Source: a bacterium (lineage in GTDB: Bacteria > Vulcanimicrobiota > JABDET01). Taken from it: a stretch of DNA of 64,000 nucleotides. Of the stretch, positions 1-64,000 are shown piece by piece. The position numbers were made by a program, and so were the translations under genes. The stretch is from contig JAKAVV010000011.1 in assembly GCA_021817145.1 (NCBI GenBank), positions 1 through 64,000 of the forward strand, given 5' to 3'. Every line of letters starts with the position of its first letter. Positions within the stretch are counted from its first letter, which is position 1. The notes beneath the pieces were generated by a model. The model did no database searches. It was given only the letters and a program-made list of their open reading frames with translations, and was not told where the DNA came from.

Positions 1-2
1 GA

Positions 3-662
3 TTAACCCCTTTTGACCCTGACACCATTCGCGTCCAGCGGTACTACTGCAGAACCCACCAACGCTTCTTCACTGAAATCCCTTCTTCTCTTCTGCCAAG
101 AGTCCACTATACTGCCCCTGTTGTCACCTTTTCTCTCGATTATTTTATCTTCCCTAACTATTTAAAATACCGCAGAACCAAACATCTAAGCCGTGGGCGT
201 GCGTGGAGAAAAGAGCCGAAGATTCATTCCACTTCGAAGTTGAGAGACCAGATAATGAAGAATGAAGAGTTGAAGGAAGATCTGCTGAATCGGCTGGCAA
301 AGCAGAGGGCAGTGCAGGCAGAAAGAGGGGAAGAGTGGCAGAATGATTTGCAGGGGCAGTTGGAAAGGCAGAACAGTCAGGTGCTGGAGGGGCAGAGCAA
401 GCTGGAGAGGCAGAAGGAGCAGCTTCCTTCACTTCCTCATCAGAGGACAATTCGCAGATGGATAAGAGTGCTTTCTGCTGGATGGGATCATCTGCATAAA
501 ACCGTGGCTCGCTATTTTGATAAATGGTGGAATCTTTTTTGGTATCGGATGAGAAGTGGGGTTTTTGATCTTTTTTCTCTGCAGTCTTTTCTGAATGGAT
601 TATCCTGGGAGGAGAAGAGGAGGGGATCTCCTTACTACTACGCTTTTGTTCGTTCCCCGTAA
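3..662 (+). CDS. Partial zinc-ribbon/transposase-associated protein (DUF6431-like), 5' end outside window
   Basis: The frame is open from the window edge to a stop at 662 (219 residues visible). The first 45 residues read like the end of a zinc-ribbon and helix region found in transposase-linked proteins: RYYCRTHQRFFTEIPSSLLP, then an aromatic YTAPVVTFSLDYFIF stretch. A basic, glutamine-rich coiled-coil-like part and a C-terminal aromatic helix (RWIRVLSAGW) follow. An internal ATG at 240 exists, but the homology-like part lies upstream of it, so it is probably not the start. The family call is from memory of the pattern and is weak. The neighbourhood of broken transposases supports a mobile-element origin. 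Confidence 0.45.
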   Translation, partial: LTPFDPDTIRVQRYYCRTHQRFFTEIPSSLLPRVHYTAPVVTFSLDYFIFPNYLKYRRTKHLSRGRAWRKEPKIHSTSKLRDQIMKNEELKEDLLNRLAKQRAVQAERGEEWQNDLQGQLERQNSQVLEGQSKLERQKEQLPSLPHQRTIRRWIRVLSAGWDHLHKTVARYFDKWWNLFWYRMRSGVFDLFSLQSFLNGLSWEEKRRGSPYYYAFVRSP

Positions 663-1024
663 CAAATTATGTTTTTCTTTTTATGTTTCTCTTTCTCTCA
701 AACCATTATTAATCTCTCTTAAGCAGTTATTTGTTTTTTTCCCAATAGTTTTTTCATATTAATTTTTCTTAAGCGATTCTCTTCTTTTTATATAATTTTT
801 CTCTAATTGTTTTCTCTTTTTCATAATAATTTTCCATAATGATTATTTTTCTTAATTTTAAGATTTATTTTAAGATTTATTGTGAGATTTATTTCTTTAA
901 AGAGTTATTTTTGCTCAAGAAAGAGAATTGAAGAAGAATATATTTTAAGGGAATAATGGTTTGCTTTTTTCAAAGTTGATTAGTGAGTAGAGAGGATGGG
1001 TTGACCAGTCCATTTTGTCCGTAA
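663..1024. other. AT-rich, pyrimidine-rich gene-free stretch
   Basis: About 360 bases with no plausible gene. The plus strand is strongly T-rich with long runs of C and T and several near-repeats of short words such as CTTAAG and AGATTTATT. No terminator hairpin, tRNA or clear promoter was found. It separates two transposase remnants and looks like decaying intergenic sequence. Confidence 0.6.
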
Positions 1025-1267
1025 TTGTCAATTTTCCCAAACACGCCCCCCTTGCTGTATGGAATGCGCGCTGTAAGGCAGAAAGAGGTTATCCGGGATG
1101 ATAAAGGGCTTAAGAATTTTCTTAGGCCCAAGGGCAGGATTTATTTTGTAGATGGGATGCATCCTCAACACAATGCGATGTCTGCGCGCGAATGGATAGA
1201 GAAAATGGGTCAGCGATGGTTGAATTGTGAGAAAAAATATTTAACGAAACTGCCGCTTCCTTCTTGA
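1025..1267 (+). pseudogene. IS630-family transposase remnant
   Basis: An 80-residue open frame starting at a TTG. The segment RIYFVDGMHPQHNAMSAREW matches the pattern around the first catalytic aspartate of IS630-type (Tc1/mariner-like) transposases, where an aspartate sits before HPxHN. The N-terminal helix-turn-helix and the remaining DDE residues are missing, so this is a fragment of a protein that is normally about 340 residues. It ends inside the istA remnant read from the other strand. The IS630 assignment rests on this single motif. Confidence 0.5.
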
Positions 1268-1650
1268 CAATCTCTTGCGAAATGTAAAAGCGAATAGGCG
1301 TGCTTCAAATTCTCGAAGGTCAGAAACTTTTAAACCTCTTAAGAACTGTTCCTGGTTAAGAACTGTTCCTGGATCGTGAAAAGGGCGTTCCACTTTTCCT
1401 TTGGTTTGGGCTTGGTAAGGTTGACAAGCCATGGGTTCAATACCCTAAAGCCCGCAAAATTTCAGAAAGTCATCCTGGTATCCGATGACTCCATTTTTCC
1501 GATGGGTGAGAATCATCTGCTTCGGATTGTCAATCCAGAGTTCTCAAGGGGCTCCTCCAAAAGTGCAAAAAGCCGCTTGAATGGCTCGCATAATATCGAA
1601 TCGAGTAAGGGTTAAGGAAAAGGTGTAATCTTTGTATCGGCTGCAACTTA
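1241..1650 (-). pseudogene. istA: IS21-family transposase IstA remnant
   Basis: Read on the minus strand, three pieces of an IstA integrase core line up in one frame but are split by stop codons. They are FSLTLTRFDIMRAIQAAF..FGGAP (about 1650-1555), ELWIDNPKQMILTHRKNGVI (about 1550-1450), and CQPYQAQTKGKVERPF (1432-1380), the hallmark IstA motif. A TGA follows FGGAP and a TAG follows FLKFCGL. A 17-base tandem duplication disrupts the region after KVERPF. The N-terminal HTH and the partner istB are absent, so the element is dead. Confidence 0.75.
1339..1372. repeat. Perfect tandem 17-base duplication inside istA remnant
   Basis: The same 17 bases occur twice back to back (1339-1355 and 1356-1372). 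The unit length is not a multiple of three, so the duplication shifts the frame just after the KVERPF motif of the transposase remnant. Confidence 0.9.
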
Positions 1651-1688
1651 AGGATCACTTGATGGAGATAAATTTTGACGGACTGCTC

Positions 1689-1835
1689 TTAGACAGGAAG
1701 CATCCATTCTTTCCAGTCATATTGAGCCTGCTGAGCGAACCATAAACATTGTGAACCCAGGTTCGCTTTCTGTAAAACTTTTGCCGCTTCTAAATCCATT
1801 TGAGCTTGCTGCAAAAATGCTTGCCACCACTTCAT
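1689..1835 (-). pseudogene. HEPN-domain protein, short or truncated
   Basis: A 48-residue frame starting at ATG 1835, which overlaps the stop of the upstream gene (TGATG). The sequence MKWWQAFLQQAQMDLEAAKV then LWFAQQAQYDWKEW resembles the first two helices of HEPN proteins, including the usual AxxDLxxA and FxxQQAxE-like signatures. HEPN proteins are normally about 120-140 residues, so most of the second half, with the RNase-type RxxxxH motif, is lost. HEPN genes usually sit beside a nucleotidyltransferase gene, which fits the coupled upstream gene. Confidence 0.5.
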
Positions 1836-2248
1836 CAGATTTTTTTTGGCACTCTAAACTGACTGCTTAAGAGTTCCCACCTTTTCTTTGCTTCAGAATT
1901 TCCCACATATACTTCCCCTTTCGCAATAAAAGGGCGCAAAAGGGAATCTTTATCTCTTACAGCAGCCTCAAGTTCTTGCCAAGAACAAGGAATCACAACA
2001 CTAGGAGCTGGGAAGATAGAAGAATCGGTAAAACGATACGGAATTAGTCTTTCAGTGAAAACACTTGACTTGTTATCTTCAACCTCCAGCATATAAAACT
2101 CTGGATCAGGTTCTTCTTTAATATAACCCATGATTAAATCACAAGGAAATGCTGAATTTTTTTTATGAGCTTTCGCCAGCTCATTTGCTAACTCCCCATA
2201 TTTTTTCTCTTCGTACAATCGTTGGTATTTCTTTAACGCAACATTCAT
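1835..2248 (-). CDS. Hypothetical protein, possibly the partner of the HEPN gene
   Basis: 137 residues from ATG 2248. The reading frame stays open further upstream, but that part lies over the start of the divergent DUF92 gene and is not protein-like, so the internal ATG with a purine-rich leader is preferred. The N-terminus is lysine-rich and helical (KKYQRLYEEKKYGELANEL). The C-terminal part (SWQELEAAVRDKDSLLRPFI then GEVYVG) is reminiscent of the tail of minimal nucleotidyltransferases paired with HEPN proteins. The catalytic GSxxxG and DxD motifs of that family are not visible. Function is unknown. Confidence 0.45.
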   Translation of the reverse strand: MNVALKKYQRLYEEKKYGELANELAKAHKKNSAFPCDLIMGYIKEEPDPEFYMLEVEDNKSSVFTERLIPYRFTDSSIFPAPSVVIPCSWQELEAAVRDKDSLLRPFIAKGEVYVGNSEAKKRWELLSSQFRVPKKI

Positions 2249-2360
2249 AAGTTTTTTCTTCGCTGTTCGATAATTTCTTCCTTCGACCTGGAAGACAGGT
2301 GTTATTCCAAAGCTTATGCAAGAAAAGGGAAAGAAAACTCGAAATTGAAGCTCAAACAAA

Positions 2361-3083
2361 ATGCTCTTTTCTCCATTCGTTTTCAACCTAATCATAGGAT
2401 TTATTTTAAGTTCCCTCATTTCAATTTCTGCGGCAAAACGGAAAATGCTAACCAAAGATGGAGCTGCAGCAGCAGCCCTTATTGGAGGGATTGTATTCGG
2501 ATTTGGAGGTTTTAAATGGGGAGTTCTTCTTGTTTTATTTTTTACAGCAAGCAGTCTGCTGACTCTCTGGAAAGCCAAAGATAAAACTCAGCCTGAACAC
2601 AAAAAAGGGCGGTCTGCTGGACAGGTGCTTGGGAGTGGAGGGGTGGCAGCTGGTTTTGCTTTAGCCCATGGGCTGACCCCTTTTTACAAAGGAATCATAA
2701 CCCATGCGAATCTCTTGACAGCCATTGGATTTGCCGGCGCAATTTCAGCGGTATGCGCTGATACATGGGCAGCTGAAATTGGAATGTTGAGCTCTTCTGC
2801 GCCTAAACTCATAACAACTGGGGAACCGGTTAAACTGGGCGCATCAGGTGGAATAACCTGGCTTGGGACTGCAGGAGGAGCAGCAGGGGGGGGATTTACA
2901 GCGATTTTCAGCGCACTTTTACTTCACACGCCAATTACTGTCATCTGGTTCTCTGGATTTTCAGCCATGCTTTTGGACAGTTTGATGGGAGCTGTTCTTG
3001 AAGACAAATACCCTTTATTTACCAATAGTTCCGTTAATTTTTTTGCTTCCTTGTTTGGATCTGCGCTCTCCCTTTTACTCTGA
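2361..3083 (+). CDS. DUF92 family integral membrane protein
   Basis: 240 residues with about six hydrophobic segments. The family's features are visible: the TKDGAAAAALIGGIVFGFGG stretch near residue 30, GRSAGQVLGSGGVAAG near 84, and the ADTWAAEIG motif near 132. Relatives include eukaryotic TMEM19 and plant and cyanobacterial VTE6, a phytyl-phosphate kinase, so a role phosphorylating an isoprenoid phosphate in the membrane is possible but not shown here. It is convergent with smpB (one base between the stops) and divergent from the 1835-2248 gene. Confidence 0.8.
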   Translation: MLFSPFVFNLIIGFILSSLISISAAKRKMLTKDGAAAAALIGGIVFGFGGFKWGVLLVLFFTASSLLTLWKAKDKTQPEHKKGRSAGQVLGSGGVAAGFALAHGLTPFYKGIITHANLLTAIGFAGAISAVCADTWAAEIGMLSSSAPKLITTGEPVKLGASGGITWLGTAGGAAGGGFTAIFSALLLHTPITVIWFSGFSAMLLDSLMGAVLEDKYPLFTNSSVNFFASLFGSALSLLL

Positions 3084-3084
3084 C

Positions 3085-3561
3085 TCAAAAATCCCTATTT
3101 TTAAAAGCTCTTTCCATTTCTCTTCTGGCATCCTTTTCCCGAAGGGCTTCCCTTTTATCATACAGTTTTTTCCCTCGAGCCAGCGCCAGATCCACTTTTG
3201 CCCATCCATGTTTGAAATAAATCTTAACAGGGATTAAAGAGTACCCTTTTTGATTGATTTTTCCGATTAATTTCCGAATTTCATATCGTTTTAACAGCAG
3301 TCTTCTTTTCCTTTTAGAATCAGGCTGAAAAGGGGAACCTTTATCCCATACATCAATATGCATCCCATACATCCAGATCTCATTTTTTTCAGGTCGGGCA
3401 AAAGCATCTTGAAGGGAAACGTTCCCTGCTCTCAAACTTTTAACTTCAGAACCAACCAGCTCAATTCCCGCTTCAAAAAACTCCTCTAATTCCCATTCAT
3501 GCCTGGCTTTTCGATTAACAGCCACCACTTTTTCATCTTTATCCTTCTTTACTCCACTCAT
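3085..3561 (-). CDS. smpB: SsrA-binding protein SmpB
   Basis: 158 residues, the normal SmpB length. It binds tmRNA and delivers it to stalled ribosomes for trans-translation. Visible family signatures are VNRKARHEWELEEFFEAGIE, LVGSEVKSLR, NVSLQDAFA, and the basic C-terminal tail (RGKKLYDKREALREKDARRE) that enters the mRNA channel. The start overlaps the stop of the upstream thioesterase gene by four bases (ATGA), so the two are translationally coupled. No tmRNA gene lies in the window. Confidence 0.97.
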   Translation of the reverse strand: MSGVKKDKDEKVVAVNRKARHEWELEEFFEAGIELVGSEVKSLRAGNVSLQDAFARPEKNEIWMYGMHIDVWDKGSPFQPDSKRKRRLLLKRYEIRKLIGKINQKGYSLIPVKIYFKHGWAKVDLALARGKKLYDKREALREKDARREMERAFKNRDF

Positions 3562-3989
3562 GACTGCTTAAGGATATCATCCACTTTGGCAAAAAGACCT
3601 TTCCCAGACGCGATGATTTCATTCTTAGAATCCATAATCTCAGCTTCTGCTTCGGCCATTTTATCTCGAACTTTCAGAATCCAGGCTTTTCCTTTTAAGA
3701 CCTCCTCTACAAATGCTTTTTTCCTAAAAACAACCTCCATTTTTGCGGTTACTGTTGGCATGTTTTCATAAAATAAAGCATAAATCATCAGCTCATCCAA
3801 TACTGTTGAAAGAATCCCCCCATGAACAACCCCTCCATACCCTTGAAATTCTTTAGAAAAAATAAATTCAGATACGGCTATCTTTCTGGAATGAGAACCA
3901 ACCCTTTCTTCTCGGGGTTCAATCTTTAATTTTAATCCTGAAAGATTTTTTTCTCCACAGGCAAAACAAAAACCATCAATAATTAACAA
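3558..3989 (-). CDS. Hotdog-fold thioesterase (PaaI/4HBT type)
   Basis: 143 residues. The pattern CFACGEKNLSGLKLKI, then FQGYGGVVHGGILSTVLDEL near residue 50, is that of single-domain hotdog thioesterases, where the HGG loop and the helix-borne Asp/Glu form the active site on an acyl-CoA. The substrate cannot be read from sequence. It sits between coaE and smpB on the same strand with tight spacing (1 base after coaE, 4-base overlap with smpB), so it is likely part of one transcript with polA and the S1 gene or downstream of them. Confidence 0.85.
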   Translation of the reverse strand: MLIIDGFCFACGEKNLSGLKLKIEPREERVGSHSRKIAVSEFIFSKEFQGYGGVVHGGILSTVLDELMIYALFYENMPTVTAKMEVVFRKKAFVEEVLKGKAWILKVRDKMAEAEAEIMDSKNEIIASGKGLFAKVDDILKQS

Positions 3990-3990
3990 G

Positions 3991-4584
3991 CTAACTTAAT
4001 GCCCTTGACAAAAAAGCCTGCCATTTCTTTTCAAGAGAGAGTTTAAACTCTCCCAGTGTTCCATTGTTATGAATAATCTGATCGGCATAGGCTCGCCTCT
4101 CTTCTCCAGACATCTGACTTTTTATCATGGCTTCGGCTTTTTCTTTGGAGATCTTATCCCTTTCCATCAATCTTTTTATCTGAATCTCAGGAGAAACATC
4201 AATAACCCAAATTTCATCCACTGTATGATGCAGTCCTGTTTCAATCAATAAAGGAGCAGTCAAAACACAAATTCTATCTTTTCTCTCCCCAATCCTTTCC
4301 ACCATTTTATCAAAAATACGAGGGTGCAGAATCTGATTTAATTTCTCGCGATCTTCCCGAGAAGAAAAGATCAAATCCCTAAGAATTTGGCGGTTTAACA
4401 CTCCATTCTCAAATACCTGAGGAAAAACTTCTTTTATCTCATTCTGAACCTCAGGGCGAGAGATCACTTCTCTTGATACCTGATCAGCATCTACCACATA
4501 AGCCCCTAATTCTGCCAGAAAGAGGCTTGCTTCAGATTTTCCGCTGCCTGCTCCCCCAGTTAATCCAATAACAAGATCAGGCAT
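3991..4584 (-). CDS. coaE: Dephospho-CoA kinase
   Basis: About 197 residues from ATG 4584. The frame extends further upstream, but this methionine is followed at once by the CoaE N-terminus PDLVIGLTGGAGSGKSEA, whose GxxGxGKS is the P-loop. The enzyme phosphorylates the 3'-hydroxyl of dephospho-CoA, the last step of CoA synthesis. Further signatures are DADQVSREV and HPRIFDKM, with the LIETGLHHTVDEIWVID region behind them. It overlaps the end of the S1 gene by 8 bases, suggesting coupled translation. Confidence 0.96.
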   Translation of the reverse strand: MPDLVIGLTGGAGSGKSEASLFLAELGAYVVDADQVSREVISRPEVQNEIKEVFPQVFENGVLNRQILRDLIFSSREDREKLNQILHPRIFDKMVERIGERKDRICVLTAPLLIETGLHHTVDEIWVIDVSPEIQIKRLMERDKISKEKAEAMIKSQMSGEERRAYADQIIHNNGTLGEFKLSLEKKWQAFLSRALS

Positions 4585-5761
4585 TTTGAGAATCGCCTGA
4601 CTGCATTTTGGCAACACTCTCCAATTTATCACCTAAAATATCTTTAACTGTTAAAGGACGATCTTCCTGAGAATTCAGATAATATCCATAATCTTCAGAA
4701 ACTTCTTTTTTCGAAAGCAGCATTTTTCTTAAATCAGGCTGAATATCCAGAATCTTAACTTTAACCTGTTCCCCTTCTTTTACAACTTCGGCAGGATCTA
4801 AAACTCTTTCATGAGATAATTCTGATAAAGGAATCAGTCCTTCCACTCCTGGCAGAACCTCCACAAAAACATATTTTTTTGCAATCCTGCTAATTGTTCC
4901 ACTGACAACACCGCCAACTTTATACTCTTCTGGCAGCTGGGTCCAAGGATCAGGCAGAGCTTTCCTCAAAGAAAGAGAAACCCTCTCTTTCTCAGGCTCA
5001 AAACCCAAAACAACCACTTCTACTTTATCCCCGATCTTCACCACATCAGATGGGTGTTTTACTCTTCTCCAGGATAATTCGCTTAAATGCACCAGCCCAT
5101 CCACTCCTCCAAGATCCACAAATGCGCCAAAGGGAACAATGCGAACAACAGAACCAGTCCGAAATTCTCCAGGATAGATCTGCTTCCAAAATGTGTCTTT
5201 TCTCGCTTTTCTCTCTTCTTCTGCTGCTTCGCGGTGGGATAAAACCACTCTTCTTTTCTGTTCATCCATATCTAAAACTTTCAATGGCAGTGTTTCTCCA
5301 ATATAATCCTCTAAATTCTTCGGAGCTTGTCTTCCTTTTCCCGCATGGCTGATAGGAATAAATCCTCTTAATCCAAGATCCACAACAAGCCCGCCCTTCA
5401 CTTTTTCCACAACCAGCCCATGAATAATCTTCCCTGTTTCTTTTGCTTCTTTAATGCGCAGCCAGGCTTTCTCCAGCTCAGCTCTTTTCCGAGAAAGCAC
5501 AAGCCCTCCTTCTTCATCCCCCGTTTTTAAAACGAAAACCTCAAGCTCATCCCCTATTTTAACCAAATCTTTAGGATTCAAATTGGATCGGAAACTTATT
5601 TCTTCGAGAGGGATCACCCCTTCTGTTTTCCCGCCGATATCCACTAAAATTTGATTGGCATCAATTTGAACCACTTTCCCTTTTATCACTTCTCCAGGAT
5701 TAAAATTGATAAACGTTTTTTCATAAGCCCCTGTTTCAATTTTCTCTTCTTGTGTTTCCAT
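4577..5761 (-). CDS. rpsA: S1 RNA-binding domain protein, ribosomal protein S1-like
   Basis: 394 residues with four S1 domains at roughly 22-92, 108-175, 194-267 and 279-350. Each ends in the typical LSKRxA/LSLRKA-type strand, and the third shows the strong signature PFGAFVDLGGVDGLVHLSEL. Four domains is the size seen in Gram-positive and many deep-branching S1 proteins (the proteobacterial protein has six). It probably binds mRNA at the ribosome. It lies between polA and coaE on the minus strand. Whether it is true ribosomal S1 or a YpfD-like paralogue cannot be settled from one locus. Confidence 0.85.
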   Translation of the reverse strand: METQEEKIETGAYEKTFINFNPGEVIKGKVVQIDANQILVDIGGKTEGVIPLEEISFRSNLNPKDLVKIGDELEVFVLKTGDEEGGLVLSRKRAELEKAWLRIKEAKETGKIIHGLVVEKVKGGLVVDLGLRGFIPISHAGKGRQAPKNLEDYIGETLPLKVLDMDEQKRRVVLSHREAAEEERKARKDTFWKQIYPGEFRTGSVVRIVPFGAFVDLGGVDGLVHLSELSWRRVKHPSDVVKIGDKVEVVVLGFEPEKERVSLSLRKALPDPWTQLPEEYKVGGVVSGTISRIAKKYVFVEVLPGVEGLIPLSELSHERVLDPAEVVKEGEQVKVKILDIQPDLRKMLLSKKEVSEDYGYYLNSQEDRPLTVKDILGDKLESVAKMQSGDSQNA

Positions 5762-5833
5762 GCTGCATCACCTCTTTCTAGCAATTGTGAAATTGTTCGC
5801 GAACCATTCGTAAAATCCCCTGTCAACTTCCCA

Positions 5834-8455
5834 CTATTCTCTATCCAGCTCCATCCATGTTTCGACATCGCTCCAATTTTTCCCTGATTCCATGTCAACC
5901 ACTAAGGGCACATCCAATTTTACCACCTGTTCCATTTCTTGTTTTATCAGTGAAGCCAGTTCAGATTCACACGACTCCTCCAATTCAAAAACCAGTTCAT
6001 CATGAACCTGCATAGTCATCATGGCATTTTCTGGAGGGAGCTTTTCCGAAATTCGTATCATTGCCAGTTTAATGAGATCCGCTGCGCTCCCTTGAAGAGG
6101 GGTATTAAGTCCAATCCGTTCCCCCTGTTTTCTAGCCATCTGATTCTTGCTGTAAAGTTCAGGCACCTGTCGAATCCTTCCGAACAGAGTACGTGTCAAT
6201 CCTGATTCCCGAGCTGACTCAAGAGAGGCATTGAGATACTCTTCCACCTGTTTAAAACGATCGAAATATTTCCTAATATAATCTTTTGCTTCTTCTTTTC
6301 CTATCCCAAGATTTTGCGATAATCCATACTCTGTCATGCCGTAAAGAATCCCAAAATTCACGCTTTTTGCCTGGTGTCTCATCTCAGGAGTCACAAACTC
6401 AGGAGAAACCCCAAAAATCTCGCTGGCTGTCCGTAAATGAATATCCTCATTTTTTTCAAAAGCTTCTATCAAAAGCGGATCTTTTGAAAAATGAGCCATT
6501 AACCTCAGTTCAATTTGGGAATAATCCGCGCTTAAAATCTTCCATCCTGGTTTTTCAGCAGTCACCGCTTTTCTGATCTTTTTCCCAAAAACACCTCTCA
6601 CAGGAATGTTTTGCAAATTCGGATCCCTTGAAGAAAGTCTTCCCGTGGATGCTCCTGTCTGAACATAAGTGGTATGGAGCCTGCCTGTTAGAGGAGAGAT
6701 CAATTTTGGAAAAACATCCACATAAGTATTTTGAAGTTTTGAAACTTCTCGGTACTGAAGAAGAAGGCGAGCAATACGGTAATCCTCAGCTAATCGCTCC
6801 AATTCTTCACTGTCAGTGGAATAACCGGTTTTTATTTTTCTCCCTTTTGACAGCTTGAGTTTTTCGTAAAGAATTTCAGCCAGCTGCTTTGTAGAATTTA
6901 AATTAAAAAGCTGTCCTGCTTCCAGATAAATTTGAGCCTCGCATTCAGCCAAAAATCTTTTCATCTCATCAGAAAGAGTTTGCAAATAAGGAAGATCCAG
7001 ATAAATCCCGTTTAATTCCATTTCAGCCAGAACTCTGCTTAAAGGAACTTCAATGGTTTTATAAAGAGATTCTAAAAAATAAACTTGGAGCTTTACTTTT
7101 AGCTCAAGAGCTAATTCTCGCATCACTGAAACTTGATGAGCCGTAAAAAAAGGGATCCCCCCTTCTTCACATGCCTCGGGAATTTTTTTCCCAAGATATT
7201 GAAAAGCCAAACTGCTGATTGAAGGATCAGAGTGCAGCGGGTTGACAAGCCAGCCTGTTAACAACAGATCATGAACCTCCCAGTCCGGCGTTTTCACCTT
7301 TTCTTGGAGGGCAGCCAGCTCAAAAGATTTCCAGCAGTAAGTAAAAATCTGTTTTTTTTCAGGGAACAAAAACATCTGCAGCAGCGCCTCTGGAACAAGA
7401 GAAGGAGAAACAACAAACCTTTCTTTTGAAGGGAGCTCAACAGCGAGATAAGACTGCTTTAAAAAAGGGGAGGGAGCAGGATAAAGAAAGCAGGAAGCCT
7501 GTTCATTATTTCGAAACAATTCCAGCATTTTCTTTACCTTTTCTTGATCCGATACAAAATCGAACTGAATGGCAGCAGAAGTATCCAGAGAAACAGAGGA
7601 CGCAGGCTTAAATTTAGAGGCTAACTTTTTAAACTCCAATTCCTGAAAAAAAGAGTTTAATTCATTATGAGAAAAAGGAGAAATAAGACAAGCTTCAGGA
7701 TTGAACTGGACTGGAGCATCTCGATGAAGGGTTACTAACTCTTTATTCCTAAGTATCTGTTCTTTATATTCCAGCAGTTTCTCTTTCCATTTGCCTGACA
7801 GGGATTCTGATTTTAAAAACATATTTTCCAATCCCCCTGTTTTACGCAGTAAATCAGCAGCTGTTTTAAACCCAATCCCAGGAACCCCCTGAATATTGTC
7901 GCTTGAATCCCCAACAAGAGACTTTAAATCCACCCATTTTTCTGGAGGAACTCCAAACTTGCTCTCCATTTCTGAAGGAGTGTATCGGATAAACTGACTG
8001 GTTCCTTTCTGACTCGCCAAAACAGATGTCTTAGAACTGACCAGCTGCAGCAGATCCAGGTCCGCCGATAGAATAATAATTTGATCCGCTTCTGGTTCTG
8101 CTTGAGAAACAACCGCAGCAATAAAATCATCTGCTTCATATCCGGGGTCAGCCACAACTGGAACTTTTAGAATTTCAAAAAATCGCTCGATCAAAGGAAT
8201 CTGAATTTGAAAATCATCAGGAGGTTTTTTCCTTGTGGCTTTATATTCAGGATGCAAATCTAAGCGAAAAGCTGGAACAGCCCGATCAAAAAAGATCATC
8301 ATAGAGGTTGGTTTCTCATCTTCCAAAATCTTAAATGTCATGTTCACAACCCCTAAAACAGCTTGTGTCGGGGTTCCTGAAGAAGTGGAAAGGGGTGGCA
8401 GAGCATAAAACGCTCGATAAGCTAAGGAATGCCCATCAATTAAAAGAAGTTTCAT
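5834..8455 (-). CDS. polA: DNA polymerase I
   Basis: 873 residues, typical length. The N-terminal 5'-3' exonuclease (about 1-285) begins MKLLLIDGHSLAYRAFYALP and keeps the acidic metal-binding segments (DPGYEADDFI, DLDLLQL, VGDSSDNIQGVPGIG). The polymerase part (about 490-873) has motif A DYSQIELR at 644, motif B with K697 (RHQAKSVNFGILYG), and motif C QVHDE near 815. In the middle 3'-5' exonuclease-like domain the DxE of motif Exo I is not present, so proofreading is probably lost, as in Bacillus and Thermus enzymes. It is followed by the S1 gene after 72 bases. Confidence 0.97.
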   Translation of the reverse strand: MKLLLIDGHSLAYRAFYALPPLSTSSGTPTQAVLGVVNMTFKILEDEKPTSMMIFFDRAVPAFRLDLHPEYKATRKKPPDDFQIQIPLIERFFEILKVPVVADPGYEADDFIAAVVSQAEPEADQIIILSADLDLLQLVSSKTSVLASQKGTSQFIRYTPSEMESKFGVPPEKWVDLKSLVGDSSDNIQGVPGIGFKTAADLLRKTGGLENMFLKSESLSGKWKEKLLEYKEQILRNKELVTLHRDAPVQFNPEACLISPFSHNELNSFFQELEFKKLASKFKPASSVSLDTSAAIQFDFVSDQEKVKKMLELFRNNEQASCFLYPAPSPFLKQSYLAVELPSKERFVVSPSLVPEALLQMFLFPEKKQIFTYCWKSFELAALQEKVKTPDWEVHDLLLTGWLVNPLHSDPSISSLAFQYLGKKIPEACEEGGIPFFTAHQVSVMRELALELKVKLQVYFLESLYKTIEVPLSRVLAEMELNGIYLDLPYLQTLSDEMKRFLAECEAQIYLEAGQLFNLNSTKQLAEILYEKLKLSKGRKIKTGYSTDSEELERLAEDYRIARLLLQYREVSKLQNTYVDVFPKLISPLTGRLHTTYVQTGASTGRLSSRDPNLQNIPVRGVFGKKIRKAVTAEKPGWKILSADYSQIELRLMAHFSKDPLLIEAFEKNEDIHLRTASEIFGVSPEFVTPEMRHQAKSVNFGILYGMTEYGLSQNLGIGKEEAKDYIRKYFDRFKQVEEYLNASLESARESGLTRTLFGRIRQVPELYSKNQMARKQGERIGLNTPLQGSAADLIKLAMIRISEKLPPENAMMTMQVHDELVFELEESCESELASLIKQEMEQVVKLDVPLVVDMESGKNWSDVETWMELDRE

Positions 8456-8503
8456 GGTTTCATTCCAGAGGGAGAGACGTATTTAAAAACTTCTTCTACT
8501 AAA

Positions 8504-9448
8504 TTAACCTGCAAGAATAAGATTTCTTCCCCTCGTTTTTGCCTCGTAAAGAGCTTTGTCCGCTGTTTCGTACAATTGATTAAAACTAGAACCATGTTCT
8601 GGAAAGCCGACAATCCCAGCGCTGAAAGTGGGTTTTCCTGGAGGCAGATGAGGAAAAGAAAAGGCGCTGCAAGCTTGCTTTAAACGTTCTGCCACAGTCT
8701 TTCCTTCGGCGAGAGGGGTCTCAGGAAGAAGAACAGCAAACTCTTCCCCACCCCATCTAGAAATTAAATCAGCTCCTCTGAGCTGTCCTTGAAGCATAGC
8801 TGCAAATTCTTTTAACACAAAATCCCCAAATGGGTGGCCATACTGGTCATTGATCTCTTTAAATCGATCCAGATCCAGAATCAAAAAGCAAAAAAAACGA
8901 GAATATCGAGAAGAGCGCCTAATTTCTTCTTCTATTCTTTTTAAAAAATAACGCCGATTATATAATTTCGTCAAACTGTCGGCTGCTGCTTCCACCTGAA
9001 GTCTTTGATTCATGACTGCCAGTTTTTCGGCCAGTTTTTCAAGCATGGCTTCTTTCTCTTTTTGAATTGAATTGCGCCTTAAATGCGCCTTTAATCTAGC
9101 TGCTAATTCTAATGGATCAGCAGGTTTGCAGAGATAATCATCTGCTCCTATTTCAAATCCCTGGATTCTAGAATCAAGCTTACCCGCAACAGACAAAAAT
9201 ACAATCACGGAATTTCTGGTCTTTTCATGCTCTCTTAATTTCCTGCAAACTTCATACCCATTCAATCCTGGCATCATCACATCTAAAACAACGGCTTGAG
9301 GGGATTTTTCTACTGCTGCAGAAACCGCTTCTTCTCCATCTGCAGCTTCAGACACCTGAAACTCTTCCAATTCCAGAAAAGTTTTCAGCATCTTTCGAAT
9401 AGATGGATCATCATCTGCTACCAGAACGCTGGGCAACTCTTTAAGCAT
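8504..9448 (-). CDS. Response regulator with GGDEF domain (diguanylate cyclase, PleD-type)
   Basis: 314 residues. Residues 1-125 are a receiver domain with the acidic DDD pocket, a phospho-acceptor Asp in VVLDVMMPGLNGYE, and the conserved Lys in CKPADP. A short coiled linker leads to a GGDEF domain (about 155-312) with DLDRFKEIND and the intact active site RWGGEEF, so it should make cyclic di-GMP. An RxxD inhibitory site (RGAD) lies five residues before GGEEF, predicting product inhibition. It is divergent from the PhoB-like gene at 9568. A c-di-GMP receptor candidate (double PilZ, 15827) is also in the window. Confidence 0.93.
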   Translation of the reverse strand: MLKELPSVLVADDDPSIRKMLKTFLELEEFQVSEAADGEEAVSAAVEKSPQAVVLDVMMPGLNGYEVCRKLREHEKTRNSVIVFLSVAGKLDSRIQGFEIGADDYLCKPADPLELAARLKAHLRRNSIQKEKEAMLEKLAEKLAVMNQRLQVEAAADSLTKLYNRRYFLKRIEEEIRRSSRYSRFFCFLILDLDRFKEINDQYGHPFGDFVLKEFAAMLQGQLRGADLISRWGGEEFAVLLPETPLAEGKTVAERLKQACSAFSFPHLPPGKPTFSAGIVGFPEHGSSFNQLYETADKALYEAKTRGRNLILAG

Positions 9449-9567
9449 AAAGAAACACTTTTACGAATAGATAAAATTCCCTGCTTAAAATAATCCTCTC
9501 TTCCACTAGCAAACAATTCTTTATTACAGGAAAAGAGTATTTAAAGACAAAATTGAACCTCTAAGCG

Positions 9568-10278
9568 ATGAAAGGGAAAATCTTGCTCGTAGATGATGAA
9601 CAAACTCTAACAGATGCCTTAACTTATCTGCTTTCCAAGGAAGGGTTCCAGGTTATCTGCGCTAGCAGCGGGGCTTCAGCTTTACAGAAAACCTTTCAAG
9701 AAAACCCCGATTTAATCATTTTAGATATTATGCTGCCTGAAATAGATGGTTATGAGGTATGCAGAACCATCCGAGCGAAAGGATTTTTAAAGCCTGTGCT
9801 TTTGATTTCAGCGAAAGACGAAGAGGTGGATAAAATCGTTGGGCTAGAAGTAGGGGCTGATGATTATGTGACAAAACCCTTCAGCACAAAAGAACTCATT
9901 GCCCGAGTAAGAGCCCATTTAAGAAGGGATAAGAGGAATGATGCCGACTTTAAAAAATCCAAAAATCAAATAATAAAAATCGGTGGTCTTGAAATTTTCC
10001 CTGGCAGCAGAGAGGTTTTTTTAGACAGCAAGCTTGTTCCACTATCTTCTCAAGAATACGATCTGCTCTTTTTCCTGGCATCCAATCCTGATAAAGTGCT
10101 GACCCATGACCAGATCCTTGAAAAAATATGGGGATATGATTTTGAGGGGGATTCCAATGTTGTCCAAGCAGCCATCAAACGCTTGAGGGTAAAATTGAAC
10201 GAAAATTCTTTAACAGGGGAAAAAATCATAAATGTTCGAGGGATTGGATATCGCTTTGCTGGAGAAAAACGGTTATAA
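9568..10278 (+). CDS. OmpR/PhoB-family response regulator
   Basis: 236 residues. The receiver domain (1-120) has DDE near residue 9, phospho-acceptor Asp in LIILDIMLPEIDGYE and Lys in VTKPFS. The winged-helix DNA-binding domain (about 140-234) carries LSSQEYDLLFFLASNPDKVL, HDQILEKIWGYD and RVKLNEN with INVRGIGYRF, typical of the PhoB/OmpR group. The kinase gene downstream overlaps the 3' end, so the two form a pair. Resemblance to PhoB is at subfamily level. The signal is not known. Confidence 0.95.
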   Translation: MKGKILLVDDEQTLTDALTYLLSKEGFQVICASSGASALQKTFQENPDLIILDIMLPEIDGYEVCRTIRAKGFLKPVLLISAKDEEVDKIVGLEVGADDYVTKPFSTKELIARVRAHLRRDKRNDADFKKSKNQIIKIGGLEIFPGSREVFLDSKLVPLSSQEYDLLFFLASNPDKVLTHDQILEKIWGYDFEGDSNVVQAAIKRLRVKLNENSLTGEKIINVRGIGYRFAGEKRL

Positions 10279-11995
10279 ATCATTTCGAATCTTAATTCCT
10301 CTTCGCGTTCAGCTTGGAATCACTTATCTTTTGCTCTTTTCAGTCACCTTTGTTTTCTTTTCTATTTATTTATTAAAGGATATAAGAACCAAATTAGATC
10401 ATACAACAGAAGAAAATTTGATACGATATGGATATCTCATTTCGCATTTTTTTTCGAAATCTATGGAACACCACCTCCTGACTCTTGAACAAAGAAAACT
10501 GATTGACTCTGAAATGGAGCATTTGAGCCACCAGACAGACGCCTGGATCGGGATTATCAATCATGATGGAACAGTCCTTGAAAACACAGGTGGCTGGAGA
10601 AAGCGGTGGATTGGAAACAGACCTGAAATCCAAAAAGCTCTGGGTGGCCAACCTGCCTCTCTATTTAGAAAACGGAAAGGAATAAACACAGTGTTCGTGG
10701 CTGTTCCGATTTTTGCAGGCATAAAAACCGCAGGAGCGGTTTACTTGTTTAAGCCGCTCACAGCAAACCAGGAATTTCTGGGATCAGTTAGAGACAGCTT
10801 GATGAAATCCGGCATCCTGGTTTTCATTTCCGCTTTCCTTCTCATTTATCTTTTTAGTTATGTTTTAACTCGCCCCCTCCAGAAAATAACTTCCGCGATC
10901 CATGGAATGCAAACTGGCAAACTCGATCTGCCGCTAAAAGTACTTCCACACAATGAGATTGGAACATTAGGCATAACCATAAAAGAGATGGCTGATACCA
11001 TCCAATCCCATGCGGAAAAACTTTCATTTGTTCTCTCAAAAATGGCGAATGGCGTTCTGGTTTTAAAAGCAGATGCTGCAGTAGAATATATCAATGATCA
11101 AGCGCAAAAATTAATCCATCTAAATCCCGGTGAAAAACTGCCCGATAACTCCCCTTTTTTTTCATTCTTTCAAAATATTTTAAAAAAGGAATCTCCTCCT
11201 GTTTTTGAGTATGAAGTTCCAGACAAAAAAACCATTCAAGTGATTGCAACCCCTATTCTACAAGAAAAAAACCTTTCGGGATTGATTGCTGTTTTTCAAG
11301 ATGTATCGGAATACAAACGAATTGAAAAGTTGAGAGCCCAATTTGTCAGTGATGTGTCTCATGAATTAAAAACTCCTTTAAGCTCAATCAAAGCGCTGTG
11401 CGAAATATTAAGAGACTCAGCCTTGCAAGAACCTGAACAGGCTAAAAAGTTTTTATCTCAAATGGAACAAGAAGTGGATCGATTGTCAAGACTGGTCAAA
11501 GACCTTTTGAATTTATCCAAACTTGAATCTGAAGCCTTCCCTTTAAACAAACAAGAAGCAATTTTAGAGGAAGTAATTCAAGAAGCTGCTTCTCAATTCC
11601 AAAATTTTGAAAATCGAATTTCCATCTCTCATGGGAAAACGATCGTAACCCTTGATGTGGATAGGATAAAACAAGTTTTATGCAATCTTTTTGACAATGC
11701 GATCAAAGCCTGCGGCCAAACCAAAAATCCTGAAATTAAAGTTAAGATTAAAACTTGGACCAATAAAATCCTGGTATCTGTGGCTGATAATGGGATTGGG
11801 ATCCCTTCTCAAGATATTCCAAGGATCTTTGAAAGATTTTATCGGGTCAACCAAGCTCGAACAAGAAAAGACGGTGGAACAGGGCTCGGGCTTGCCATTG
11901 TGAAACAGATCATCCAGCAGCATGGAGGAGAAATCTGGGTCGAAAGTTCTCCTAAAACAGGAACTGTTTTTTTCTTTACTTTACCTCTTTTTTAA
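10232..11995 (+). CDS. Sensor histidine kinase, PhoR-like
   Basis: 587 residues from ATG 10232, overlapping the regulator gene by 47 bases. An AGGGG sequence lies upstream at slightly long spacing. TTG codons at 10244 and 10256 are alternatives. It has a first membrane helix at 27-48, a periplasmic sensor part (about 50-190), a second helix at 193-213, HAMP, a PAS-like domain (265-365), the H-box FVSDVSHELKTPLSS with His377, and a HATPase domain with NLFDNAIKA, ADNGIGIP and GGTGLGLAIV. All catalytic motifs are intact. It should phosphorylate the regulator encoded just upstream. Confidence 0.94.
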   Translation: MFEGLDIALLEKNGYKSFRILIPLRVQLGITYLLLFSVTFVFFSIYLLKDIRTKLDHTTEENLIRYGYLISHFFSKSMEHHLLTLEQRKLIDSEMEHLSHQTDAWIGIINHDGTVLENTGGWRKRWIGNRPEIQKALGGQPASLFRKRKGINTVFVAVPIFAGIKTAGAVYLFKPLTANQEFLGSVRDSLMKSGILVFISAFLLIYLFSYVLTRPLQKITSAIHGMQTGKLDLPLKVLPHNEIGTLGITIKEMADTIQSHAEKLSFVLSKMANGVLVLKADAAVEYINDQAQKLIHLNPGEKLPDNSPFFSFFQNILKKESPPVFEYEVPDKKTIQVIATPILQEKNLSGLIAVFQDVSEYKRIEKLRAQFVSDVSHELKTPLSSIKALCEILRDSALQEPEQAKKFLSQMEQEVDRLSRLVKDLLNLSKLESEAFPLNKQEAILEEVIQEAASQFQNFENRISISHGKTIVTLDVDRIKQVLCNLFDNAIKACGQTKNPEIKVKIKTWTNKILVSVADNGIGIPSQDIPRIFERFYRVNQARTRKDGGTGLGLAIVKQIIQQHGGEIWVESSPKTGTVFFFTLPLF

Positions 11996-12083
11996 ATCTT
12001 CATCTCGCTGTCATTTTTCTATCATTGATTTATCAGTGTTTCATCCTTTTTATCTGTTATCATGAAGTTGGAGGTGGTTTATC

Positions 12084-13430
12084 ATGAAGCAAAAATTCAA
12101 ATGGAAAACAAGATTCATTTTGTTGATCTTAGGGATTCTGATCACACAAATAGGAAAGACTTATGCCTATCTAAAACCTGTTCATCCAATGCCAAAACCA
12201 ATATCAGCTTTTCACAAACAGCCTATAAACTTCGAAGAAAAACTTGGTATTTTCAAAAGCAAACCCTTTACAGGTCCAAACAAAGTCATCTGGAATGGAA
12301 CCATTACCTTAAAAGTCTCCTCTTTTACCCAGTCAAAGGCAAAAACCGTTCAACTGGCGAGACAGTGTGGGGGGAATACCTACAGTGAAAGAACGTGGGT
12401 TACCCACAGCGGGAGAAAATACGGAAAAATTATGGTCCGAATTCCGGTTAAAAATAGAGATCAATTTACAGCCCAGGTGCAAACTCTTGGAAAACTTTAT
12501 TCTGAAAATATTGCTGCTCCAGATCTTACCTCTGAATTTGTGGATCTTGGAGGAAGAATTCGAGATTTAAAAGCCGAAGAAAAACAGCTCCTAAAAATTT
12601 TAAAAAGAGCAACCAATATATTACAGGTGCTGCAGGTCCAGTCTCATCTTTTTTCACTCCAGGTAGAAATAGAAGAAATGCTTTCTCAAAGAGCTCAAAT
12701 AGCTGTGAAAAGCCAGGACGCAGCTTTTACAATTTTCCTGTTCGAACCTAAATCTACACTTTATCCTGTCAAGCCAGGTGGAATCGAGAAATTCTTCCCT
12801 AGATGGTGGAAATACAAAGCAGAACCTATTCTCAAATCAAATCTAGAGCAAACTTACAATTTTCAGTCTGAACGGTTTATAAATTATGCTTTAGGATGGA
12901 ATAACTCTCTGCCTAATTTCATCTTCCTGATTGGATTCATTCTCATCCTCCTTATTCTCATAAAAAAAGTAGTCCCTGTTTATCAGCAGCAAATTAAAGA
13001 AACTGTGCAAAAAATAGCTGAGTACGGCATCTCTCCATGGAAATTTTTCTGGAGTCTCATTTTTCTTTATGGAGCTCATCTTTTTCTTCCTTCACTCTGG
13101 TCATTTATCTTGTTTCTTCTTTTCCTTGGTCTCTGGATGTCAGAAATCCTAAAAACAGAAAATGGGGAAAAATACATTAGAAAAGCAGAAGAATGGCTGC
13201 AGAAAAAAGGAATAAAAACCGAATCAGTTAAATTCGCGCTCTTCCTCTTTATCTCAGGAGTCTTCTTATCTGTTATCTTTCCTGTATTTTGGGAAAAGCT
13301 TATTCTTCTCATGCTGAAAACTGCCCTGTTTCTCTTTGTCCTGGCTCTTATTCCTGGAACTGCTCTTCTTATCGGACATGGGATTGATCGGTTAAAAAAA
13401 GTGTTATCTGAAAGAGCGGAAAATATCTAA
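12084..13430 (+). CDS. DUF4349 membrane protein with C-terminal membrane helices
   Basis: 448 residues, with a GGAGGTGG ribosome-binding site eight bases upstream of the ATG. An N-terminal signal-like helix (residues 9-30) is followed by a DUF4349 domain (about 70-245). This shows the typical GGNTYSERTW, GKIMVRIPVKN, LGKLYSENIAAPDLTSEFVDLGGRI and a coiled-coil QVLQVQSHLFSLQVEIEEM. Four to five hydrophobic segments fill the second half (about 270-440). That is longer than the usual single C-terminal helix of the family. Function of DUF4349 is not known. It is convergent with queF. Confidence 0.8.
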   Translation: MKQKFKWKTRFILLILGILITQIGKTYAYLKPVHPMPKPISAFHKQPINFEEKLGIFKSKPFTGPNKVIWNGTITLKVSSFTQSKAKTVQLARQCGGNTYSERTWVTHSGRKYGKIMVRIPVKNRDQFTAQVQTLGKLYSENIAAPDLTSEFVDLGGRIRDLKAEEKQLLKILKRATNILQVLQVQSHLFSLQVEIEEMLSQRAQIAVKSQDAAFTIFLFEPKSTLYPVKPGGIEKFFPRWWKYKAEPILKSNLEQTYNFQSERFINYALGWNNSLPNFIFLIGFILILLILIKKVVPVYQQQIKETVQKIAEYGISPWKFFWSLIFLYGAHLFLPSLWSFILFLLFLGLWMSEILKTENGEKYIRKAEEWLQKKGIKTESVKFALFLFISGVFLSVIFPVFWEKLILLMLKTALFLFVLALIPGTALLIGHGIDRLKKVLSERAENI

Positions 13431-13435
13431 AAAGG

Positions 13436-13831
13436 TTATTTACAGTACCTGGCAGTCACAGATGATCTCATCCCCCCTCGTGGGGTAAAATCTCCTCTAA
13501 CTTCACAAGAAATAGGCTGACAAGCTTTAACAATATCTTGAAGAATCCGATTCACCGCATTTTCATAAAAAATCCCGAGGTTTCTGTAAGATAAAAGATA
13601 AAATTTTAAGCTTTTCAATTCAAGGCACTTTTTATCTGGAATATAAGTAATGGTTAAGGTTCCAAAGTCAGGAAGCCCGCTTTTTGGGCAGACAGAAGTG
13701 AATTCTGGAACAGAAACAGTTATCTCATACCCTTGAAATTGATTTTCCCAGGTTTCAATTTCAGGAAGAGGAGTATTCAAACCAGATTTAGCATGTTCAT
13801 CTGTATATTCTGGCTTTTTTTTAGACTCCAT
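13436..13831 (-). CDS. queF: NADPH-dependent 7-cyano-7-deazaguanine reductase QueF
   Basis: About 131 residues (type I, single-domain QueF). It reduces preQ0 to preQ1 in queuosine synthesis. The catalytic Cys lies in EFTSVCPKSGLPDFGTL, followed by YIPDKKCLELKSLKFYLLSYRN, with a C-terminal DFTPRGGMRSS. ATG 13831 is preferred because MESKKK starts just past the overlap with the peptidase stop (13821). An upstream start at 13843 adds four residues. No other queuosine gene is in the window. Confidence 0.95.
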   Translation of the reverse strand: MESKKKPEYTDEHAKSGLNTPLPEIETWENQFQGYEITVSVPEFTSVCPKSGLPDFGTLTITYIPDKKCLELKSLKFYLLSYRNLGIFYENAVNRILQDIVKACQPISCEVRGDFTPRGGMRSSVTARYCK

Positions 13832-15026
13832 AAACCCTCCCATCTTTTACTAGAATCATCTCATCTTGAAGTTTTTGAGGGTTAACTTCAAGATGACGAT
13901 GATCCACATAAACATCCAGTTCACTTCGAATCCCAAACTCTTTTAAATAAATCCCTGGCTCCACAGAAAAACAGGTCCCAGGGAGAATGGTTCTCTGTTC
14001 AACTGTCTCAAAATTATCTAGATTTGCCCCGATCCAGTGAACTTCTCTTCCAATAGAATGACCTGTTCTATGGATGAAAAAGCCCCCATACCCTTTTGAA
14101 TCAATATAATGGCGAACTTTCTCATCCACTTCATAACCTATAACCGGATGATCCGCTAAGATCCTTCCTCGAATGAAATCAATCCCTTTGTTCCGCGCAT
14201 CTCGGACAATCGTAAAAATATCTAGAATTTTCTTTGGAACCGCTTCCCCTATATATCCTGTCCAGGTAATGTCAGCATAAACAGACTCTTTTTCAGAAGA
14301 TTTACACCACATATCTAAAAGAACCAGAGAATTCTCGGTAATGACGGTATCTGTCTTTTTATCCGGAGAATAATGAGGATTTGCTGTATGGGCATTAACC
14401 GCGACAATAGGAGGATGATCTGATACAAACTTCCCCTTTTTCATCCGGTTCAAAATAAACTCTTGAACAGAAAGTTCAGTTACACTCTCCTTTTTCTTTA
14501 AAGCTGAAGCAATGTAATGAAATCCTTCTTGAACACAAGAAAATAAAAAGGAGGCTGCTTTTCGATGAGACTCAAGCTCTTTTTTGCTTAAAACAGCCTC
14601 TAAAATCTGAATTAAATCCCCTGAACTGACCACATTCACTCCAAAGCTTCGAATCAATTCAAGGGTACCTGCATCAACTCTGGAAATATAAGGAACGGCA
14701 TTCTTCGGAGAGTACTGCATGGCGACTTCTTTGACAGAACTTAAAATCTCTTTGAGGATTTCTTCCATTTCGATTTTCCCTGAATAAAGCAGCTTTTCTC
14801 CTGGAAGATCCTCAAGAGCCTCTGGTTCTATTCGATGCGCTAATTTCACTGGATCCCCTTCTTTAGGGACAAAATAAAACCAGCGTCTTGTTCTCATTTG
14901 TTTAGGAGAAAGCCCTAAAATATGAACTGCCAGGGGATCCAAACCCTGGAAATCGTAAAAAAGCCAGGATTGAATCCCTGTTTGTTTAAGAGAATTTTTT
15001 ATTTCTTCAAGTTTCATGACAGGCAA
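13821..15026 (-). CDS. M24 family metallopeptidase (Xaa-Pro aminopeptidase-like)
   Basis: 401 residues. The C-terminal pita-bread domain (about 160-395) carries the expected dinuclear metal ligands in order: Asp in LVLLDMW, Asp in VYADITW, His in HRTGHSIGREVHW, Glu in CFSVEPGIYL and Glu in GIRSELDVYV. The N-terminal creatinase-like domain (1-150) is present. It probably removes N-terminal residues from peptides, but the substrate (proline peptide or other) is not determined. It overlaps queF by 11 bases and is divergent from chdC. Confidence 0.9.
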   Translation of the reverse strand: MPVMKLEEIKNSLKQTGIQSWLFYDFQGLDPLAVHILGLSPKQMRTRRWFYFVPKEGDPVKLAHRIEPEALEDLPGEKLLYSGKIEMEEILKEILSSVKEVAMQYSPKNAVPYISRVDAGTLELIRSFGVNVVSSGDLIQILEAVLSKKELESHRKAASFLFSCVQEGFHYIASALKKKESVTELSVQEFILNRMKKGKFVSDHPPIVAVNAHTANPHYSPDKKTDTVITENSLVLLDMWCKSSEKESVYADITWTGYIGEAVPKKILDIFTIVRDARNKGIDFIRGRILADHPVIGYEVDEKVRHYIDSKGYGGFFIHRTGHSIGREVHWIGANLDNFETVEQRTILPGTCFSVEPGIYLKEFGIRSELDVYVDHRHLEVNPQKLQDEMILVKDGRVYGV

Positions 15027-15102
15027 TTAGTTTAGATAAAAAAAAAGGAATACCTTTTTACTCGTGGAAGGGAATAGAAACAAGCTGAACAGGAGGATGA
15101 AG

Positions 15103-15825
15103 GTGAACGATAAAAAAAGGCAATTTGTGAATTTCGGGTTTTATAAAATCCACCCTGAATGGCGCAAACTTTCATTTCAAGAAAGAGAAAAAGGAAAACA
15201 AGAGTTTATCTCTGTAATAGAAGAATACTCTAAACAGATCATTATTCTCCCTTATACCCTGGTAGGAATCCGAGGGGATTGTGATTTCATGCTGTGGAAA
15301 ATAGGGTGTGAATTAAAAGATTTTACAGATCTGCAGGCGCGGTTATTTGGCACTGGAATTGGACCTTATCTGGAAACCCCTTACTATTATCTTGCCATGA
15401 CTCGACGATCCATTTATTTTGATCCAGTGGATCCATCCCATGATGGAGAAAGAACCAAAATCATTCCAGGAAAGCGAAAATTCCTTTTTGTTTACCCTTT
15501 TATTAAAACCAGAGACTGGTATGCTCTTTCAAAAGAGAAACGCCAGGAAATGATGACTGAACACATTATCACTGGAAATCGTTACCCATCTGTAAAATTA
15601 AACACAACCTACTCTTATGGCCTGGATGACCAGGAGTTCGTCGTGGCTTTTGAGACCGACAATCCCGAAGATTTTCTCGATCTGGTGATGGAACTTAGAG
15701 AATCTCAAGCAAGCCGATACACAAAACAAGATACACCTACTTTTACCTGTATGGCTGCAAATATCCGAGAAGTCCTCAATTCTTTAATGATAGAACGAGA
15801 AAAAGCAACCCTGACCAAGGGATAA
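15103..15825 (+). CDS. chdC: Coproheme decarboxylase (HemQ/ChdC, chlorite dismutase family)
   Basis: 240 residues from GTG 15103, which has AGGAGG six bases upstream. The frame also opens at GTG 15064 and ATG 15097, the latter directly abutting that AGGAGG. The enzyme converts coproheme to heme b in the coproporphyrin-dependent pathway. The region YPFIKTRDWYALSKEKRQEM then MTEH keeps the catalytic Tyr (about 131), a Lys (135) and the proximal heme His (154) of ChdC enzymes. GLDDQEFVVAFE and a C-terminal SRYTKQDTPTF follow. The arginine of true chlorite dismutases was not identified. The next gene starts two bases after the stop. Confidence 0.88.
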   Translation: MNDKKRQFVNFGFYKIHPEWRKLSFQEREKGKQEFISVIEEYSKQIIILPYTLVGIRGDCDFMLWKIGCELKDFTDLQARLFGTGIGPYLETPYYYLAMTRRSIYFDPVDPSHDGERTKIIPGKRKFLFVYPFIKTRDWYALSKEKRQEMMTEHIITGNRYPSVKLNTTYSYGLDDQEFVVAFETDNPEDFLDLVMELRESQASRYTKQDTPTFTCMAANIREVLNSLMIEREKATLTKG

Positions 15826-15826
15826 T

Positions 15827-16621
15827 ATGGACGAATTTTTAGAATTTGAAGAAATACGAAAAGAGTATGAAAGCCTTAAATTTCCTTGGGAAGAAAGGCG
15901 AGCTTTCCCTCGAAAACAAGAAGCTCTCCCTGTTCGATTTATGGGAGAAGAGATTCAGAGTCAACTGTTTTCTATTGATGTGGGAGGTGGAGGGGTTCGA
16001 ATTGTAACCCAAAAACCTCTTGTTCAGTCTAAAGTTTACGATTTTGAACTTTTATTAAAAGGACTTGAGAGCCCGATTCGAGTAAAAGGAAAACCTGTCT
16101 GGACAAGAGCTCTGAATATCCCAAGCGAATATTATGAATCAGGATTAATGTTCCAGGAAATTCACCCTGAAGATCAAGAGAAAATTATCGAGTATGCAAA
16201 AAAGCAGCCTCCTTTAAAACAAGATGAAAGAAGAAAATTTTTAAGAGTCCCCAGACTTTTGCTGGTTACCTTAACCCATGATTCAGGAGAAAAGACCCTG
16301 GCAGGCATGATTCTGGATATCAGTTCAGGAGGAGCGCGAATTTTAACCTCAAAACTTCTTCCTCAAAAAACCATCATTGAACTAAAAATCGAGCTGGAAG
16401 AAGGGGAACCTCTTGTGGTGCAAGGACAGGTCATGTGGGGAAACTCTGTTGAAGCTTTGAAAAAATTTCAACATGGAATTGAATTTGTTCATGGCATAAA
16501 ATTTCAAGAACAGAAAGAAAAAACAAAAGAAATGATAGAAGATTACCTCAAATTTCGCAATTCATTGGTTGAAGTGAATCTTGTTGAGACTTTACTAAAT
16601 ATCGCAAAGCAGAAATCCTGA
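15827..16621 (+). CDS. Protein with two PilZ domains (c-di-GMP receptor candidate)
   Basis: 264 residues. Two PilZ domains are visible. The first (about 22-125) has RRAFPRK with SIDVGGGGVRI. The second (about 134-250) has RRKFLRVPR with ILDISSGGARI. Both keep the RxxxR and D/NxSxxG-type c-di-GMP contacts, although the first has Gly in place of Ser (DVGGGG). It starts two bases after chdC, so the two share a transcript. The last 27 bases overlap the convergent hydrolase gene. Its partner is unknown. The GGDEF protein at 8504 could supply the ligand. Confidence 0.88.
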   Translation: MDEFLEFEEIRKEYESLKFPWEERRAFPRKQEALPVRFMGEEIQSQLFSIDVGGGGVRIVTQKPLVQSKVYDFELLLKGLESPIRVKGKPVWTRALNIPSEYYESGLMFQEIHPEDQEKIIEYAKKQPPLKQDERRKFLRVPRLLLVTLTHDSGEKTLAGMILDISSGGARILTSKLLPQKTIIELKIELEEGEPLVVQGQVMWGNSVEALKKFQHGIEFVHGIKFQEQKEKTKEMIEDYLKFRNSLVEVNLVETLLNIAKQKS

Positions 16622-17449
16622 TCGATCTGAGTTAAAGGAATACTTATTATTTTCCAGTTTTATCTTTCCGACAGGCTCAACAGGTTCATGCACAAGAACA
16701 AATGTCCAGGCTTCTTTTGTTCCATTCTCTATCAACCACCTCTTCATTTTAATGCTTTTTTCAGGATCGACGTCATAAGCCATCACCCATAATGGATTCA
16801 CATGAGCTCTGGTTGGAATTAAATCCCCAGGAAAAGCTAAAACTTTATCTTGAGTTTCAATAAAAACAGCTTGATGCCCATGGGTATGTCCTCCTGTTAA
16901 AACCAGTTTAACTCCAGGGACAATCTCTTTTTCCCCATCAATCATCTCCAATTTTGCTTTTTTGAGAGGCTCTAAAAACTCTGGAAGATAAGAGGCTTGA
17001 TTTTTAGGATGGGGATTCATGGCCGCTTCCCATTCTTTCTCTTGAATAATATGTCGGGCATTAGGAAACAAAAGTTCTCCTGTCCTCCAATCAGCCACTC
17101 CTCCCGCATGATCAAAATGCAAATGAGTTGGAACAACCATTGTAATCTCCTCAGGAGAAATCCCAAGCTTGTTCAAATCGCTTAAAATCGCTCTTTTTTT
17201 GTCAATGGCGTATAAAGAAGCGAACTTTTCAGAGTGTCCTGAACCAATACCAGGCTCAATTAAAATCTTTTCTTTCTCATATTCTATTAAAAGGGAATTA
17301 ACCGCCAGCAAAATTCGATTTTTTTCATCAGGCTGATTTTGTTTTTCCCATAAAGCCTTGGGAACCACTCCATGCATGGCTCCCCCATCTAATTTAAATG
17401 TGCCGTCTGAAAGCAAACAAACCTTAGGCATACTCTTCCTTGATTTCAA
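16595..17449 (-). CDS. Metallo-beta-lactamase-fold hydrolase
   Basis: 284 residues. The zinc motif is HLHFDHAGGV (HxHxDH) near residue 112, with downstream His in GGHTHGHQ and an Asp in FPGDLIPTRAHV. Overall length and the PGIGSGHSEKF and VVPTHLHFDH pattern resemble the lactonase/quinolonase-type branch (AHL-lactonase-like). The substrate is not predictable. It is divergent from the small membrane protein gene at 17480 and convergent with the PilZ gene. Confidence 0.85.
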   Translation of the reverse strand: MKSRKSMPKVCLLSDGTFKLDGGAMHGVVPKALWEKQNQPDEKNRILLAVNSLLIEYEKEKILIEPGIGSGHSEKFASLYAIDKKRAILSDLNKLGISPEEITMVVPTHLHFDHAGGVADWRTGELLFPNARHIIQEKEWEAAMNPHPKNQASYLPEFLEPLKKAKLEMIDGEKEIVPGVKLVLTGGHTHGHQAVFIETQDKVLAFPGDLIPTRAHVNPLWVMAYDVDPEKSIKMKRWLIENGTKEAWTFVLVHEPVEPVGKIKLENNKYSFNSDRSGFLLCDI

Positions 17450-17479
17450 GAATTTTCAAAAGGGATCCTTCTTTGCTCC

Positions 17480-17938
17480 TTGAAATACCAAAAAATAGAA
17501 GAAAATAAAATGGGAAGGAAACATTTTAGTGTAAAAGTCATTTATGCAGTATTTCTTGTCTCAAATCTTATTTATGCCGGAATCGCTTTATATTTTTTCA
17601 AAAACTTTCATACTGGGCATCTAACTTCAGGCCAAAAAGAAACTTTTTTATTACTTCGAATGGTTTTTGCGGGAATTGCAATTTTCTACTTTTTCCCCTT
17701 GATTTACTGTTTCAACAAAAGAAACAGTGCCACAGATTTTTCAAAATGGTATCTTTATTTCTATTTCTCGCTAGCGTTAAGCGAAAGTGTCAGTATTTTA
17801 GGGCTGGCGCTTTTATTCATAACTTCTGGGCTAGCAGTAAAAACTTTTTTCATTTTCTTGGGGTTAGGAGTTTTTTACCAGCTTATTTCCTGGCCTAAAC
17901 TGCCTTCTCATCTCATAGGAAGTGAAGAGAAAAGCTAG
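17480..17938 (+). CDS. Hypothetical four-helix membrane protein
   Basis: 152 residues with four hydrophobic segments at about 18-37, 53-77, 88-112 and 117-137, and charged ends. A second ATG at residue 11 (MGRKHFSVKVIYAVFL) is a possible alternative start. I recognise no family motif. It is convergent with thrB, five bases apart, and divergent from the hydrolase. Confidence 0.7.
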   Translation: MKYQKIEENKMGRKHFSVKVIYAVFLVSNLIYAGIALYFFKNFHTGHLTSGQKETFLLLRMVFAGIAIFYFFPLIYCFNKRNSATDFSKWYLYFYFSLALSESVSILGLALLFITSGLAVKTFFIFLGLGVFYQLISWPKLPSHLIGSEEKS

Positions 17939-17943
17939 GGAAA

Positions 17944-18849
17944 TCAGCGAGATTTAACCCCATGAGGAGAAGGTTTTACCACCATTGTCACACATTTTGT
18001 CTTATTCTTTTTAAAAACATCCACCATAATCTTTTGGATTTTCTCCTGATTTCGGGAAAGAAAGGTTAAAACAGTGGGTCCAGAACCACTGATACTGACC
18101 CCTAATGCTCCTGCTTCCAAAACCGCTTTTCTCAAATCTTCATACCCTGGTATAAGCTGTCCTCGATAAGGCTCATGCAGCCGATCAGAACAGGCTGAAG
18201 GGAGCCAATCCATTTTTTTAGAAATCATGGAAGCAGTTAAAAGACAGGCTCTCCCAAGAGAATAAATAACATCCTCTTTAGGCCATACCAGAGGCAGACT
18301 AGAACGGGCTCGAATCGTATAAACCTGAAAATCAGGAATCGCGAGAACAATTTTTAGATCAGAAGGGGGGGAAAAAGAAACAGCTTTTCCTCCCCCATTT
18401 TCACGCCAGGCAATAACAAACCCTCCATAAAACACAGCTGCAACATTATCCGGGTGTCCTTCCATATGGGTCGCCAGATTAAACAATTCATCTCGAGATA
18501 AGGGGGAATTTAACAGCTCATTAGCTCCAAACAAGCCTGTTGCAATAGCAGCTGAACTAGAACCCAGCCCTTTTGTCATAGGAATCGATTTCTTCAGTTT
18601 AATCTCAATCCCGGGAAAAGGTTTGCCCGCTTCAAAAAACAATCTCCGGGCAGAAGCAACCATTAGATTATTTTCATCTTTAGGAATCTCTTTCTCCCCT
18701 TCCCCCTTTACCTGAATAGAAATCCCATCTGACAACTTCATTTCTACTTCATCGTAAAGATTAAGGGCTAAAGCAAGACAATCAAAACCAGGTCCCAGGT
18801 TAGCGCTGGTAGCAGGAACAACAAACTTGGCTACTTTCTGCTTTGCCAA
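17944..18849 (-). CDS. thrB: Homoserine kinase
   Basis: 301 residues of the GHMP kinase family. It phosphorylates homoserine to O-phosphohomoserine on the way to threonine. The N-terminal VPATSANLGPGFDCLALALN and the ATP-binding loop KGLGSSSAAIATGL (residues 93-105) are canonical, as is the C-terminal GVSISGSGPTVLTFL. A single gene here without thrC or hom nearby. It lies downstream of the complex III operon on the same strand, about 90 bases beyond its last gene's start side, but a separate unit cannot be excluded. Confidence 0.96.
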   Translation of the reverse strand: MAKQKVAKFVVPATSANLGPGFDCLALALNLYDEVEMKLSDGISIQVKGEGEKEIPKDENNLMVASARRLFFEAGKPFPGIEIKLKKSIPMTKGLGSSSAAIATGLFGANELLNSPLSRDELFNLATHMEGHPDNVAAVFYGGFVIAWRENGGGKAVSFSPPSDLKIVLAIPDFQVYTIRARSSLPLVWPKEDVIYSLGRACLLTASMISKKMDWLPSACSDRLHEPYRGQLIPGYEDLRKAVLEAGALGVSISGSGPTVLTFLSRNQEKIQKIMVDVFKKNKTKCVTMVVKPSPHGVKSR

Positions 18850-18940
18850 ATATCACCTTCTCTTTTAATTTTAACCCTCTACAAATCAAAATTGTTAGAG
18901 ATAGATTCTTTCCAGGATCCCAATATTCCTTCAAACCTGT

Positions 18941-20038
18941 TTACTTCTTCTGAGTTTCCTGCTTTTTTTGAAGAGAGCGCAAAAAATCAATAATTTCAAA
19001 CCGCTCTTTATTGGTTAAACGAGTCGCAAAAGAGGGCATTGTTCCAGGTCCCATGGTAAGATAATAAAAAAGCTGTCCATCTGTCAGTTTAACGGGATCT
19101 TCAACAGGAACATTCCCTAATTTTTTTCGAGCTAAATTAGGGGGATGTGGCATAAATACATTTCCAACAGGGCCATTCCCTTTCCCCTGGGTCCCATGGC
19201 AGAAAGCGCAGTTCTGAAGAAAAAGGGTCTTTCCTCTCGCAATATTTGAGGACGTTGGAGGAACGGGATCTTTTACTGTGATAAAAGCAGCAGCGCTTTT
19301 GGGAAACCCTCCAGAACCTAAAGATTTTTTATCAATACGAAAAGCATCATGAGGAATCTTCCAGCCCAAGGGTTTTACAAAATATTTTTGCTGTCCTTCA
19401 GTTGGCATACTGATCGTTCCTTCTGGCTGCGGAACAGCTGCATGAGCAGTTGGAAGTTTATACGGTTCATTCACCATTTTTACGGCGCAGCCAGACATAA
19501 ACAGGGTAAAAAGAAGAAAAATCAAAGCATAAGTAACCAGAGATTTAGCCCCTTTTAACTTTAAAATATCGCGAGCTTTTTCAGCCCCTTCTCCATCCAC
19601 AACAATGGCTATATTTCCAATTTCAACAGGCTTATCTTCCTGAACAGGAGGATTCAATTTTCGATACCTTCTTGTTTCCCAATAAAAAAAGAGGAGTGTT
19701 GAAATCAGCCCGCCGACCATACAGCATTCATAAGTTGGAATAAAATCAATGGGGAAAGAAACCAGATCAAATCCACTGGTATGGATAGGCCATATAAGCT
19801 GGGTATAAGCAACAAAACCAAACCCTACGATCCCGCCGAGAACCCAACAAATTCTGACTAAATTCCTCATTCTCATGGGATGACTTCTGCTGGGGGGGAG
19901 AACCTCTTCAGGAAGAGGATAAGCAGAACGAACCTCTATGGAATCAGGGGGAACCCCTGCATCCACAACTGCTTTATGCGCTTCTAAAGCATTGTCTTCA
20001 TTTTCAAATTCAGCGCAGATTCGCATCTCTTCATTCAC
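18941..20038 (-). CDS. Alternative complex III: ActD-ActE fusion (DUF3341 plus cytochrome c)
   Basis: 365 residues. Residues 1-165 are a DUF3341 (ActD) protein with an N-terminal ferredoxin-like part and two membrane helices (about 62-80 and 105-122). It then runs in frame into a typical lipoprotein signal, ALIFLLFTLFMSGC with Cys184, and a monoheme cytochrome c with CAFCH (277-281) and a Met ligand in GPGTMPSF (335). ActE is usually a separate lipoprotein cytochrome. There is no stop between the two halves. Internal initiation at a TTG just before the signal is conceivable. It overlaps actC by 8 bases. Confidence 0.85.
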   Translation of the reverse strand: MNEEMRICAEFENEDNALEAHKAVVDAGVPPDSIEVRSAYPLPEEVLPPSRSHPMRMRNLVRICWVLGGIVGFGFVAYTQLIWPIHTSGFDLVSFPIDFIPTYECCMVGGLISTLLFFYWETRRYRKLNPPVQEDKPVEIGNIAIVVDGEGAEKARDILKLKGAKSLVTYALIFLLFTLFMSGCAVKMVNEPYKLPTAHAAVPQPEGTISMPTEGQQKYFVKPLGWKIPHDAFRIDKKSLGSGGFPKSAAAFITVKDPVPPTSSNIARGKTLFLQNCAFCHGTQGKGNGPVGNVFMPHPPNLARKKLGNVPVEDPVKLTDGQLFYYLTMGPGTMPSFATRLTNKERFEIIDFLRSLQKKQETQKK

Positions 20039-21431
20039 CCCACTTAAAAAAGACCATTTTTTTACCGGCTACTTCATGCACTTTTTGCCGAGATTTTGTT
20101 TCCAGCATTTCCCAAATCGGAATAATCGGGAAAATTCGGATAAATGCCATAATACCCGCAAAAACAAAACAAAAGGTGGCAAAAATAATGCTTAACTCTG
20201 TCACACTTGGGAAATACATGTGAACATTTCTGACTAATCCATTGTAAGTTTCAGCCCCTTCAACCACAATTAAAACACGCTCAATATACATTCCAAGAGT
20301 TACCCCGCAGGCAAGGAAAAACATCGCCAAAGGGCTTTTCCTAAATCCCCTAAAAATCAAGCAGCAGGTTGGGATAATAAAATTGGTCGCGAACATAATC
20401 CAGAACATAGGGGCAAAATGACCAAAAAGCCAGTCTTTAAACCAGTTCATGACATTGGTGTCATGGGCGTAAAAATGAGGCATAAAATCATTAAACAACA
20501 TGTAATTCCATGCGAGATCAATACACAAGAAGATTCTTCCCATATAATCGAAATGAATGGTTTGAATAATATCTTTAAAAGGAAGGGTCCACCGCAGAAG
20601 AGCCATGGCAATAATAGCAGAAGCCACTCCAGCATATAAAGCTCCAATCACAAAATAAGGTCCAAAAATAGTTTCATGCCAGGCAGGGGTTTTCTGCATA
20701 GCAAAATCCATACCTACAATCGTATGAACAGAAAAAACGACCGGCAGAATCAGAACACTGCATAAAGCAGCTGCTTCTTTAGCCCTTTTCCATTCTGCCT
20801 GTGTTCCTCTCCATCCCCAGCTCAAAATGGTATAAAGCGTTCTTTTCCAGCCTGTAACACGGGTTCTTAAAATTCCTAAATCAGGCACAAGTGTTGAATA
20901 AACGAACACAAGAGTGCCAATCGTATAAGTTGAAATCGCAAAAAAATCCCACATTAAGGGGGAGCGAAAATCAGGCCACAAATGTCTGAAATTAGGGTAA
21001 GGCAGCATGAAAAAAACAATCCCATTTCTTCCAACATGAATAAAAGGAAAAGCAGCTGCCATAGGAAGAGTAAACAAAGTAATCACTTCTGAGACACGAG
21101 TCACGCTGGATTTCCATTCAGCTCCACTCAGTCGTAAAATGCCAGAAATCAAAGTTCCCGCATGGGCAACCCCGATCCAGAACACAAAAGTAACAATATA
21201 CCAGCCCCAATAAACAGGAACATTTAATCCAGTAACACCTAACCCCCTTTGAGTTTGCTGCCAGAACTCCCATGCCCCCCATAACATAGCGATCCCAAAA
21301 AATAAAAAGAGCAGCTTTTCCTTTAAAGTAATAGGGGTTTCAACAGGGTACATGATCTTATCAATCATTTCCTTGTTAGAAATCTCAGGAAGTTCAAAAT
21401 CGGGTTCTTTTATCGCATGATCCATACTCAT
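20031..21431 (-). CDS. actC: Alternative complex III subunit C (NrfD-like quinol-oxidising membrane protein)
   Basis: 466 residues with about ten membrane helices, the usual size of ActC. The NrfD/PsrC family quinol site is housed here. Visible family features are FWIGVAHAGTLISGILRLSG, HVGRNGIVFFMLPYPN and WAAxxxA-type helices, with ending residues of a charged cytoplasmic tail. It passes electrons from quinol to the iron-sulfur subunit encoded upstream. It is ten bases downstream of the FeS subunit gene and overlaps the D/E fusion gene by 8 bases. Confidence 0.92.
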   Translation of the reverse strand: MSMDHAIKEPDFELPEISNKEMIDKIMYPVETPITLKEKLLFLFFGIAMLWGAWEFWQQTQRGLGVTGLNVPVYWGWYIVTFVFWIGVAHAGTLISGILRLSGAEWKSSVTRVSEVITLFTLPMAAAFPFIHVGRNGIVFFMLPYPNFRHLWPDFRSPLMWDFFAISTYTIGTLVFVYSTLVPDLGILRTRVTGWKRTLYTILSWGWRGTQAEWKRAKEAAALCSVLILPVVFSVHTIVGMDFAMQKTPAWHETIFGPYFVIGALYAGVASAIIAMALLRWTLPFKDIIQTIHFDYMGRIFLCIDLAWNYMLFNDFMPHFYAHDTNVMNWFKDWLFGHFAPMFWIMFATNFIIPTCCLIFRGFRKSPLAMFFLACGVTLGMYIERVLIVVEGAETYNGLVRNVHMYFPSVTELSIIFATFCFVFAGIMAFIRIFPIIPIWEMLETKSRQKVHEVAGKKMVFFKWGE

Positions 21432-21440
21432 ACCTCCTTT

Positions 21441-22253
21441 CTAAAAAGGCTCATCCACACGTTGTGGTTTTAAATAAATCACGTGCGGTTTTGTGTTTTT
21501 ATCTTCTAAAATTTTATGGGTCCGATCCGATTCATCAAGATATTTAGAAACCGCGCTGTTCGGATCATGCAAATCGCCAAAAACAAGAGCTGAGGTTGGG
21601 CAAGATTGGACACAAGCTGTCCTGAGTTCTCCATCTTGAAGCGGTTTTCCAGCCATCCTTGCATCCCTCTGAGCTTCTCGGATTCTCTGAACGCAAAAGG
21701 TGCATTTTTCCATGACTCCAGAAGATCGAACTGTCACATCTGGATTTAACTGTTCAGGAAGAGGATGAGGAAAATAAGGTTGAAACCAGTTAAAAACACG
21801 AACATGGTAAGGGCAGTCCTGCCCACAGTATCGTGTACCTATACATCGGGGGTAAATCTGAGCATTTAATCCATCAAAAGTATGCTGAGCCGCATAAACA
21901 GGGCAGACTGATTCACAAGGGGCATTCCCGCACTGCTGGCAGAGCATTCCGACAAATTCCGCTGTTGGAGCCTCTTTATTCCCAATATAAGTTCTTTCAA
22001 TATGAAGCCAGTCCATCATTCTTCCTCTGGCGCATTCTTTATCTCCTACAACAGGAATATTATTTTCAGAATTGCATGCAATCACACAGGCTTCGCAGCC
22101 AATGCATCGATCCACATCAAACACAAGCCCCCACTGGGGATCTTTAAACTCCATGATCCCTTCCCCCGGAGTTTCTGTTGTGCCTGCGTACAAAAGCTGA
22201 TCTTCAAGGATCTGTTCAGATCTTGATTGATCAGACAATTTCATTTTTTTCAT
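21441..22253 (-). CDS. Alternative complex III iron-sulfur subunit (ActB C-terminal half as separate protein)
   Basis: 270 residues. Four cysteine clusters for Fe-S binding are visible: CIGCEACVIAC, CQQCGNAPCESVCP, CIGTRYCGQDCPYHV and CTFCVQRI with CPTSAL. In Rhodothermus ActB this domain is fused behind the molybdopterin-type domain. Here it is a separate gene 15 bases after it, so the enzyme is split, as in several other lineages. Cofactors would be 4Fe-4S and 3Fe-4S centres. The protein has no signal of its own and probably travels with the TAT-targeted partner. Confidence 0.93.
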   Translation of the reverse strand: MKKMKLSDQSRSEQILEDQLLYAGTTETPGEGIMEFKDPQWGLVFDVDRCIGCEACVIACNSENNIPVVGDKECARGRMMDWLHIERTYIGNKEAPTAEFVGMLCQQCGNAPCESVCPVYAAQHTFDGLNAQIYPRCIGTRYCGQDCPYHVRVFNWFQPYFPHPLPEQLNPDVTVRSSGVMEKCTFCVQRIREAQRDARMAGKPLQDGELRTACVQSCPTSALVFGDLHDPNSAVSKYLDESDRTHKILEDKNTKPHVIYLKPQRVDEPF

Positions 22254-22268
22254 TTTCCCTCCATTTCA

Positions 22269-24506
22269 TTACAAAGTTAAAATCTGAACAGGGAGTCTAT
22301 CCATTCGAGTGTCCTGAAGAGTCAAATGCTGCTTCATACTTGTTTTCTTGACCTGAACCATGGTTGAATACCAGGCTAATTCATCCGCTTCATTCCACAT
22401 CGGATGAATAATTGATAAAGGATTAAATCCTCGGTTGTAAGCATACTGACCATAAGAATAATGACCTTGTCCAACAGGGACAGCCACACAAGAAGGGTGA
22501 AGTCCTGGATTAGGATAAACAGGACCTTGAATCATTCCCGAATCTGTTTCTAATTGGATCACATCTTCTCTTGTTAAATTCAATTGTTTTGCTAAACCTG
22601 CAGGAACCTCGATCCAGGAAGCCCAAACAATGGTTGTCATGGGATCCGGCAGCTCCTGCATCCAAGGACGATTGGCTAAAGAACCATCTCCAAGAGCAAG
22701 AGAAGGATAGGGAAGCAAAACAAACCCATTTTTATTCCCTGAAAATTCTGGTTCTACCTTTCCATTAAAAGAGATCTTTTTCAAATATTCCCACGGGTTT
22801 GATCCAGTATAAATTTTCCCTGTTTCCTTTACAACAGAGGGTGGATAAAGAGGATTTGTTTTATTCCCTTGATACATTTCCCAATTCAGAGGATAATCTT
22901 TCCAGATCCCTCCCCTAACAATTAAAGTTTCCCAGTTATTTTGATCCGGATAACGGCTTTTTAACAGCTCATTTAAATTATTCCAGGGGAACTCTTTCTG
23001 CAGTGAGGAGAGTTTCACAGAAGCTAAAAGAGCATCCGAAATACTGATGCTTCTCCCCCAATCAGGAACAAGACAAACAGGCTGCTGTAATTCATAAAGA
23101 GTTTCGCGCTCCCCTTTCATTCCAAAAGGACCCTCAATCCTTCTATCCCCCCATTCTTCAAGCCAGGATTGGGTGGCAACAATGTAATCAGCCAGCAGCG
23201 CGGTTTCATGAATAAAAGGGGTAAAAACAACTTTATTCTTTGCTTTATTAAATAATAGTTCAAAGTTCAAAGCTGACGGGAGCAAAAATCTTGGATTTGC
23301 GTCAAAAACCCAAATTGTTTCAAAATTTCTAGATTTCATCTGATTCAAAGCTTCTTTTGCAGAAAGGAAAAGAGCTGCAGGAATCTGTTTTTGATCTGGC
23401 AAAAGGAGGAAATCGCTGTTTTCAAAAGAAGGAAATTCGCCTGTCAGCAGATGATTCAAAGTTTGAATCATCGCAGTATTCCAAACTCCATTTGTATAAA
23501 GTCCATTCTGAGAACCAGAAAAAGCAGCAGGATGCCGAGCAGACAAAAGTCTCGCGGACAATCGCTGGTAAATCCCTTCAGGAACACCTGTTATTCTTGA
23601 AATTGTTTCAAGAGGAATCTGTTTTGCCCATGCTGGCCACTCCCCCTTTTTCTGGGAAGAAATTAAATTTCCAAGCCCAACAGCAGCCCATCCTTCTGTT
23701 CCAGGAGCCACAGGAATCCAACGGTCAGAATTAGCGGTTGAAGTATTCATAAGAGGAGAAAACGTAACTAAAATTCCTCTTTGCTGATCCCGATGGCGGC
23801 TTTTCCCCTGACGAAACTCCCCATACTGCCATCCATCATGAACTGGGGAATTCCCCATGAGGAGAAAATCGCTTCCAAATGAAACAGCATAATCAGACTT
23901 CAGAAGATTGTTATAAGGAAGCTCAGGTTTTCCCGTCAAACTCTTCATGGCTGTTCTTTCTGTCTGCTGACCAGGAAAATCTAAAACCCAAATTTTAGCC
24001 CCAACTTTTTCAGCCAGGTAAGCTAATAAAGCCCCTTTTGTTCCAGACAGCGGTTTTGTTATCCACAGCATACTTCCTTTTCTAGAAGCAGCGGCATCTA
24101 ACTGGTTAGCTAACAACTTAAAAATTTCAGACTGATCTTTAACTGTTGTAAAACTGCTCCCATTTGCTTTTAAAGAAGCAGGCAGGCGATCCGGATTGTA
24201 CAGGGCTTGCAGTTCTGAATGTCCACGAGCGCAAACTTTTCCATGATTCACAGGATGAACAGGGATCCCCTCAATTTTTTTCGCTCTTCCATCCATAACC
24301 CGAACAGAAACACCGCATCCACCTCCACATCCTTGACAGGTTGTGGCAAACCAGACCGATTCCCCTGGTTCACGATATTCAGGCATATCTAATTGAGAGA
24401 CTAAAAATTGGTGCGGTGGAAGAGCGCAGCCAGCTAAACAGGCTGCAGCTCCTGTCATCAACGTAAGTTTTACAAACTCTCTGCGAGTAATCTCCATTTC
24501 AATCAA
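22269..24506 (-). CDS. Alternative complex III molybdopterin-type subunit (ActB N-terminal half)
   Basis: 745 residues. The N-terminus MIEMEITRREFVKLTLMTGA ends with CLAGC, a twin-arginine motif followed by a lipobox. A Cys cluster CQGCGGGCGVSVRVMDGRAK with a distant CARG (CxxCxxxCx27C) occupies 58-93, the 4Fe-4S site of the MopB family. The rest keeps the family's fold but no recognisable molybdenum-ligand motif, consistent with ActB proteins, which lack the cofactor. It lies 12 bases after actA and 15 bases before the FeS subunit. Confidence 0.92.
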   Translation of the reverse strand: MIEMEITRREFVKLTLMTGAAACLAGCALPPHQFLVSQLDMPEYREPGESVWFATTCQGCGGGCGVSVRVMDGRAKKIEGIPVHPVNHGKVCARGHSELQALYNPDRLPASLKANGSSFTTVKDQSEIFKLLANQLDAAASRKGSMLWITKPLSGTKGALLAYLAEKVGAKIWVLDFPGQQTERTAMKSLTGKPELPYNNLLKSDYAVSFGSDFLLMGNSPVHDGWQYGEFRQGKSRHRDQQRGILVTFSPLMNTSTANSDRWIPVAPGTEGWAAVGLGNLISSQKKGEWPAWAKQIPLETISRITGVPEGIYQRLSARLLSARHPAAFSGSQNGLYTNGVWNTAMIQTLNHLLTGEFPSFENSDFLLLPDQKQIPAALFLSAKEALNQMKSRNFETIWVFDANPRFLLPSALNFELLFNKAKNKVVFTPFIHETALLADYIVATQSWLEEWGDRRIEGPFGMKGERETLYELQQPVCLVPDWGRSISISDALLASVKLSSLQKEFPWNNLNELLKSRYPDQNNWETLIVRGGIWKDYPLNWEMYQGNKTNPLYPPSVVKETGKIYTGSNPWEYLKKISFNGKVEPEFSGNKNGFVLLPYPSLALGDGSLANRPWMQELPDPMTTIVWASWIEVPAGLAKQLNLTREDVIQLETDSGMIQGPVYPNPGLHPSCVAVPVGQGHYSYGQYAYNRGFNPLSIIHPMWNEADELAWYSTMVQVKKTSMKQHLTLQDTRMDRLPVQILTL

Positions 24507-24518
24507 AATCCTCCATCC

Positions 24519-25223
24519 TTAATAATGACAGTCCGAACAATTTCTCATTTGACTTAAAGAAGGGGCATCTGGTCCGCCAGGGAATTTTTTGCCTGCCCAT
24601 TGGGTATGGCAGTTAATGCAGTGTCCCATTGTTGTCAAAGGAGTTTCCCCTCCATAAACAATATCTTTCCAGAAAAATCCTTGTTTTGGAACAACCACTT
24701 TCATTTCAGCCACATTCCCATGGCATAAAACGCAAGGATAAGAAGCAGGGTATTTTTTTGCAAGGGCAGCTAATTCAGGATCTTTCTTTTCTGCCTGCAG
24801 GAAAAAGTCAACATGAACTTTATGAGTAAAGTGCACAAATTGAGGCAGCTTATACACTCTAGCCCAATGAATCTCTTTATGATTTTTCCAGTAAGACGCA
24901 AGCTTAGCCACGTTTGCCAGTTCACGAGGATTCAAAGCGTATTTACCGGTTAAAAGCGGATCCGATGAATTAACGATTTGGTGACACTGCATGCAGTCCT
25001 GAACAGAGGGCATGCCAGCAAAAGAGCCTTTTGCCACATCGGTATGGCAGTAAAAGCAGGAAATATGCATTTCTGTAACATGATGTCTGTGCTTAAAATA
25101 AATCGGCTGCGCAGGAACGCGATTGATATAAAGTTGAACTCCCCAGAGGACTAAAAAAGTTGCGACAACGCCTGCAATTATGAGCTTGATCAGTGTGCGA
25201 ATTAATTTTTCTTCGTAACTCAT
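24519..25223 (-). CDS. actA: Alternative complex III pentaheme cytochrome c subunit
   Basis: 234 residues. An N-terminal membrane anchor (about 9-33) is followed by five CxxCH haem sites: CFYCH (56), CMQCH (77), CVLCH, CINCH and CSDCH near the C-terminus. That is the ActA pattern. It is the first gene of the operon and probably transcribed with the four genes that follow. The complex oxidises quinol and reduces a soluble or oxidase-bound cytochrome. No terminal oxidase gene is in the window. Confidence 0.95.
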   Translation of the reverse strand: MSYEEKLIRTLIKLIIAGVVATFLVLWGVQLYINRVPAQPIYFKHRHHVTEMHISCFYCHTDVAKGSFAGMPSVQDCMQCHQIVNSSDPLLTGKYALNPRELANVAKLASYWKNHKEIHWARVYKLPQFVHFTHKVHVDFFLQAEKKDPELAALAKKYPASYPCVLCHGNVAEMKVVVPKQGFFWKDIVYGGETPLTTMGHCINCHTQWAGKKFPGGPDAPSLSQMRNCSDCHY

Positions 25224-25390
25224 TTTCGAGACCTCTCATGTTTTCAAATCCAAAAAATAAATTCCTTTTTTTTTAAAAAAAAATTTTATTTTTTTTGGGG
25301 AAAGATTAAAAAATACAATATACAAGCCTAATTTAGAGGATTGGAGCAAAGATAAAAGGAAGTCAATCCTTCTTTACAGAAAAATAAATT

Positions 25391-28114
25391 ATGAGCATGG
25401 ATAGTTTTAGAACGAAAACTTTTGTACAGATCGAAGATAATACTTTTGAATTTTTCAGATTAAAAGCTCTAGAAGAGCAGAAAAAAATAGATTTAACTAA
25501 GTTTCCTTACTCTCTAAAAATTCTTTTAGAGAATCTGCTGCGGCATGAAGATGGGAAAACGGTTGCAAAAGAGGAAATTGAAACCCTCCTATCCTGGAAT
25601 CCTAAATCTCCTCCAAAAAATGAAATATCCTTTTATCCCGCAAGAGTTCTGCTCCAGGATTTCACAGGTGTTCCAGTTGTTGTTGATTTAGCGGCAATGA
25701 GAGATGCTGTTTCCAAAATGGGGGGCAAGACCAATATCATTAATCCTTTAACACCCTCAGAACTGGTTATCGATCATTCTGTGCAGGTTGACCGATTTGG
25801 AACGCCGGACTCTTTCAGAGTCAATGCTGAACTTGAAATGGAAAGGAACAAAGAAAGATATCTCTTGCTCAGATGGGGGCAGCAGGCTCTCAACAATTTT
25901 AAAGTCGTGCCGCCAGATACAGGAATTGTGCATCAAGTCAATTTAGAATATTTAGCTCGTGTTATCATGCAAGAAGCCCCTAAAGAAAATAAAGCTTCTT
26001 CGGAATCAGGCAGAAACGGAAAAATTTTAGCTTATCCTGACACTGTGATTGGCACAGATTCTCATACAACAATGGTAAGTGGATTGGGTGTTTTAGGGTG
26101 GGGCGTAGGTGGAATCGAAGCAGAAGCCGTAATGCTGGGACAGCCTATCACCATGCTTATCCCAGAAGTCATTGGGTTTAAATTAACAGGAGCGCTTCCT
26201 CCTGGAGCTGCAGCTACTGACCTTGTTCTAACGATTACTGAACTGCTCCGAAAAAAAGGGGTTGTTGGAAAGCTGATTGAATTTTTCGGTCCAGGAATTT
26301 CAAACTTATCTCTTCCGGATCGAGCCACGATCAGCAATATGTCTCCTGAATACGGAGCAACCACAGCTATCTTCCCTATTGATAATGAAACAATTCGCTA
26401 TTTAAAACTGACAGGGCGCGATCCTGAACAGGCGCGGTTTATAGAAACTTATGCGAGAAAACAAGAGCTGTTTTATTCTCCTGCCAATCCTGACCCGGAT
26501 TATTCAGAAGTGATAGAGTTTAATCTCTCTGACATTGAACCCTGTATTGCAGGACCTAAAAGACCTCAAGATCGCGTTACACTTGATTCCTCCAAACAGG
26601 TTTTTTTAAACACTCTTGAAGCCTTTAAAAAAGAGAGAAAAAGCCAAAAAATACAGGCAGAGAAACAGACAAAAACAGCCACGCTTGTCCAGCAGCAGAT
26701 CAAGGATGGTTCTGTTGTGATTGCAGCGATTACCAGCTGCACCAATACTTCTAATCCAAGCGTTATGATAGCTGCAGGGCTCCTGGCTAAAAAAGCGGTT
26801 GAAAAAGGACTCCAGAGAAAATCCTGGGTTAAAACCAGTTTAGCCCCTGGCTCTCAAGTTGTCATTGAATATTTAAAAGAAGCTAAACTTCTCCCTTATC
26901 TTGAAAAACTTGGATTTTATCTGGTGGGTTTTGGATGCACAACCTGCATTGGGAACAGCGGTCCTCTTCCTGAGGAGATCCAAAAAGCGATTCAAGAAGA
27001 GAACCTTTATGCTGTTTCTATTTTAAGCGGAAACAGAAATTTTGAAGGAAGAATTAATCCTCTGGTAAGGGGAAATTATCTTGCTTCTCCTCCTCTTGTA
27101 GTTGCTTATGCTCTTGCAGGCAGGATGGATTTAGATCTCACAAAAGAGCCTCTCGGAAATGATCTTAATGGCAGCCCTGTTTTTCTTAAAGAGATCTGGC
27201 CCTCTTCCACTGAGATTGCGGAAATAACCCAAAAAGTTCTCCATGCCGATTTATTTAAGAAAAAATACGCCGACGTTTTCAAAGGGGATAAACTCTGGAA
27301 TTCACTCCCTGTTCCGTCAGGAGAACAGTTTATGTGGGACTCGAATTCTGAATACATTAAATCCCCCCCCTATTTTAAGGAATTCTCTTTAACATTGAAC
27401 CCTTTACAAGACATTCTAAATGCTCGGATTTTATGTTTACTTGGGGATAGTATTACAACAGATCACATCTCCCCAGCCGGCTCCATACTGCCCAATACTC
27501 CTGCTGGAAAATATTTAATAGAACAGGGAATAAAACCTGAAGATTTCAATTCTTATGGGACAAGAAGAGGAAATCATGAGGTCATGGTCCGCGGCACATT
27601 TGCCAACAATCGTTTAAAAAACTTAATTGCTCCAGGAACTGAAGGGGGATGGACACTTCACTTCCCTGAAGAAGAAAGAATGAGTATTTATGAAGCAGCA
27701 GTGAAATATCAGGAAGAAAAGATTCCTTTAATCGTGATTGCCGGCAAAGAGTACGGATCAGGTTCATCTCGAGATTGGGCGGCAAAAGGAGTGGCTCTTC
27801 TGGGAGTAAAAGCTGTTATTGCGGAAAGTTTTGAAAGAATACATAGAAGCAATCTCATTGGAATGGGTGTTCTACCTCTTGAATTTCAAAAAGGAGAATC
27901 AGCAAAATCACTGGGATTAACGGGAAAAGAAATTTACGCTGTAAAAGATTTGGGAAAAAAGTTAAAAGTGAAAGGAACGATTGAGGTTCAAGTAAAGGAA
28001 CCTTCTGGCAGCCAGAAATCTCTCACCCTTAACGTTCGAATAGATACTCCACGAGAAATGGAATATTTCCGTAATGGAGGAATTCTTCCTTATGTCTTGA
28101 GGCAGCTGCTGTAA
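25391..28114 (+). CDS. acnA: Aconitate hydratase A (AcnA type)
   Basis: 907 residues, the length of AcnA/IRP1-type aconitases. It isomerises citrate and isocitrate in the TCA cycle using a 4Fe-4S cluster. The cluster ligands are Cys450 in SCTNTSNP and Cys516 and Cys519 in GCTTCIGNSG. LLGDSITTDHISPAGSI and GSGSSRDWAAKG lie in the C-terminal swivel domain, as in the family. It is divergent from actA. The 167-base gap between them is very AT-rich with long A and T runs, and may hold promoters for both. I see no firm sites there. Confidence 0.97.
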   Translation: MSMDSFRTKTFVQIEDNTFEFFRLKALEEQKKIDLTKFPYSLKILLENLLRHEDGKTVAKEEIETLLSWNPKSPPKNEISFYPARVLLQDFTGVPVVVDLAAMRDAVSKMGGKTNIINPLTPSELVIDHSVQVDRFGTPDSFRVNAELEMERNKERYLLLRWGQQALNNFKVVPPDTGIVHQVNLEYLARVIMQEAPKENKASSESGRNGKILAYPDTVIGTDSHTTMVSGLGVLGWGVGGIEAEAVMLGQPITMLIPEVIGFKLTGALPPGAAATDLVLTITELLRKKGVVGKLIEFFGPGISNLSLPDRATISNMSPEYGATTAIFPIDNETIRYLKLTGRDPEQARFIETYARKQELFYSPANPDPDYSEVIEFNLSDIEPCIAGPKRPQDRVTLDSSKQVFLNTLEAFKKERKSQKIQAEKQTKTATLVQQQIKDGSVVIAAITSCTNTSNPSVMIAAGLLAKKAVEKGLQRKSWVKTSLAPGSQVVIEYLKEAKLLPYLEKLGFYLVGFGCTTCIGNSGPLPEEIQKAIQEENLYAVSILSGNRNFEGRINPLVRGNYLASPPLVVAYALAGRMDLDLTKEPLGNDLNGSPVFLKEIWPSSTEIAEITQKVLHADLFKKKYADVFKGDKLWNSLPVPSGEQFMWDSNSEYIKSPPYFKEFSLTLNPLQDILNARILCLLGDSITTDHISPAGSILPNTPAGKYLIEQGIKPEDFNSYGTRRGNHEVMVRGTFANNRLKNLIAPGTEGGWTLHFPEEERMSIYEAAVKYQEEKIPLIVIAGKEYGSGSSRDWAAKGVALLGVKAVIAESFERIHRSNLIGMGVLPLEFQKGESAKSLGLTGKEIYAVKDLGKKLKVKGTIEVQVKEPSGSQKSLTLNVRIDTPREMEYFRNGGILPYVLRQLL

Positions 28115-28129
28115 TTTCTCTCCTCCCTG

Positions 28130-28158
28130 TTGCATTTTCTTTAAAAATCGTGTAAAAT
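28130..28158 (+). promoter_or_regulatory. Sigma-70-type promoter for the small gene at 28193
   Basis: TTGCAT (28130-28135), a 17-base spacer, then TAAAAT (28153-28158). A ribosome-binding site AAGGAGG lies at 28178-28184, eight bases before GTG 28193. The arrangement argues that the tiny gene is really expressed. Confidence 0.65.
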
Positions 28159-28192
28159 AAAGAAAGAGTTTGCAAACAAGGAGGGGATAAAA

Positions 28193-28336
28193 GTGTGTGT
28201 GAGCGGCTGGTTCAAGAAGAAGCCTCAGGATGAAAAAAAAGAGGTTTCAGAAAAATGCTGTGGAGAAACTTCAAATCAAGAAGAGAAAACGAAATCAGGA
28301 AAAGACTCGACAAAAGAAAAAATATCTGCAGGCTGA
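28193..28336 (+). CDS. Small 47-residue protein with CCGE motif
   Basis: A GTG start with a strong AAGGAGG eight bases upstream and a good promoter. Sequence: MCVSGWFKKKPQDEKKEVSE then KCCGETSNQEEKTKSGKDST and a short tail KEKISAG. Two adjacent cysteines in a very charged, probably unfolded chain suggest a metal or thiol role, but no family is recognised. The stop is five bases before the stop of the convergent PIN/TRAM gene. The match of promoter, RBS and codon frame is what supports it. Confidence 0.6.
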   Translation: MCVSGWFKKKPQDEKKEVSEKCCGETSNQEEKTKSGKDSTKEKISAG

Positions 28337-28341
28337 CAGCT

Positions 28342-29409
28342 TCAGCCATAAGACTTTGGTTTTGCGAAGATCATTTTACCCGCAGAAGTTTGAAGAATAC
28401 TCGAAACTTCCACTTCGATTGAGTCGCCAACATGTTTTTTCCCGTTTTCAATCACAATCATGGTTCCATCATCCAGATAACCTACTCCTTGCCCATGCTC
28501 TTTCCCCTCTCGAATAACCTGGACTTTGATCTCTTCTCCAGGCAGAACAACAGGTTTTAAAGCGCGCGTCAGATCATTAATGTTTAAGATCTGAACTCCT
28601 TGGAATTGAGCGACTTTATTCAAATTATAATCATTGGTAACAATGGCTCCATTAATTTCTTTTGCCAGACGTACCAATTTTGCATCCACATCTCCATCAG
28701 GAAAATCTTTTTCCAAAATTTGAATAGAATACAGCTTTGACTGCCTCATTCGATTTAAAATATCCAATCCTCTCCTCCCGCGGTTTCTCTTTAAAGGATC
28801 GGAAGAATCCGCGATCTTTTGGATCTCTTCCAAAACGAATTTAGGAACCAATATTCCCCCTTCTGTAAATCCTGTTTCAATGACATCCGCTATTCTACCA
28901 TCAATAACAGCGCTCGAATCCAAAATTTTTGGAGCTGCCCCTTTTAGTTTGAACCCTTTTCCAAAAAAAGGGAGATGAGTGGTCATTAAAACAACTAAAG
29001 TCGTGCAGAATAAAGTGGAAAAAATAATAAAAAAAGGCCTGATTAAATTCATTTCAGAAGAATGATGCAGAAAAGTCGAAAGGAAGGAATCCATGAGATA
29101 AATAATAAAAGAAGAAACGATTAATCCAAAAATCACCCCTCCTCCCAGAGCTAAAATTTCTGCCAGTGAGAGTTTTTCAACTCCTTTTGTCAAGTTTTCC
29201 ATGATGTTCAAAAACCAGGAAAAAAAGTAAGGAGAAATGAGAAAACCGACAATAATTCCAGCAGAAGTTAAGACAAAATCCTGAAGAATGGAAATGGTCT
29301 GGTTTTGAGTAATATAATCCAGATGATTGAGGAGATGGGAAAACAAATATCCGGTCAGTCCTCCTAAAAAAATAAAAAAAAGAGTAAACAAGAGTTTTAA
29401 AAATTGCAC
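28342..29409 (-). CDS. PIN/TRAM-domain membrane protein (YacL-like)
   Basis: 355 residues. Four membrane helices (about 5-130) precede a PIN nuclease-like domain (about 165-280) with [13 protein letters not shown] at its start and acidic residues in FVLEEIQ, DGDVDAK and [11 protein letters not shown]-terminal TRAM RNA-binding domain (about 288-350) includes [16 protein letters not shown]. This is the architecture of Bacillus YacL. Overlap with radA is 13 bases. In Bacillus the order clpC-radA-disA-yacL is conserved; disA is absent here. Confidence 0.92.
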
Positions 29410-30743
29410 AAAATTTCCTGCACTTTCTCTATTCCAACAAGAGCGATAGAGTCAGGTTTTGAATTAAATAAAGAAGAACAGTTTGTTTTTGGCAGAAAAG
29501 CCTTTTTAAACCCGATCCTTGCCGCTTCTTTGATCCGTTCATCAGCATAAGGAACAGCCCTGACTTCACCCCCCAGCCCAACCTCTCCAAACATGACCCA
29601 TTCTTGTGGAATCACCTGATCTTTTGCGCTTGAAACAACTGCTGCGGCAACAGCCAGATCAATGGCAGGTTCTTTTATTTTCATCCCACCCGCCACATTG
29701 AGATAAACATCTGACTGCCCTAAATTCAAGCCGCACCTTTTTTCAAGAACAGCAAGGATCATAGCCATTCGATTCAAATCAATTCCGGCCGCTGTTCTTT
29801 TCGGAATTCCATACCAGGACCGACTGACCAGAGCCTGAACTTCCATCAATAAAGCTCTTTGTCCTTCTAAAACAGGAACAACCACAGATCCAGAAGAGTC
29901 CGCTCTTGACTGTAAAAATAAGCCGGATGGATTTTGAACTTCCACAAGCCCGCAGCCAGTCATTTCAAAAATACCAGTTTCTTGAGTGCTGCCAAATCTG
30001 TTTTTAAAAGCTCTTAAAAGACGATAAGACTGATGGTTCTCCCCTTCAAAATACAAAACCACATCTACAATGTGCTCAAGAACTCTTGGACCGGCAATAC
30101 TTCCCTCTTTTGTAATATGTCCAACCAGCACAATCGTGGTTCCGGACTGTTTGCAAAACCGCTGCAGTTCCCCTGCGCATTCTCGAACCTGTGTCACACT
30201 TCCAGGAGCCTGATTATAATCGCTTTTATACAAGGTTTGGATTGAATCAATCACAGCAGCGGCCGGTTTAATCTTTTTTAAATGCGACAAAATAATATCC
30301 AGGGAGATCTCATGAGCAATAAGCAGGTTAGGACTTTTTAAACCCAACCTCTCACCTCTCAATTTTGTCTGGCGTTCTGATTCTTCTCCACTGACATAAA
30401 GCACTTTTTTCTCTCGAGCAGCTGCATGAGAAGCTTGCAGCAGCAAAGTGGATTTTCCAACTCCTGGAGCCCCTCCAACAAGGATCAGAGCTCCTTGCAC
30501 AAATCCTCCTCCAAGAACTCGATCCAGCTCTTTAAAAGTTGGAATACGATCCTCAACCGTTAAAACTTGATCCAAAAGGACAGGTTCAGAAGGGGATGTT
30601 TCAGAAAGAACATGAAGAGAGTGTCCAGAAGCTTCTTCTTCCACAAAACTATTCCAGGAGTCGCAGTCAGGACATTTTCCCTGCCATTTCGGGTTTTGAT
30701 TTCCGCAGTTTTGACAGATAAAAACTGTTTTTAAAGAGGACAT
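29397..30743 (-). CDS. radA: DNA repair protein RadA
   Basis: 448 residues. It has an N-terminal C4 zinc finger (Cys10, 13, 24, 27), Walker [10 protein letters not shown] at 91-99, the RadA-specific KNRFG motif at 248-252 and a C-terminal Lon-like domain. RadA is a RecA-like ATPase acting in branch migration and recombination repair. The gene lies between an unknown 139-residue gene (four bases away) and the PIN/TRAM gene, and is transcribed with clpC. Confidence 0.97.
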
Positions 30744-30746
30744 TCG

Positions 30747-31166
30747 CTAAAAATACTGTACTCGAATAATCCCATTTTTATCCTGTGAAATGAACTGCGA
30801 TTTATCCCCCGCAAAAGTCGTTAAAGTAATCATCCCATTGTTTACAAAAGTAACGGTTTGTCCATATCCTCCAGGGCGAGGAGTCCCACTGTTAAAATTA
30901 TCAATGCATTTATCTCCATACTCTTGATGGAAATGATAAAATTTCTTTTCAAGCAGTTTTTTTTCGCAATTTTCTCCACGCAAGTCTTTTACGCTGAGAA
31001 CAACCTGGTCCTTTGGCATCCCATGCTCAACCAGAGATTTTACCAAAGATGAATCTACGCTTGGGCGACCTGTTGGTTTCCCGATCTTCACCAATCGAAG
31101 AGATCCGATACTGAACTTTCCTGTTATCATTGATCTCATTTTAATCCTTTTAAAACAAAATTTCAA
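30747..31166 (-). CDS. Hypothetical protein between clpC and radA
   Basis: Up to 139 residues, with internal methionines at residues 9, 11 and 13 as alternative starts. The middle is a GRPSVDSSLVKSLVEHGMPK segment. The C-terminal part is glycine- and threonine-rich and probably beta-structured (GYGQTVTFVNNGMITLTTFA). There is no signal peptide or membrane helix in the longer form. It sits 21 bases from clpC and 3 from radA, so it is probably cotranscribed with both. No function can be assigned. Confidence 0.6.
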   Translation of the reverse strand: MKFCFKRIKMRSMITGKFSIGSLRLVKIGKPTGRPSVDSSLVKSLVEHGMPKDQVVLSVKDLRGENCEKKLLEKKFYHFHQEYGDKCIDNFNSGTPRPGGYGQTVTFVNNGMITLTTFAGDKSQFISQDKNGIIRVQYF

Positions 31167-31187
31167 ACAATAACTGTTTCCAAATCT

Positions 31188-33668
31188 TTAAATTTTGTTC
31201 TGCTCCATTTCTGGACCAACAACAGCAGGGACCTCTTTTTTCTTAAAAGTAACCTTCTCCCCATCTGAATCCGCGATAACAGTCTCTCCGGGATTAAAGT
31301 TGCCTCGAATTAATTCTTCGGCAAGAGCGTCTTCTAAATGTTTCTGGATGGCTCTTCTTAAAGGGCGAGCCCCATAAACCGGATCATACCCTTCTTTTCC
31401 AAGATAATCTTTAGCCGCATCTGTAACTTCCAGTTTACGATCTTGAGCTTGAACCTCTCGATAAACCACTCCAAGCATTAAGTCCACAATTCGTTTAATC
31501 TGTTCTTTATTCAATGGATGGAATACGATCGTAGCATCCAGACGGTTCAAAAACTCTGGTTTAAAAGCTCGTTTTACTTCCTCCATAATTTTATTTCTCA
31601 TCCGCTCATATCGGGCATCTTCTGAACCTTCGTCTTTTGTCGCTCTGAATCCGATCTCTTTTCCAATATCCACATTGCTGGTTCCCAGATTGCTGGTCAT
31701 AATGATAATGCTATTTTTAAAATCAACAACTCTTCCCTGAGAATCTGTTAATCTGCCATCATCGAAAACTTGCAGAAGCAAATTAAAAACATCGGGGTGG
31801 GCTTTCTCGATTTCATCTAAAAGAACAACAGAATAAGGTTTTCTTCGAACCGCTTCTGTTAACTGCCCTCCTTCTTCATACCCGACATATCCAGGAGGAG
31901 CTCCAACCAATCTTGAAACAGCAAACTTTTCCATGTATTCAGACATGTCAATTCTGACCAAGCTGTCCTCATTATCAAACAAAAACTCGGCAAGTGTGCG
32001 AGCCAGTTCTGTTTTTCCAACTCCGCTTGGTCCAGCAAAAAGGAAAGTGGCGGTTGGACGCTTCGGATCTTTTAATCCCGCCCTTGCCCTCCGAATCGCT
32101 TTTGTGACATGAGAGATCGCTTCTTCCTGTCCGATCACCCGCTTATGCAAGGCTTCTTCCATATTTAAAAGTTTTAAAGTCTCTTCTTCTTTCATCTTGG
32201 TGACCGGTATCTTAGTCCAGCTGGCTATAATTTGAGCCACTTCCTCTTCTGTAACCGTTGTTTCTCGAGAAGAGCTGGTCCGTTTTTCTTTCCAAGATTT
32301 ATCCAGATCTTCTTTCCGTTTTTTTAACTTGTCCTCACGCTCTTTGAATTTTACCGCTTTTTCATACTCTTGAGTTTTAACAACAGCTTCTTTTTCTTTT
32401 TTTAATTCTCTTAGCTGCTGTTCAACTTCCCTTAGTTCAGGAGGAGGAAGAGTGGACTGCAAACGAACACGAGAAGAAGCTTCATCAATCACATCAATCG
32501 CTTTATCAGGCAGGTGGCGGTCTGAGATATAACGATCCGCCAGCCTGGCTGCAGCCACTAAAGCAGTATCCGTAATTTTTACTTTGTGATGGGCTTCATA
32601 CCGATCTCGAAGTCCTTTTAAAATTTCAATGGTTTGTTCAACAGTGGGCTCACTCACCATAATCGGCTGGAATCGTCTTTCTAGGGAAGAATCTTTTTCA
32701 ATGTATTTTCTGTACTCATCCAGCGAGGTTGCTCCAATACATTGAAGTTCTCCACGAGCAAGAGAAGGTTTCAACATATTGCTGGCATCAATGGCACCTT
32801 CTGCAGCTCCTGCCCCGACAATAGTATGCAGTTCATCCACAAAAAGGATAATTTCTCCTGCAGCAGCTCTAATCTCTTCCATGATTCGTTTCATTCTCTC
32901 TTCGAATTCCCCACGATATTTTGTCCCTGCCACCACTCCTGCCAAATCCAGAGCGATCACCCTCTTATCTCTTAAAAGCTCAGGAACTTCACCTTGAATA
33001 ATCCGCTGGGCAAGACCTTCTACAATCGATGTTTTTCCAACCCCTGGTTCCCCAATTAAAGCAGGATTGTTTTTTGTTCTTCGAGACAAAACTTGAATCA
33101 CTCTTTCAATCTCCTCCACTCTCCCGATTACAGGATCTAACTTGTTATCCCGAGCCAGTGTGGTTAAATCTCTCCCATACATATCCAGAGTCGGAGTTTT
33201 TGTTCTTTCTTTTGCTGGAGTCGGATTCGCGCTTTCAACCCCAAGAAGCTGAGTGATCTGAGCCCTGATTTTCTGGGGATCAATGCCAAGGTTAGCTAAA
33301 ACTCGAGCAGCAACCCCTTCCCCTTCTCTAACCAACCCTAAAAGCATATGTTCTGTCCCAATATAATTATGGGACAAAGCTCTCGCCTCTTCAAAAGCCA
33401 ACTCTATAACTCTTTTGGCTCGAGGAGTGAAAACCATTTCCTGAGTGCTGGGCTGGCTTCCTTTCCCTACGATAGCTTCTACTTCCCCTCTTACTTTTTC
33501 CAGTGAAACACTTAAATTCTCAAGAACTTTAGCTGCAACAGATTCCCCTTCTGAAATAATCCCAAGAAGCAGATGTTCTGTTCCGATATAATTATTTCCT
33601 AATCTTTGAGCCTCTTCTTGAGCTAAAACGATTGAACGCCTTGCTCTTTCAGTAAATGGTTCCCACAT
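31188..33668 (-). CDS. clpC: ATP-dependent Clp protease ATPase subunit ClpC
   Basis: 826 residues. It has two ClpN repeats (about 1-145), a first AAA+ module with [16 protein letters not shown], a UVR-like coiled coil in the middle ([16 protein letters not shown] to about 450), and a second AAA+ module with [12 protein letters not shown] and [11 protein letters not shown]. The UVR-type middle domain distinguishes ClpC from ClpB and ClpA and is where the adaptor or McsB binds in Firmicutes. AGGAGG precedes the ATG. mcsB lies 60 bases upstream on the same strand, so the pair is likely one operon. Confidence 0.97.
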
Positions 33669-33728
33669 AATTCAACCTCCTCATGCTCGTATAAGAAAAA
33701 CTTTCAACGAATTTTAAAAAATGCCTTC

Positions 33729-34760
33729 TTAAGAAAAATTAGCCAGAGAATTTCTTAAATAATCGGCTCTCATCTCATCTCTTTTTAAAGCATCCACTTC
33801 TTCTTTCAATTCTTTCTGAAGATTAGCGGACCGCGTCATCCTCATCAATTCATTTAAACTTTTTACAGGTATTTCAGGAAGAATTCCCATTTGAACCCCC
33901 ATCCTTGTTAGAGACAGGTGTTCCATTGCCTCAGCGGAATTGATCAATCTCGCGGATTTAAGAATAGAAAAACTTCTCCAGATCCGATCAATAATTAAAA
34001 CGGGCTGGTTCTTTTTCATCCGTTCTCGGGATTCCAGTTCCTGCTGGATGACTTGATTCGCAGTGGTTGACATTCGAGAAACAATCTCCTCTTCTGAAGG
34101 ACCCAGTGAAAAAGCATTGGAAATTTGAAAAAAATACCCCTGTGATTCTGTCCCTTCCCCATAAAAACCTCGAACAACAATCCCCATTTGATTCAAAGAT
34201 TGGATCAAGCCTGGCATAGCTTGAAGAAAAACCAGAGCCGGTAAATGCAGCAGCACAGAAGCTCTTAACCCTGTTCCCAGATTGGTAGGGAAGGCTGATA
34301 AATACCCCCAGGACTCATGAAAAGCGAAAGAAAGGTGATTTTCCAATAGATCATCCAGACGATTTAAAATACTCCACCCTTTTTCAAGATTTAAACCTGA
34401 GGTCAGACACTGAACCCTTAAGTGATCCTCCTCATTCACCATCATGCTTATGGTTGTGGGAAGATGAAGAAAGATCCCTTTTCCTTTACTCTCTTGAATG
34501 AAATTCGGGCTTACGAGGTGATTTTCCAGCAAAACTTGTTTTTCAAGAGCTGAAAAACTATCCAGTTCCATAAATTGTAAAATTTTCAGCGCCTCTTCAG
34601 TTTGAACAGCCTGCCGTGTTTTTTCCAGAATCTCTTTTCTTAAAGTTTCTGTCGCTCGATAAGGGAAAGGATAATCTTTCAAATTTCGCGCAATCCGAAT
34701 ACGGCTGGATAAAACCAGCAGAGAAGAAGGTCCATCTCCATTTAAAAAGCCAAATTCCAT
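33729..34760 (-). CDS. mcsB: Protein arginine kinase McsB
   Basis: 343 residues of the ATP:guanido phosphotransferase family. It is expected to phosphorylate arginines of damaged proteins to mark them for ClpCP. Visible motifs are SSRIRIARNLKDYPFP, VNEEDHLRVQCL, NLGTGLRAS and GFYGEGTESQGYFFQISN with the catalytic Glu. The motif before NLGTG reads FPTNLGTG (Phe157), where Bacillus-type McsB reads CPTNVGTG; the cysteine of the guanido kinases is thus replaced. There is no mcsA or ctsR near. Confidence 0.94.
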   Translation of the reverse strand: MEFGFLNGDGPSSLLVLSSRIRIARNLKDYPFPYRATETLRKEILEKTRQAVQTEEALKILQFMELDSFSALEKQVLLENHLVSPNFIQESKGKGIFLHLPTTISMMVNEEDHLRVQCLTSGLNLEKGWSILNRLDDLLENHLSFAFHESWGYLSAFPTNLGTGLRASVLLHLPALVFLQAMPGLIQSLNQMGIVVRGFYGEGTESQGYFFQISNAFSLGPSEEEIVSRMSTTANQVIQQELESRERMKKNQPVLIIDRIWRSFSILKSARLINSAEAMEHLSLTRMGVQMGILPEIPVKSLNELMRMTRSANLQKELKEEVDALKRDEMRADYLRNSLANFS

Positions 34761-34930
34761 TTCACAAAGGTTATTAGATGATAAAACAAAAGTCCCTTCT
34801 GCAAAAAGAACCCCATCTTCCCTTTTCTTGAACCCTCATGAGTCTTCAAAAGTTTTCGCAGTCCTAAAGAGTTTTCACACAAAATTTCATGAGAAGGAAG
34901 CCTTTTAAAAGAATCGAATGGAACCTTGAA

Positions 34931-36106
34931 ATGGAAGCTTTTATTGTATCTGCCTGCAGAACACCTGTTGGAAAGTTTGGCGGGGCTTTAAGCGGATTTT
35001 CTGCCACACAGTTAGGGGCTTTTGCGATTCAAGAGGCGGTTAAGAGATCAGGGGTAAATCCTTTAGAAATTGAGGAAGTCATCATGGGAAATGTGATTTC
35101 CGCAGGGCTTGGACAAGCTCCAGCCCGACAAGCTGCTTTAAAAGCAGGACTTCCCAATCATGTGAATGCCCTGACCATTAACAAAGTCTGTGGTTCAGGA
35201 TTAAAAGCAACTGCTCTTGCAGCTCAAGGCATTAAAGCAGGGGATTTAAATCTGGCTGTCGCTGGTGGAATGGAGTCAATGAGCAGCGCCCCTTATTTGC
35301 TGGATAAAGCTCGATGGGGGGCAAGACTTGGAAACGCAAAACTGATTGACAGTGTGATACAGGATGGGCTCTGGTGCTCTCTGGATAATATTCACATGGG
35401 AGAAACAGCGGAATATGTGGCGGAAAAGTATCATATTTCACGAGAGGAACAGGATGAATATGCTTTAAAAAGCCATCAAAAAGCTGTAAAAGCGGCAAAA
35501 GAAGGGAAATTTAAAGAGGAAATTCTTCGGATTGAAGTCATTGAAAAAGGGGGGGGAAAAGGGATCGAAAAAGATGAACCCCCTCGCGAAGATACCAGTT
35601 TAGAAGCCCTGGCAAAACTCAAACCCGCTTTTCGTGAGAATGGAACGGTTACCGCAGGAAACTCCCCTGGATTAAATGATGGAGCATCAGCTTTTGTTAT
35701 CGCCTCAGAAGAAAAAACGCGAAGTTTAAAGTTAAAACCTTTAGCCCGGATCTTAGGATACCAATCTTATGGAATAGAACCTAAATGGGTCATGATGGCT
35801 CCTGTTGAAACCGTTAAAATTCTGCTTAAAAAATTGAACATGAAGATTGATGATTTCGATCTAATTGAACTGAATGAAGCCTTTTCTGTTCAGGCACTAG
35901 CCGTGATTCGAGAATTGAACATGAATCCCGATAAAGTCAATGTCCATGGAGGGGCTGTTGCTCTAGGGCATCCGATTGGAGCAAGCGGCGCCCGAATTTT
36001 GACCACTCTTTTGTATGGACTGAAAACATACAACAAAAAACTGGGGCTTGCCACTTTATGCCTTGGCGGCGGAAATGCGGTCGCCATGGCTGTTGAAAAA
36101 CTCTAA
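34931..36106 (+). CDS. Acetyl-CoA C-acetyltransferase (thiolase)
   Basis: 391 residues from ATG 34931, where the standard thiolase N-terminus EAFIVSACRTPVGKFGGALS begins. The frame also opens at 34889, adding 14 unlikely residues. Active-site Cys lies in NKVCGSGLKA, His in HGGAVALGHPIGASGARIL, and the second Cys in ATLCLGGGNAVAM. It condenses or cleaves acetoacetyl-CoA. Its last 38 bases recur 1.66 kb downstream beyond hipBA, so the 3' end may not be the ancestral one. Confidence 0.95.
   Translation: MEAFIVSACRTPVGKFGGALSGFSATQLGAFAIQEAVKRSGVNPLEIEEVIMGNVISAGLGQAPARQAALKAGLPNHVNALTINKVCGSGLKATALAAQGIKAGDLNLAVAGGMESMSSAPYLLDKARWGARLGNAKLIDSVIQDGLWCSLDNIHMGETAEYVAEKYHISREEQDEYALKSHQKAVKAAKEGKFKEEILRIEVIEKGGGKGIEKDEPPREDTSLEALAKLKPAFRENGTVTAGNSPGLNDGASAFVIASEEKTRSLKLKPLARILGYQSYGIEPKWVMMAPVETVKILLKKLNMKIDDFDLIELNEAFSVQALAVIRELNMNPDKVNVHGGAVALGHPIGASGARILTTLLYGLKTYNKKLGLATLCLGGGNAVAMAVEKL
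36061..36098 (+). repeat. Direct repeat, copy 1: 3' end of the thiolase gene
   Basis: 38 bases encoding LGGGNAVAMA plus flanks at the end of the thiolase. The copy at 37724-37761 matches at 36 of 38 positions. The pair brackets the hipBA locus. Confidence 0.9.
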
Positions 36107-36129
36107 AAGTCCCCGATTGGTAACTTCTG

Positions 36130-36173
36130 TTGTCATTTCCCGCTTTCTATGCTATAATGTTACCGAACGGGAA
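36130..36173 (+). promoter_or_regulatory. Promoter and candidate operator of hipBA
   Basis: TTGTCA (36130-36135), a 17-base spacer and a perfect TATAAT (36153-36158). Inverted arms TTCCCG (36137-36142) and CGGGAA (36168-36173) flank the -10 element about three helical turns apart, a suitable place for the HTH antitoxin to repress its own operon. Confidence 0.7.
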
Positions 36174-36180
36174 TATAACA

Positions 36181-36405
36181 ATGAAACAAGTGCTTAAAGT
36201 CAAGGATATCGGAAAAATCATAAGGAAAGTGCGCAGGTCGCAAGGCTTGACTCAAGAACAGCTTGCTGCATTCTGCGGCTGCGGCCGTCGTTTTATCATT
36301 GAACTGGAAAACGGAAAGCCAGGATGTCATTTTGGCAAAATCATTCAAGTTCTGTCTGCCCTCGGTATTGAGCTGCATGCTGCGAATCGAAAAGGTGATA
36401 TCTGA
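36181..36405 (+). CDS. hipB: HipB-like antitoxin (XRE-type HTH)
   Basis: 74 residues from ATG 36181. The helix-turn-helix is clear: VRRSQGLTQEQLAAFCGCGR then FIIELENGKP. HipB represses its own operon and inhibits HipA. The stop TGA shares its A with the ATG of hipA (TGATG), so the genes are translationally coupled. GGGA lies about eight bases before the start. ATG 36130 upstream would place the promoter inside the gene, so the inner start is preferred. Confidence 0.85.
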   Translation: MKQVLKVKDIGKIIRKVRRSQGLTQEQLAAFCGCGRRFIIELENGKPGCHFGKIIQVLSALGIELHAANRKGDI

Positions 36406-37664
36406 TGTCCCGCGCGCTAGATGTTTGGTTCAATGAAAACAAAGCAGGGAGACTCATGCAGAATAACAGCGGGCAGCTGGAATTTACCTATTATCCTGAA
36501 TATCTAAATTCAAAACAGCCGTGGCCGCTGTCAGTTTCCCTGAAACTTCAAAAGGAAAGTTTTAAAGATCGCATCACCCGCCCATTTTTCTCTGGCTTTC
36601 TTCCTGATGATATGATGCGAAAAAGATTGGCGCAGAAGCTGAAAGTATCTGAAAAAAATCCGTTCGCTTTACTGGAGATTGTGGGTGGTGAATGCGCAGG
36701 AGCCGTCTCCCTGTACCCTGAAGGGAAGCAGCCTCATAGAGAAGATCCAGAAGACATTCAACTATTAGAAGAGCCCGATCTTGACGAAGTCATTAAGCTG
36801 CTCAGACGTCATCCCCTTCTCGCTGGAGAAAAAAATGTTAGACTTTCCCTGGCCGGAGCTCAAGATAAAGTCGGTGTTCGTCTGATTGAAAACAAAATCG
36901 CTCTTATGCGCGGCGGCGCTCCAACCACCCATATCTTAAAACCACTTATCACAGACAGAAATTCTATTACAGACAGTATCCACAACGAGTTTTTCTGCCT
37001 GCAGTTAGCGCAAGAAGTCGGCATCCCTGCTCCAAGAGCGGAAATAAGATTTGCTTCCAGGGAACCATTTCTACTGATTGAACGATATGATCGGATACTG
37101 GAAAATGAAAAAATTATTCGTCTGCATCAGGAAGACTTTTGTCAAGCGCTGTCAATCCCACCAGAAAATAAATATGAACGAGAAGGAGGGCCAGGAATAA
37201 AATCCTGTCTAGACGTTATCCAGGATTACAGCATACAGCCGATTCCAGACCAAATCAAATTCTTAAAAATTATAATTTTTAATTATCTTATTGGCAATAA
37301 TGATGCCCACGGGAAAAACTTTTCATTCCTTCATCAACAAGGGAAAGTCAGTTCAGCCCCTGTCTATGATTTATTAAGCACTGCGGTCTATCCTGATCTT
37401 GACCCAAAAATGGCAATGAAAATTGGAGGGAAATATAAACCGGAAGAGATTTACCTGCGCCACTGGCTGCGTCTTGTGTCAGATACAGCAGCCGCCCGCA
37501 AAACCCTGCGGAAAGAGTTGGAAGATATGCCAGAACTTACCCTTAAGCAAGCTGAACGCTTAAAAAACGAGTTGAAAACATCAGGGAGCAATTCCCCGAT
37601 TTTTGACGCGATTCTTACGATCATTAAAACAAGAGCAGAAAGAATATTATCCTTAAAAGAATAA
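36405..37664 (+). CDS. hipA: HipA-type toxin kinase
   Basis: 419 residues. Type II toxin-antitoxin kinase of the HipA family, related to the enzyme that phosphorylates glutamyl-tRNA synthetase in E. coli. The order of motifs matches: LSLAGAQDKVGVRL (ATP site start), HILKPL, LLIERYDR, the QALSIPPENKYEREGGPG loop, NYLIGNNDAHGKNFSFL (catalytic Asp) and YDLLSTAVYPD. All catalytic motifs appear intact. It is paired with hipB. The pair sits between two copies of the thiolase 3' end. Confidence 0.93.
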   Translation: MSRALDVWFNENKAGRLMQNNSGQLEFTYYPEYLNSKQPWPLSVSLKLQKESFKDRITRPFFSGFLPDDMMRKRLAQKLKVSEKNPFALLEIVGGECAGAVSLYPEGKQPHREDPEDIQLLEEPDLDEVIKLLRRHPLLAGEKNVRLSLAGAQDKVGVRLIENKIALMRGGAPTTHILKPLITDRNSITDSIHNEFFCLQLAQEVGIPAPRAEIRFASREPFLLIERYDRILENEKIIRLHQEDFCQALSIPPENKYEREGGPGIKSCLDVIQDYSIQPIPDQIKFLKIIIFNYLIGNNDAHGKNFSFLHQQGKVSSAPVYDLLSTAVYPDLDPKMAMKIGGKYKPEEIYLRHWLRLVSDTAAARKTLRKELEDMPELTLKQAERLKNELKTSGSNSPIFDAILTIIKTRAERILSLKE

Positions 37665-37723
37665 AGATCCCATCTGATCTCTGGCCGCTGACCTGGCTGC
37701 TGACCCGAACAAAATAATCTACA

Positions 37724-37761
37724 CCTTGGCGGCGGAAATGCGGTTGCCATGGCTGCTGAAA
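37724..37761 (+). repeat. Direct repeat, copy 2: orphan thiolase 3' end
   Basis: Repeat of 36061-36098 with two substitutions. Its frame reads LGGGNAVAMAAERA before a stop at about 37770, which is a good thiolase C-terminus in its own right and has no upstream gene. This looks like a displaced gene tail, about 60 bases beyond hipA. Confidence 0.85.
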
Positions 37762-37775
37762 GGGCTTAAAGCGGA

Positions 37776-38342
37776 TTAAACCCACAACTCTTTCAAGGAA
37801 AACTCAAGCCCAGGGAAAAGAGAAGGACTCATGACTTCACTCCCCTGCTTTTTTGAAGTCAAGCGGTATTCCCCTTTCTCTAATTGATACAGCTCCATTG
37901 TTTTTTCCATCGGATCCACGATCCAGTAATGGGGAATTTTAAATCGAGCGTAAAGTTTGAATTTAGTGATCCGATCCATTTTTTTATTCCCTTTAGAAAG
38001 CACTTCTACCATTAGGTCAGGAGAACCAAAAATTCCTCTCTCTTTGATTAAATTTTTTCTTGCATTGGAAACATAAACCAGATCGGGTTCAACCACATTG
38101 ATGTCGGATAAAACAACAGCAAAAGGAGCGCAAAAAACTTTTCCGATCGGATTTCTATTAAGATATTGTCCCAACATGATAGTTAATTGAGTCACTGAAT
38201 TTTGATGAGAAAATCCAGGGGGTGGTGTCATAAAGAGTTCTCCTTCCAGGATCTGATATCGTTTTCCATTGTCAGGGAACAGAAAATAATCACGATAATT
38301 GAAAAGATTTTTTTCTCCTATTTTGGATCGAGCAAGAGACAT
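37776..38342 (-). CDS. Uma2-family (DUF820) putative endonuclease
   Basis: 188 residues of the PD-(D/E)xK-like Uma2 family. Visible features are FPDNGKRYQILEGELFMTPP, INVVEPDLVYVSNARK, GSPDLMVEVLS and the IPHYWIVDPMEKTMELY segment. The Asp in EPDLV and the Glu in MVEVLS are the family's core. Function in cells is not established. The gene is convergent with hipA. It lies at the edge of the accessory block. Confidence 0.9.
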   Translation of the reverse strand: MSLARSKIGEKNLFNYRDYFLFPDNGKRYQILEGELFMTPPPGFSHQNSVTQLTIMLGQYLNRNPIGKVFCAPFAVVLSDINVVEPDLVYVSNARKNLIKERGIFGSPDLMVEVLSKGNKKMDRITKFKLYARFKIPHYWIVDPMEKTMELYQLEKGEYRLTSKKQGSEVMSPSLFPGLEFSLKELWV

Positions 38343-38410
38343 TTTTTAAGTTTCCTCTGTTGAAGATTTTCTGTCTGGGAAAAGGGATCCCTCCACATTT
38401 CGTTTTCAAC

Positions 38411-38449
38411 GGCAGTCATAAATTGGAATAGCTGGATGGTGTAGAATAC
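38411..38449. repeat. Short dispersed repeat, copy A (truncates yhcG-like gene)
   Basis: About 39 bases: GGCAGTCATAAATTGGAATA, an eight-base variable gap, then ATGGTGTAGAATA. The copy at 40307 shares 19 of 20 in the first block and the second block, with four extra bases between. It supplies the last residues and stop of the gene at 38416. Confidence 0.75.
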
Positions 38450-38868
38450 GCAAATGGGAAGAGAAGTGGATCGTCAATGGCGAGCAGGCGCACGTAGTGC
38501 GACCACGGAAGCGGGAACTGTTTCTGTGATTTCCCAGACAGTGTCTGGGAAATTCGTTGACCATAGCCTAGGTAGAAAAGCCACATCAACCGGAGGTTCT
38601 CCTCGGAAAACCCGCGACCAAACTTCATTGAGAGGTCTCCTGACAGATGTTTCAGCAAGGTTTGCCCATACGCCGCTCGATCCGTTCCCCCTTGCTCAAA
38701 TTCCACGATGCGTCTCTCAACCTCGCAGTAAGTGATTGTAAGAATAGCATTTATAGACCGCGCCGCTGAATGTCGCGCCTGTTCCAAAAGTCCGGTCAGA
38801 TGACCGAGAAAATCAACATACTTTTCGCTTCGAGCCACCGGAAAGAACGGAGATAACTTTTTTCTCAC
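38416..38868 (-). pseudogene. YhcG/DUF1016 nuclease, N-terminal domain only
   Basis: 150 residues that match the N-terminal domain of DUF1016 proteins (ARHSAARSINAILTITYCEV, LSGDLSMKFGRGFSEENLRL, FPLPWSHYVRLL). The family's C-terminal PD-(D/E)xK nuclease domain (total length usually about 350) is absent. After VRLL the sequence leaves the family pattern and ends in the repeat at 38411-38449, so the gene is truncated. Still in frame to its stop, it might produce a domain without nuclease activity. Confidence 0.8.
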
Positions 38869-38938
38869 AAATCTTCCTCCTTCTCTCTTTGTTTTATTCT
38901 TTCTTTAAAAAGAAAACCATACGATTTTTATCACCCAT

Positions 38939-38968
38939 ATAAAAGTGCAATTTCTTTAGAAGCAGAAC
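38939..38968. repeat. Dispersed 30-base repeat, copy 1
   Basis: A 30-base block identical to 42981-43010 except for one base. The minus strand encodes VLLLKKLxFY. Copy 2 lies inside a transposase remnant, so both copies probably derive from one element. The surrounding frame (38894-38986) encodes a 30-residue peptide that is probably not a gene. Confidence 0.8.
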
Positions 38969-39008
38969 AACTTCAGCCTTCGCCATCTGGGGGGTTTTGC
39001 AGTACACT

Positions 39009-39680
39009 CTAGCGGACTCTGGAGAGGTCGCGCAAAGCTTCGATGGCTTCAGACTTGTAATCGGTAAAGAACGGCACGTTTATTTTAAGTGAGACTTTCC
39101 CCTTTTTCCCTTCAGCTAGCCCTTGAAAATTTTCGAGCCAATCCGCAAACTCGGAAAGCTGGGCGCGCCTAAACACGAAAAGATCGCCCACCACCTTTCC
39201 TTCCTCATTCCTCTCAAGTCCCGGCGGAACGATTTCTTCAGGTGGAATTTCCTGACCAGTTTTTATGAAGCCTAATTGCTCCAGCACTCTTCGCGGTTCT
39301 TGGTTTTTTTCATGAACGTGTGCGATAACAGGTATTTCGCTTGAAGGCGGGTCCCAGATAAACAAACTGGCTATTGCAACCTTTCCTAAAACTGTTGCCA
39401 GTCCAAGCCCTCGGAACTCGGGCACAACGAACACCCCTCCAAATTCAATGCGGTCTTCGGATTCGGATGGATCTTCTGTGATATAGCACACACCTGCCAT
39501 TTCTTCTCCAGAAGGAATTTGGGCCACGATTTCAAAGAGGCTCTCTCTTTGCGCTAGTTCTCGAAAAAATTTTAGGTCGCGAGGCCACAGATACGGAGTG
39601 ATATGGGTTTTATGAAATTCGAATACTTTTTCAGCCCAATCTTTGGTGACTCTTCGTATAACGAAAACCGTATCCCCCAT
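39009..39680 (-). CDS. GNAT-family acetyltransferase-like protein
   Basis: 223 residues. The acetyl-CoA binding signature is FVVPEFRGLGLATVLGKVAI near residue 88, with the QEPRRVLEQLGF motif at about 131-142 after it. A C-terminal extension (about 150-223) is unlike typical GNATs. The gene lies just downstream (46 bases) of an HTH gene with a strong promoter, an arrangement found in some toxin-antitoxin pairs. Length is greater than the classical tRNA-acetylating GNAT toxins, so this pairing is only a suggestion. Confidence 0.75.
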   Translation of the reverse strand: MGDTVFVIRRVTKDWAEKVFEFHKTHITPYLWPRDLKFFRELAQRESLFEIVAQIPSGEEMAGVCYITEDPSESEDRIEFGGVFVVPEFRGLGLATVLGKVAIASLFIWDPPSSEIPVIAHVHEKNQEPRRVLEQLGFIKTGQEIPPEEIVPPGLERNEEGKVVGDLFVFRRAQLSEFADWLENFQGLAEGKKGKVSLKINVPFFTDYKSEAIEALRDLSRVR

Positions 39681-39726
39681 GGTGGAATACGGTTCTATAT
39701 TTTACCGCTTGATCCTTCGCCCGCGC

Positions 39727-40023
39727 TTACCTACCAGCAGGGGCGAGAGCAAATTTTTCCGCTCGTTTTCGCAGCCAATTAAAAATCACTTTCCGCATGG
39801 CTGGATGCGGCGCATTTTTTCCATTCCTCCACCGAGTTACAGTTGGACGGCTGACTCCGAACTGATGAGCAATGTCTTCGTCGTTCATCATCATAAGCTT
39901 CATCCCGCTGTTAAGGAGTTCCTGAAAGACCTTCTCATTTGAGGTGTCGGCGCTGCGCAACTCATCAGAATAATTCGTCAATTCAGTCATCTTACTCACC
40001 ACCACAAGGGTATTTTTTCTCAT
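39727..40023 (-). CDS. HTH DNA-binding protein upstream of the GNAT gene
   Basis: 98 residues. The helix-turn-helix reads NDEDIAHQFGVSRPTVTRWR followed by NGKNAPHP, a phage-repressor-like type. ATG 40023 has AAGG a few bases upstream and follows a very good promoter with an untranslated leader of only about eight bases. An inner ATG at residue 12 is possible. It probably represses its own transcript and that of the GNAT gene. No N-terminal domain homology was recognised. Confidence 0.75.
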   Translation of the reverse strand: MRKNTLVVVSKMTELTNYSDELRSADTSNEKVFQELLNSGMKLMMMNDEDIAHQFGVSRPTVTRWRNGKNAPHPAMRKVIFNWLRKRAEKFALAPAGR

Positions 40024-40037
40024 ACCTTACACTCTTA

Positions 40038-40066
40038 ATATTACATCCTGCACACAGAATTGTCAA
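40038..40066 (-). promoter_or_regulatory. Sigma-70-type promoter for the HTH-GNAT pair
   Basis: On the minus strand: perfect TTGACA (40066-40061), 17-base spacer, TAATAT (40043-40038). It lies directly before ATG 40023, so the transcript would have almost no leader. Confidence 0.8.
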
Positions 40067-40273
40067 GTGGTTTTACTTAAAAACCTTGTTAAATATATGT
40101 TAAATCAAATATTATAGTGTGTAAGTTGCACAAAAGTTTGGGAAATTCCTTGCCTTTGCTTTCTCTTCTGTCCGAAGCGCGCCCCGCTCGCCTAACAGGG
40201 CGCTCACCAGCTTCCAGTCTCCAGATTACGCGAAAAAACCTAAAAAAGCGCCTGGGCGAGCTTTCTAATTATC

Positions 40274-40447
40274 CTAAAAAAGTGGCAAGTTTGAATTGGA
40301 ATGGCCGGCAATCATAAATTGGAATAACCGGCAACCATGGTGTAGAATATGCCCCTGCGCCTGGATTCGCCGCCAGATTACGGGACGGACCTCCTTCAAC
40401 ATGATCTTGAACTGATAAACTTGATTAAACTTATTTTGCCTGGCCAT
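40274..40447 (-). pseudogene. pRiA4b ORF-3-like protein, N-terminal fragment
   Basis: 57 residues starting MARQNKFNQVYQFKIMLKEV and RPVIWRRIQ, the conserved N-terminus of the plasmid pRiA4b ORF-3-like family (usually about 180 residues). After RRIQ the family pattern ends and the frame runs into repeat copy B (40307-40350), then stops. The truncation point therefore coincides with a repeat that also truncates the yhcG-like gene. The remaining gene-free part of 40024-40464 shows no other feature except the promoter. Confidence 0.7.
40307..40350. repeat. Short dispersed repeat, copy B
   Basis: Counterpart of 38411-38449. The core GGCAATCATAAATTGGAATA differs at one base, and ATGGTGTAGAATA is repeated in full. 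Directly upstream, 40293-40310 holds an extra partial unit (AATTGGAAT, GGCCGGCAA). Confidence 0.75.
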
Positions 40448-40464
40448 TTTCAATTGGCAACTGG

Positions 40465-41274
40465 TTAGTAACTACTAATCTCATCTGGGGTGACCTCTAG
40501 CGCCTTCGCAATCTTGCTCAGAGTTTGCGAGCGGGGAGTAACCTTTCCCTGTTCGATTCTTACGATTTCTTTCGATGTGACACCAGGAAAGTCGCTCTGC
40601 TTTAGTTGTTTGAGGATGCGCAAGCGGCGGAGGCAGGCACCGAAACCTTTGTCGTGCTTGGCGATTGCGACTTTTTTCTCTTTACGGTACGTGGGATCGA
40701 ACTCGTAGAGAATGGAATGTGTCGATGCCCCGTACTTTCCTAAACAAATGGATTGCCCGAAGTCATCGATAGATAGATTCGAAAAATCAGGCTCTATTCC
40801 GCTGCCGCTAGGGCGAAATGCCGAAAAGGGAACCGCGAGTTTACTCAGATCTCCACGAATCAAGGTAACTGTTTCTGTCAGTCTGTCGCATTGGCCGCCG
40901 ATGACGTAATCTTTTGCATCATTCTTGGCAATTATTTCCACCATCTCTTCCATCGGTAATGACGACCTTCGGGGAAGAACAGTCGCATTCTTAAACAATG
41001 CTTCCAGTGCGTTCAATGCCGTCGGAGGAATGTCGTCAACTAGGAGGAGCTTCACTTTTTTCCGAAGCTGTGCTTGCCCCTCAAAGAAATTATCTCTGCA
41101 CCTGTGGAAGATATCTCCAATGGTTGCATGGTCGTCAATCACGAGCGTCGCCTCGCTTTTTCCCCGCGTGTGCGAGTCCACATAGTCCCTAAAGTGCGCG
41201 AGTTTTGCTTTGCTCGGGATACGAACACTGCCTCTTGCTAAATCCTTCTCTTTTGTGACCAAATAGGTGGTCAT
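40465..41274 (-). CDS. HTH (XRE) regulator with unknown N-terminal domain
   Basis: 269 residues from ATG 41274, which overlaps the stop of the upstream gene by four bases (ATGA), so translation is coupled. Residues 1-180 form an uncharacterised domain containing KDYVIGGQCDRLTETVTLIR and a VPFSAFRPSGSG segment. The C-terminal HTH (about 200-269) reads RRLRILKQLKQSDFPGVTSK and ends in SKIAKALEVTPDEISSY. The HTH part has clear resemblance to a widespread family of paired regulators. It lies in a two-gene unit with the 93-residue protein. Confidence 0.75.
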   Translation of the reverse strand: MTTYLVTKEKDLARGSVRIPSKAKLAHFRDYVDSHTRGKSEATLVIDDHATIGDIFHRCRDNFFEGQAQLRKKVKLLLVDDIPPTALNALEALFKNATVLPRRSSLPMEEMVEIIAKNDAKDYVIGGQCDRLTETVTLIRGDLSKLAVPFSAFRPSGSGIEPDFSNLSIDDFGQSICLGKYGASTHSILYEFDPTYRKEKKVAIAKHDKGFGACLRRLRILKQLKQSDFPGVTSKEIVRIEQGKVTPRSQTLSKIAKALEVTPDEISSY

Positions 41275-41552
41275 TGGTCCTCCTCCTGCCATACCAAGTT
41301 GTATGGATGCATCGTATTCCATGTCGTCACAAGCACGTTGATCTGTTCCTCCAATATCTCTAGTAATTCTTTCGGCACCTGTTCGCGTGGGGGCTGATCA
41401 TCCAGAAAATCTCTCTCGCGCAGGCCCCATCGCCAAATTGTAGATTTCCAAATAATGGATACATGCGGTGACTCGGGTCCTTCCTTTTCCCAAATCTTTG
41501 CCTTCCATTTCCGGTTCTTTAAACCATTCGATAGAGCGATTTCATATGGCAT
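41271..41552 (-). CDS. Small PHV-motif protein, first gene of a two-gene operon
   Basis: 93 residues. Notable are NGLKNRKWKAKIWEKEGPES then PHVSIIWKSTIWRWGLRERD and a C-terminal helix with PKELLEILEEQINVL. A proline-histidine-valine motif near residue 30 recalls DUF4160-like small proteins, but the match is loose. The start is preceded by a strong promoter with a palindrome, and it is coupled to the HTH gene. This has the look of a toxin or effector gene with its regulator. Function is unknown. Confidence 0.7.
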   Translation of the reverse strand: MPYEIALSNGLKNRKWKAKIWEKEGPESPHVSIIWKSTIWRWGLRERDFLDDQPPREQVPKELLEILEEQINVLVTTWNTMHPYNLVWQEEDQ

Positions 41553-41553
41553 T

Positions 41554-41595
41554 AATGTCCTATTTTATTCTACCGTATAAATGGACATTTGTCAA
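41554..41595 (-). promoter_or_regulatory. Promoter with palindromic operator for the PHV/HTH operon
   Basis: On the minus strand: perfect TTGACA (41595-41590), 17-base spacer, TAGAAT (41572-41567). Perfect inverted arms AATGTCC (41554-41560) and GGACATT (41583-41589) enclose the -10 element and touch the -35 edge. This is a textbook site for repression by the operon's HTH protein. Confidence 0.75.
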
Positions 41596-41686
41596 ATACC
41601 AGGTGCAAGCATGATTTCCGGAATACCGACGCTCATGGAGCTAAAAACGCAGCGAAGTCAAGCTGCATGCATTATCTTGTTCCTGA

Positions 41687-42124
41687 TTATATGATGTGTG
41701 CGATTTCAACGCCGACCCATTTTTCCTTCAGGTATTCCGCCACAAGGCGACGATGGCAGTGGGTTGGCTTCTCCTCGCTGCAGAGCAGACACGCGCCATC
41801 CAGGGCTTCAGGGGAAACGGTTTCCTCAATCCTCCGCTCCTTCATGAGCTGAAGAAACCGCTCCTCGTACAAACCCCAATCACCTTTAAGTTTCTTGAAG
41901 TCATCGAGCATCTGCTGCGTGGGAGCAAGTTCTGGCATGTGAAGGTAGTCAATGCTGCAGATAACTTTGGTAAAGTACCGGAGATCGTCCCGCTTGGTGA
42001 AACCTGCGAGCTGCGAGACGTTGTTCAGGCGGATGTCTATAAGGCGCTCAGCGCCGGCGTTCTTGAGCTTGGAAAAAAATGACTCCGCTGATTTTTTGGT
42101 AAAGCCCAGGGTGAAAATTTTCAT
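41687..42124 (-). CDS. DUF488 protein, second of a tandem pair
   Basis: 145 residues. DUF488 pattern: IFTLGFTKKSAESFFSKLKN at the N-terminus, LIDIRLNN, and a C-terminal LLCSEEKPTHCHRRLVAEYL with the conserved CxxE...CHR. The start overlaps the upstream DUF488 gene by four bases (ATGA). It differs clearly in sequence from that neighbour, so it is a diverged paralogue, not a recent duplicate. The role of DUF488 proteins is unknown. Confidence 0.85.
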   Translation of the reverse strand: MKIFTLGFTKKSAESFFSKLKNAGAERLIDIRLNNVSQLAGFTKRDDLRYFTKVICSIDYLHMPELAPTQQMLDDFKKLKGDWGLYEERFLQLMKERRIEETVSPEALDGACLLCSEEKPTHCHRRLVAEYLKEKWVGVEIAHII

Positions 42125-42747
42125 CTCGCTTTCCTCCCTGCGGTCTTCCTCTTCTCCTGTTCATCCTGATCGCGCATGTAAGCGATGCGCCTCCCCTGGA
42201 TGCGGTAGGCGACCACCAGCATTTCATCATGGGAGCGGATGAGATCTGCCTCCTGCAGATGAAGCTGACGCAGGAGCCGCCTCATTGCCTCCACGTGGCT
42301 CTCTACGTGGCCGTCCGAATGGATATGCTGAACATTGACTCCGAGCTCTTCAAGGCAGCGCGAAATCAGGATGGTGCGGTGGCAGTCCAGGGGGTCTTTT
42401 TCAGCGCACATCAGAGCGATTCGATAATCTTGCATCCCCTTTTTTACTCTTTCTAATCCGGATTGGAAAAGAGCTGTTTTGGAAAGCCGATCATATTGAA
42501 CCTTTCCGTTGTCGAAACATGATTCATCTTCACTTCGTGCGCCAAGTTCCATGCCGAGGAAAACGTATTTGATTCCGGATTCCTGCAAGGAGAGCTGCAG
42601 CGCCTCTTGGTTAAATTGTGGATTAGCGCGGCTGTAGGGTTGCGAACGAACGTCTGCGAGGACAGTGATGCTGTGTTTTTTCAGCAGTTCAAAAAAACGC
42701 TCCACTGGATGGGTGGAATGTCCGATCGTAAAGACAATTTCACTCAT
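42121..42747 (-). CDS. DUF488 protein, first of a tandem pair
   Basis: 208 residues. TIGHSTHPVERFFELLKKHS, LADVRSQPYSRANPQFN, and ALMCAEKDPLDCHRTILISR are the classic DUF488 signatures. A C-terminal extension (about 165-208) includes RIQGRRIAYMRDQDEQEKRK. Tandem DUF488 genes often occur in accessory regions. It ends in the overlap with the second copy and is downstream of a transposase remnant. Confidence 0.9.
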   Translation of the reverse strand: MSEIVFTIGHSTHPVERFFELLKKHSITVLADVRSQPYSRANPQFNQEALQLSLQESGIKYVFLGMELGARSEDESCFDNGKVQYDRLSKTALFQSGLERVKKGMQDYRIALMCAEKDPLDCHRTILISRCLEELGVNVQHIHSDGHVESHVEAMRRLLRQLHLQEADLIRSHDEMLVVAYRIQGRRIAYMRDQDEQEKRKTAGRKAR

Positions 42748-42832
42748 GACCGTTCAGCCTCTCCGCTACTGTCCTGCTTCAGTAAAAGTTGTGTTTTATG
42801 ATGATTTTTTCTTTGTATGGTTTTTTCTTTCC

Positions 42833-43102
42833 TCATGCTGCTTTCTTCTCTAACTTTTGGTTCTGTTTCCTCCTCCTTAAATGTGCTTTAATTGCTTCTC
42901 GAGCTTCTTTCCTCCAGGTAAAATAAGGGGTGGTGGAAATCTGACAGCGGCGGCGCACTTCTGCCACACTTTTATCCCTCATAAAAGTCCAATTTCTTTA
43001 GAAGCAGAACACCACCTTGGGATCTTCGTAGGGATTCAGGATTAGGTGTTTGAGGCGTTCCACCTTTTGTTCGCGCGAGTATTGATTTGTTGAACCACTC
43101 AT
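42833..43102 (-). pseudogene. IS3-type transposase OrfA remnant (two frameshifts)
   Basis: Two pieces on the minus strand. The frame from ATG 43102 reads MSGSTNQYSREQKVERLKHL then ILNPYEDPKVV and stops. After the shift, MRDKSVAEVRRRCQISTTPY then FTWRKEAREAIKAHL and a lysine-rich tail continue to a TGA at 42833. RDKSVAEVxRRxQISTTxYY is the OrfA helix-turn-helix of IS3-like elements. The intact protein apparently carried VLLLKKLDFY between the two parts, which is the repeat copy at 42981. No OrfB is present. Confidence 0.7.
42981..43010. repeat. Dispersed 30-base repeat, copy 2
   Basis: Matches 38939-38968 at 29 of 30 positions. Located at the frameshift of the transposase remnant. Confidence 0.8.
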
Positions 43103-43116
43103 GTAGTAGCTCCGGC

Positions 43117-44223
43117 TTAACTGGTTAACCAGGCGATGAAGCGTTCTACAGTGTCAGCCCCTGTGAAGTCATCTTTAACATCATAGACGTCCCCCAGAAG
43201 CTCATGATACCGCTCAACAGTTTGTCCGCAAGTATTCCGATTAACCACATAGAGTGGGACTTTGCCTTCAGGTGCGTTTGTGCGAATGAGGAATTGCATC
43301 GTTGTGTCGGTTTTAGGGAGCGAGTAACCGATGCAAAAGACCTGCGACGCCTCACGCAAGGCTTTCCCGGCAAGAATCCAAAGGGTGCGGATAGTTTCAT
43401 GCTGGAAATGCGGGATTTTTTCGAGGACTGGAGGGATGATAAGTGGAACCTTGTCAAGTACGGGTTTGACTTCGGATGGAGTTGAGGCATTATAGCGGTT
43501 TGTGCCATACACGTCCCCAGAAACATAGGAGCAGTAAATTGTCTCTCCGTAAAATTTGCTGACTCCTGAGTAAAACCAATTCACGGATCCGTGGAGTTTA
43601 TAAAGAGGAAACGCAGAATCTTTCAGATAGTCTGCTGTTTCAAAAATATTCTCCTCGATGATGTTGTCCATGGGTGGCCGTGCCTCTCGATAATACAGGG
43701 GTGTTAGTTTCACTGGATAGGTAAACCTGCGTCCTTTTAAATTACGCCTAAGAGCGGCAAATTTCTCCACCAGGGTATCGTAGTTCAGCGTGATAATATT
43801 GTCCATATTTTTCTGCCATCGGTCAATTAGTTTTCCATAAAGTTCGCACTTTTCCAAGCCCTCTGGTAGCGGTTCAGGGGTATATTGGCCTCTTGCTAAA
43901 AAGAACTTCCGAACCTCTTCCCAGCCTTTGCCAAAAGCCTCTTGGCTTTGAACAAGAACCTCGGTTATTTTCCTGGAGATTTCTAGAAACAATGCGTAAT
44001 TTCGAAGGTTCTCCTCTTCCGACAACCACGGTTGGTTCTGCGAAAGGTAGGTCAGCCACTTTTCGCAGTTGTCTCTTGGAATAAATTTAAAAAGGGAACA
44101 GAGTTCGTTTTTCCTTGTGTCAGGTAATCCCTTTAGGAGTTTTTCGCTCAATTCTCCCAGGAGTGGCATGGTATTTGAAATGGCATTAGAGAATCCTGCA
44201 CCCAAGATGAACACATCTGCCAT
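43117..44223 (-). CDS. SIR2-like domain protein (putative NADase effector)
   Basis: 368 residues from ATG 44223. N-terminal MADVFILGAGFSNAISNTMP is a Rossmann-type loop. ITLNYDTLVEKF, YKLHGSVNWFYSG and VFCIGYSLPKTDTTMQFLIR follow, in the order of SIR2-like proteins. Bacterial members often degrade NAD+ in antiviral systems. No additional domain (such as TPR or Argonaute partner) is attached. The frame extends 69 bases upstream, but the upstream TAATG coupling and the GAGFS position support this start. The assignment to defence is an inference. Confidence 0.75.
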   Translation of the reverse strand: MADVFILGAGFSNAISNTMPLLGELSEKLLKGLPDTRKNELCSLFKFIPRDNCEKWLTYLSQNQPWLSEEENLRNYALFLEISRKITEVLVQSQEAFGKGWEEVRKFFLARGQYTPEPLPEGLEKCELYGKLIDRWQKNMDNIITLNYDTLVEKFAALRRNLKGRRFTYPVKLTPLYYREARPPMDNIIEENIFETADYLKDSAFPLYKLHGSVNWFYSGVSKFYGETIYCSYVSGDVYGTNRYNASTPSEVKPVLDKVPLIIPPVLEKIPHFQHETIRTLWILAGKALREASQVFCIGYSLPKTDTTMQFLIRTNAPEGKVPLYVVNRNTCGQTVERYHELLGDVYDVKDDFTGADTVERFIAWLTS

Positions 44224-44423
44224 TACAAGACAACCCCCGCACGTAGAAAGCAAAAGCACGGCCTTGCCTCTAGAGCAAATCGGCAACCGCACCTGTAATC
44301 CTGGATAACTTTATCTCGAAGCGCAAAAGCATCCATCGTTCGGCGGATCTCCTCCGGATGTGGATGTGTCTCACCAAATGTAAGATGCGCTGCCATGTTG
44401 CGTATTCCACTCATGATTGCCAC
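44223..44423 (-). pseudogene. HEPN-like RNMAAH fragment coupled to the SIR2 gene
   Basis: 66 residues from a GTG. RNMAAH fits the Rx4H signature of HEPN-type ribonucleases. The stretch SGIRNMAAHLTFGE with PEEIRRTMDAFALRDKVIQD resembles the C-terminal end of such domains. The N-terminal part is missing, and the last 20 residues (CGCRFALEARPCFCFLRAGV) look like read-through of another frame. The stop overlaps the SIR2 start (TAATG). Probably a decayed gene. Confidence 0.4.
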
Positions 44424-44436
44424 CCATTCTAGTTAT

Positions 44437-44472
44437 GGATGCCACCCTCGCAGCGAAGCGACGCTGGCATCC
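44437..44472. repeat. GC-rich hairpin between accessory genes
   Basis: Perfect 8-base arms GGATGCCA and TGGCATCC around a loop that itself holds TCGC...GCGA pairing. It has no following T-run, so a classical terminator is unlikely. It may be a remnant of a mobile element end. Confidence 0.5.
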
Positions 44473-44574
44473 TCAGTTTTCTAAATTAGTGGCAGTCATA
44501 CTCACTTCCTTTTTTCTTTTTCTTGATGGGTAAATTTTTTTAATTTAAAAAGATCCCACTCTTTTTTTATTAAC

Positions 44575-44727
44575 CTAAAAAGTTTCGTGCTTCAAGACCA
44601 TGAGAAGTGGAACAAGCTGGTAAGGGCGGGGATAAACAGAGAGCACGATATCCTTATCCTGGCTCGGAAGAACCACCCATTCGCGCCCGCGGCACTTGAC
44701 CAATGTTCCTGGCGCCTGATTTCTCAT
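44575..44727 (-). pseudogene. N-terminal fragment resembling DISARM DrmD helicase
   Basis: 50 residues. APGTLVKCRGREWVVLPSQD is the typical start of SNF2-type helicases of the DISARM kind (RGREWVVLPS). After SVYPRPYQLVPL the pattern is lost, and the frame stops at 44575. The start overlaps the stop of the Doc toxin (ATGA). The remaining about 900 residues of a DrmD helicase are absent. Identification rests on memory of this one motif. Confidence 0.5.
44605..44622 (+). repeat. 18-base imperfect direct repeat, copy 1 (flank of AbrB-Doc)
   Basis: AAGTGGAACAAGCTGGTA, matched at 45644-45661 with two substitutions. The two copies lie on either side of the antitoxin-toxin unit. Confidence 0.45.
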
Positions 44728-45127
44728 TCGGGATTCGCCTCAAGAGAAAGTTTCTCTAACAAGCTTGCCATGCTCTGCTTGTTCAATTTCCCGGAGGAAA
44801 GATCCAGCATAGCCTGGTACAGCAACCCATCAGGATCCTCAATTTCGATTTCATTTAAGTCAAGGAACAATAGCGCGGCGGCCAAAGCGGTTCTTTTATT
44901 TCCATCTATAAAGGGCTGGTTTTCCGCGATGTGAAAAGCATAGGCTGCCGCCATTTGAAAGATACCCTGGTGAAGGAGCTCGCCCCAAAGGAGGATTTGG
45001 GAACAGCTAATGCCGATTCGAGCAGTCCCTGGTCGCGCATGCCAGGCAGTCCTCCATAGGTTTCAAGTTGTTTTTCATGAATGTAAAGAACATCCTCCAG
45101 CTCAAGAAATTCAGGCTCAAAACTCAC
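44724..45127 (-). pseudogene. Doc (death-on-curing) toxin, frameshifted
   Basis: Two overlapping frames make up one protein. ATG 45127 starts FLELEDVLYIHEKQLETYGG with LPGMRDQGLLESALAVPKSS then FG. The second frame continues GELLHQGIFQMAAAYAFHIA then ENQPFIDGNKRTALAAALLF and ends at 44724. The switch happens at a run of four G bases near 44985-44990, where a fifth G would restore one frame. The usual His of the active-site loop is Gln (NQPFIDGNKR), as in a known subgroup. It is preceded by an AbrB antitoxin with an ATGA overlap. Confidence 0.8.
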
Positions 45128-45348
45128 TTAGCCAATTTCCTGAATGTCTCATCATGTTTTTTCATGATCTTTGAAAGTGAGCGAGAAACCCGCTCCTTTC
45201 GGTTAGATCGGACTGGTTCAATAATCAAGCGTTCTCCATCTGTTTCCACATTCAGCTCAGTGGTAGGATCAATGCGCAGAAGATCCAGAATGGGCTTCTC
45301 AATGATGATCCCAAGGCTGTTTCCTACTGCCACCAGCTTTTTCCTCAT
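45124..45348 (-). CDS. AbrB/MazE-type antitoxin of the Doc toxin
   Basis: 74 residues from ATG 45348. MRKKLVAVGNSLGIIIEKPI with LLRIDPTTELNVETDGERLI is a SpoVT/AbrB swapped-hairpin domain. GGGGG and a strong promoter precede it, and the operator palindrome fits self-repression. Translation is coupled to Doc by ATGA. AbrB-type antitoxins with Doc are a known combination. Confidence 0.85.
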   Translation of the reverse strand: MRKKLVAVGNSLGIIIEKPILDLLRIDPTTELNVETDGERLIIEPVRSNRKERVSRSLSKIMKKHDETFRKLAK

Positions 45349-45372
45349 GTCATTTGCCCCCTTCATAAACAA

Positions 45373-45413
45373 TGTTATAACAATATTATAACATAAGACA
45401 GTGGGGATTGCAA
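45373..45413 (-). promoter_or_regulatory. Promoter and palindromic operator for AbrB-Doc
   Basis: On the minus strand: TTGCAA (45413-45408), 17-base spacer, TATAAT (45390-45385). A perfect palindrome TGTTATAA-N5-TTATAACA (45373-45393) covers the -10 element, where the AbrB protein would bind. Confidence 0.75.
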
Positions 45414-45454
45414 GCACGCTGCGCTCATGGTTTCCCATCCCCCAGAACATCCTG

Positions 45455-45679
45455 CTATCGCTTGCACTGCGCTTCCAAATCATCATCCAACCGAATCACC
45501 ACGACCCGATAGCCACGATCTCGCAGATCCTGATAAAGCGCTTCATTTTTCTCCTGCTGTTCCGGCGTGTCGTGCACAGTTCCATTGCAAAAAACAGCGG
45601 CTTTTGTGTCATCGTAAAAGAAATCAAGGATCCGATCCGGTTCAAGTGGAACGAGCTGGTGAAAGTGGATCCTTATTCT
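45455..45679 (-). pseudogene. C-terminal fragment of a nuclease/helicase-associated protein (DUF559/DUF1998-like)
   Basis: About 74 residues with no start codon of its own, after an in-frame TAA. HQLVPLEPDRILDFFYDDTK, AAVFCNGTVHDTPEQQEKNE and YQDLRDRGYRVVVIRLDDDL read as the final strand-helix block of Vsr/DUF559-type domains that follow helicases or DUF1998 proteins. The stop is at 45455. It may be the 3' end of the same lost locus as the DrmD-like fragment. The gene-free rest of 45348-45828 shows only promoters. Confidence 0.5.
45644..45661 (+). repeat. 18-base imperfect direct repeat, copy 2
   Basis: AAGTGGAACGAGCTGGTG; counterpart of 44605-44622, two mismatches. Confidence 0.45.
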
Positions 45680-45774
45680 TTATCGGTGAACGTTTTAATC
45701 CAGCCCATGGAGCTGCGGGAAGAATGACCGGGGTATGGGGCACGAGTTAGCAGCCTTTTGGCTAGCCAATTGTC

Positions 45775-45812
45775 TTGACAAGTAGCTATATTTGTGCTAA
45801 TCTAAATATAGC
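45775..45812 (+). promoter_or_regulatory. Promoter and palindromic operator for RES-Xre
   Basis: Perfect TTGACA (45775-45780), 17-base spacer, TAATCT (45798-45803). A perfect 9-base palindrome GCTATATTT-N10-AAATATAGC (45785-45812) spans the spacer and the -10. GAGGAG follows at 45813-45818, nine bases before ATG 45828. Confidence 0.8.
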
Positions 45813-45827
45813 GAGGAGCATATTGTG

Positions 45828-46304
45828 ATGGATGTCATTCAATGGCCCAAAGAGCTTGTCCCAGATGCTGTTAGAAATGCGGAGTTAAAACCCATTGACA
45901 CTCCCCTTTTCAGGGCAACATCCCCAGATATCTCTAGCCTATCATTAAATGCTCCGAGAGTTCCGGGATATGACACCCGACTTGGTGTTAGGGGGCTATT
46001 TGCTCCGTTATATTTTTCCGGTGACAAAAAAACAGCCGAGAATGAATATCTGTACCATTTTCCTGAATTCCCTTGCGCACTCTGGAAGGTTGAAATCACA
46101 ATATCAAAATGCCTGGATCTCGCCTCTCAACAAGACAGGTTCCTTTTGCGCGACCATTATTTCCCATGGCAGTTTTTTGCAGCCTGCATCCTGGGAGCTA
46201 AAATTGAAGCTGTTCAATTTCAATCATACAGAGGGGCAGGCGCCAACTACGCAATTTTTCACCTTTCCGAGAGAGCCGTTAAAGATGTAAAGAAAATCAA
46301 ATAG
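45828..46304 (+). CDS. RES-domain toxin (ParT-like)
   Basis: 158 residues from ATG 45828 (a GTG at 45825 is adjacent). RES domains degrade NAD+ or modify proteins. The three namesake residues have plausible counterparts: Arg in PLFRATSP, Glu in SGDKKTAENEYLYH and Ser in QFQSYRGAGANY. Its length fits small RES toxins. It is followed 27 bases on by an Xre/MbcA-type antitoxin, the reverse of the usual gene order. Confidence 0.75.
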   Translation: MDVIQWPKELVPDAVRNAELKPIDTPLFRATSPDISSLSLNAPRVPGYDTRLGVRGLFAPLYFSGDKKTAENEYLYHFPEFPCALWKVEITISKCLDLASQQDRFLLRDHYFPWQFFAACILGAKIEAVQFQSYRGAGANYAIFHLSERAVKDVKKIK

Positions 46305-46331
46305 ATTTTCTAGAAAAGGAGATGAAAACAC

Positions 46332-46691
46332 ATGTTGACACACGAGGAGAATAGGATTAGCGGTAAGTATATCAAAGAGCTGCGCGAAAAGAAATTAAAT
46401 CTTACACAAGAAAAATTTGCCCAATTTCTTGGTATCTCACTGCGAACAGTTTCTCGCTGGGAACAAGAAGAGTCAAGTCCAGAGCCATACCTGGAAGAGA
46501 AGCTAATCCGATTAAGTAAAATTGTCAATAAGCTGACCAAGATGAAAGGTAAGAATATTGCTTTATGGCTCCAAACCCCTCGTAGAGAATTTTACGGCCA
46601 GCCGCCAATAGATCTGATTGGATCAGAGTTTGGATACAACGAGCTATCTCATGCGATTAAAGAATGGGCTGAAGAAGGCGCGCCCTCTTGA
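46332..46691 (+). CDS. Xre-type antitoxin with MbcA/ParS-like toxin-binding domain
   Basis: 119 residues with AAGGAG before the ATG. An N-terminal HTH (ELREKKLNLTQEKFAQFLGI, LRTVSRWEQEESSP) is followed by WLQTPRREFYGQPPIDLIGS, the pattern of the C-terminal DUF2384/MbcA domain that blocks RES toxins. It therefore probably neutralises the RES protein upstream and represses the palindrome at 45785. Confidence 0.8.
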   Translation: MLTHEENRISGKYIKELREKKLNLTQEKFAQFLGISLRTVSRWEQEESSPEPYLEEKLIRLSKIVNKLTKMKGKNIALWLQTPRREFYGQPPIDLIGSEFGYNELSHAIKEWAEEGAPS

Positions 46692-46713
46692 AGCAGCAGA
46701 GAATAAAAGCCAT

Positions 46714-47244
46714 TCAAGACTTTTTAAATTGGGGCATTGTCCCTTGAATCACGGCATCGGGATAATCTTTTGTCACAAGAGTTTTGTCATCAGGCAGAGG
46801 GACTAAATTCCAGTGGGTGTAATTTTTTCTGAGAGGATGACCTTCCCAATCATCAGCAAGGAGAATCCTGCGCAGATCAGGGTGTCCTGCAAATTTGATT
46901 CCTAGCAAATCGTACGTTTCTCTTTCATGCCAGTTTGCCCCTGGCCATAAATGGGTAACAGTCGGAACTTCGGGGTTCTCCCCTGTCACTCGAACTTTAA
47001 AAGCGATTCGATGTTTATTCCTATACGAACACAGATGATACACCACATCTAAAGAATCTATATTGTCAACTGCTGTCAAACACATCAGGTTTTCAAAAAA
47101 AAGGTTCGGGTCATTTTTCAAAAACTCGCAGAATGGGATTAACTTTTCTAAAGGAATGATAAAAGTCAAATCATAAGCCATGGGTGCGATTTCTAACCCT
47201 GGAAATTGATTCAAAACATATTGTTGAAGTTCTTCGTGTGTCAT
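46714..47244 (-). CDS. nuoC: NADH-quinone oxidoreductase subunit C
   Basis: 176 residues, NuoC size. HLWPGANWHERETYDLLGIK then FAGHPDLRRILLADDWEGHP and LRKNY is the family signature. It belongs to the peripheral arm of complex I. In an intact operon it would directly follow nuoB and precede nuoD. Here its upstream neighbours are an ATPase and rmuC, and its downstream neighbour is the end of the Xre gene. No nuoD is found in the window. Confidence 0.95.
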   Translation of the reverse strand: MTHEELQQYVLNQFPGLEIAPMAYDLTFIIPLEKLIPFCEFLKNDPNLFFENLMCLTAVDNIDSLDVVYHLCSYRNKHRIAFKVRVTGENPEVPTVTHLWPGANWHERETYDLLGIKFAGHPDLRRILLADDWEGHPLRKNYTHWNLVPLPDDKTLVTKDYPDAVIQGTMPQFKKS

Positions 47245-47353
47245 ATCTGGTGTTTTCTAGATTTTCAAAAGGGTTCCTTTTTACTTATCGAATGAGTTGC
47301 TCCTCATCAAAAAAAAGCGGCCGATGATAAAACAAATCGGGAACAGGAATAAC

Positions 47354-47383
47354 ATACTTTCGAGTATAATACTTTAGAGTATA
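47354..47383 (+). repeat. Tandem 15-base repeats abutting the ATPase start codon
   Basis: Two adjacent units, ATACTTTCGAGTATA (47354-47368) and ATACTTTAGAGTATA (47369-47383), differ at one base. Each is nearly palindromic (ATACT...AGTAT) and includes a TATAAT-like stretch. The ATG of the following gene is only four bases after the second unit, with no Shine-Dalgarno sequence. Confidence 0.75.
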
Positions 47384-47387
47384 TAAA

Positions 47388-48776
47388 ATGAAAAAGTTTA
47401 TTAATCGCGAAAATGAGCTGAAAGAATTAAATCAAAAATGGGCTTCGAAAACCCCTCAACTTTTCGTTCTCTACGGGAAAAGAAGGGTTGGGAAAACCGA
47501 GTTGATCAAACAATTCATAAAAAACAAGCCCTCTGTTTATTTTATGGGGGATAAAAGAACAACACGAGATCAACTGCTGGAAGTGGGAAGGCTGCTGGGA
47601 AGTTTCTTTAAAGATGTATTCATCGCAAGGAATGGGTTTAAAAACTGGCTTGAAGTTTTTGAATATTTAAAAAGCAAACTTAAGAAAAAGTTCGTTTTCG
47701 CGATTGACGAATACCCCTATCTTGTTGAAGTGGATAAATCGGCATCTTCTCTTTTTCAAAAAGGGTGGGATGAATATTTAAAAGACATCCCTATTTTTCT
47801 CATTCTCTCAGGGTCAAGCATTTCCATGATGGAATCAGAGGCTCTTTTATATCAATCTCCGCTTTACGGAAGAAGGACAGGGCAGATCTTGCTAAAACCT
47901 CTTTCGTTTTTTCAAGCATGGAAATTTTTTCCTAAAAAATCATTCACGGATTTCTTGAGAATTTACACGATCTGCGGCGGTATGCCGTCTTATCTCCTGC
48001 AGATAAATCCTGATCTCTCCATGGAAGAAAACATCATCCAGAAAATTTTCAAAAAAACCGAATTCCTCCATCAAGAAATTGAATTCATTTTAAAAGAAGA
48101 ATTAAGAGAACCAAAAAATTACATGGCAATTTTAAAAGCCATAGCCTGGGGAAAAACAAAGTATGGAGAAATTATCAATGAAACGGGTTTAGAAAAAAAT
48201 ATCATTCAAAAATATTTGTCCGTGCTAGAAAATCTGCAGCTTATCGAAAGAGAAACTCCTGTCACTGAAAAACACCCGCAGAAGTCCAGAAAAGGAATTT
48301 ATAAAATTAGCGATTATTTTACAAGATTCTGGTTTCAGTATGTTTACCCGTATAAAAGCGATTTGGAAATTGAACGATTTGACGAACCCTTAAGGAAATT
48401 TAAAGAAAATTTTCCCACTCTTGAAGCTTTAACTTACGAAAGAGTCTGTCAGGAGATCCTTTTAAATTTAAACCTTTTCAGATTTGAAAGGGTGGGTCGC
48501 TGGTGGGATAAGAACCAGGAAATTGATCTGGCTGCCATAAATTCGGAAAAAAAAGAAATACTCTTTGGGGAAGCAAAGTGGTCAAACAAGCCTGTTGGTT
48601 CTGATATATTCCTAAAATTAAAAGAAAAAAGCTCATTCGTGGAATGGAACAAAGGGGATAGAAAGGAATCATTCATTTTATTCAGCAGATCGGGATTCAC
48701 GGCTGATCTGATAAAAATGGCAGGAAAAAATCCAGATCTTTTCCTTGTAAAAGGATGCAAACTACTCAGGACCTGA
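47388..48776 (+). CDS. AAA ATPase with C-terminal DUF234 (PD-(D/E)xK-like) domain
   Basis: 462 residues. Walker A YGKRRVGKTELIKQFI at about 28-43, Walker B FVFAIDEYPYLVE, GSSISMMESEALLYQSPLYG (sensor loop), a winged-helix segment (about 240-300) and a DUF234-type end with RWWDKNQEIDLAAINSEKKE then ILFGEAKW, where D..E.K fits a nuclease-like fold. Such ATPases are common in archaea and in mobile islands. It is convergent with rmuC (15-base overlap) and lies between nuoB and nuoC. No RBS precedes it. Confidence 0.88.
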   Translation: MKKFINRENELKELNQKWASKTPQLFVLYGKRRVGKTELIKQFIKNKPSVYFMGDKRTTRDQLLEVGRLLGSFFKDVFIARNGFKNWLEVFEYLKSKLKKKFVFAIDEYPYLVEVDKSASSLFQKGWDEYLKDIPIFLILSGSSISMMESEALLYQSPLYGRRTGQILLKPLSFFQAWKFFPKKSFTDFLRIYTICGGMPSYLLQINPDLSMEENIIQKIFKKTEFLHQEIEFILKEELREPKNYMAILKAIAWGKTKYGEIINETGLEKNIIQKYLSVLENLQLIERETPVTEKHPQKSRKGIYKISDYFTRFWFQYVYPYKSDLEIERFDEPLRKFKENFPTLEALTYERVCQEILLNLNLFRFERVGRWWDKNQEIDLAAINSEKKEILFGEAKWSNKPVGSDIFLKLKEKSSFVEWNKGDRKESFILFSRSGFTADLIKMAGKNPDLFLVKGCKLLRT

Positions 48777-49775
48777 CCCTCCTTGCAAACGAGTCAGTGC
48801 GCTGCTGGCTTTTGACAAAGAACTTCTTGTATTCTGCTGAAAATTATTCAGCATGACCAATGCTTTTGAAAAATGACTTTCCAGGGTATCCCCTATTTCT
48901 TTTAAAGAATCCTGAACTGTCTGCAAATAAAGGTTCAGTTTTTCAAGATCCAGATTTTTCGAAGTTTTAAGCACGGTGTTAAAAATCAAGAGAACATAAG
49001 GAAGAAAAAGGGTGTAACTCACAAGAATCACTTTATATTCATGGTATATTTCAGCATGAATTCCTAATGTTAATTCATAAACAGGATCAGGAAGAACCGC
49101 TAATCCAAATCCAGGGGTAAGGTCAGGATGGATATATTTTTTCACTTCTTGAGCTTTAGCGGCAACTTTCTTTTCCATTTCATCAATCAATTTTTTTTGT
49201 TCTTCGAGATCCTGAGAGTTCGAAAATTTTTCAAGGAGGTCTGTTCCAGTCCATTTACTGTCAATGGGCAGGACCAGATTATTAGGAAGCCGCAGGGCAA
49301 ATTCCACGGTTTTGTTCCCTATCTGACAGCTGCGGACCTGCCATTCAGAAGGAAGGCGCGAAAAAACGGTTTCTACAATATTCTCTCCCGCTTTTCCCCT
49401 GGATTTCGTTCCCGCCAAAACCATTTCAACCCTTTGAATTGACTCTGCTGTCTGCTGCTCCATTTCAACTCTTGTTTTCGCCTGGGTTTGAAGTTCTGTT
49501 AAACTGTCACGGGCTCGCGAGAGTTCTGTCCTGATGGTTTCTGCAGTACCAGACAGATTATTTGTCATTACTCCTGATTGAGCCAGCTTCATTTCTATAG
49601 ACTGAGCTGACTGGGACAAGACCTTTTGGGTCTGCTCGATCTGAGCGATCTTTTCAGACAGAACAGCGATTTGTGTCTGTGCAGCCGTATCTTTTCCACG
49701 AAACTGCAGAAACAGCAAGACAACAACTGAGATAAAAATAAAAATAAGAAGTGTAAACAAAAAAGGGGTTCCCAT
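48762..49775 (-). CDS. rmuC: RmuC-family DNA recombination protein
   Basis: 337 residues. N-terminal membrane helix (about 5-23), long coiled coil (about 30-120), then the RmuC nuclease-like domain with GKAGENIVETVFSRLP and LPNNLVLPIDSKWTG. RmuC limits DNA inversions at repeats in E. coli. It is on the same strand as nuoB, with 35 bases between. Confidence 0.9.
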   Translation of the reverse strand: MGTPFLFTLLIFIFISVVVLLFLQFRGKDTAAQTQIAVLSEKIAQIEQTQKVLSQSAQSIEMKLAQSGVMTNNLSGTAETIRTELSRARDSLTELQTQAKTRVEMEQQTAESIQRVEMVLAGTKSRGKAGENIVETVFSRLPSEWQVRSCQIGNKTVEFALRLPNNLVLPIDSKWTGTDLLEKFSNSQDLEEQKKLIDEMEKKVAAKAQEVKKYIHPDLTPGFGLAVLPDPVYELTLGIHAEIYHEYKVILVSYTLFLPYVLLIFNTVLKTSKNLDLEKLNLYLQTVQDSLKEIGDTLESHFSKALVMLNNFQQNTRSSLSKASSALTRLQGGSGPE

Positions 49776-49809
49776 CCATTTACCTTCTTATCCGCTGACT
49801 GGTTCTATC

Positions 49810-50337
49810 TTAACTTTTAACAGCTCCGCTTTTCAAAATCTTAGCCAGGCTGTCCTTAGCGATTTTTTTCTGCAGTTCTTGAATCCCATACATCAATCCT
49901 TCTGGTCTTGGAGGGCATCCTGTCACATAAATATCCACAGGGATCACGCGGTCCACACCTTTTAAAGTAGAATAAGAATCATAATAATAAGGTCCACCAT
50001 TACAAGCGCAGTTCCCCATTGCTATCACGTACCTGGGTTCTGCCATCTGTTCATAAAGGGTCTGAATTTTAGGAGCCATTTTTAAAGTGACAGTTCCTGC
50101 GATAAACATAAGGTCAGACTGTCTTGGGCTTCCTCTAAAAATCAATCCCAGTCTATCTAAATCATAATCAGATGCCCCTGTTGCCATCATTTCAATGGCG
50201 CAGCAGGCAAGCCCGAACAACATATACCAGATCGAAGATTTTCGAGACCAGTTAAACACTTTGTCAGTAGCTGTTAGCAAAACCGAACCACCCGGTATTT
50301 TCTGCGTATAAATGGGGAGTTTTTCCATTATACCCAT
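49810..50337 (-). CDS. nuoB: NADH-quinone oxidoreductase subunit B
   Basis: 175 residues with the four N2-cluster cysteines: adjacent Cys in LACCAIEMM, Cys in MGNCACNGG and Cys in [11 protein letters not shown]. The start overlaps nuoA by 10 bases (49810-50337 versus 50328-50699). It is separated from nuoC by rmuC and the ATPase gene. Confidence 0.97.
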
Positions 50338-50699
50338 TTTAATCCCCCCTTTTTCCAGACATGAATCAAAGCCATAAAAAGCAGGAAAAGAAAGATCAGC
50401 ATTTCAAGAAAAGCAGCTGCCCCTAAGGATTTGAAAACTAAAGCCCACGGGATCAAAAACAATGCTTCCACATCAAAAATAACGAAAAAAACAGCAAACA
50501 AATAGTATCGAACATTGTATTGAACCCAGGCTGTTCCAAAAGGTTCTTCCCCACATTCATAAGTCGCTAGTTTTTTTGCATTAGGGTGAAAAGGTCTGAG
50601 TAATGAAGAAAGAAAATAATTCCCTACCACAAACAAAACCCCTACAGTTAAAAAAACAAGGATATAATCAATTGTGACCACTCTTAAGTCTTTCGCCAA
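50328..50699 (-). CDS. nuoA: NADH-quinone oxidoreductase subunit A
   Basis: 123 residues, three membrane helices, with [20 protein letters not shown] at about 43-62, [20 protein letters not shown] and PWA, as in NuoA. First gene of the fragmented complex I operon. Its start is 55 bases from the end of dnaE on the same strand. Confidence 0.96.
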
Positions 50700-50754
50700 C
50701 CTTTTTTACGATTCCTACAAAGTTTCGCAAAGTGGGACAAACAGCTTAAAAATT

Positions 50755-53700
50755 TTACGAAGATTCAATGGGTTTTGTAAGAACCTGGACAGAGGGCCCG
50801 AATCTTTCCATAAATTTGCGCGTTATCGTAGAGGCATCTTTAATAAAAAGTTTAGAGGGCAAAACAAGAGTGGTTTTTCGTTTTGAAGATTCCAGATGGA
50901 GATAAACCGGCATTTCTCCTGCCTCTTCCTCTAAAATCGCTTTCATTTGATGAAATAAAGAGGTTGAACTGCTTTCTGTATTTAACTTAATATGACACTC
51001 AAGTTTTTTCCCGCTTCCATTCCGATTTTCAGACCGGGTTTTCGAAATCATTGTATTCTCAAGAGGGGTCAACTCTTCTACCGCGATTTTAGCTTCAACA
51101 GTTGGCTCTTCATCCTCTTGACCTTCCTCTTCTTTAACAGAAACATTCCCTTTGACAAAAACCAGAGCATCTTCTTGAATCAGAGAAACGCATTTATCAT
51201 AGACTTTTGAAAAAACAATTCCTTCTACCTGTCCTGTTAAATCTTCAAGGGTCAAAAAAGCCATGGGGAGATTGTTTTTGGTTGTAATTCTTTTAACAGA
51301 AGAAATAATCCCTGCAATCAATACTGTTTTCCCATGAAATTCAACTAAACTCGAGATTGGAACAGCCCCTTTTCTAGAAGCTAACTCTTGATACTCTCCA
51401 AGAGGATGATCTGAAATATAAAGCCCAAGCATTTCTCGTTCCAGAGAGAGCAGTTTTTCTTTTGGCATTTCTTCGATATCGCTTCCTTCTGGCGAAAGGA
51501 AAGCTTTATCCTCGATTCCGCTGAAAAGAGAAAACTGTCCGCTGGATCTTTCTTTTTGAACATTGTTCGCAAATTCAATGGCGCTGTCTAAATTTGCCAG
51601 CAGTTTCGCTCTATGCCATCCAAATGAATCCAAAGCCCCGCATTTAATCAAGCTTTCCAGCACTTTCCGATTGCAAGTTCGGAGATCCATTTTTCTGCAG
51701 AAATCGTATAAAGAATGGAAAGGACCCTCGTTTTTTCGAGATTCAATGATCCCTTCAACTGCTTTGACTCCTATATTTTTAACAGCCCCAAGTCCGAACC
51801 GAATTCGATCCCCTATCACTGTAAACCGAATCATGCTTTCATTCACGTCTGGAGGAAGAACAGTAATCCCCATTCTCCTGCATTCATTGATCATGACTTT
51901 TATTTTTTCCGTTTTATCCCCAACACTGGATAAAGTGGCAGCCATGAATTCCACAGGATAATTCGCTTTTAAATAAGCAGTCCAATAACTCACAAGTCCA
52001 TAAGCAGCTGAATGAGATTTGTTAAACCCGTACTCCGCAAACTTTGCCATGGTCTCCCAAATAGAAACAGCCAGCTCTTGATTTATTCCACGGGAAACAG
52101 CTCCTGTGATAAACTTCTCTCGATATTTCCCCATCAGCTCTACTTTTTTCTTTCCCATGGCTTCTCTGAGGGCATCGGCTTCAACCATAGAAAAACCCGC
52201 TAAAATCACAGCGGTCTGCATCACCTGTTCTTGATAAAGAAAGATTCCATGAGTTTCCTTTAAAACAGGCTCTAAATCAGGATGAGGATATTTCGCTTTA
52301 ATTTTCCCGTGGCGAATTTTAATAAACTCCCCTACCATTCCACTTTGAAGCGGACCAGGGCGATTTAAAGCCACAATTGCGATTAAATCTGTAAATACAT
52401 CAGGCTTGTAATCTTTTAAAATCTGTTGGGCAAGCTGGCTTTCTAACTGAAAAACCCCAATGGTGTGGGAATCTGACAAAAGCCTGAATGTTTTTTTATC
52501 ATCTAGAGGAATATCATTCAATTTTAATTCAATCCCTTGAGACTGCTGGATTAAGTGAACGGTTTCTTCCAAAAGACTCAAAGTCCGAAGTCCTAGAAAA
52601 TCCATTTTTAATAAACCGATTTTTTCGAGCTTATCCATTTCACACTGACAGACAACAGCCTCTCCCTGCATTTTCTGGACAGCCACATAATTCAAAAGAG
52701 GGTCTTTTCCGATCACAACCCCTGCAGCATGAATGGAAGCATTTCGAGGGAGCCCTTCGATCTTTTCCGCTGTATCAATTAAATGAGCGACAGTGGAATC
52801 TCCTTGGATCAGAGCTTGAATTTCAGAAGTTGCTCGGGCTTCACTAACAGATACATTTGAAGGGATTAATTTAGCGACGCGATCCACAAGAGGGATCGGC
52901 AGCCCTAAAACCCTTCCTGAATCCCGAACCGCTGCTCGGGCTTTTAAAGTTCCAAAAGTTACAATTTGAGCCACGCGATCTTTTCCATATTTTTCCACGA
53001 CATAGCGGATCATTTCATCTCTTCTCGTATCGCAGAAATCAGTATCAATATCCGGCATCTTTTTTCTGCCAGGGTTTAAAAACCGCTCAAAAATGAGATT
53101 ATATTTCAGTGGATCAATTTCAGTGATTTCCAGAGCATACGCAACAAGGCTCCCGGCGACAGAACCTCTTCCAGGCCCAACCATAATGCCATTTTGTTTC
53201 GCATATTGAATAAAATCCCACACAATTAAAAAATAATCGGCAAAACCCATTTCTGTGATCACGGAAAATTCATAAGTAAAGCGCTCCATCAAAGACTCAT
53301 TGATCGCGCCATATCGCTTTTTGATCCCTTCCAGGCAGAGATCTTTTAGAAAATCTTTCTCATCTTTTCCCGCTGGAACAGGAAATCTGGGAAGCAGAAA
53401 CTGATCTCCATAAGAAAGGTTAACCTGAGCTCTCTCCGCGATTCGAAGTGTATTTTCAATCGCCTCTGGAAATTCGCGAAACCGGGGCTCAAGCTCCTCG
53501 AACTTCTTCAAATAAAACTCCTGGGTCTCAAACCTGAGGCGATTTTTTTCTTCCACTTTTTTCCCTGTCTGAATACACAGCAGAACATCATGCGCATCAG
53601 CATGCCCTTTTCTTGTGTAATGCACATCATTTGTGGCAACATAAGGAATCTTCAAATCTTTAGCGATTTCAACCAGTCCTTTATTAACCTGATGCTGAAG

Positions 53701-54243
53701 AGGGAGATCGTGATCTTGAACCTCTAAAAAGAAATTCCCTTTCCCAAAGATATCCTGATAAATGGCTGCTGATTCTTTTGCTTTCTTCAAATCGTTTTTT
53801 AAAATATTTTCAGGGACTTCTCCTGCCAGACAGGCGCTGAACCCAATCAATCCTTTTGAATGCTCGGCAAGAAGCTCTTTATCCACTCGAGGTTTGTAAT
53901 AAAACCCTTCCAGACTTGCCTGGCTGACCAGATTTAAAAGATTTCGATACCCATCATTGTTTTCTGCTAGAAGAATTAAATGATACGGATTATCATCCAG
54001 TTTTGGAGTTCTGCCGTGGCGGCTCCTGGGAGCCACGTACATCTCACAGCCAAGGATCGGTTTAATCCCGCGAGCTTTTGCTTTTTCATAAAATTCAAAA
54101 ACTCCATATAAAACCCCATGATCCGTCAGCCCGACAGCAGGCATTCCCGCTTTCTGGGCATCATCTAAAAGCTCATCAATGCGGCAGGCGCCATCTAAAA
54201 GACTGTAACAAGAATGAAGATGAAGATGAACAAATTGTCCCAA
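50755..54243 (-). CDS. dnaE: DNA polymerase III alpha subunit (DnaE type)
   Basis: 1162 residues, typical DnaE1 length. N-terminal PHP domain (FVHLHLHSCYSLLDGAC, VGLTDHG, ILGCEMYVAPRSRHG), the catalytic region with PDIDTDFCDTRRDEMIRYV and GPGRGSVAGSLVAYALEITE, and a C-terminal OB fold (TVLIAGIISSVKRI). It is the replicative polymerase. No separate proofreading subunit is visible. It lies one base from the tlpA-like gene, on the same strand. Confidence 0.97.
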   Translation of the reverse strand: MGQFVHLHLHSCYSLLDGACRIDELLDDAQKAGMPAVGLTDHGVLYGVFEFYEKAKARGIKPILGCEMYVAPRSRHGRTPKLDDNPYHLILLAENNDGYRNLLNLVSQASLEGFYYKPRVDKELLAEHSKGLIGFSACLAGEVPENILKNDLKKAKESAAIYQDIFGKGNFFLEVQDHDLPLQHQVNKGLVEIAKDLKIPYVATNDVHYTRKGHADAHDVLLCIQTGKKVEEKNRLRFETQEFYLKKFEELEPRFREFPEAIENTLRIAERAQVNLSYGDQFLLPRFPVPAGKDEKDFLKDLCLEGIKKRYGAINESLMERFTYEFSVITEMGFADYFLIVWDFIQYAKQNGIMVGPGRGSVAGSLVAYALEITEIDPLKYNLIFERFLNPGRKKMPDIDTDFCDTRRDEMIRYVVEKYGKDRVAQIVTFGTLKARAAVRDSGRVLGLPIPLVDRVAKLIPSNVSVSEARATSEIQALIQGDSTVAHLIDTAEKIEGLPRNASIHAAGVVIGKDPLLNYVAVQKMQGEAVVCQCEMDKLEKIGLLKMDFLGLRTLSLLEETVHLIQQSQGIELKLNDIPLDDKKTFRLLSDSHTIGVFQLESQLAQQILKDYKPDVFTDLIAIVALNRPGPLQSGMVGEFIKIRHGKIKAKYPHPDLEPVLKETHGIFLYQEQVMQTAVILAGFSMVEADALREAMGKKKVELMGKYREKFITGAVSRGINQELAVSIWETMAKFAEYGFNKSHSAAYGLVSYWTAYLKANYPVEFMAATLSSVGDKTEKIKVMINECRRMGITVLPPDVNESMIRFTVIGDRIRFGLGAVKNIGVKAVEGIIESRKNEGPFHSLYDFCRKMDLRTCNRKVLESLIKCGALDSFGWHRAKLLANLDSAIEFANNVQKERSSGQFSLFSGIEDKAFLSPEGSDIEEMPKEKLLSLEREMLGLYISDHPLGEYQELASRKGAVPISSLVEFHGKTVLIAGIISSVKRITTKNNLPMAFLTLEDLTGQVEGIVFSKVYDKCVSLIQEDALVFVKGNVSVKEEEGQEDEEPTVEAKIAVEELTPLENTMISKTRSENRNGSGKKLECHIKLNTESSSTSLFHQMKAILEEEAGEMPVYLHLESSKRKTTLVLPSKLFIKDASTITRKFMERFGPSVQVLTKPIESS

Positions 54244-54244
54244 G

Positions 54245-54748
54245 TTACATCAACAATTTTTTTATAATTTTATCAAATTTTCCCGAACTGCGATATCCCA
54301 CAACTTGTTTCACAATATCCCCTTTTTGATTGATGATAAAAGTCGTTGGAATACCCTCAATCCCACCATATTCATTGGCAACTTTATTATCCCCCATCAC
54401 AACCGGATAATCCACATGATATTCATCCATAAAAGGCTTGACCGGTGTTGCTGAATCATCCATTGAAACACCAATAATAACCAGTCCGCTGCTTTTATAC
54501 TGATTGTATAAAGCGATCCAGTGAGGAATTTCAGCCCGACAAGGAGGACACCAGGTTGCCCAAAAATCCAGAATCACCACTTTCCCTTTATAATGACTTA
54601 AAGTAATCGGCTGTCCTGTCTTAACTTCTTTTAAAGTAAAATTAGGGGCAGGTTTACCTGCTGTATGAGCATGGCCTCCAAAGCTGAAACACCCTAAAAT
54701 GCTTGCAGCCATAAAAAGAACAACAGCATAAACTAAAACTCTTTTCAA
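54245..54748 (-). CDS. TlpA/ResA-type thioredoxin-fold lipoprotein
   Basis: 167 residues. The N-terminus has a lipobox (VLFMAASILGC). The redox motif is WATWCPPCRAEIPHW near 68-81, followed by VVMGDNKVANEYGGIEGIPT with the cis-proline. It is a periplasmic thiol reductase, often used in cytochrome c maturation, which suits the c-type cytochromes of this organism. It ends one base before dnaE. Confidence 0.9.
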   Translation of the reverse strand: MKRVLVYAVVLFMAASILGCFSFGGHAHTAGKPAPNFTLKEVKTGQPITLSHYKGKVVILDFWATWCPPCRAEIPHWIALYNQYKSSGLVIIGVSMDDSATPVKPFMDEYHVDYPVVMGDNKVANEYGGIEGIPTTFIINQKGDIVKQVVGYRSSGKFDKIIKKLLM

Positions 54749-54962
54749 GATAAGCTCCTCTCAACTTTTACAGTTCATCAATCTAAATCTTAAATTCTAT
54801 TCTTTTTCAAACTCTACCTTCTTGAGATAACATCAGGAATAATGAGAAGAAGGATTCCAAGCAGCAGCAAACGTAAATTCCTCCAAGGACTCTTCCTGAA
54901 ATATCCTGAAATATTAAAGAAGTCTGTGGATAGCTAACAAAAATTAAGGAAGGAGAATTCTC

Positions 54963-56201
54963 ATGAATAAAAGAAAGAAAATCGTGATTTTTGGGGGAGG
55001 AACAGGGGGAGTTTTCGCATCCTATGAGCTGCGAAAACTGCTTGGTAAAGAGCATCAAATCACGCTCATAGAGAAGAATTCAAATTATGCGTTTCCTTCT
55101 TCTTTTCTCTGGCTTATGATAGGGGAAAGAAAACCTGAAGAGATTGTTTCCCCTCTAACCAAAATGCTCCCTAAAGGGATAGAGCCTGTTTTTGGAGAGA
55201 TCCGTTCCATTGATTTAAAAAATCGCGAAGTAGAGGTTAATTCCAACAAGATCTCTGGCGATTATCTCATTGTGGCTCTTGGCGCAGAACTGATGAAAGA
55301 ACCTTTCGGACTCAAAAATTATCATACTTTCTACACCTACGAAGGTTCTATTAAATTGAGAGACGCGCTGGAAAAATTCAAGGGTGGAACTGTGGGAATC
55401 GTGGTTGCAAGTTCTCCTTATAAATGTCCAGGCGCTCCCCATGAAGGGGCAATGCTTCTTGACGCATATTTCAAAAAACGCGGCATCCGCGAAAAAACGG
55501 AAATTCATCTTTTCACCCCAGAGTCCCAGCCATTACCTGCAGCAGGTCAGGTTCTTGGAGAAGCAGTTCAAAAACTGCTGGAATGGAAAGGGATTAAATT
55601 TCACCCACTTTACAAGCCCATCAAATTTGGACCCGGCGAAAACGAAATTTCATTTGAAGGAAAAGGAAATGTAAAACTGGATTTGTTAATTCTTATTCCG
55701 CCCCATCAAGGGTCTCATATTGTAAAAGTAAGCGGGCTGAGTGGTCAAGGAGATTGGATCCCTGTAAACAGACAGACTCTGGAAACTCAATATGAGAACA
55801 TTTATGCCATTGGGGATGCAGCCTCTGTAACCCTCCCAGGCAAATGGAAAAGCGATCTTCCCCTTTCTCTCCCTAAAGCCGGTGTTTTTGCCCATACAGG
55901 AGCAAAAGCTGCAGCCCGCAGAATCGCCGCTGCAGTCGGAGGAGAAACTCCAACAGAAACCATGCAAGGGGAAGGATACTGTATGTTAGAAATGGGAAAT
56001 GGAATTGCTGGGTTCGCTTATGGAAATTTTTATGGAGAACCATCCCCTGAAGTCAATCTTAAAACTCCAGGAAAGTTCTGGCATTATGGAAAAGCGCTGT
56101 TTGAAAAATGGTGGTTATCCCCTCCTGGTTTGAGGCGTTTTATTTTAGGAGAAATGATCGAAATCGGGTCAAAGATGGCTGGAATTCCTTCAGCAGTTTA
56201 A
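54963..56201 (+). CDS. FAD-dependent oxidoreductase, sulfide:quinone reductase-like
   Basis: 412 residues. The N-terminal FAD motif is VIFGGGTGGVFASYELRKLL. A single conserved cysteine lies in SSPYKCPGAPHEGAML (about 160-175), the position of the active-site cysteine of SQR and FCSD flavoproteins. GDAASVTLPGK is the second FAD contact. The second active-site cysteine of SQR (usually near the C-terminus, around residue 345-350) was not clearly found; the nearest is in GEGYCMLEMGN. AAGGAG precedes ATG 54963. Overlap with trxB is 12 bases, convergent. Confidence 0.8.
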   Translation: MNKRKKIVIFGGGTGGVFASYELRKLLGKEHQITLIEKNSNYAFPSSFLWLMIGERKPEEIVSPLTKMLPKGIEPVFGEIRSIDLKNREVEVNSNKISGDYLIVALGAELMKEPFGLKNYHTFYTYEGSIKLRDALEKFKGGTVGIVVASSPYKCPGAPHEGAMLLDAYFKKRGIREKTEIHLFTPESQPLPAAGQVLGEAVQKLLEWKGIKFHPLYKPIKFGPGENEISFEGKGNVKLDLLILIPPHQGSHIVKVSGLSGQGDWIPVNRQTLETQYENIYAIGDAASVTLPGKWKSDLPLSLPKAGVFAHTGAKAAARRIAAAVGGETPTETMQGEGYCMLEMGNGIAGFAYGNFYGEPSPEVNLKTPGKFWHYGKALFEKWWLSPPGLRRFILGEMIEIGSKMAGIPSAV

Positions 56202-57107
56202 CCGTAAATACTCTTTTGCCTGAATCGCTGCAGCGGCTCCATCACTGCAGGATGTAACAATTTGTTTTAAAGAACCAGAGCGAACTTCTCCAGCAGCAAA
56301 AATCCCTGGAATAAAAGTTCTCATTTTTTCATCCGTGGGAATCGTTAGATCCGCATCAAGAAGATTTAACCCCTTTAAAAATTTAGTTTGGGGGATTGAT
56401 CCGATAAAAACAAATAAGCCATCTGCTTTTATAGAAAAAAACTCTCCTGTTTGAAGATTCTGTATTTCTACCCCTTCAACTTTTTCATAACCAGATATGG
56501 ATTTTACGACAGAATTTTGCAGAATCCGAATTTTGTAATTTCCTTTTATCAATTTTTGCAGGATCCACTCTGAACTCAATTTTTCTCGATGATGAACAAT
56601 CGTTATTTTCCTGGCGTACTGAGAAATATACAAGGATTCTCCAACAGCAGAATCCCCTCCGCCAGCCACAACCACATCTTTATTTTTAAAAAAAGGGGCA
56701 TCGCATAAAGAGCAGTAAGAAACTCCTTTCCCTGTTAACTCTTTTTCTCCTGGGACCTCTAATTTTCGCGGCGTAGATCCAGTGGCAATAATAACAGTTT
56801 CCCCTCTCCACTCCCCTTTTGTCGTTTTTAAAATTTTAATCCGATTTTCAATCTCTATGCTCTCAACTTCAACTCTTTCTTCAATTTTAATTCCAAGCTG
56901 ATTCAACTGGAGAACCATTGTGTCAGCCAACTGGTTTCCTGTAATCAGACCTGCCCCTGGATAATTCTCGACCTTTTCAGTCATTAACAGCTGCCCCCCT
57001 GGCACCCCTTTTTCCAGAATAACCAGATCAACTCCTAAACGTTTTGCGTAAAGAGCAGCAGACAATCCTGCAGGACCTCCTCCAATGATAATTAAAGGGA
57101 AAATCAT
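56190..57107 (-). CDS. trxB: Thioredoxin reductase (TrxB type)
   Basis: 305 residues. FAD motif IIGGGPAGLSAALYAKRLGV at the N-terminus, redox CxxC in GVSYCSLCDAPFFKNKDV (about 131-148), NADPH motif VVVAGGGDSAVGESLYI and the C-terminal GIFAAGEVRSGS. It transfers electrons from NADPH to thioredoxin. CSLC is a minor variant of CATC. It is divergent from the tRNA-Ala gene. The 165-base gap between shows no firm promoter. Confidence 0.92.
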   Translation of the reverse strand: MIFPLIIIGGGPAGLSAALYAKRLGVDLVILEKGVPGGQLLMTEKVENYPGAGLITGNQLADTMVLQLNQLGIKIEERVEVESIEIENRIKILKTTKGEWRGETVIIATGSTPRKLEVPGEKELTGKGVSYCSLCDAPFFKNKDVVVAGGGDSAVGESLYISQYARKITIVHHREKLSSEWILQKLIKGNYKIRILQNSVVKSISGYEKVEGVEIQNLQTGEFFSIKADGLFVFIGSIPQTKFLKGLNLLDADLTIPTDEKMRTFIPGIFAAGEVRSGSLKQIVTSCSDGAAAAIQAKEYLRLNC

Positions 57108-57272
57108 AATCTACTCTTCTCCATTATCAATTTTTTTCATTTTATGCAGTGGCCCTTATGAAAAGTTTAAAATCACTTTATCGGTGAGCTTTCAAAGGAT
57201 CTGAATAAAAATTTTTGAGAAACCAGGAAGTTTAATCTTTGTGAGGGAAACATTGATAGATAATTAAGTTAG

Positions 57273-57348
57273 GGGGCCGTAGCTCAGTTGGGAGAGCGCG
57301 TGGATCGCACCCACGAGGTCGAGGGTTCGAATCCCTTCGGCTCCACCA
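57273..57348 (+). tRNA. tRNA-Ala (CGC)
   Basis: 76 bases including an encoded CCA. The acceptor stem shows the alanine identity G3-U70 wobble pair. D-arm GCTCAGTTGGGAGAGC, anticodon stem CGTGG/CCACG with loop ATCGCAC (anticodon CGC, reading GCG), T-loop TTCGAAT. Confidence 0.95.
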
Positions 57349-57392
57349 GACTGAATAAACGCGGCAAATATTTAGAAAGGGAGGATATTTCA

Positions 57393-57761
57393 ATGAACCA
57401 GGAACAAGAATCAGAAGAAACAGAAGCTCTTCCTCTAGTCAATCGGAATGCTTTAACAATAGAACCAACAGAGGCATACCTGGAATGGGCAAAATCAACA
57501 CCAGACTCAACCCCTGACCTGACCCTTGAGGATTTGCGCGAAGAATCAACAGTTTACCTCATCCCTGAGGTCGAACCCAATGCAGAACAGTGGCTGAAAG
57601 AAAATTATCAGAGGATATTTGAGGAAGAACTGGAGAGCTGGTGCACAGATGAAACCCAATGGCCAAATGATTTGTCATACGAAAAATTTAGGACATTCTT
57701 TAAAATATCTTATTCCTCTCTGGTCTTTGATTTAGAGGAAGCTCTACTTGAAGCAGAATAA
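57393..57761 (+). CDS. Conserved hypothetical protein (about 122 residues)
   Basis: Starts at ATG 57393 with GGGAGG a few bases upstream; the longer frame runs back across the tRNA and is not real. The pattern LTIEPTEAYLEWAKSTPDST with LTLEDLREESTVYLIPEVEP and a C-terminal SSLVFDLEEALLE is that of a small conserved hypothetical family of acidic proteins in many bacteria. No function is known to me. It is downstream of tRNA-Ala. Confidence 0.8.
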   Translation: MNQEQESEETEALPLVNRNALTIEPTEAYLEWAKSTPDSTPDLTLEDLREESTVYLIPEVEPNAEQWLKENYQRIFEEELESWCTDETQWPNDLSYEKFRTFFKISYSSLVFDLEEALLEAE

Positions 57762-57799
57762 AACGGGAATTCTTATGGATTCACCGAATCAAATAGATC

Positions 57800-58915
57800 A
57801 TGGCGTATGCTTCCTCTTCCCTTAAAGAAACCTTATCCCTTCTTTCCAAAGAAGGGGAGCTGTATGAAAAACTGCCAGATGGGAAAGTCATCTGTTTTGC
57901 CTGTGGACACCGCTGCAAAATCTTAAAAGGGCTTCCTGGAATCTGCAAAGTTCGGTTTAATCAGAATGGGACTTTGTATGTCCCTTTTGGATATGTTGGA
58001 GCCATTCAACTGGATCCCATCGAGAAAAAACCGTTTTTCCATGCCCTTCCAGGGAATAAAGCATTAAGTTTTGGAATGCTGGGCTGCGATTATCACTGCA
58101 GTTACTGTCAGAACTGGGTTACTTCACAGGCTCTCAGAGATCCGGCGGCAGACGCAGTGGCAAAACCGATTCTCATAACACCTCGTGAATTTATCAACCT
58201 TGCCCTTAAACAAGAGGCAAAAGTTGTAACCAGCACTTACAATGAACCCTTGATTACCAGTGAATGGGCTGTCGAAATTTTTAAAGAGGCTAAAAAAGAA
58301 GGACTTGTCACTTCTTATGTATCCAATGGAAATGGAACTCCTGAAGTTCTGGAATACATCAAACCTTATGTGGACTTGTACAAGGTAGATTTAAAAGGGT
58401 TTCAAGATAAAAATTATAGAAAATTGGGAGGAAAACTGGAGACTGTAAAAACCACAATCCAAAAACTGGTTGAAAAAGGGTTCTGGGTTGAGGTTGTGAC
58501 TCTGGTTATTCCTGGGTTTAATGATTCAGAGGAGGAATTAAGAAATATTGCCAGATTTTTAAAAGGTGTTTCCCCTTATCTTCCCTGGCATGTTACAGCT
58601 TTCCACAAAGATTACAAAATGACAGATCCAGAGGATACCAGGGCAGAAACTTTAATGAAAGCCACCAGCATTGGACTAGAAGAAGGGCTATTTTTCGTTT
58701 ACCCCGGAAATCTGCCGAATGAAGTGAAAGAATACGAAAACACAGTTTGCCCTTTTTGCAAAGAAACTTTAATTAGAAGGATTGGATACAAAATCCTTGA
58801 GAACAGAATTCAAGATGGATGCTGCCCTGACTGCCATGCCATCATTCCGGGTGTCTGGCTGAAAAAAGATGGAACCCTCCTTAAAAACCTCCTGAAAAAC
58901 CAAGCTCATGAATAG
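57800..58915 (+). CDS. amrS: AmmeMemoRadiSam-system radical SAM enzyme (AmrS-like)
   Basis: 371 residues. Radical SAM cluster motif is GCDYHCSYCQNW (CxxxCxxC, about residues 94-105). An N-terminal C4-like part (CFACGHRCKILKGLPGICKV) and a C-terminal CPFCKETLI...CCPDCHAIIPG flank it, as in AmrS. The companion AmmeMemo genes are not adjacent. The end overlaps the kinase gene by 8 bases. The in vivo reaction is not established. Confidence 0.85.
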   Translation: MAYASSSLKETLSLLSKEGELYEKLPDGKVICFACGHRCKILKGLPGICKVRFNQNGTLYVPFGYVGAIQLDPIEKKPFFHALPGNKALSFGMLGCDYHCSYCQNWVTSQALRDPAADAVAKPILITPREFINLALKQEAKVVTSTYNEPLITSEWAVEIFKEAKKEGLVTSYVSNGNGTPEVLEYIKPYVDLYKVDLKGFQDKNYRKLGGKLETVKTTIQKLVEKGFWVEVVTLVIPGFNDSEEELRNIARFLKGVSPYLPWHVTAFHKDYKMTDPEDTRAETLMKATSIGLEEGLFFVYPGNLPNEVKEYENTVCPFCKETLIRRIGYKILENRIQDGCCPDCHAIIPGVWLKKDGTLLKNLLKNQAHE

Positions 58916-60284
58916 CAAAGAAAAGACAGAACCCCCTGATCAGAAAACAGAGAATACTGAAAAAAGAATACAGGCGCTGGAAGAACTTCTGGAAATCAAT
59001 CTTTTTCTTAATTCCACTCTTGATCTGGATGCGCTTTTAAAGTATATTCTTGAAGTTTCTCAAAGAACTCTAAAAGTCCAGGCAGTTTCCATTCTGCTCT
59101 TAGATAAACAATCAGGGGAACTTTCTTTTCGATGCGCTCTTGGCTGCGGCTCAAAAGCCATCACCCCCTACCATTTAAAACCTGGGGAAGGAGTAGCTGG
59201 AGCTGTGGTTCAAGAAAGATCCCCCATTATTCTTGAGAATGCGCAGCAAGATTCGAGATTTGCGCGAAGGTTTGATCATTTATCAGGGTTTACTACCAAA
59301 TCCCTTCTTGCTGTTCCAATGTGGGCAAAAGAAGAGATCCTTGGTGTTCTTGAATTGATGAATAAACAAGCATGGGCACAGGACATAGAACAAAATCAGG
59401 TTACTGCAGCATTCAATCAAGACGATTTAGAAAAAGCCTGTATTTTAGCCAATATGGCTGCAACTGCTATTGATAATGCCCGATTGTATGAAGATCTAAA
59501 TCGCAGTTATGAAACCGTGAAAAAAGCAGAAGAAGCTAAAAGTCAGTTTATTTCGATTATGTCTCATGAGCTGAGAACACCTCTTGTTCCAATTAAAGGG
59601 TTTGCTTATATCCTGAAAAAAGAAAAAGGGAAATTAGACGAAGCTTCTCAAGATGAATTTTTAAATGAAATTCTCAAAGCCTCTGAGCATTTGGAAAGGT
59701 TGATTCAAGATCTATTCTGGGTCAATGATCTAGAAACAGACAGATTTAAACCCCGCTGCGCCCCCACTCCTTTTCTTAACCTTATCCAGGAAACTGTCAA
59801 AGTAAAAAAAATTAATCCTAAAACCCATCCTGTAAGAATAGAAATAGAACCTGCCCTTTCAGAAAACGGTGGGATAAATTTATTGGTTGATTCAGAAAAA
59901 ATGACCCATCTCTTTTCTCATCTTCTAGATAATGCCGTCAAATTTTCACCAGAAGGTGGTCCAATTACTATAAAAGCCGCCCTTTTGCCTGACAGAGAAT
60001 TCCAAATCAGTATTGAAGACAAGGGAATCGGAGTCTCTGATCCATATCGAGAAAAAATCTTCGAACGATTTTTTCAAATAGACAACTCTAACACCAGAAG
60101 ATTTGGAGGAACAGGGGTCGGTTTATTTATTGTAAAAAAGATTATTGAAAGCCACGGAGGGAAAATTACCTGTGAATCCAATCTCGAAAAAGGAACAAAA
60201 ATCGTGATTCATCTCCCTTTTTCCACAATCGTTCCTCCACCGCTTAGGAACAGGGGACCAGAAGAACCTTTAAGAGGCAAATAA
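58908..60284 (+). CDS. GAF-domain sensor histidine kinase
   Basis: 458 residues, soluble (no membrane helix). GAF domain at about 30-195 with GEGVAGAVVQERSPIILEN. H-box IMSHELRTPLVPIKGF with His220. HATPase domain (about 320-450) with LLDNAVKFSPEG, EDKGIGVSD and RRFGGTGVGLFIVKKI. No cognate response regulator is adjacent, so it is an orphan. It overlaps amrS by 8 bases. Confidence 0.93.
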   Translation: MNSKEKTEPPDQKTENTEKRIQALEELLEINLFLNSTLDLDALLKYILEVSQRTLKVQAVSILLLDKQSGELSFRCALGCGSKAITPYHLKPGEGVAGAVVQERSPIILENAQQDSRFARRFDHLSGFTTKSLLAVPMWAKEEILGVLELMNKQAWAQDIEQNQVTAAFNQDDLEKACILANMAATAIDNARLYEDLNRSYETVKKAEEAKSQFISIMSHELRTPLVPIKGFAYILKKEKGKLDEASQDEFLNEILKASEHLERLIQDLFWVNDLETDRFKPRCAPTPFLNLIQETVKVKKINPKTHPVRIEIEPALSENGGINLLVDSEKMTHLFSHLLDNAVKFSPEGGPITIKAALLPDREFQISIEDKGIGVSDPYREKIFERFFQIDNSNTRRFGGTGVGLFIVKKIIESHGGKITCESNLEKGTKIVIHLPFSTIVPPPLRNRGPEEPLRGK

Positions 60285-60340
60285 CAAAAAGCGCTTTAAA
60301 AATACTCCTTTTACTCCTGCTCAACTATCCAAAAGGACAA

Positions 60341-60368
60341 TTGTCATTCCTGGAATTGACCCGATAAT
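60341..60368 (+). promoter_or_regulatory. Candidate promoter upstream of the FecR-like gene
   Basis: TTGTCA (60341-60346), 16-base spacer, GATAAT (60363-60368). A GAGGAGGG ribosome-binding site follows close to ATG 60387, leaving a very short leader, so the site is tentative. Confidence 0.4.
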
Positions 60369-60386
60369 AAAAGAGGAGGGATTTTT

Positions 60387-60764
60387 ATGCGAATCATACC
60401 GATTTTACTGATTTTTCTGATAATTCAAACAGAGGGAATTTTTGCATGCCAAACGTATCAAGTCCTAACACCCATGGCTCAACTTCAGTCTTTTCATGGA
60501 AAAATAGAAATATTCCAGGGTGAAAGAGCCAGTCCCATACGAAAAACCTGCTGGCTCCATGAGGGGGATTCAATCCATTTACTCACTCCTGAAAGTTATG
60601 TTGTTTTAAAGTTCAAAAACGGAAAAAAACAGGTTATTTACGGAAAGAGCAAAATCGAATTCTCCCCCTTATTTTATACAAAACCAATGAGCCTGAACTG
60701 GCATCCTTTTGCTCAATGGATTCTCCGCATACAAGGCTCGATCCCCAAAACACACTCTATTTAA
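60387..60764 (+). CDS. Secreted FecR-domain-like small protein
   Basis: 125 residues. A clear signal peptide (MRIIPILLIFLIIQTEGIFA) is followed by a FecR/iron-dicitrate-like strand pattern: FHGKIEIFQGERASPIRKTC, GDSIHLLTPESYVVLKFKNG, and KSKIEFSPLF. FecR-like domains act as periplasmic regulators or structural modules, but the usual transmembrane and TonB partners are missing. Function is not assigned. Confidence 0.65.
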   Translation: MRIIPILLIFLIIQTEGIFACQTYQVLTPMAQLQSFHGKIEIFQGERASPIRKTCWLHEGDSIHLLTPESYVVLKFKNGKKQVIYGKSKIEFSPLFYTKPMSLNWHPFAQWILRIQGSIPKTHSI

Positions 60765-60830
60765 AGATTCTCTGATAATCCCCCTCACTTCAACCAAGGA
60801 AGTTAGAAATAGAATGAAGAACAGAGGATT

Positions 60831-61553
60831 ATGTCGTATTATCGTTCAAGAGGATATGGAGGGTTTCACCTCTTTCCCTCTGATACACCGGTTACTAATT
60901 TTATTTTAATCTCCAATGGAATAACTTTTATACTTTTACTTTTACGGATTTTCCCTTTATCTATCTTATCCCTTCTTATTGGCACGACTTCCTCAGTTCT
61001 AAAAGAACCATGGACTCTTTTAACCTACCCATTAATTTCTCTATCAGGAGGGCCTTGGGCTTTTTTAAACCTTTTATTTTCCTTATACTGGCTTTATTTT
61101 TTGGGTGGAATGTTGGAGAGAAGCTGGGGCACCCAGAGGTTTCTCTTTATGTTTTTCGGATTATCAGGGATTTCAGCAGTATTTTTAGCTTTAGGCGGTA
61201 TCTTAACCGGAATTAATCTGCTCATCGGGGATTTATGGCTGCCTTTAACTGCTTTAACTGTGGTTTGGGCTTCCCGTGATCCTCATGCACCTGTCATGTT
61301 TTTCCTTTTTCCAATGGAATTACGCTGGCTGGCAGTGATGGTCTGCGCTTTTTTGTTTGTCAATTATGCGACTTACAGCCCGATTATAGGAGTAACCTCC
61401 CTTGGCGGCTCCCTTGCCGCTTATTTTTTAGGAGGAGGAGCTTCTTCTTCCACAGGGATGAGAGGACCTCGAAATTTTCAAGGGAAAAACCCGTTAGAAT
61501 GGTATAAAAAATGGCAGTTTAAAAGGAAATTCCGCAGGTTCTGGGGGGATTAA
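60831..61553 (+). CDS. Rhomboid-like membrane protein without catalytic GxSG
   Basis: 240 residues, about six membrane helices. The rhomboid pattern (WTLLTYPLISLSGGPWAFLN, LNLLFSLYWLYFLGGMLERS, FGLSGISAVFLAL) is present. Where active rhomboid proteases have GxSGxxxG, this protein reads GDLWLPLTALTVVWAS. The C-terminus is basic (RKFRRFWGD) and may face the cytoplasm. Probably an inactive rhomboid (derlin-like); no partner is known. Confidence 0.7.
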   Translation: MSYYRSRGYGGFHLFPSDTPVTNFILISNGITFILLLLRIFPLSILSLLIGTTSSVLKEPWTLLTYPLISLSGGPWAFLNLLFSLYWLYFLGGMLERSWGTQRFLFMFFGLSGISAVFLALGGILTGINLLIGDLWLPLTALTVVWASRDPHAPVMFFLFPMELRWLAVMVCAFLFVNYATYSPIIGVTSLGGSLAAYFLGGGASSSTGMRGPRNFQGKNPLEWYKKWQFKRKFRRFWGD

Positions 61554-61619
61554 TTCCCGCTTTTCTCTTTTTATTTCTTACACGAAAAGTTAAATATTCG
61601 ATATTTTTTTGAAAATCCC

Positions 61620-61690
61620 TTGACATTCTATTTTTCTCCTCTTATAATGGAAGACGAGTGGTTGCGCAAAAGACCATTATAGGGTATAAT
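61620..61690 (+). promoter_or_regulatory. Two tandem sigma-70-type promoters for the sigma factor gene
   Basis: First: TTGACA (61620-61625), 17-base spacer, TATAAT (61643-61648), both perfect. Second: TTGCGC (61662-61667), 17-base spacer, TATAAT (61685-61690). AGGAGG lies about eight bases before TTG 61711. The second transcript would have a leader of under 20 bases. Confidence 0.75.
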
Positions 61691-61710
61691 GGAATTAGGA
61701 GGCTGATAAT

Positions 61711-62361
61711 TTGAAGACTCAAGTAATGGAACTGCCTGTAAATCCAGTCAGTTTTACTGAAATTGCAGATGAAGAAGTGGTTAGTTATGCCAAAAATGGA
61801 GATGAGCTGGCAACTGAATATGTAATTAATAAGTACAAAAATTTTGTTCGAGTAAAGGCGAAATCGTACTTTCTGGTAGGGGCTGACAGAGAAGATATTA
61901 TTCAGGAAGGAATGATAGGGCTTTATAAAGCGATCAGAGATTTTAAAGCGGATAAATTATCCTCTTTTAGAGCATTTGCCGAGCTTTGCATTACACGGCA
62001 GATTATTACGGCTATTAAAACAGCCACTCGACAGAAACATATCCCTCTGAACTCCTATATTTCATTAAATAAGCCTATCTATGATGATGATTCTGACCGA
62101 ACCATGATGGATATTCTATCTGGAGCTAAAATTACCGATCCAGAAGAAGTATTTATAAATCATGAACTATCTGGGGACATTCGTGAGAAAATCCAGGAAA
62201 ATTTAAGTGATCTGGAATCTCAGGTTCTTGCCAGCTATCTGGAAGGAAAATCGTACCAGGAAATGGCTCGTGAGCTGAATCGGCATGTAAAATCTATTGA
62301 CAATGCTTTACAGCGAGTCAAACGGAAAATCGAAAAGTCCCTGACAGACGTGGATCTTTAA
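61711..62361 (+). CDS. Sigma-70 family factor, SigH-like
   Basis: 216 residues from a TTG with AGGAGG eight bases upstream (an ATG five codons in is also possible). Region 2: GDELATEYVINKYKNFVRVK and DREDIIQEGMIGLYKAIRDF. Region 4: LSDLESQVLASYLEGKSYQE with MARELNRHVKSIDNALQRVK. It resembles Bacillus and clostridial SigH (early sporulation and competence factor), here in an organism without visible sporulation genes. It precedes the tRNA pair. Confidence 0.92.
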   Translation: MKTQVMELPVNPVSFTEIADEEVVSYAKNGDELATEYVINKYKNFVRVKAKSYFLVGADREDIIQEGMIGLYKAIRDFKADKLSSFRAFAELCITRQIITAIKTATRQKHIPLNSYISLNKPIYDDDSDRTMMDILSGAKITDPEEVFINHELSGDIREKIQENLSDLESQVLASYLEGKSYQEMARELNRHVKSIDNALQRVKRKIEKSLTDVDL

Positions 62362-62367
62362 CCTTCT

Positions 62368-62442
62368 GCCGGGGTAGCTCAAAGGTAGAGCAGCCGCCTT
62401 GTAAGCGGCAGGTTGTCCGTTCGATTCGGATCCTCGGCTCCA
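62368..62442 (+). tRNA. tRNA-Thr (TGT)
   Basis: 75 bases with encoded CCA. Anticodon stem GCCGC/GCGGC with loop CTTGTAA gives anticodon TGT. D-arm GCTCAAAGGTAGAGC, T-arm with TTCGATT loop. It lies seven bases after the sigma factor stop and is probably cotranscribed with the downstream tRNA. Confidence 0.94.
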
Positions 62443-62537
62443 CTCCTCTCTATAAATAAAAATATAAATATAAACCAGGATTTTTTTTTCTGTTTTAGAA
62501 TTCAATCTCGGTCTGGAGATTTTAATTCATTGAAAAT

Positions 62538-62624
62538 GGGTAGGTGGCCGAGTGGTTAAAGGCGTCAGACTGTAAATCTGATCCGCATCGCGGTTCGGTG
62601 GTTCGAATCCATCCCTGCCCACCA
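62538..62624 (+). tRNA. tRNA-Tyr (GTA)
   Basis: 87 bases with a long variable arm and encoded CCA. Anticodon stem TCAGA/TCTGA with loop CTGTAAA gives anticodon GTA. Acceptor GGGTAGG pairs with CCTGCCC. T-loop TTCGAAT. Confidence 0.95.
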
Positions 62625-62666
62625 CTTTGCTGGATTCGAAGGGCAACTGTCGCATCCTGTGGAGAC

Positions 62667-62687
62667 CGAATCCATCCCTGCCCACCA
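62667..62687 (+). repeat. Duplicate of the tRNA-Tyr 3' end
   Basis: 21 bases identical to the last 21 bases of tRNA-Tyr (62604-62624), 42 bases after its end. This is the typical footprint of an integrative element or of its excision at a tRNA gene. Confidence 0.85.
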
Positions 62688-62733
62688 GCATCACAGCAAA
62701 GGAATTCAAGCTTCAATAGAAAAGAGTTTATTC

Positions 62734-64000
62734 ATGAACCCTAACACCATGCTGGAACTGTTTGAACAAGGGGTTAATCTATATTCCAATCCAAAACTTC
62801 TCAATTATAAAGGAATTGACAAACAGTGGCATTCCCTTTCATCAGAAGAAACTTTAGAAAGAATTAGAAAAATAGCTCTTGGATTCTCCTCTCTCGGTAT
62901 TCAAAAAGGGGACAGAGTTTGTATTTTATCTGAAGGAAGACCAGAATGGAACCTCTGCGATTTAGCCCTTTTAACAATTGGAGGAATCTTAGTTCCTCTT
63001 CATACAACCCAGCCCCCATACCAGATTGAATTCATTCTAGCTGATTCAGATCCAGAATACATCATTATTTCAAATCGCTCCCTTTTTGATCGGATATCGT
63101 CATTATTAGAAAAAGCCGGACTTCAAGAAAAAGTGATCGTTTTTGAAAACCTTCCCCCTATCCCCCATTCTAAAACACTGGATGAAGTGGAAGAAGCGGG
63201 TATGAAAAAAGAAAAAAGAAATCCAGATTTATACCAGGAACTGAGGTCCAGAGTCAAAGCTGAAGACCTCGCTACCATTATCTATACTTACAGCGATTCA
63301 GGCGCTCCAAGAGGAGTCATGCTGACCCATAAAAATCTGATATCTAATGTTTTATCCTGTTCACGGCAGTTTTCAATAAAATCAGGGGAAGACGCGGCTT
63401 TAAGCTATCTGCCTTTATCCCATGTTTTTGAACGAACAATTTTCTTTGTCTATCTGTATCATCAAATTGAAATTTACTACGTTGAATCACTAGAAAAACT
63501 ACTTCAAAATTTAAAAGAAGTAAAACCAACTTTAATGACAACAGTCCCAAGACTACTGGAAAAAACAGAAGAAGGAATCTTAAAAAAAGCGCAAAAACTC
63601 CCGTTTTTAGGAAAAATTTTTGCTGAAAAGCTCCTTTCTGCGGCAAAACAGTATGATCCAGAAAAACCATCCACTTTTAAACAAAAACTAACCAGGTCAT
63701 TCTCAAATCTCATCCTGTTTCAAAAACTGCGCCGCTCATTTGGAGGAAGACTAAAAGTCATGATCTCAGGAGGGGCTAAACTAAAACCTGAATTAGCCCG
63801 ATTATTTTTAGCTGCGGGGATTCTTGTGCTGCAAGGGTATGGGTTAACAGAAACTTCTCCTGTGATAGCTGTTAATCTTCCACAAAAAAACCGAATCGGA
63901 TCGGTTGGAGCCCCAATCCCAGAAGTTTTAGTCAAAATCGCAGAGGATCAAGAAATTCTTGTTCAAGGTCCAAATGTGATGAAAGGGTATTTTAAAAATG
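62734..64000 (+). CDS. Long-chain acyl-CoA synthetase (AMP-dependent), 3' end outside window
   Basis: 422 residues visible from ATG 62734; a second ATG at 62749 is in frame. The protein activates long-chain fatty acids to acyl-CoA through an acyl-AMP. Motifs are SYLPLSHVFERTIFF, FGGRLKVMISGGAKL, LVLQGYGLTETSPVIAVNLP and the start of MKGYFKN. The P-loop region reads YTYSDSGAPRGVMLTHKNL instead of the usual YTSGTTGxPKGVxLTH. That changes several contacts, including Lys to Arg. Sequence runs to the window edge with no stop. Confidence 0.93.
   Translation, partial: MNPNTMLELFEQGVNLYSNPKLLNYKGIDKQWHSLSSEETLERIRKIALGFSSLGIQKGDRVCILSEGRPEWNLCDLALLTIGGILVPLHTTQPPYQIEFILADSDPEYIIISNRSLFDRISSLLEKAGLQEKVIVFENLPPIPHSKTLDEVEEAGMKKEKRNPDLYQELRSRVKAEDLATIIYTYSDSGAPRGVMLTHKNLISNVLSCSRQFSIKSGEDAALSYLPLSHVFERTIFFVYLYHQIEIYYVESLEKLLQNLKEVKPTLMTTVPRLLEKTEEGILKKAQKLPFLGKIFAEKLLSAAKQYDPEKPSTFKQKLTRSFSNLILFQKLRRSFGGRLKVMISGGAKLKPELARLFLAAGILVLQGYGLTETSPVIAVNLPQKNRIGSVGAPIPEVLVKIAEDQEILVQGPNVMKGYFKN

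Follow-up and report, generated by a model that had tools for sequence, protein, structure and literature searches.

The FbcH protein of Bradyrhizobium japonicum is a precursor of cytochrome b and cytochrome c1 that is cut by signal peptidase at an internal signal. It resembles the actDE product described here in being a polyprotein in which a membrane subunit of a quinol:cytochrome c oxidoreductase is joined to the c-type cytochrome of the enzyme, and probably also in being cut at an internal signal. It is the nearest precedent in kind. Its signal differs in not being of the lipoprotein type, and its subunits are unrelated.

The canonical alternative complex III (ACIII) of R. marinus, F. johnsoniae, Roseiflexus and Chloroflexus shares with the locus studied here the ActD fold, a conserved glutamate in the second transmembrane (TM) helix of ActD, the ActE lipobox and the gene order A-B-C-D-E. 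It differs in having separate actD and actE genes as well as an actF gene, and in R. marinus ActB is a single chain. In R. marinus, the N- and C-terminus of ActD are cytoplasmic and its Glu122 is conserved, while the lipobox of the ActE from the same organism is located at Leu21-Cys24 (PMC5928083). In F. johnsoniae, ActE was reported to be non-essential for electron transfer (PMC8552683). The fusion of ActD with ActE is itself already known from Melioribacter roseus, where Mros0042 was described with three TM helices (PMC3534657). No report of an internal lipobox kept in such a fusion was found in the open-licence PMC literature. Lipoprotein signals are described by a scheme of n-region, h-region and lipobox (PMC8689077). 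A survey of the Eremiobacterota reports mainly bc complexes (PMC6664022).

Here we analysed a bacterial DNA stretch of 64,000 nt (from here: the window), in which the fusion gene actDE occupies positions 18941 to 20026 of the minus strand and encodes 361 aa from an ATG, with the stop codon at 18941-18943. The earlier note had reported ActD and ActE in one frame without naming the strand; the open frame is real and lies on the minus strand. Pfam recognised a full ActD (PF11821, E 3e-14) at aa 3-162 and a full monohaem ActE as cytochrome c (PF13442/PF00034) at aa 261-352 of the same chain, in ATG numbering. A GTG at 20038 is an alternative start that would add 4 aa; the ATG at 20026, separated by 4 bases from the actC stop codon TGA (20031-20033), is more likely. 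The lipobox FMSGC is found inside the chain as the earlier note had said, and its Cys184, counted from the GTG, is Cys180 from the ATG. Compared with a relative from the same genus (87% identical), dN/dS was 0.08-0.13 in every segment, the join included (ActD 0.08, signal segment 0.13, rest 0.09-0.12), hence protein-level selection acts along the entire frame.

The gene is the last of an operon in the order actA, actB1, actB2, actC, actDE, all on the minus strand. The first gene, actA (24519-25223), encodes a pentahaem cytochrome with five CXXCH motifs and an N-terminal hydrophobic helix. It is followed by actB1 (22269-24506; PF04879), which is molybdopterin-oxidoreductase-like, by the separate gene actB2 (21441-22253; 4Fe-4S families) for the iron-sulfur subunit, and by actC (20031-21431; PF03916) for the NrfD/PsrC-type quinol-binding membrane subunit, which is 51-95% identical in relatives. 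The order was identical in the relatives wherever the contig reached, and a terminator-like hairpin with a T-run directly follows several copies of the fusion. The ActB1 N-terminus TRREFVKLTLMTGAAACLAGC (RREF...LAGC) resembles a Tat lipoprotein signal, so that ActB1 and, through its lipobox, ActE would both be lipid-anchored. ActB1 also has a complete CxxCxxxC...C Fe-S motif (Cys57, 60, 64, 92).

The assignment to ACIII follows from the joint presence in one operon of pentahaem ActA, Mo-enzyme-like ActB1, Fe-S ActB2 and NrfD-type ActC, from a monohaem cytochrome c ActE that phmmer matched to solved ActE chains, and from an ActD over the PF11821 cut-off in 12/12 fusions. ActD (PF11821) is described as exclusive to ACIII. 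The menaquinone reductase Qrc (QrcABCD) is similar in that ActA, ActB1 and ActB2 had their best respiratory NCBIfam scores with QrcA, QrcB and QrcC (the last also DsrO-like below cut-offs) and in having one NrfD subunit. It differs in that these scores stay under the equivalog cut-offs (QrcA 59 of 180, QrcB 182 of 440 and QrcC 226 of 400 bits), in the five haems of ActA and in the presence of ActD and ActE. No actF, the second NrfD-type subunit, was found beside the operon here or around the fusion in the relatives; together with the split actB and the Qrc-leaning scores, the locus is possibly an intermediate between Qrc and ACIII, and the operons of the relatives are alike in appearance. Outside the ACIII operon, the window encodes a chlorite dismutase family protein at 15064-15825 (PF06778, E 7e-56), possibly a coproheme decarboxylase of the HemQ type, and at 15827-16621 a protein that by eye resembles two tandem PilZ-type domains.

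The ActD domain comprises residues 1-165 (19532-20026, minus strand), as delimited by PF11821, alignment, AF2 and Foldseek, and canonical ActD ends at about residue 165 of the window protein in the alignment. Its two TM helices, at about 53-78 and 95-123, are flanked on either side by a beta-alpha-beta unit. Glu100 in TM2 is invariant in 26/26 aligned ActD and should, by its position, correspond to Glu122 of R. marinus ActD. An AF2 model of the ActD half from 26 sequences (pLDDT 76) had the ActD fold, and its best four PDB matches in Foldseek were all four solved ActD chains (8k9e_D, 6lod_D, 6btm_D and 6f0k_D). In this model the last ActD strand is at 162-165 and a helix begins at 166. The full-length model, with a pLDDT of 55, was too weak to be used for topology, and a mixed ActD/ActE alignment, which misplaced ActD C-termini, was left unfolded.

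In the other half, the cytochrome c domain of ActE covers residues 262-352 (18971-19243, minus strand; Pfam and alignment), with the haem motif CAFCH at 273-277 and Met330 in an invariant MP pair. A phmmer search with aa 178-361 matched the solved chain 6f0k_E and also 6lod_E and 6btm_E. Lipidation of ActE is not universal, since a gammaproteobacterial ActE adjoining ActD (L131:950-1501, genome G162) has a plain cleavable signal, LCPALAYA-W, without a lipobox Cys.

Between the two halves lies a predicted internal lipoprotein signal peptide (19490-19546, minus strand) of K161 and an 18-residue hydrophobic segment to G179, followed by Cys180 of the lipobox FMSGC (aa 176-180; 19487-19501, minus strand), which matches the PROSITE-type pattern and is predicted to be lipidated by Lgt and cleaved by LspA before the Cys. 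According to the alignment and the AF2 model, the final strand of ActD already contains the start of the signal, and a linker is absent. Since it stands behind a 160-residue ActD domain and not at the precursor N-terminus, it is internal and no standard prolipoprotein signal; judging from sequence, we suggest solely that it may work like one.

We surveyed 149 Eremiobacterota (WPS-2) genomes for ActD over the Pfam cut-off of PF11821. Twelve had it, from the families f1, f3, f10, f11 and f15, and a thirteenth (G065) had a sub-threshold match only. In all 12 genomes with this ACIII type, ActD and ActE were fused in a single frame without an internal stop, with a mean identity of 46% and a minimum of 34% among the fusions. 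The lipobox Cys was invariant in 12/12 fusions from five families, and no other residue in the range 161-206 was. In 12/12, 17-19 uncharged residues separate the last K/R from this Cys. The PROSITE-type pattern was satisfied by 10 of the 12, and the two others, AFPGC and LLCTGC, miss its strict form. Segment length and lipobox pattern thus fit the n-region, h-region and lipobox scheme (PMC8689077).

The lipobox Cys of the fusions also aligned with that of separately encoded ActE, and an M-x-x-Q(P) motif follows it at the same place in both, as exemplified by the unfused paralogue in G026, MSFKPLDLFILITLLILGGCGWQMSEQPRY. A disulphide role for Cys180 was rejected, because no partner Cys is conserved among the 12 fusions, in which the haem cysteines are the only other invariant ones. 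Genes for Lgt and LspA are present in the genome from which the window comes. In 3/12 genomes (G016, G026 and G044; L102, L103 and L104) another ACIII, of the canonical kind, is encoded as well. Its actD and actE are separate genes and adjoin actC and a second NrfD-like gene, so these genomes have two ACIII types each.

An independent comparison set came from the phylum in which GTDB places a Rhodothermaceae record (from here: Bacteroidota-type). Earlier cross-phylum searches with a fusion profile had returned no fusion, their E-value cut-offs of 1e-22 or 1e-28 being too strict. A permissive rerun at 1e-13 in this one phylum exposed the Bacteroidota-type fusions, and hence the negative results for Acidobacteriota and Pseudomonadota exclude close relatives of the Eremiobacterota fusion only. 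The 59 places retrieved reduced to 44 distinct ActD-ActE fusions (within L180-L237). In high-GC genomes, long open frames can precede ActD (L122 with 589 aa is an example); they are not fusions and were discarded.

Like Mros0042, the 44 Bacteroidota-type fusions join ActD in frame to a monohaem ActE via a third hydrophobic segment, but they differ from actDE in origin and in build. Their hydrophobic segment starts 14-20 residues past the end of ActD, after a linker, in 42/44, is an uncharged stretch of 21 residues in 40/44 and is followed by PF.WM in 44/44. A lipobox at the segment end was absent from all 44; one has a Cys near the helix start, six residues past a Lys, where it cannot belong to a signal peptide. 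By these features the Bacteroidota-type fusions look like uncut anchors. In a tree of 72 ActD sequences each fused set formed one supported group (100/99), with unfused ActD between them. Constraining the fused sets together was rejected, and with it a single origin of all ActD-ActE fusions (p-AU 0.0036, to be read with a degree of caution, as are the exact neighbours, because of long branches near the Eremiobacterota group). The 12 Eremiobacterota fusions descend from one event; the comparison is therefore between two events, not 56. The Bacteroidota-type fusions are less divergent (mean identity 57%, minimum 44%). The loss of the Cys in 0/12 of the more divergent Eremiobacterota set is hence not easily ascribed to recency.

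We consider it quite likely, on sequence grounds, that the internal signal is processed by Lgt and LspA, so that one gene would yield one precursor and two ACIII subunits. Of the three options raised in the earlier note, this post-translational cut appears to be favoured by the invariant Cys and the fixed hydrophobic segment of 17-19 residues. We infer the following course of topology, lipidation, cutting and assembly, which would supply ActD and ActE 1:1. ActD would insert with both ends in the cytoplasm. Given the cytoplasmic termini of R. marinus ActD (PMC5928083), the hydrophobic stretch behind it would then enter the membrane N-in/C-out, oriented like a lipoprotein signal peptide, and carry the cytochrome to the periplasm. 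Lgt would attach diacylglycerol to Cys180 and LspA would cut before it. ActD would keep a short hydrophobic C-terminal tail, and the lipid-anchored ActE would sit on ActA/ActB as in other ACIII. Lipidation without cutting is a possible further explanation for the conservation of the lipobox.

A true fusion that stays uncut, with the signal as a third TM helix, ActE tethered by it and the Cys either a relic or lipidated without cleavage, is an unlikely alternative for the Eremiobacterota protein. The Bacteroidota-type fusions, including Mros0042 (PMC3534657), appear to be built in just this way without a lipobox, and the third membrane helix proposed in the earlier note does describe them. In the Eremiobacterota fusions it is at odds with the invariant Cys and the fixed segment, as one would expect some of 12 proteins at 34-47% identity to have lost a relic Cys, just as it is gone in 44/44 Bacteroidota-type fusions. 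The helix would also be short, its 17-19 residues including part of the last ActD strand, and there is no linker. From the strand end at about 165 to Cys180 about 14 residues remain, which in the model would be short for a permanent spanning helix provided that strand 162-165 is folded, a point that is suggestive only. The statement that ActE would not be lipidated without the signal follows from known lipoprotein biology, yet the Bacteroidota-type fusions suggest that ActE can dispense with the lipid when tethered by a helix.

It is very improbable that internal translation initiation, the remaining option of the earlier note, produces a separate lipoprotein ActE beside the fused product. In part of family f11, a GTG lies 16 codons ahead of the Cys and downstream of a Shine-Dalgarno-like stretch, but this stretch is explained by conserved G-x-G-A-R codons. 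The fusions share no in-frame start that would give a usable n-region. In the window, the only candidates are a TTG and a GTG, 12 and 37 codons ahead of the Cys, and initiation at the TTG would give a product without a charged n-region. No more credible is cleavage by a different protease such as signal peptidase I, in which the Cys would play no part. Signal peptidase does cleave FbcH of Bradyrhizobium internally, but the Cys here is invariant at lipobox position +1, has G/S at -1 and lines up with the lipobox of ActE encoded on its own. That actD and actE are separate in the living organism and joined by an assembly error or a very recent stop-codon loss has next to no probability, for although the source assembly is a draft in 42 contigs, probably from a metagenome, a check of the relatives for stops or separate genes, as the earlier note had proposed, contradicted it with the same fusion in 12/12 assemblies, without an internal stop and under uniform purifying selection through the join.

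Taken together, it is fairly likely that actDE encodes a conserved respiratory polyprotein whose maturation runs through the lipoprotein pathway, with LspA cutting at an internal lipobox within a polytopic membrane protein and ActD and lipidated ActE arising 1:1, while the second, independent fusion is an uncut tether. A topology predictor would assign three helices to the actDE product and overlook the lipoprotein within it. If the precursor is cut, the range of the lipoprotein machinery extends from N-terminal signals to an internal signal behind a folded two-helix membrane subunit, and Lgt and LspA would accept signal peptides preceded by a large cytoplasmic and membrane domain. The need for the ActE lipid anchor is a live question because ActE was reported to be non-essential in F. 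johnsoniae (PMC8552683), and two independent ActD-ActE fusions, of which just one has a lipobox, are natural experiments on it.
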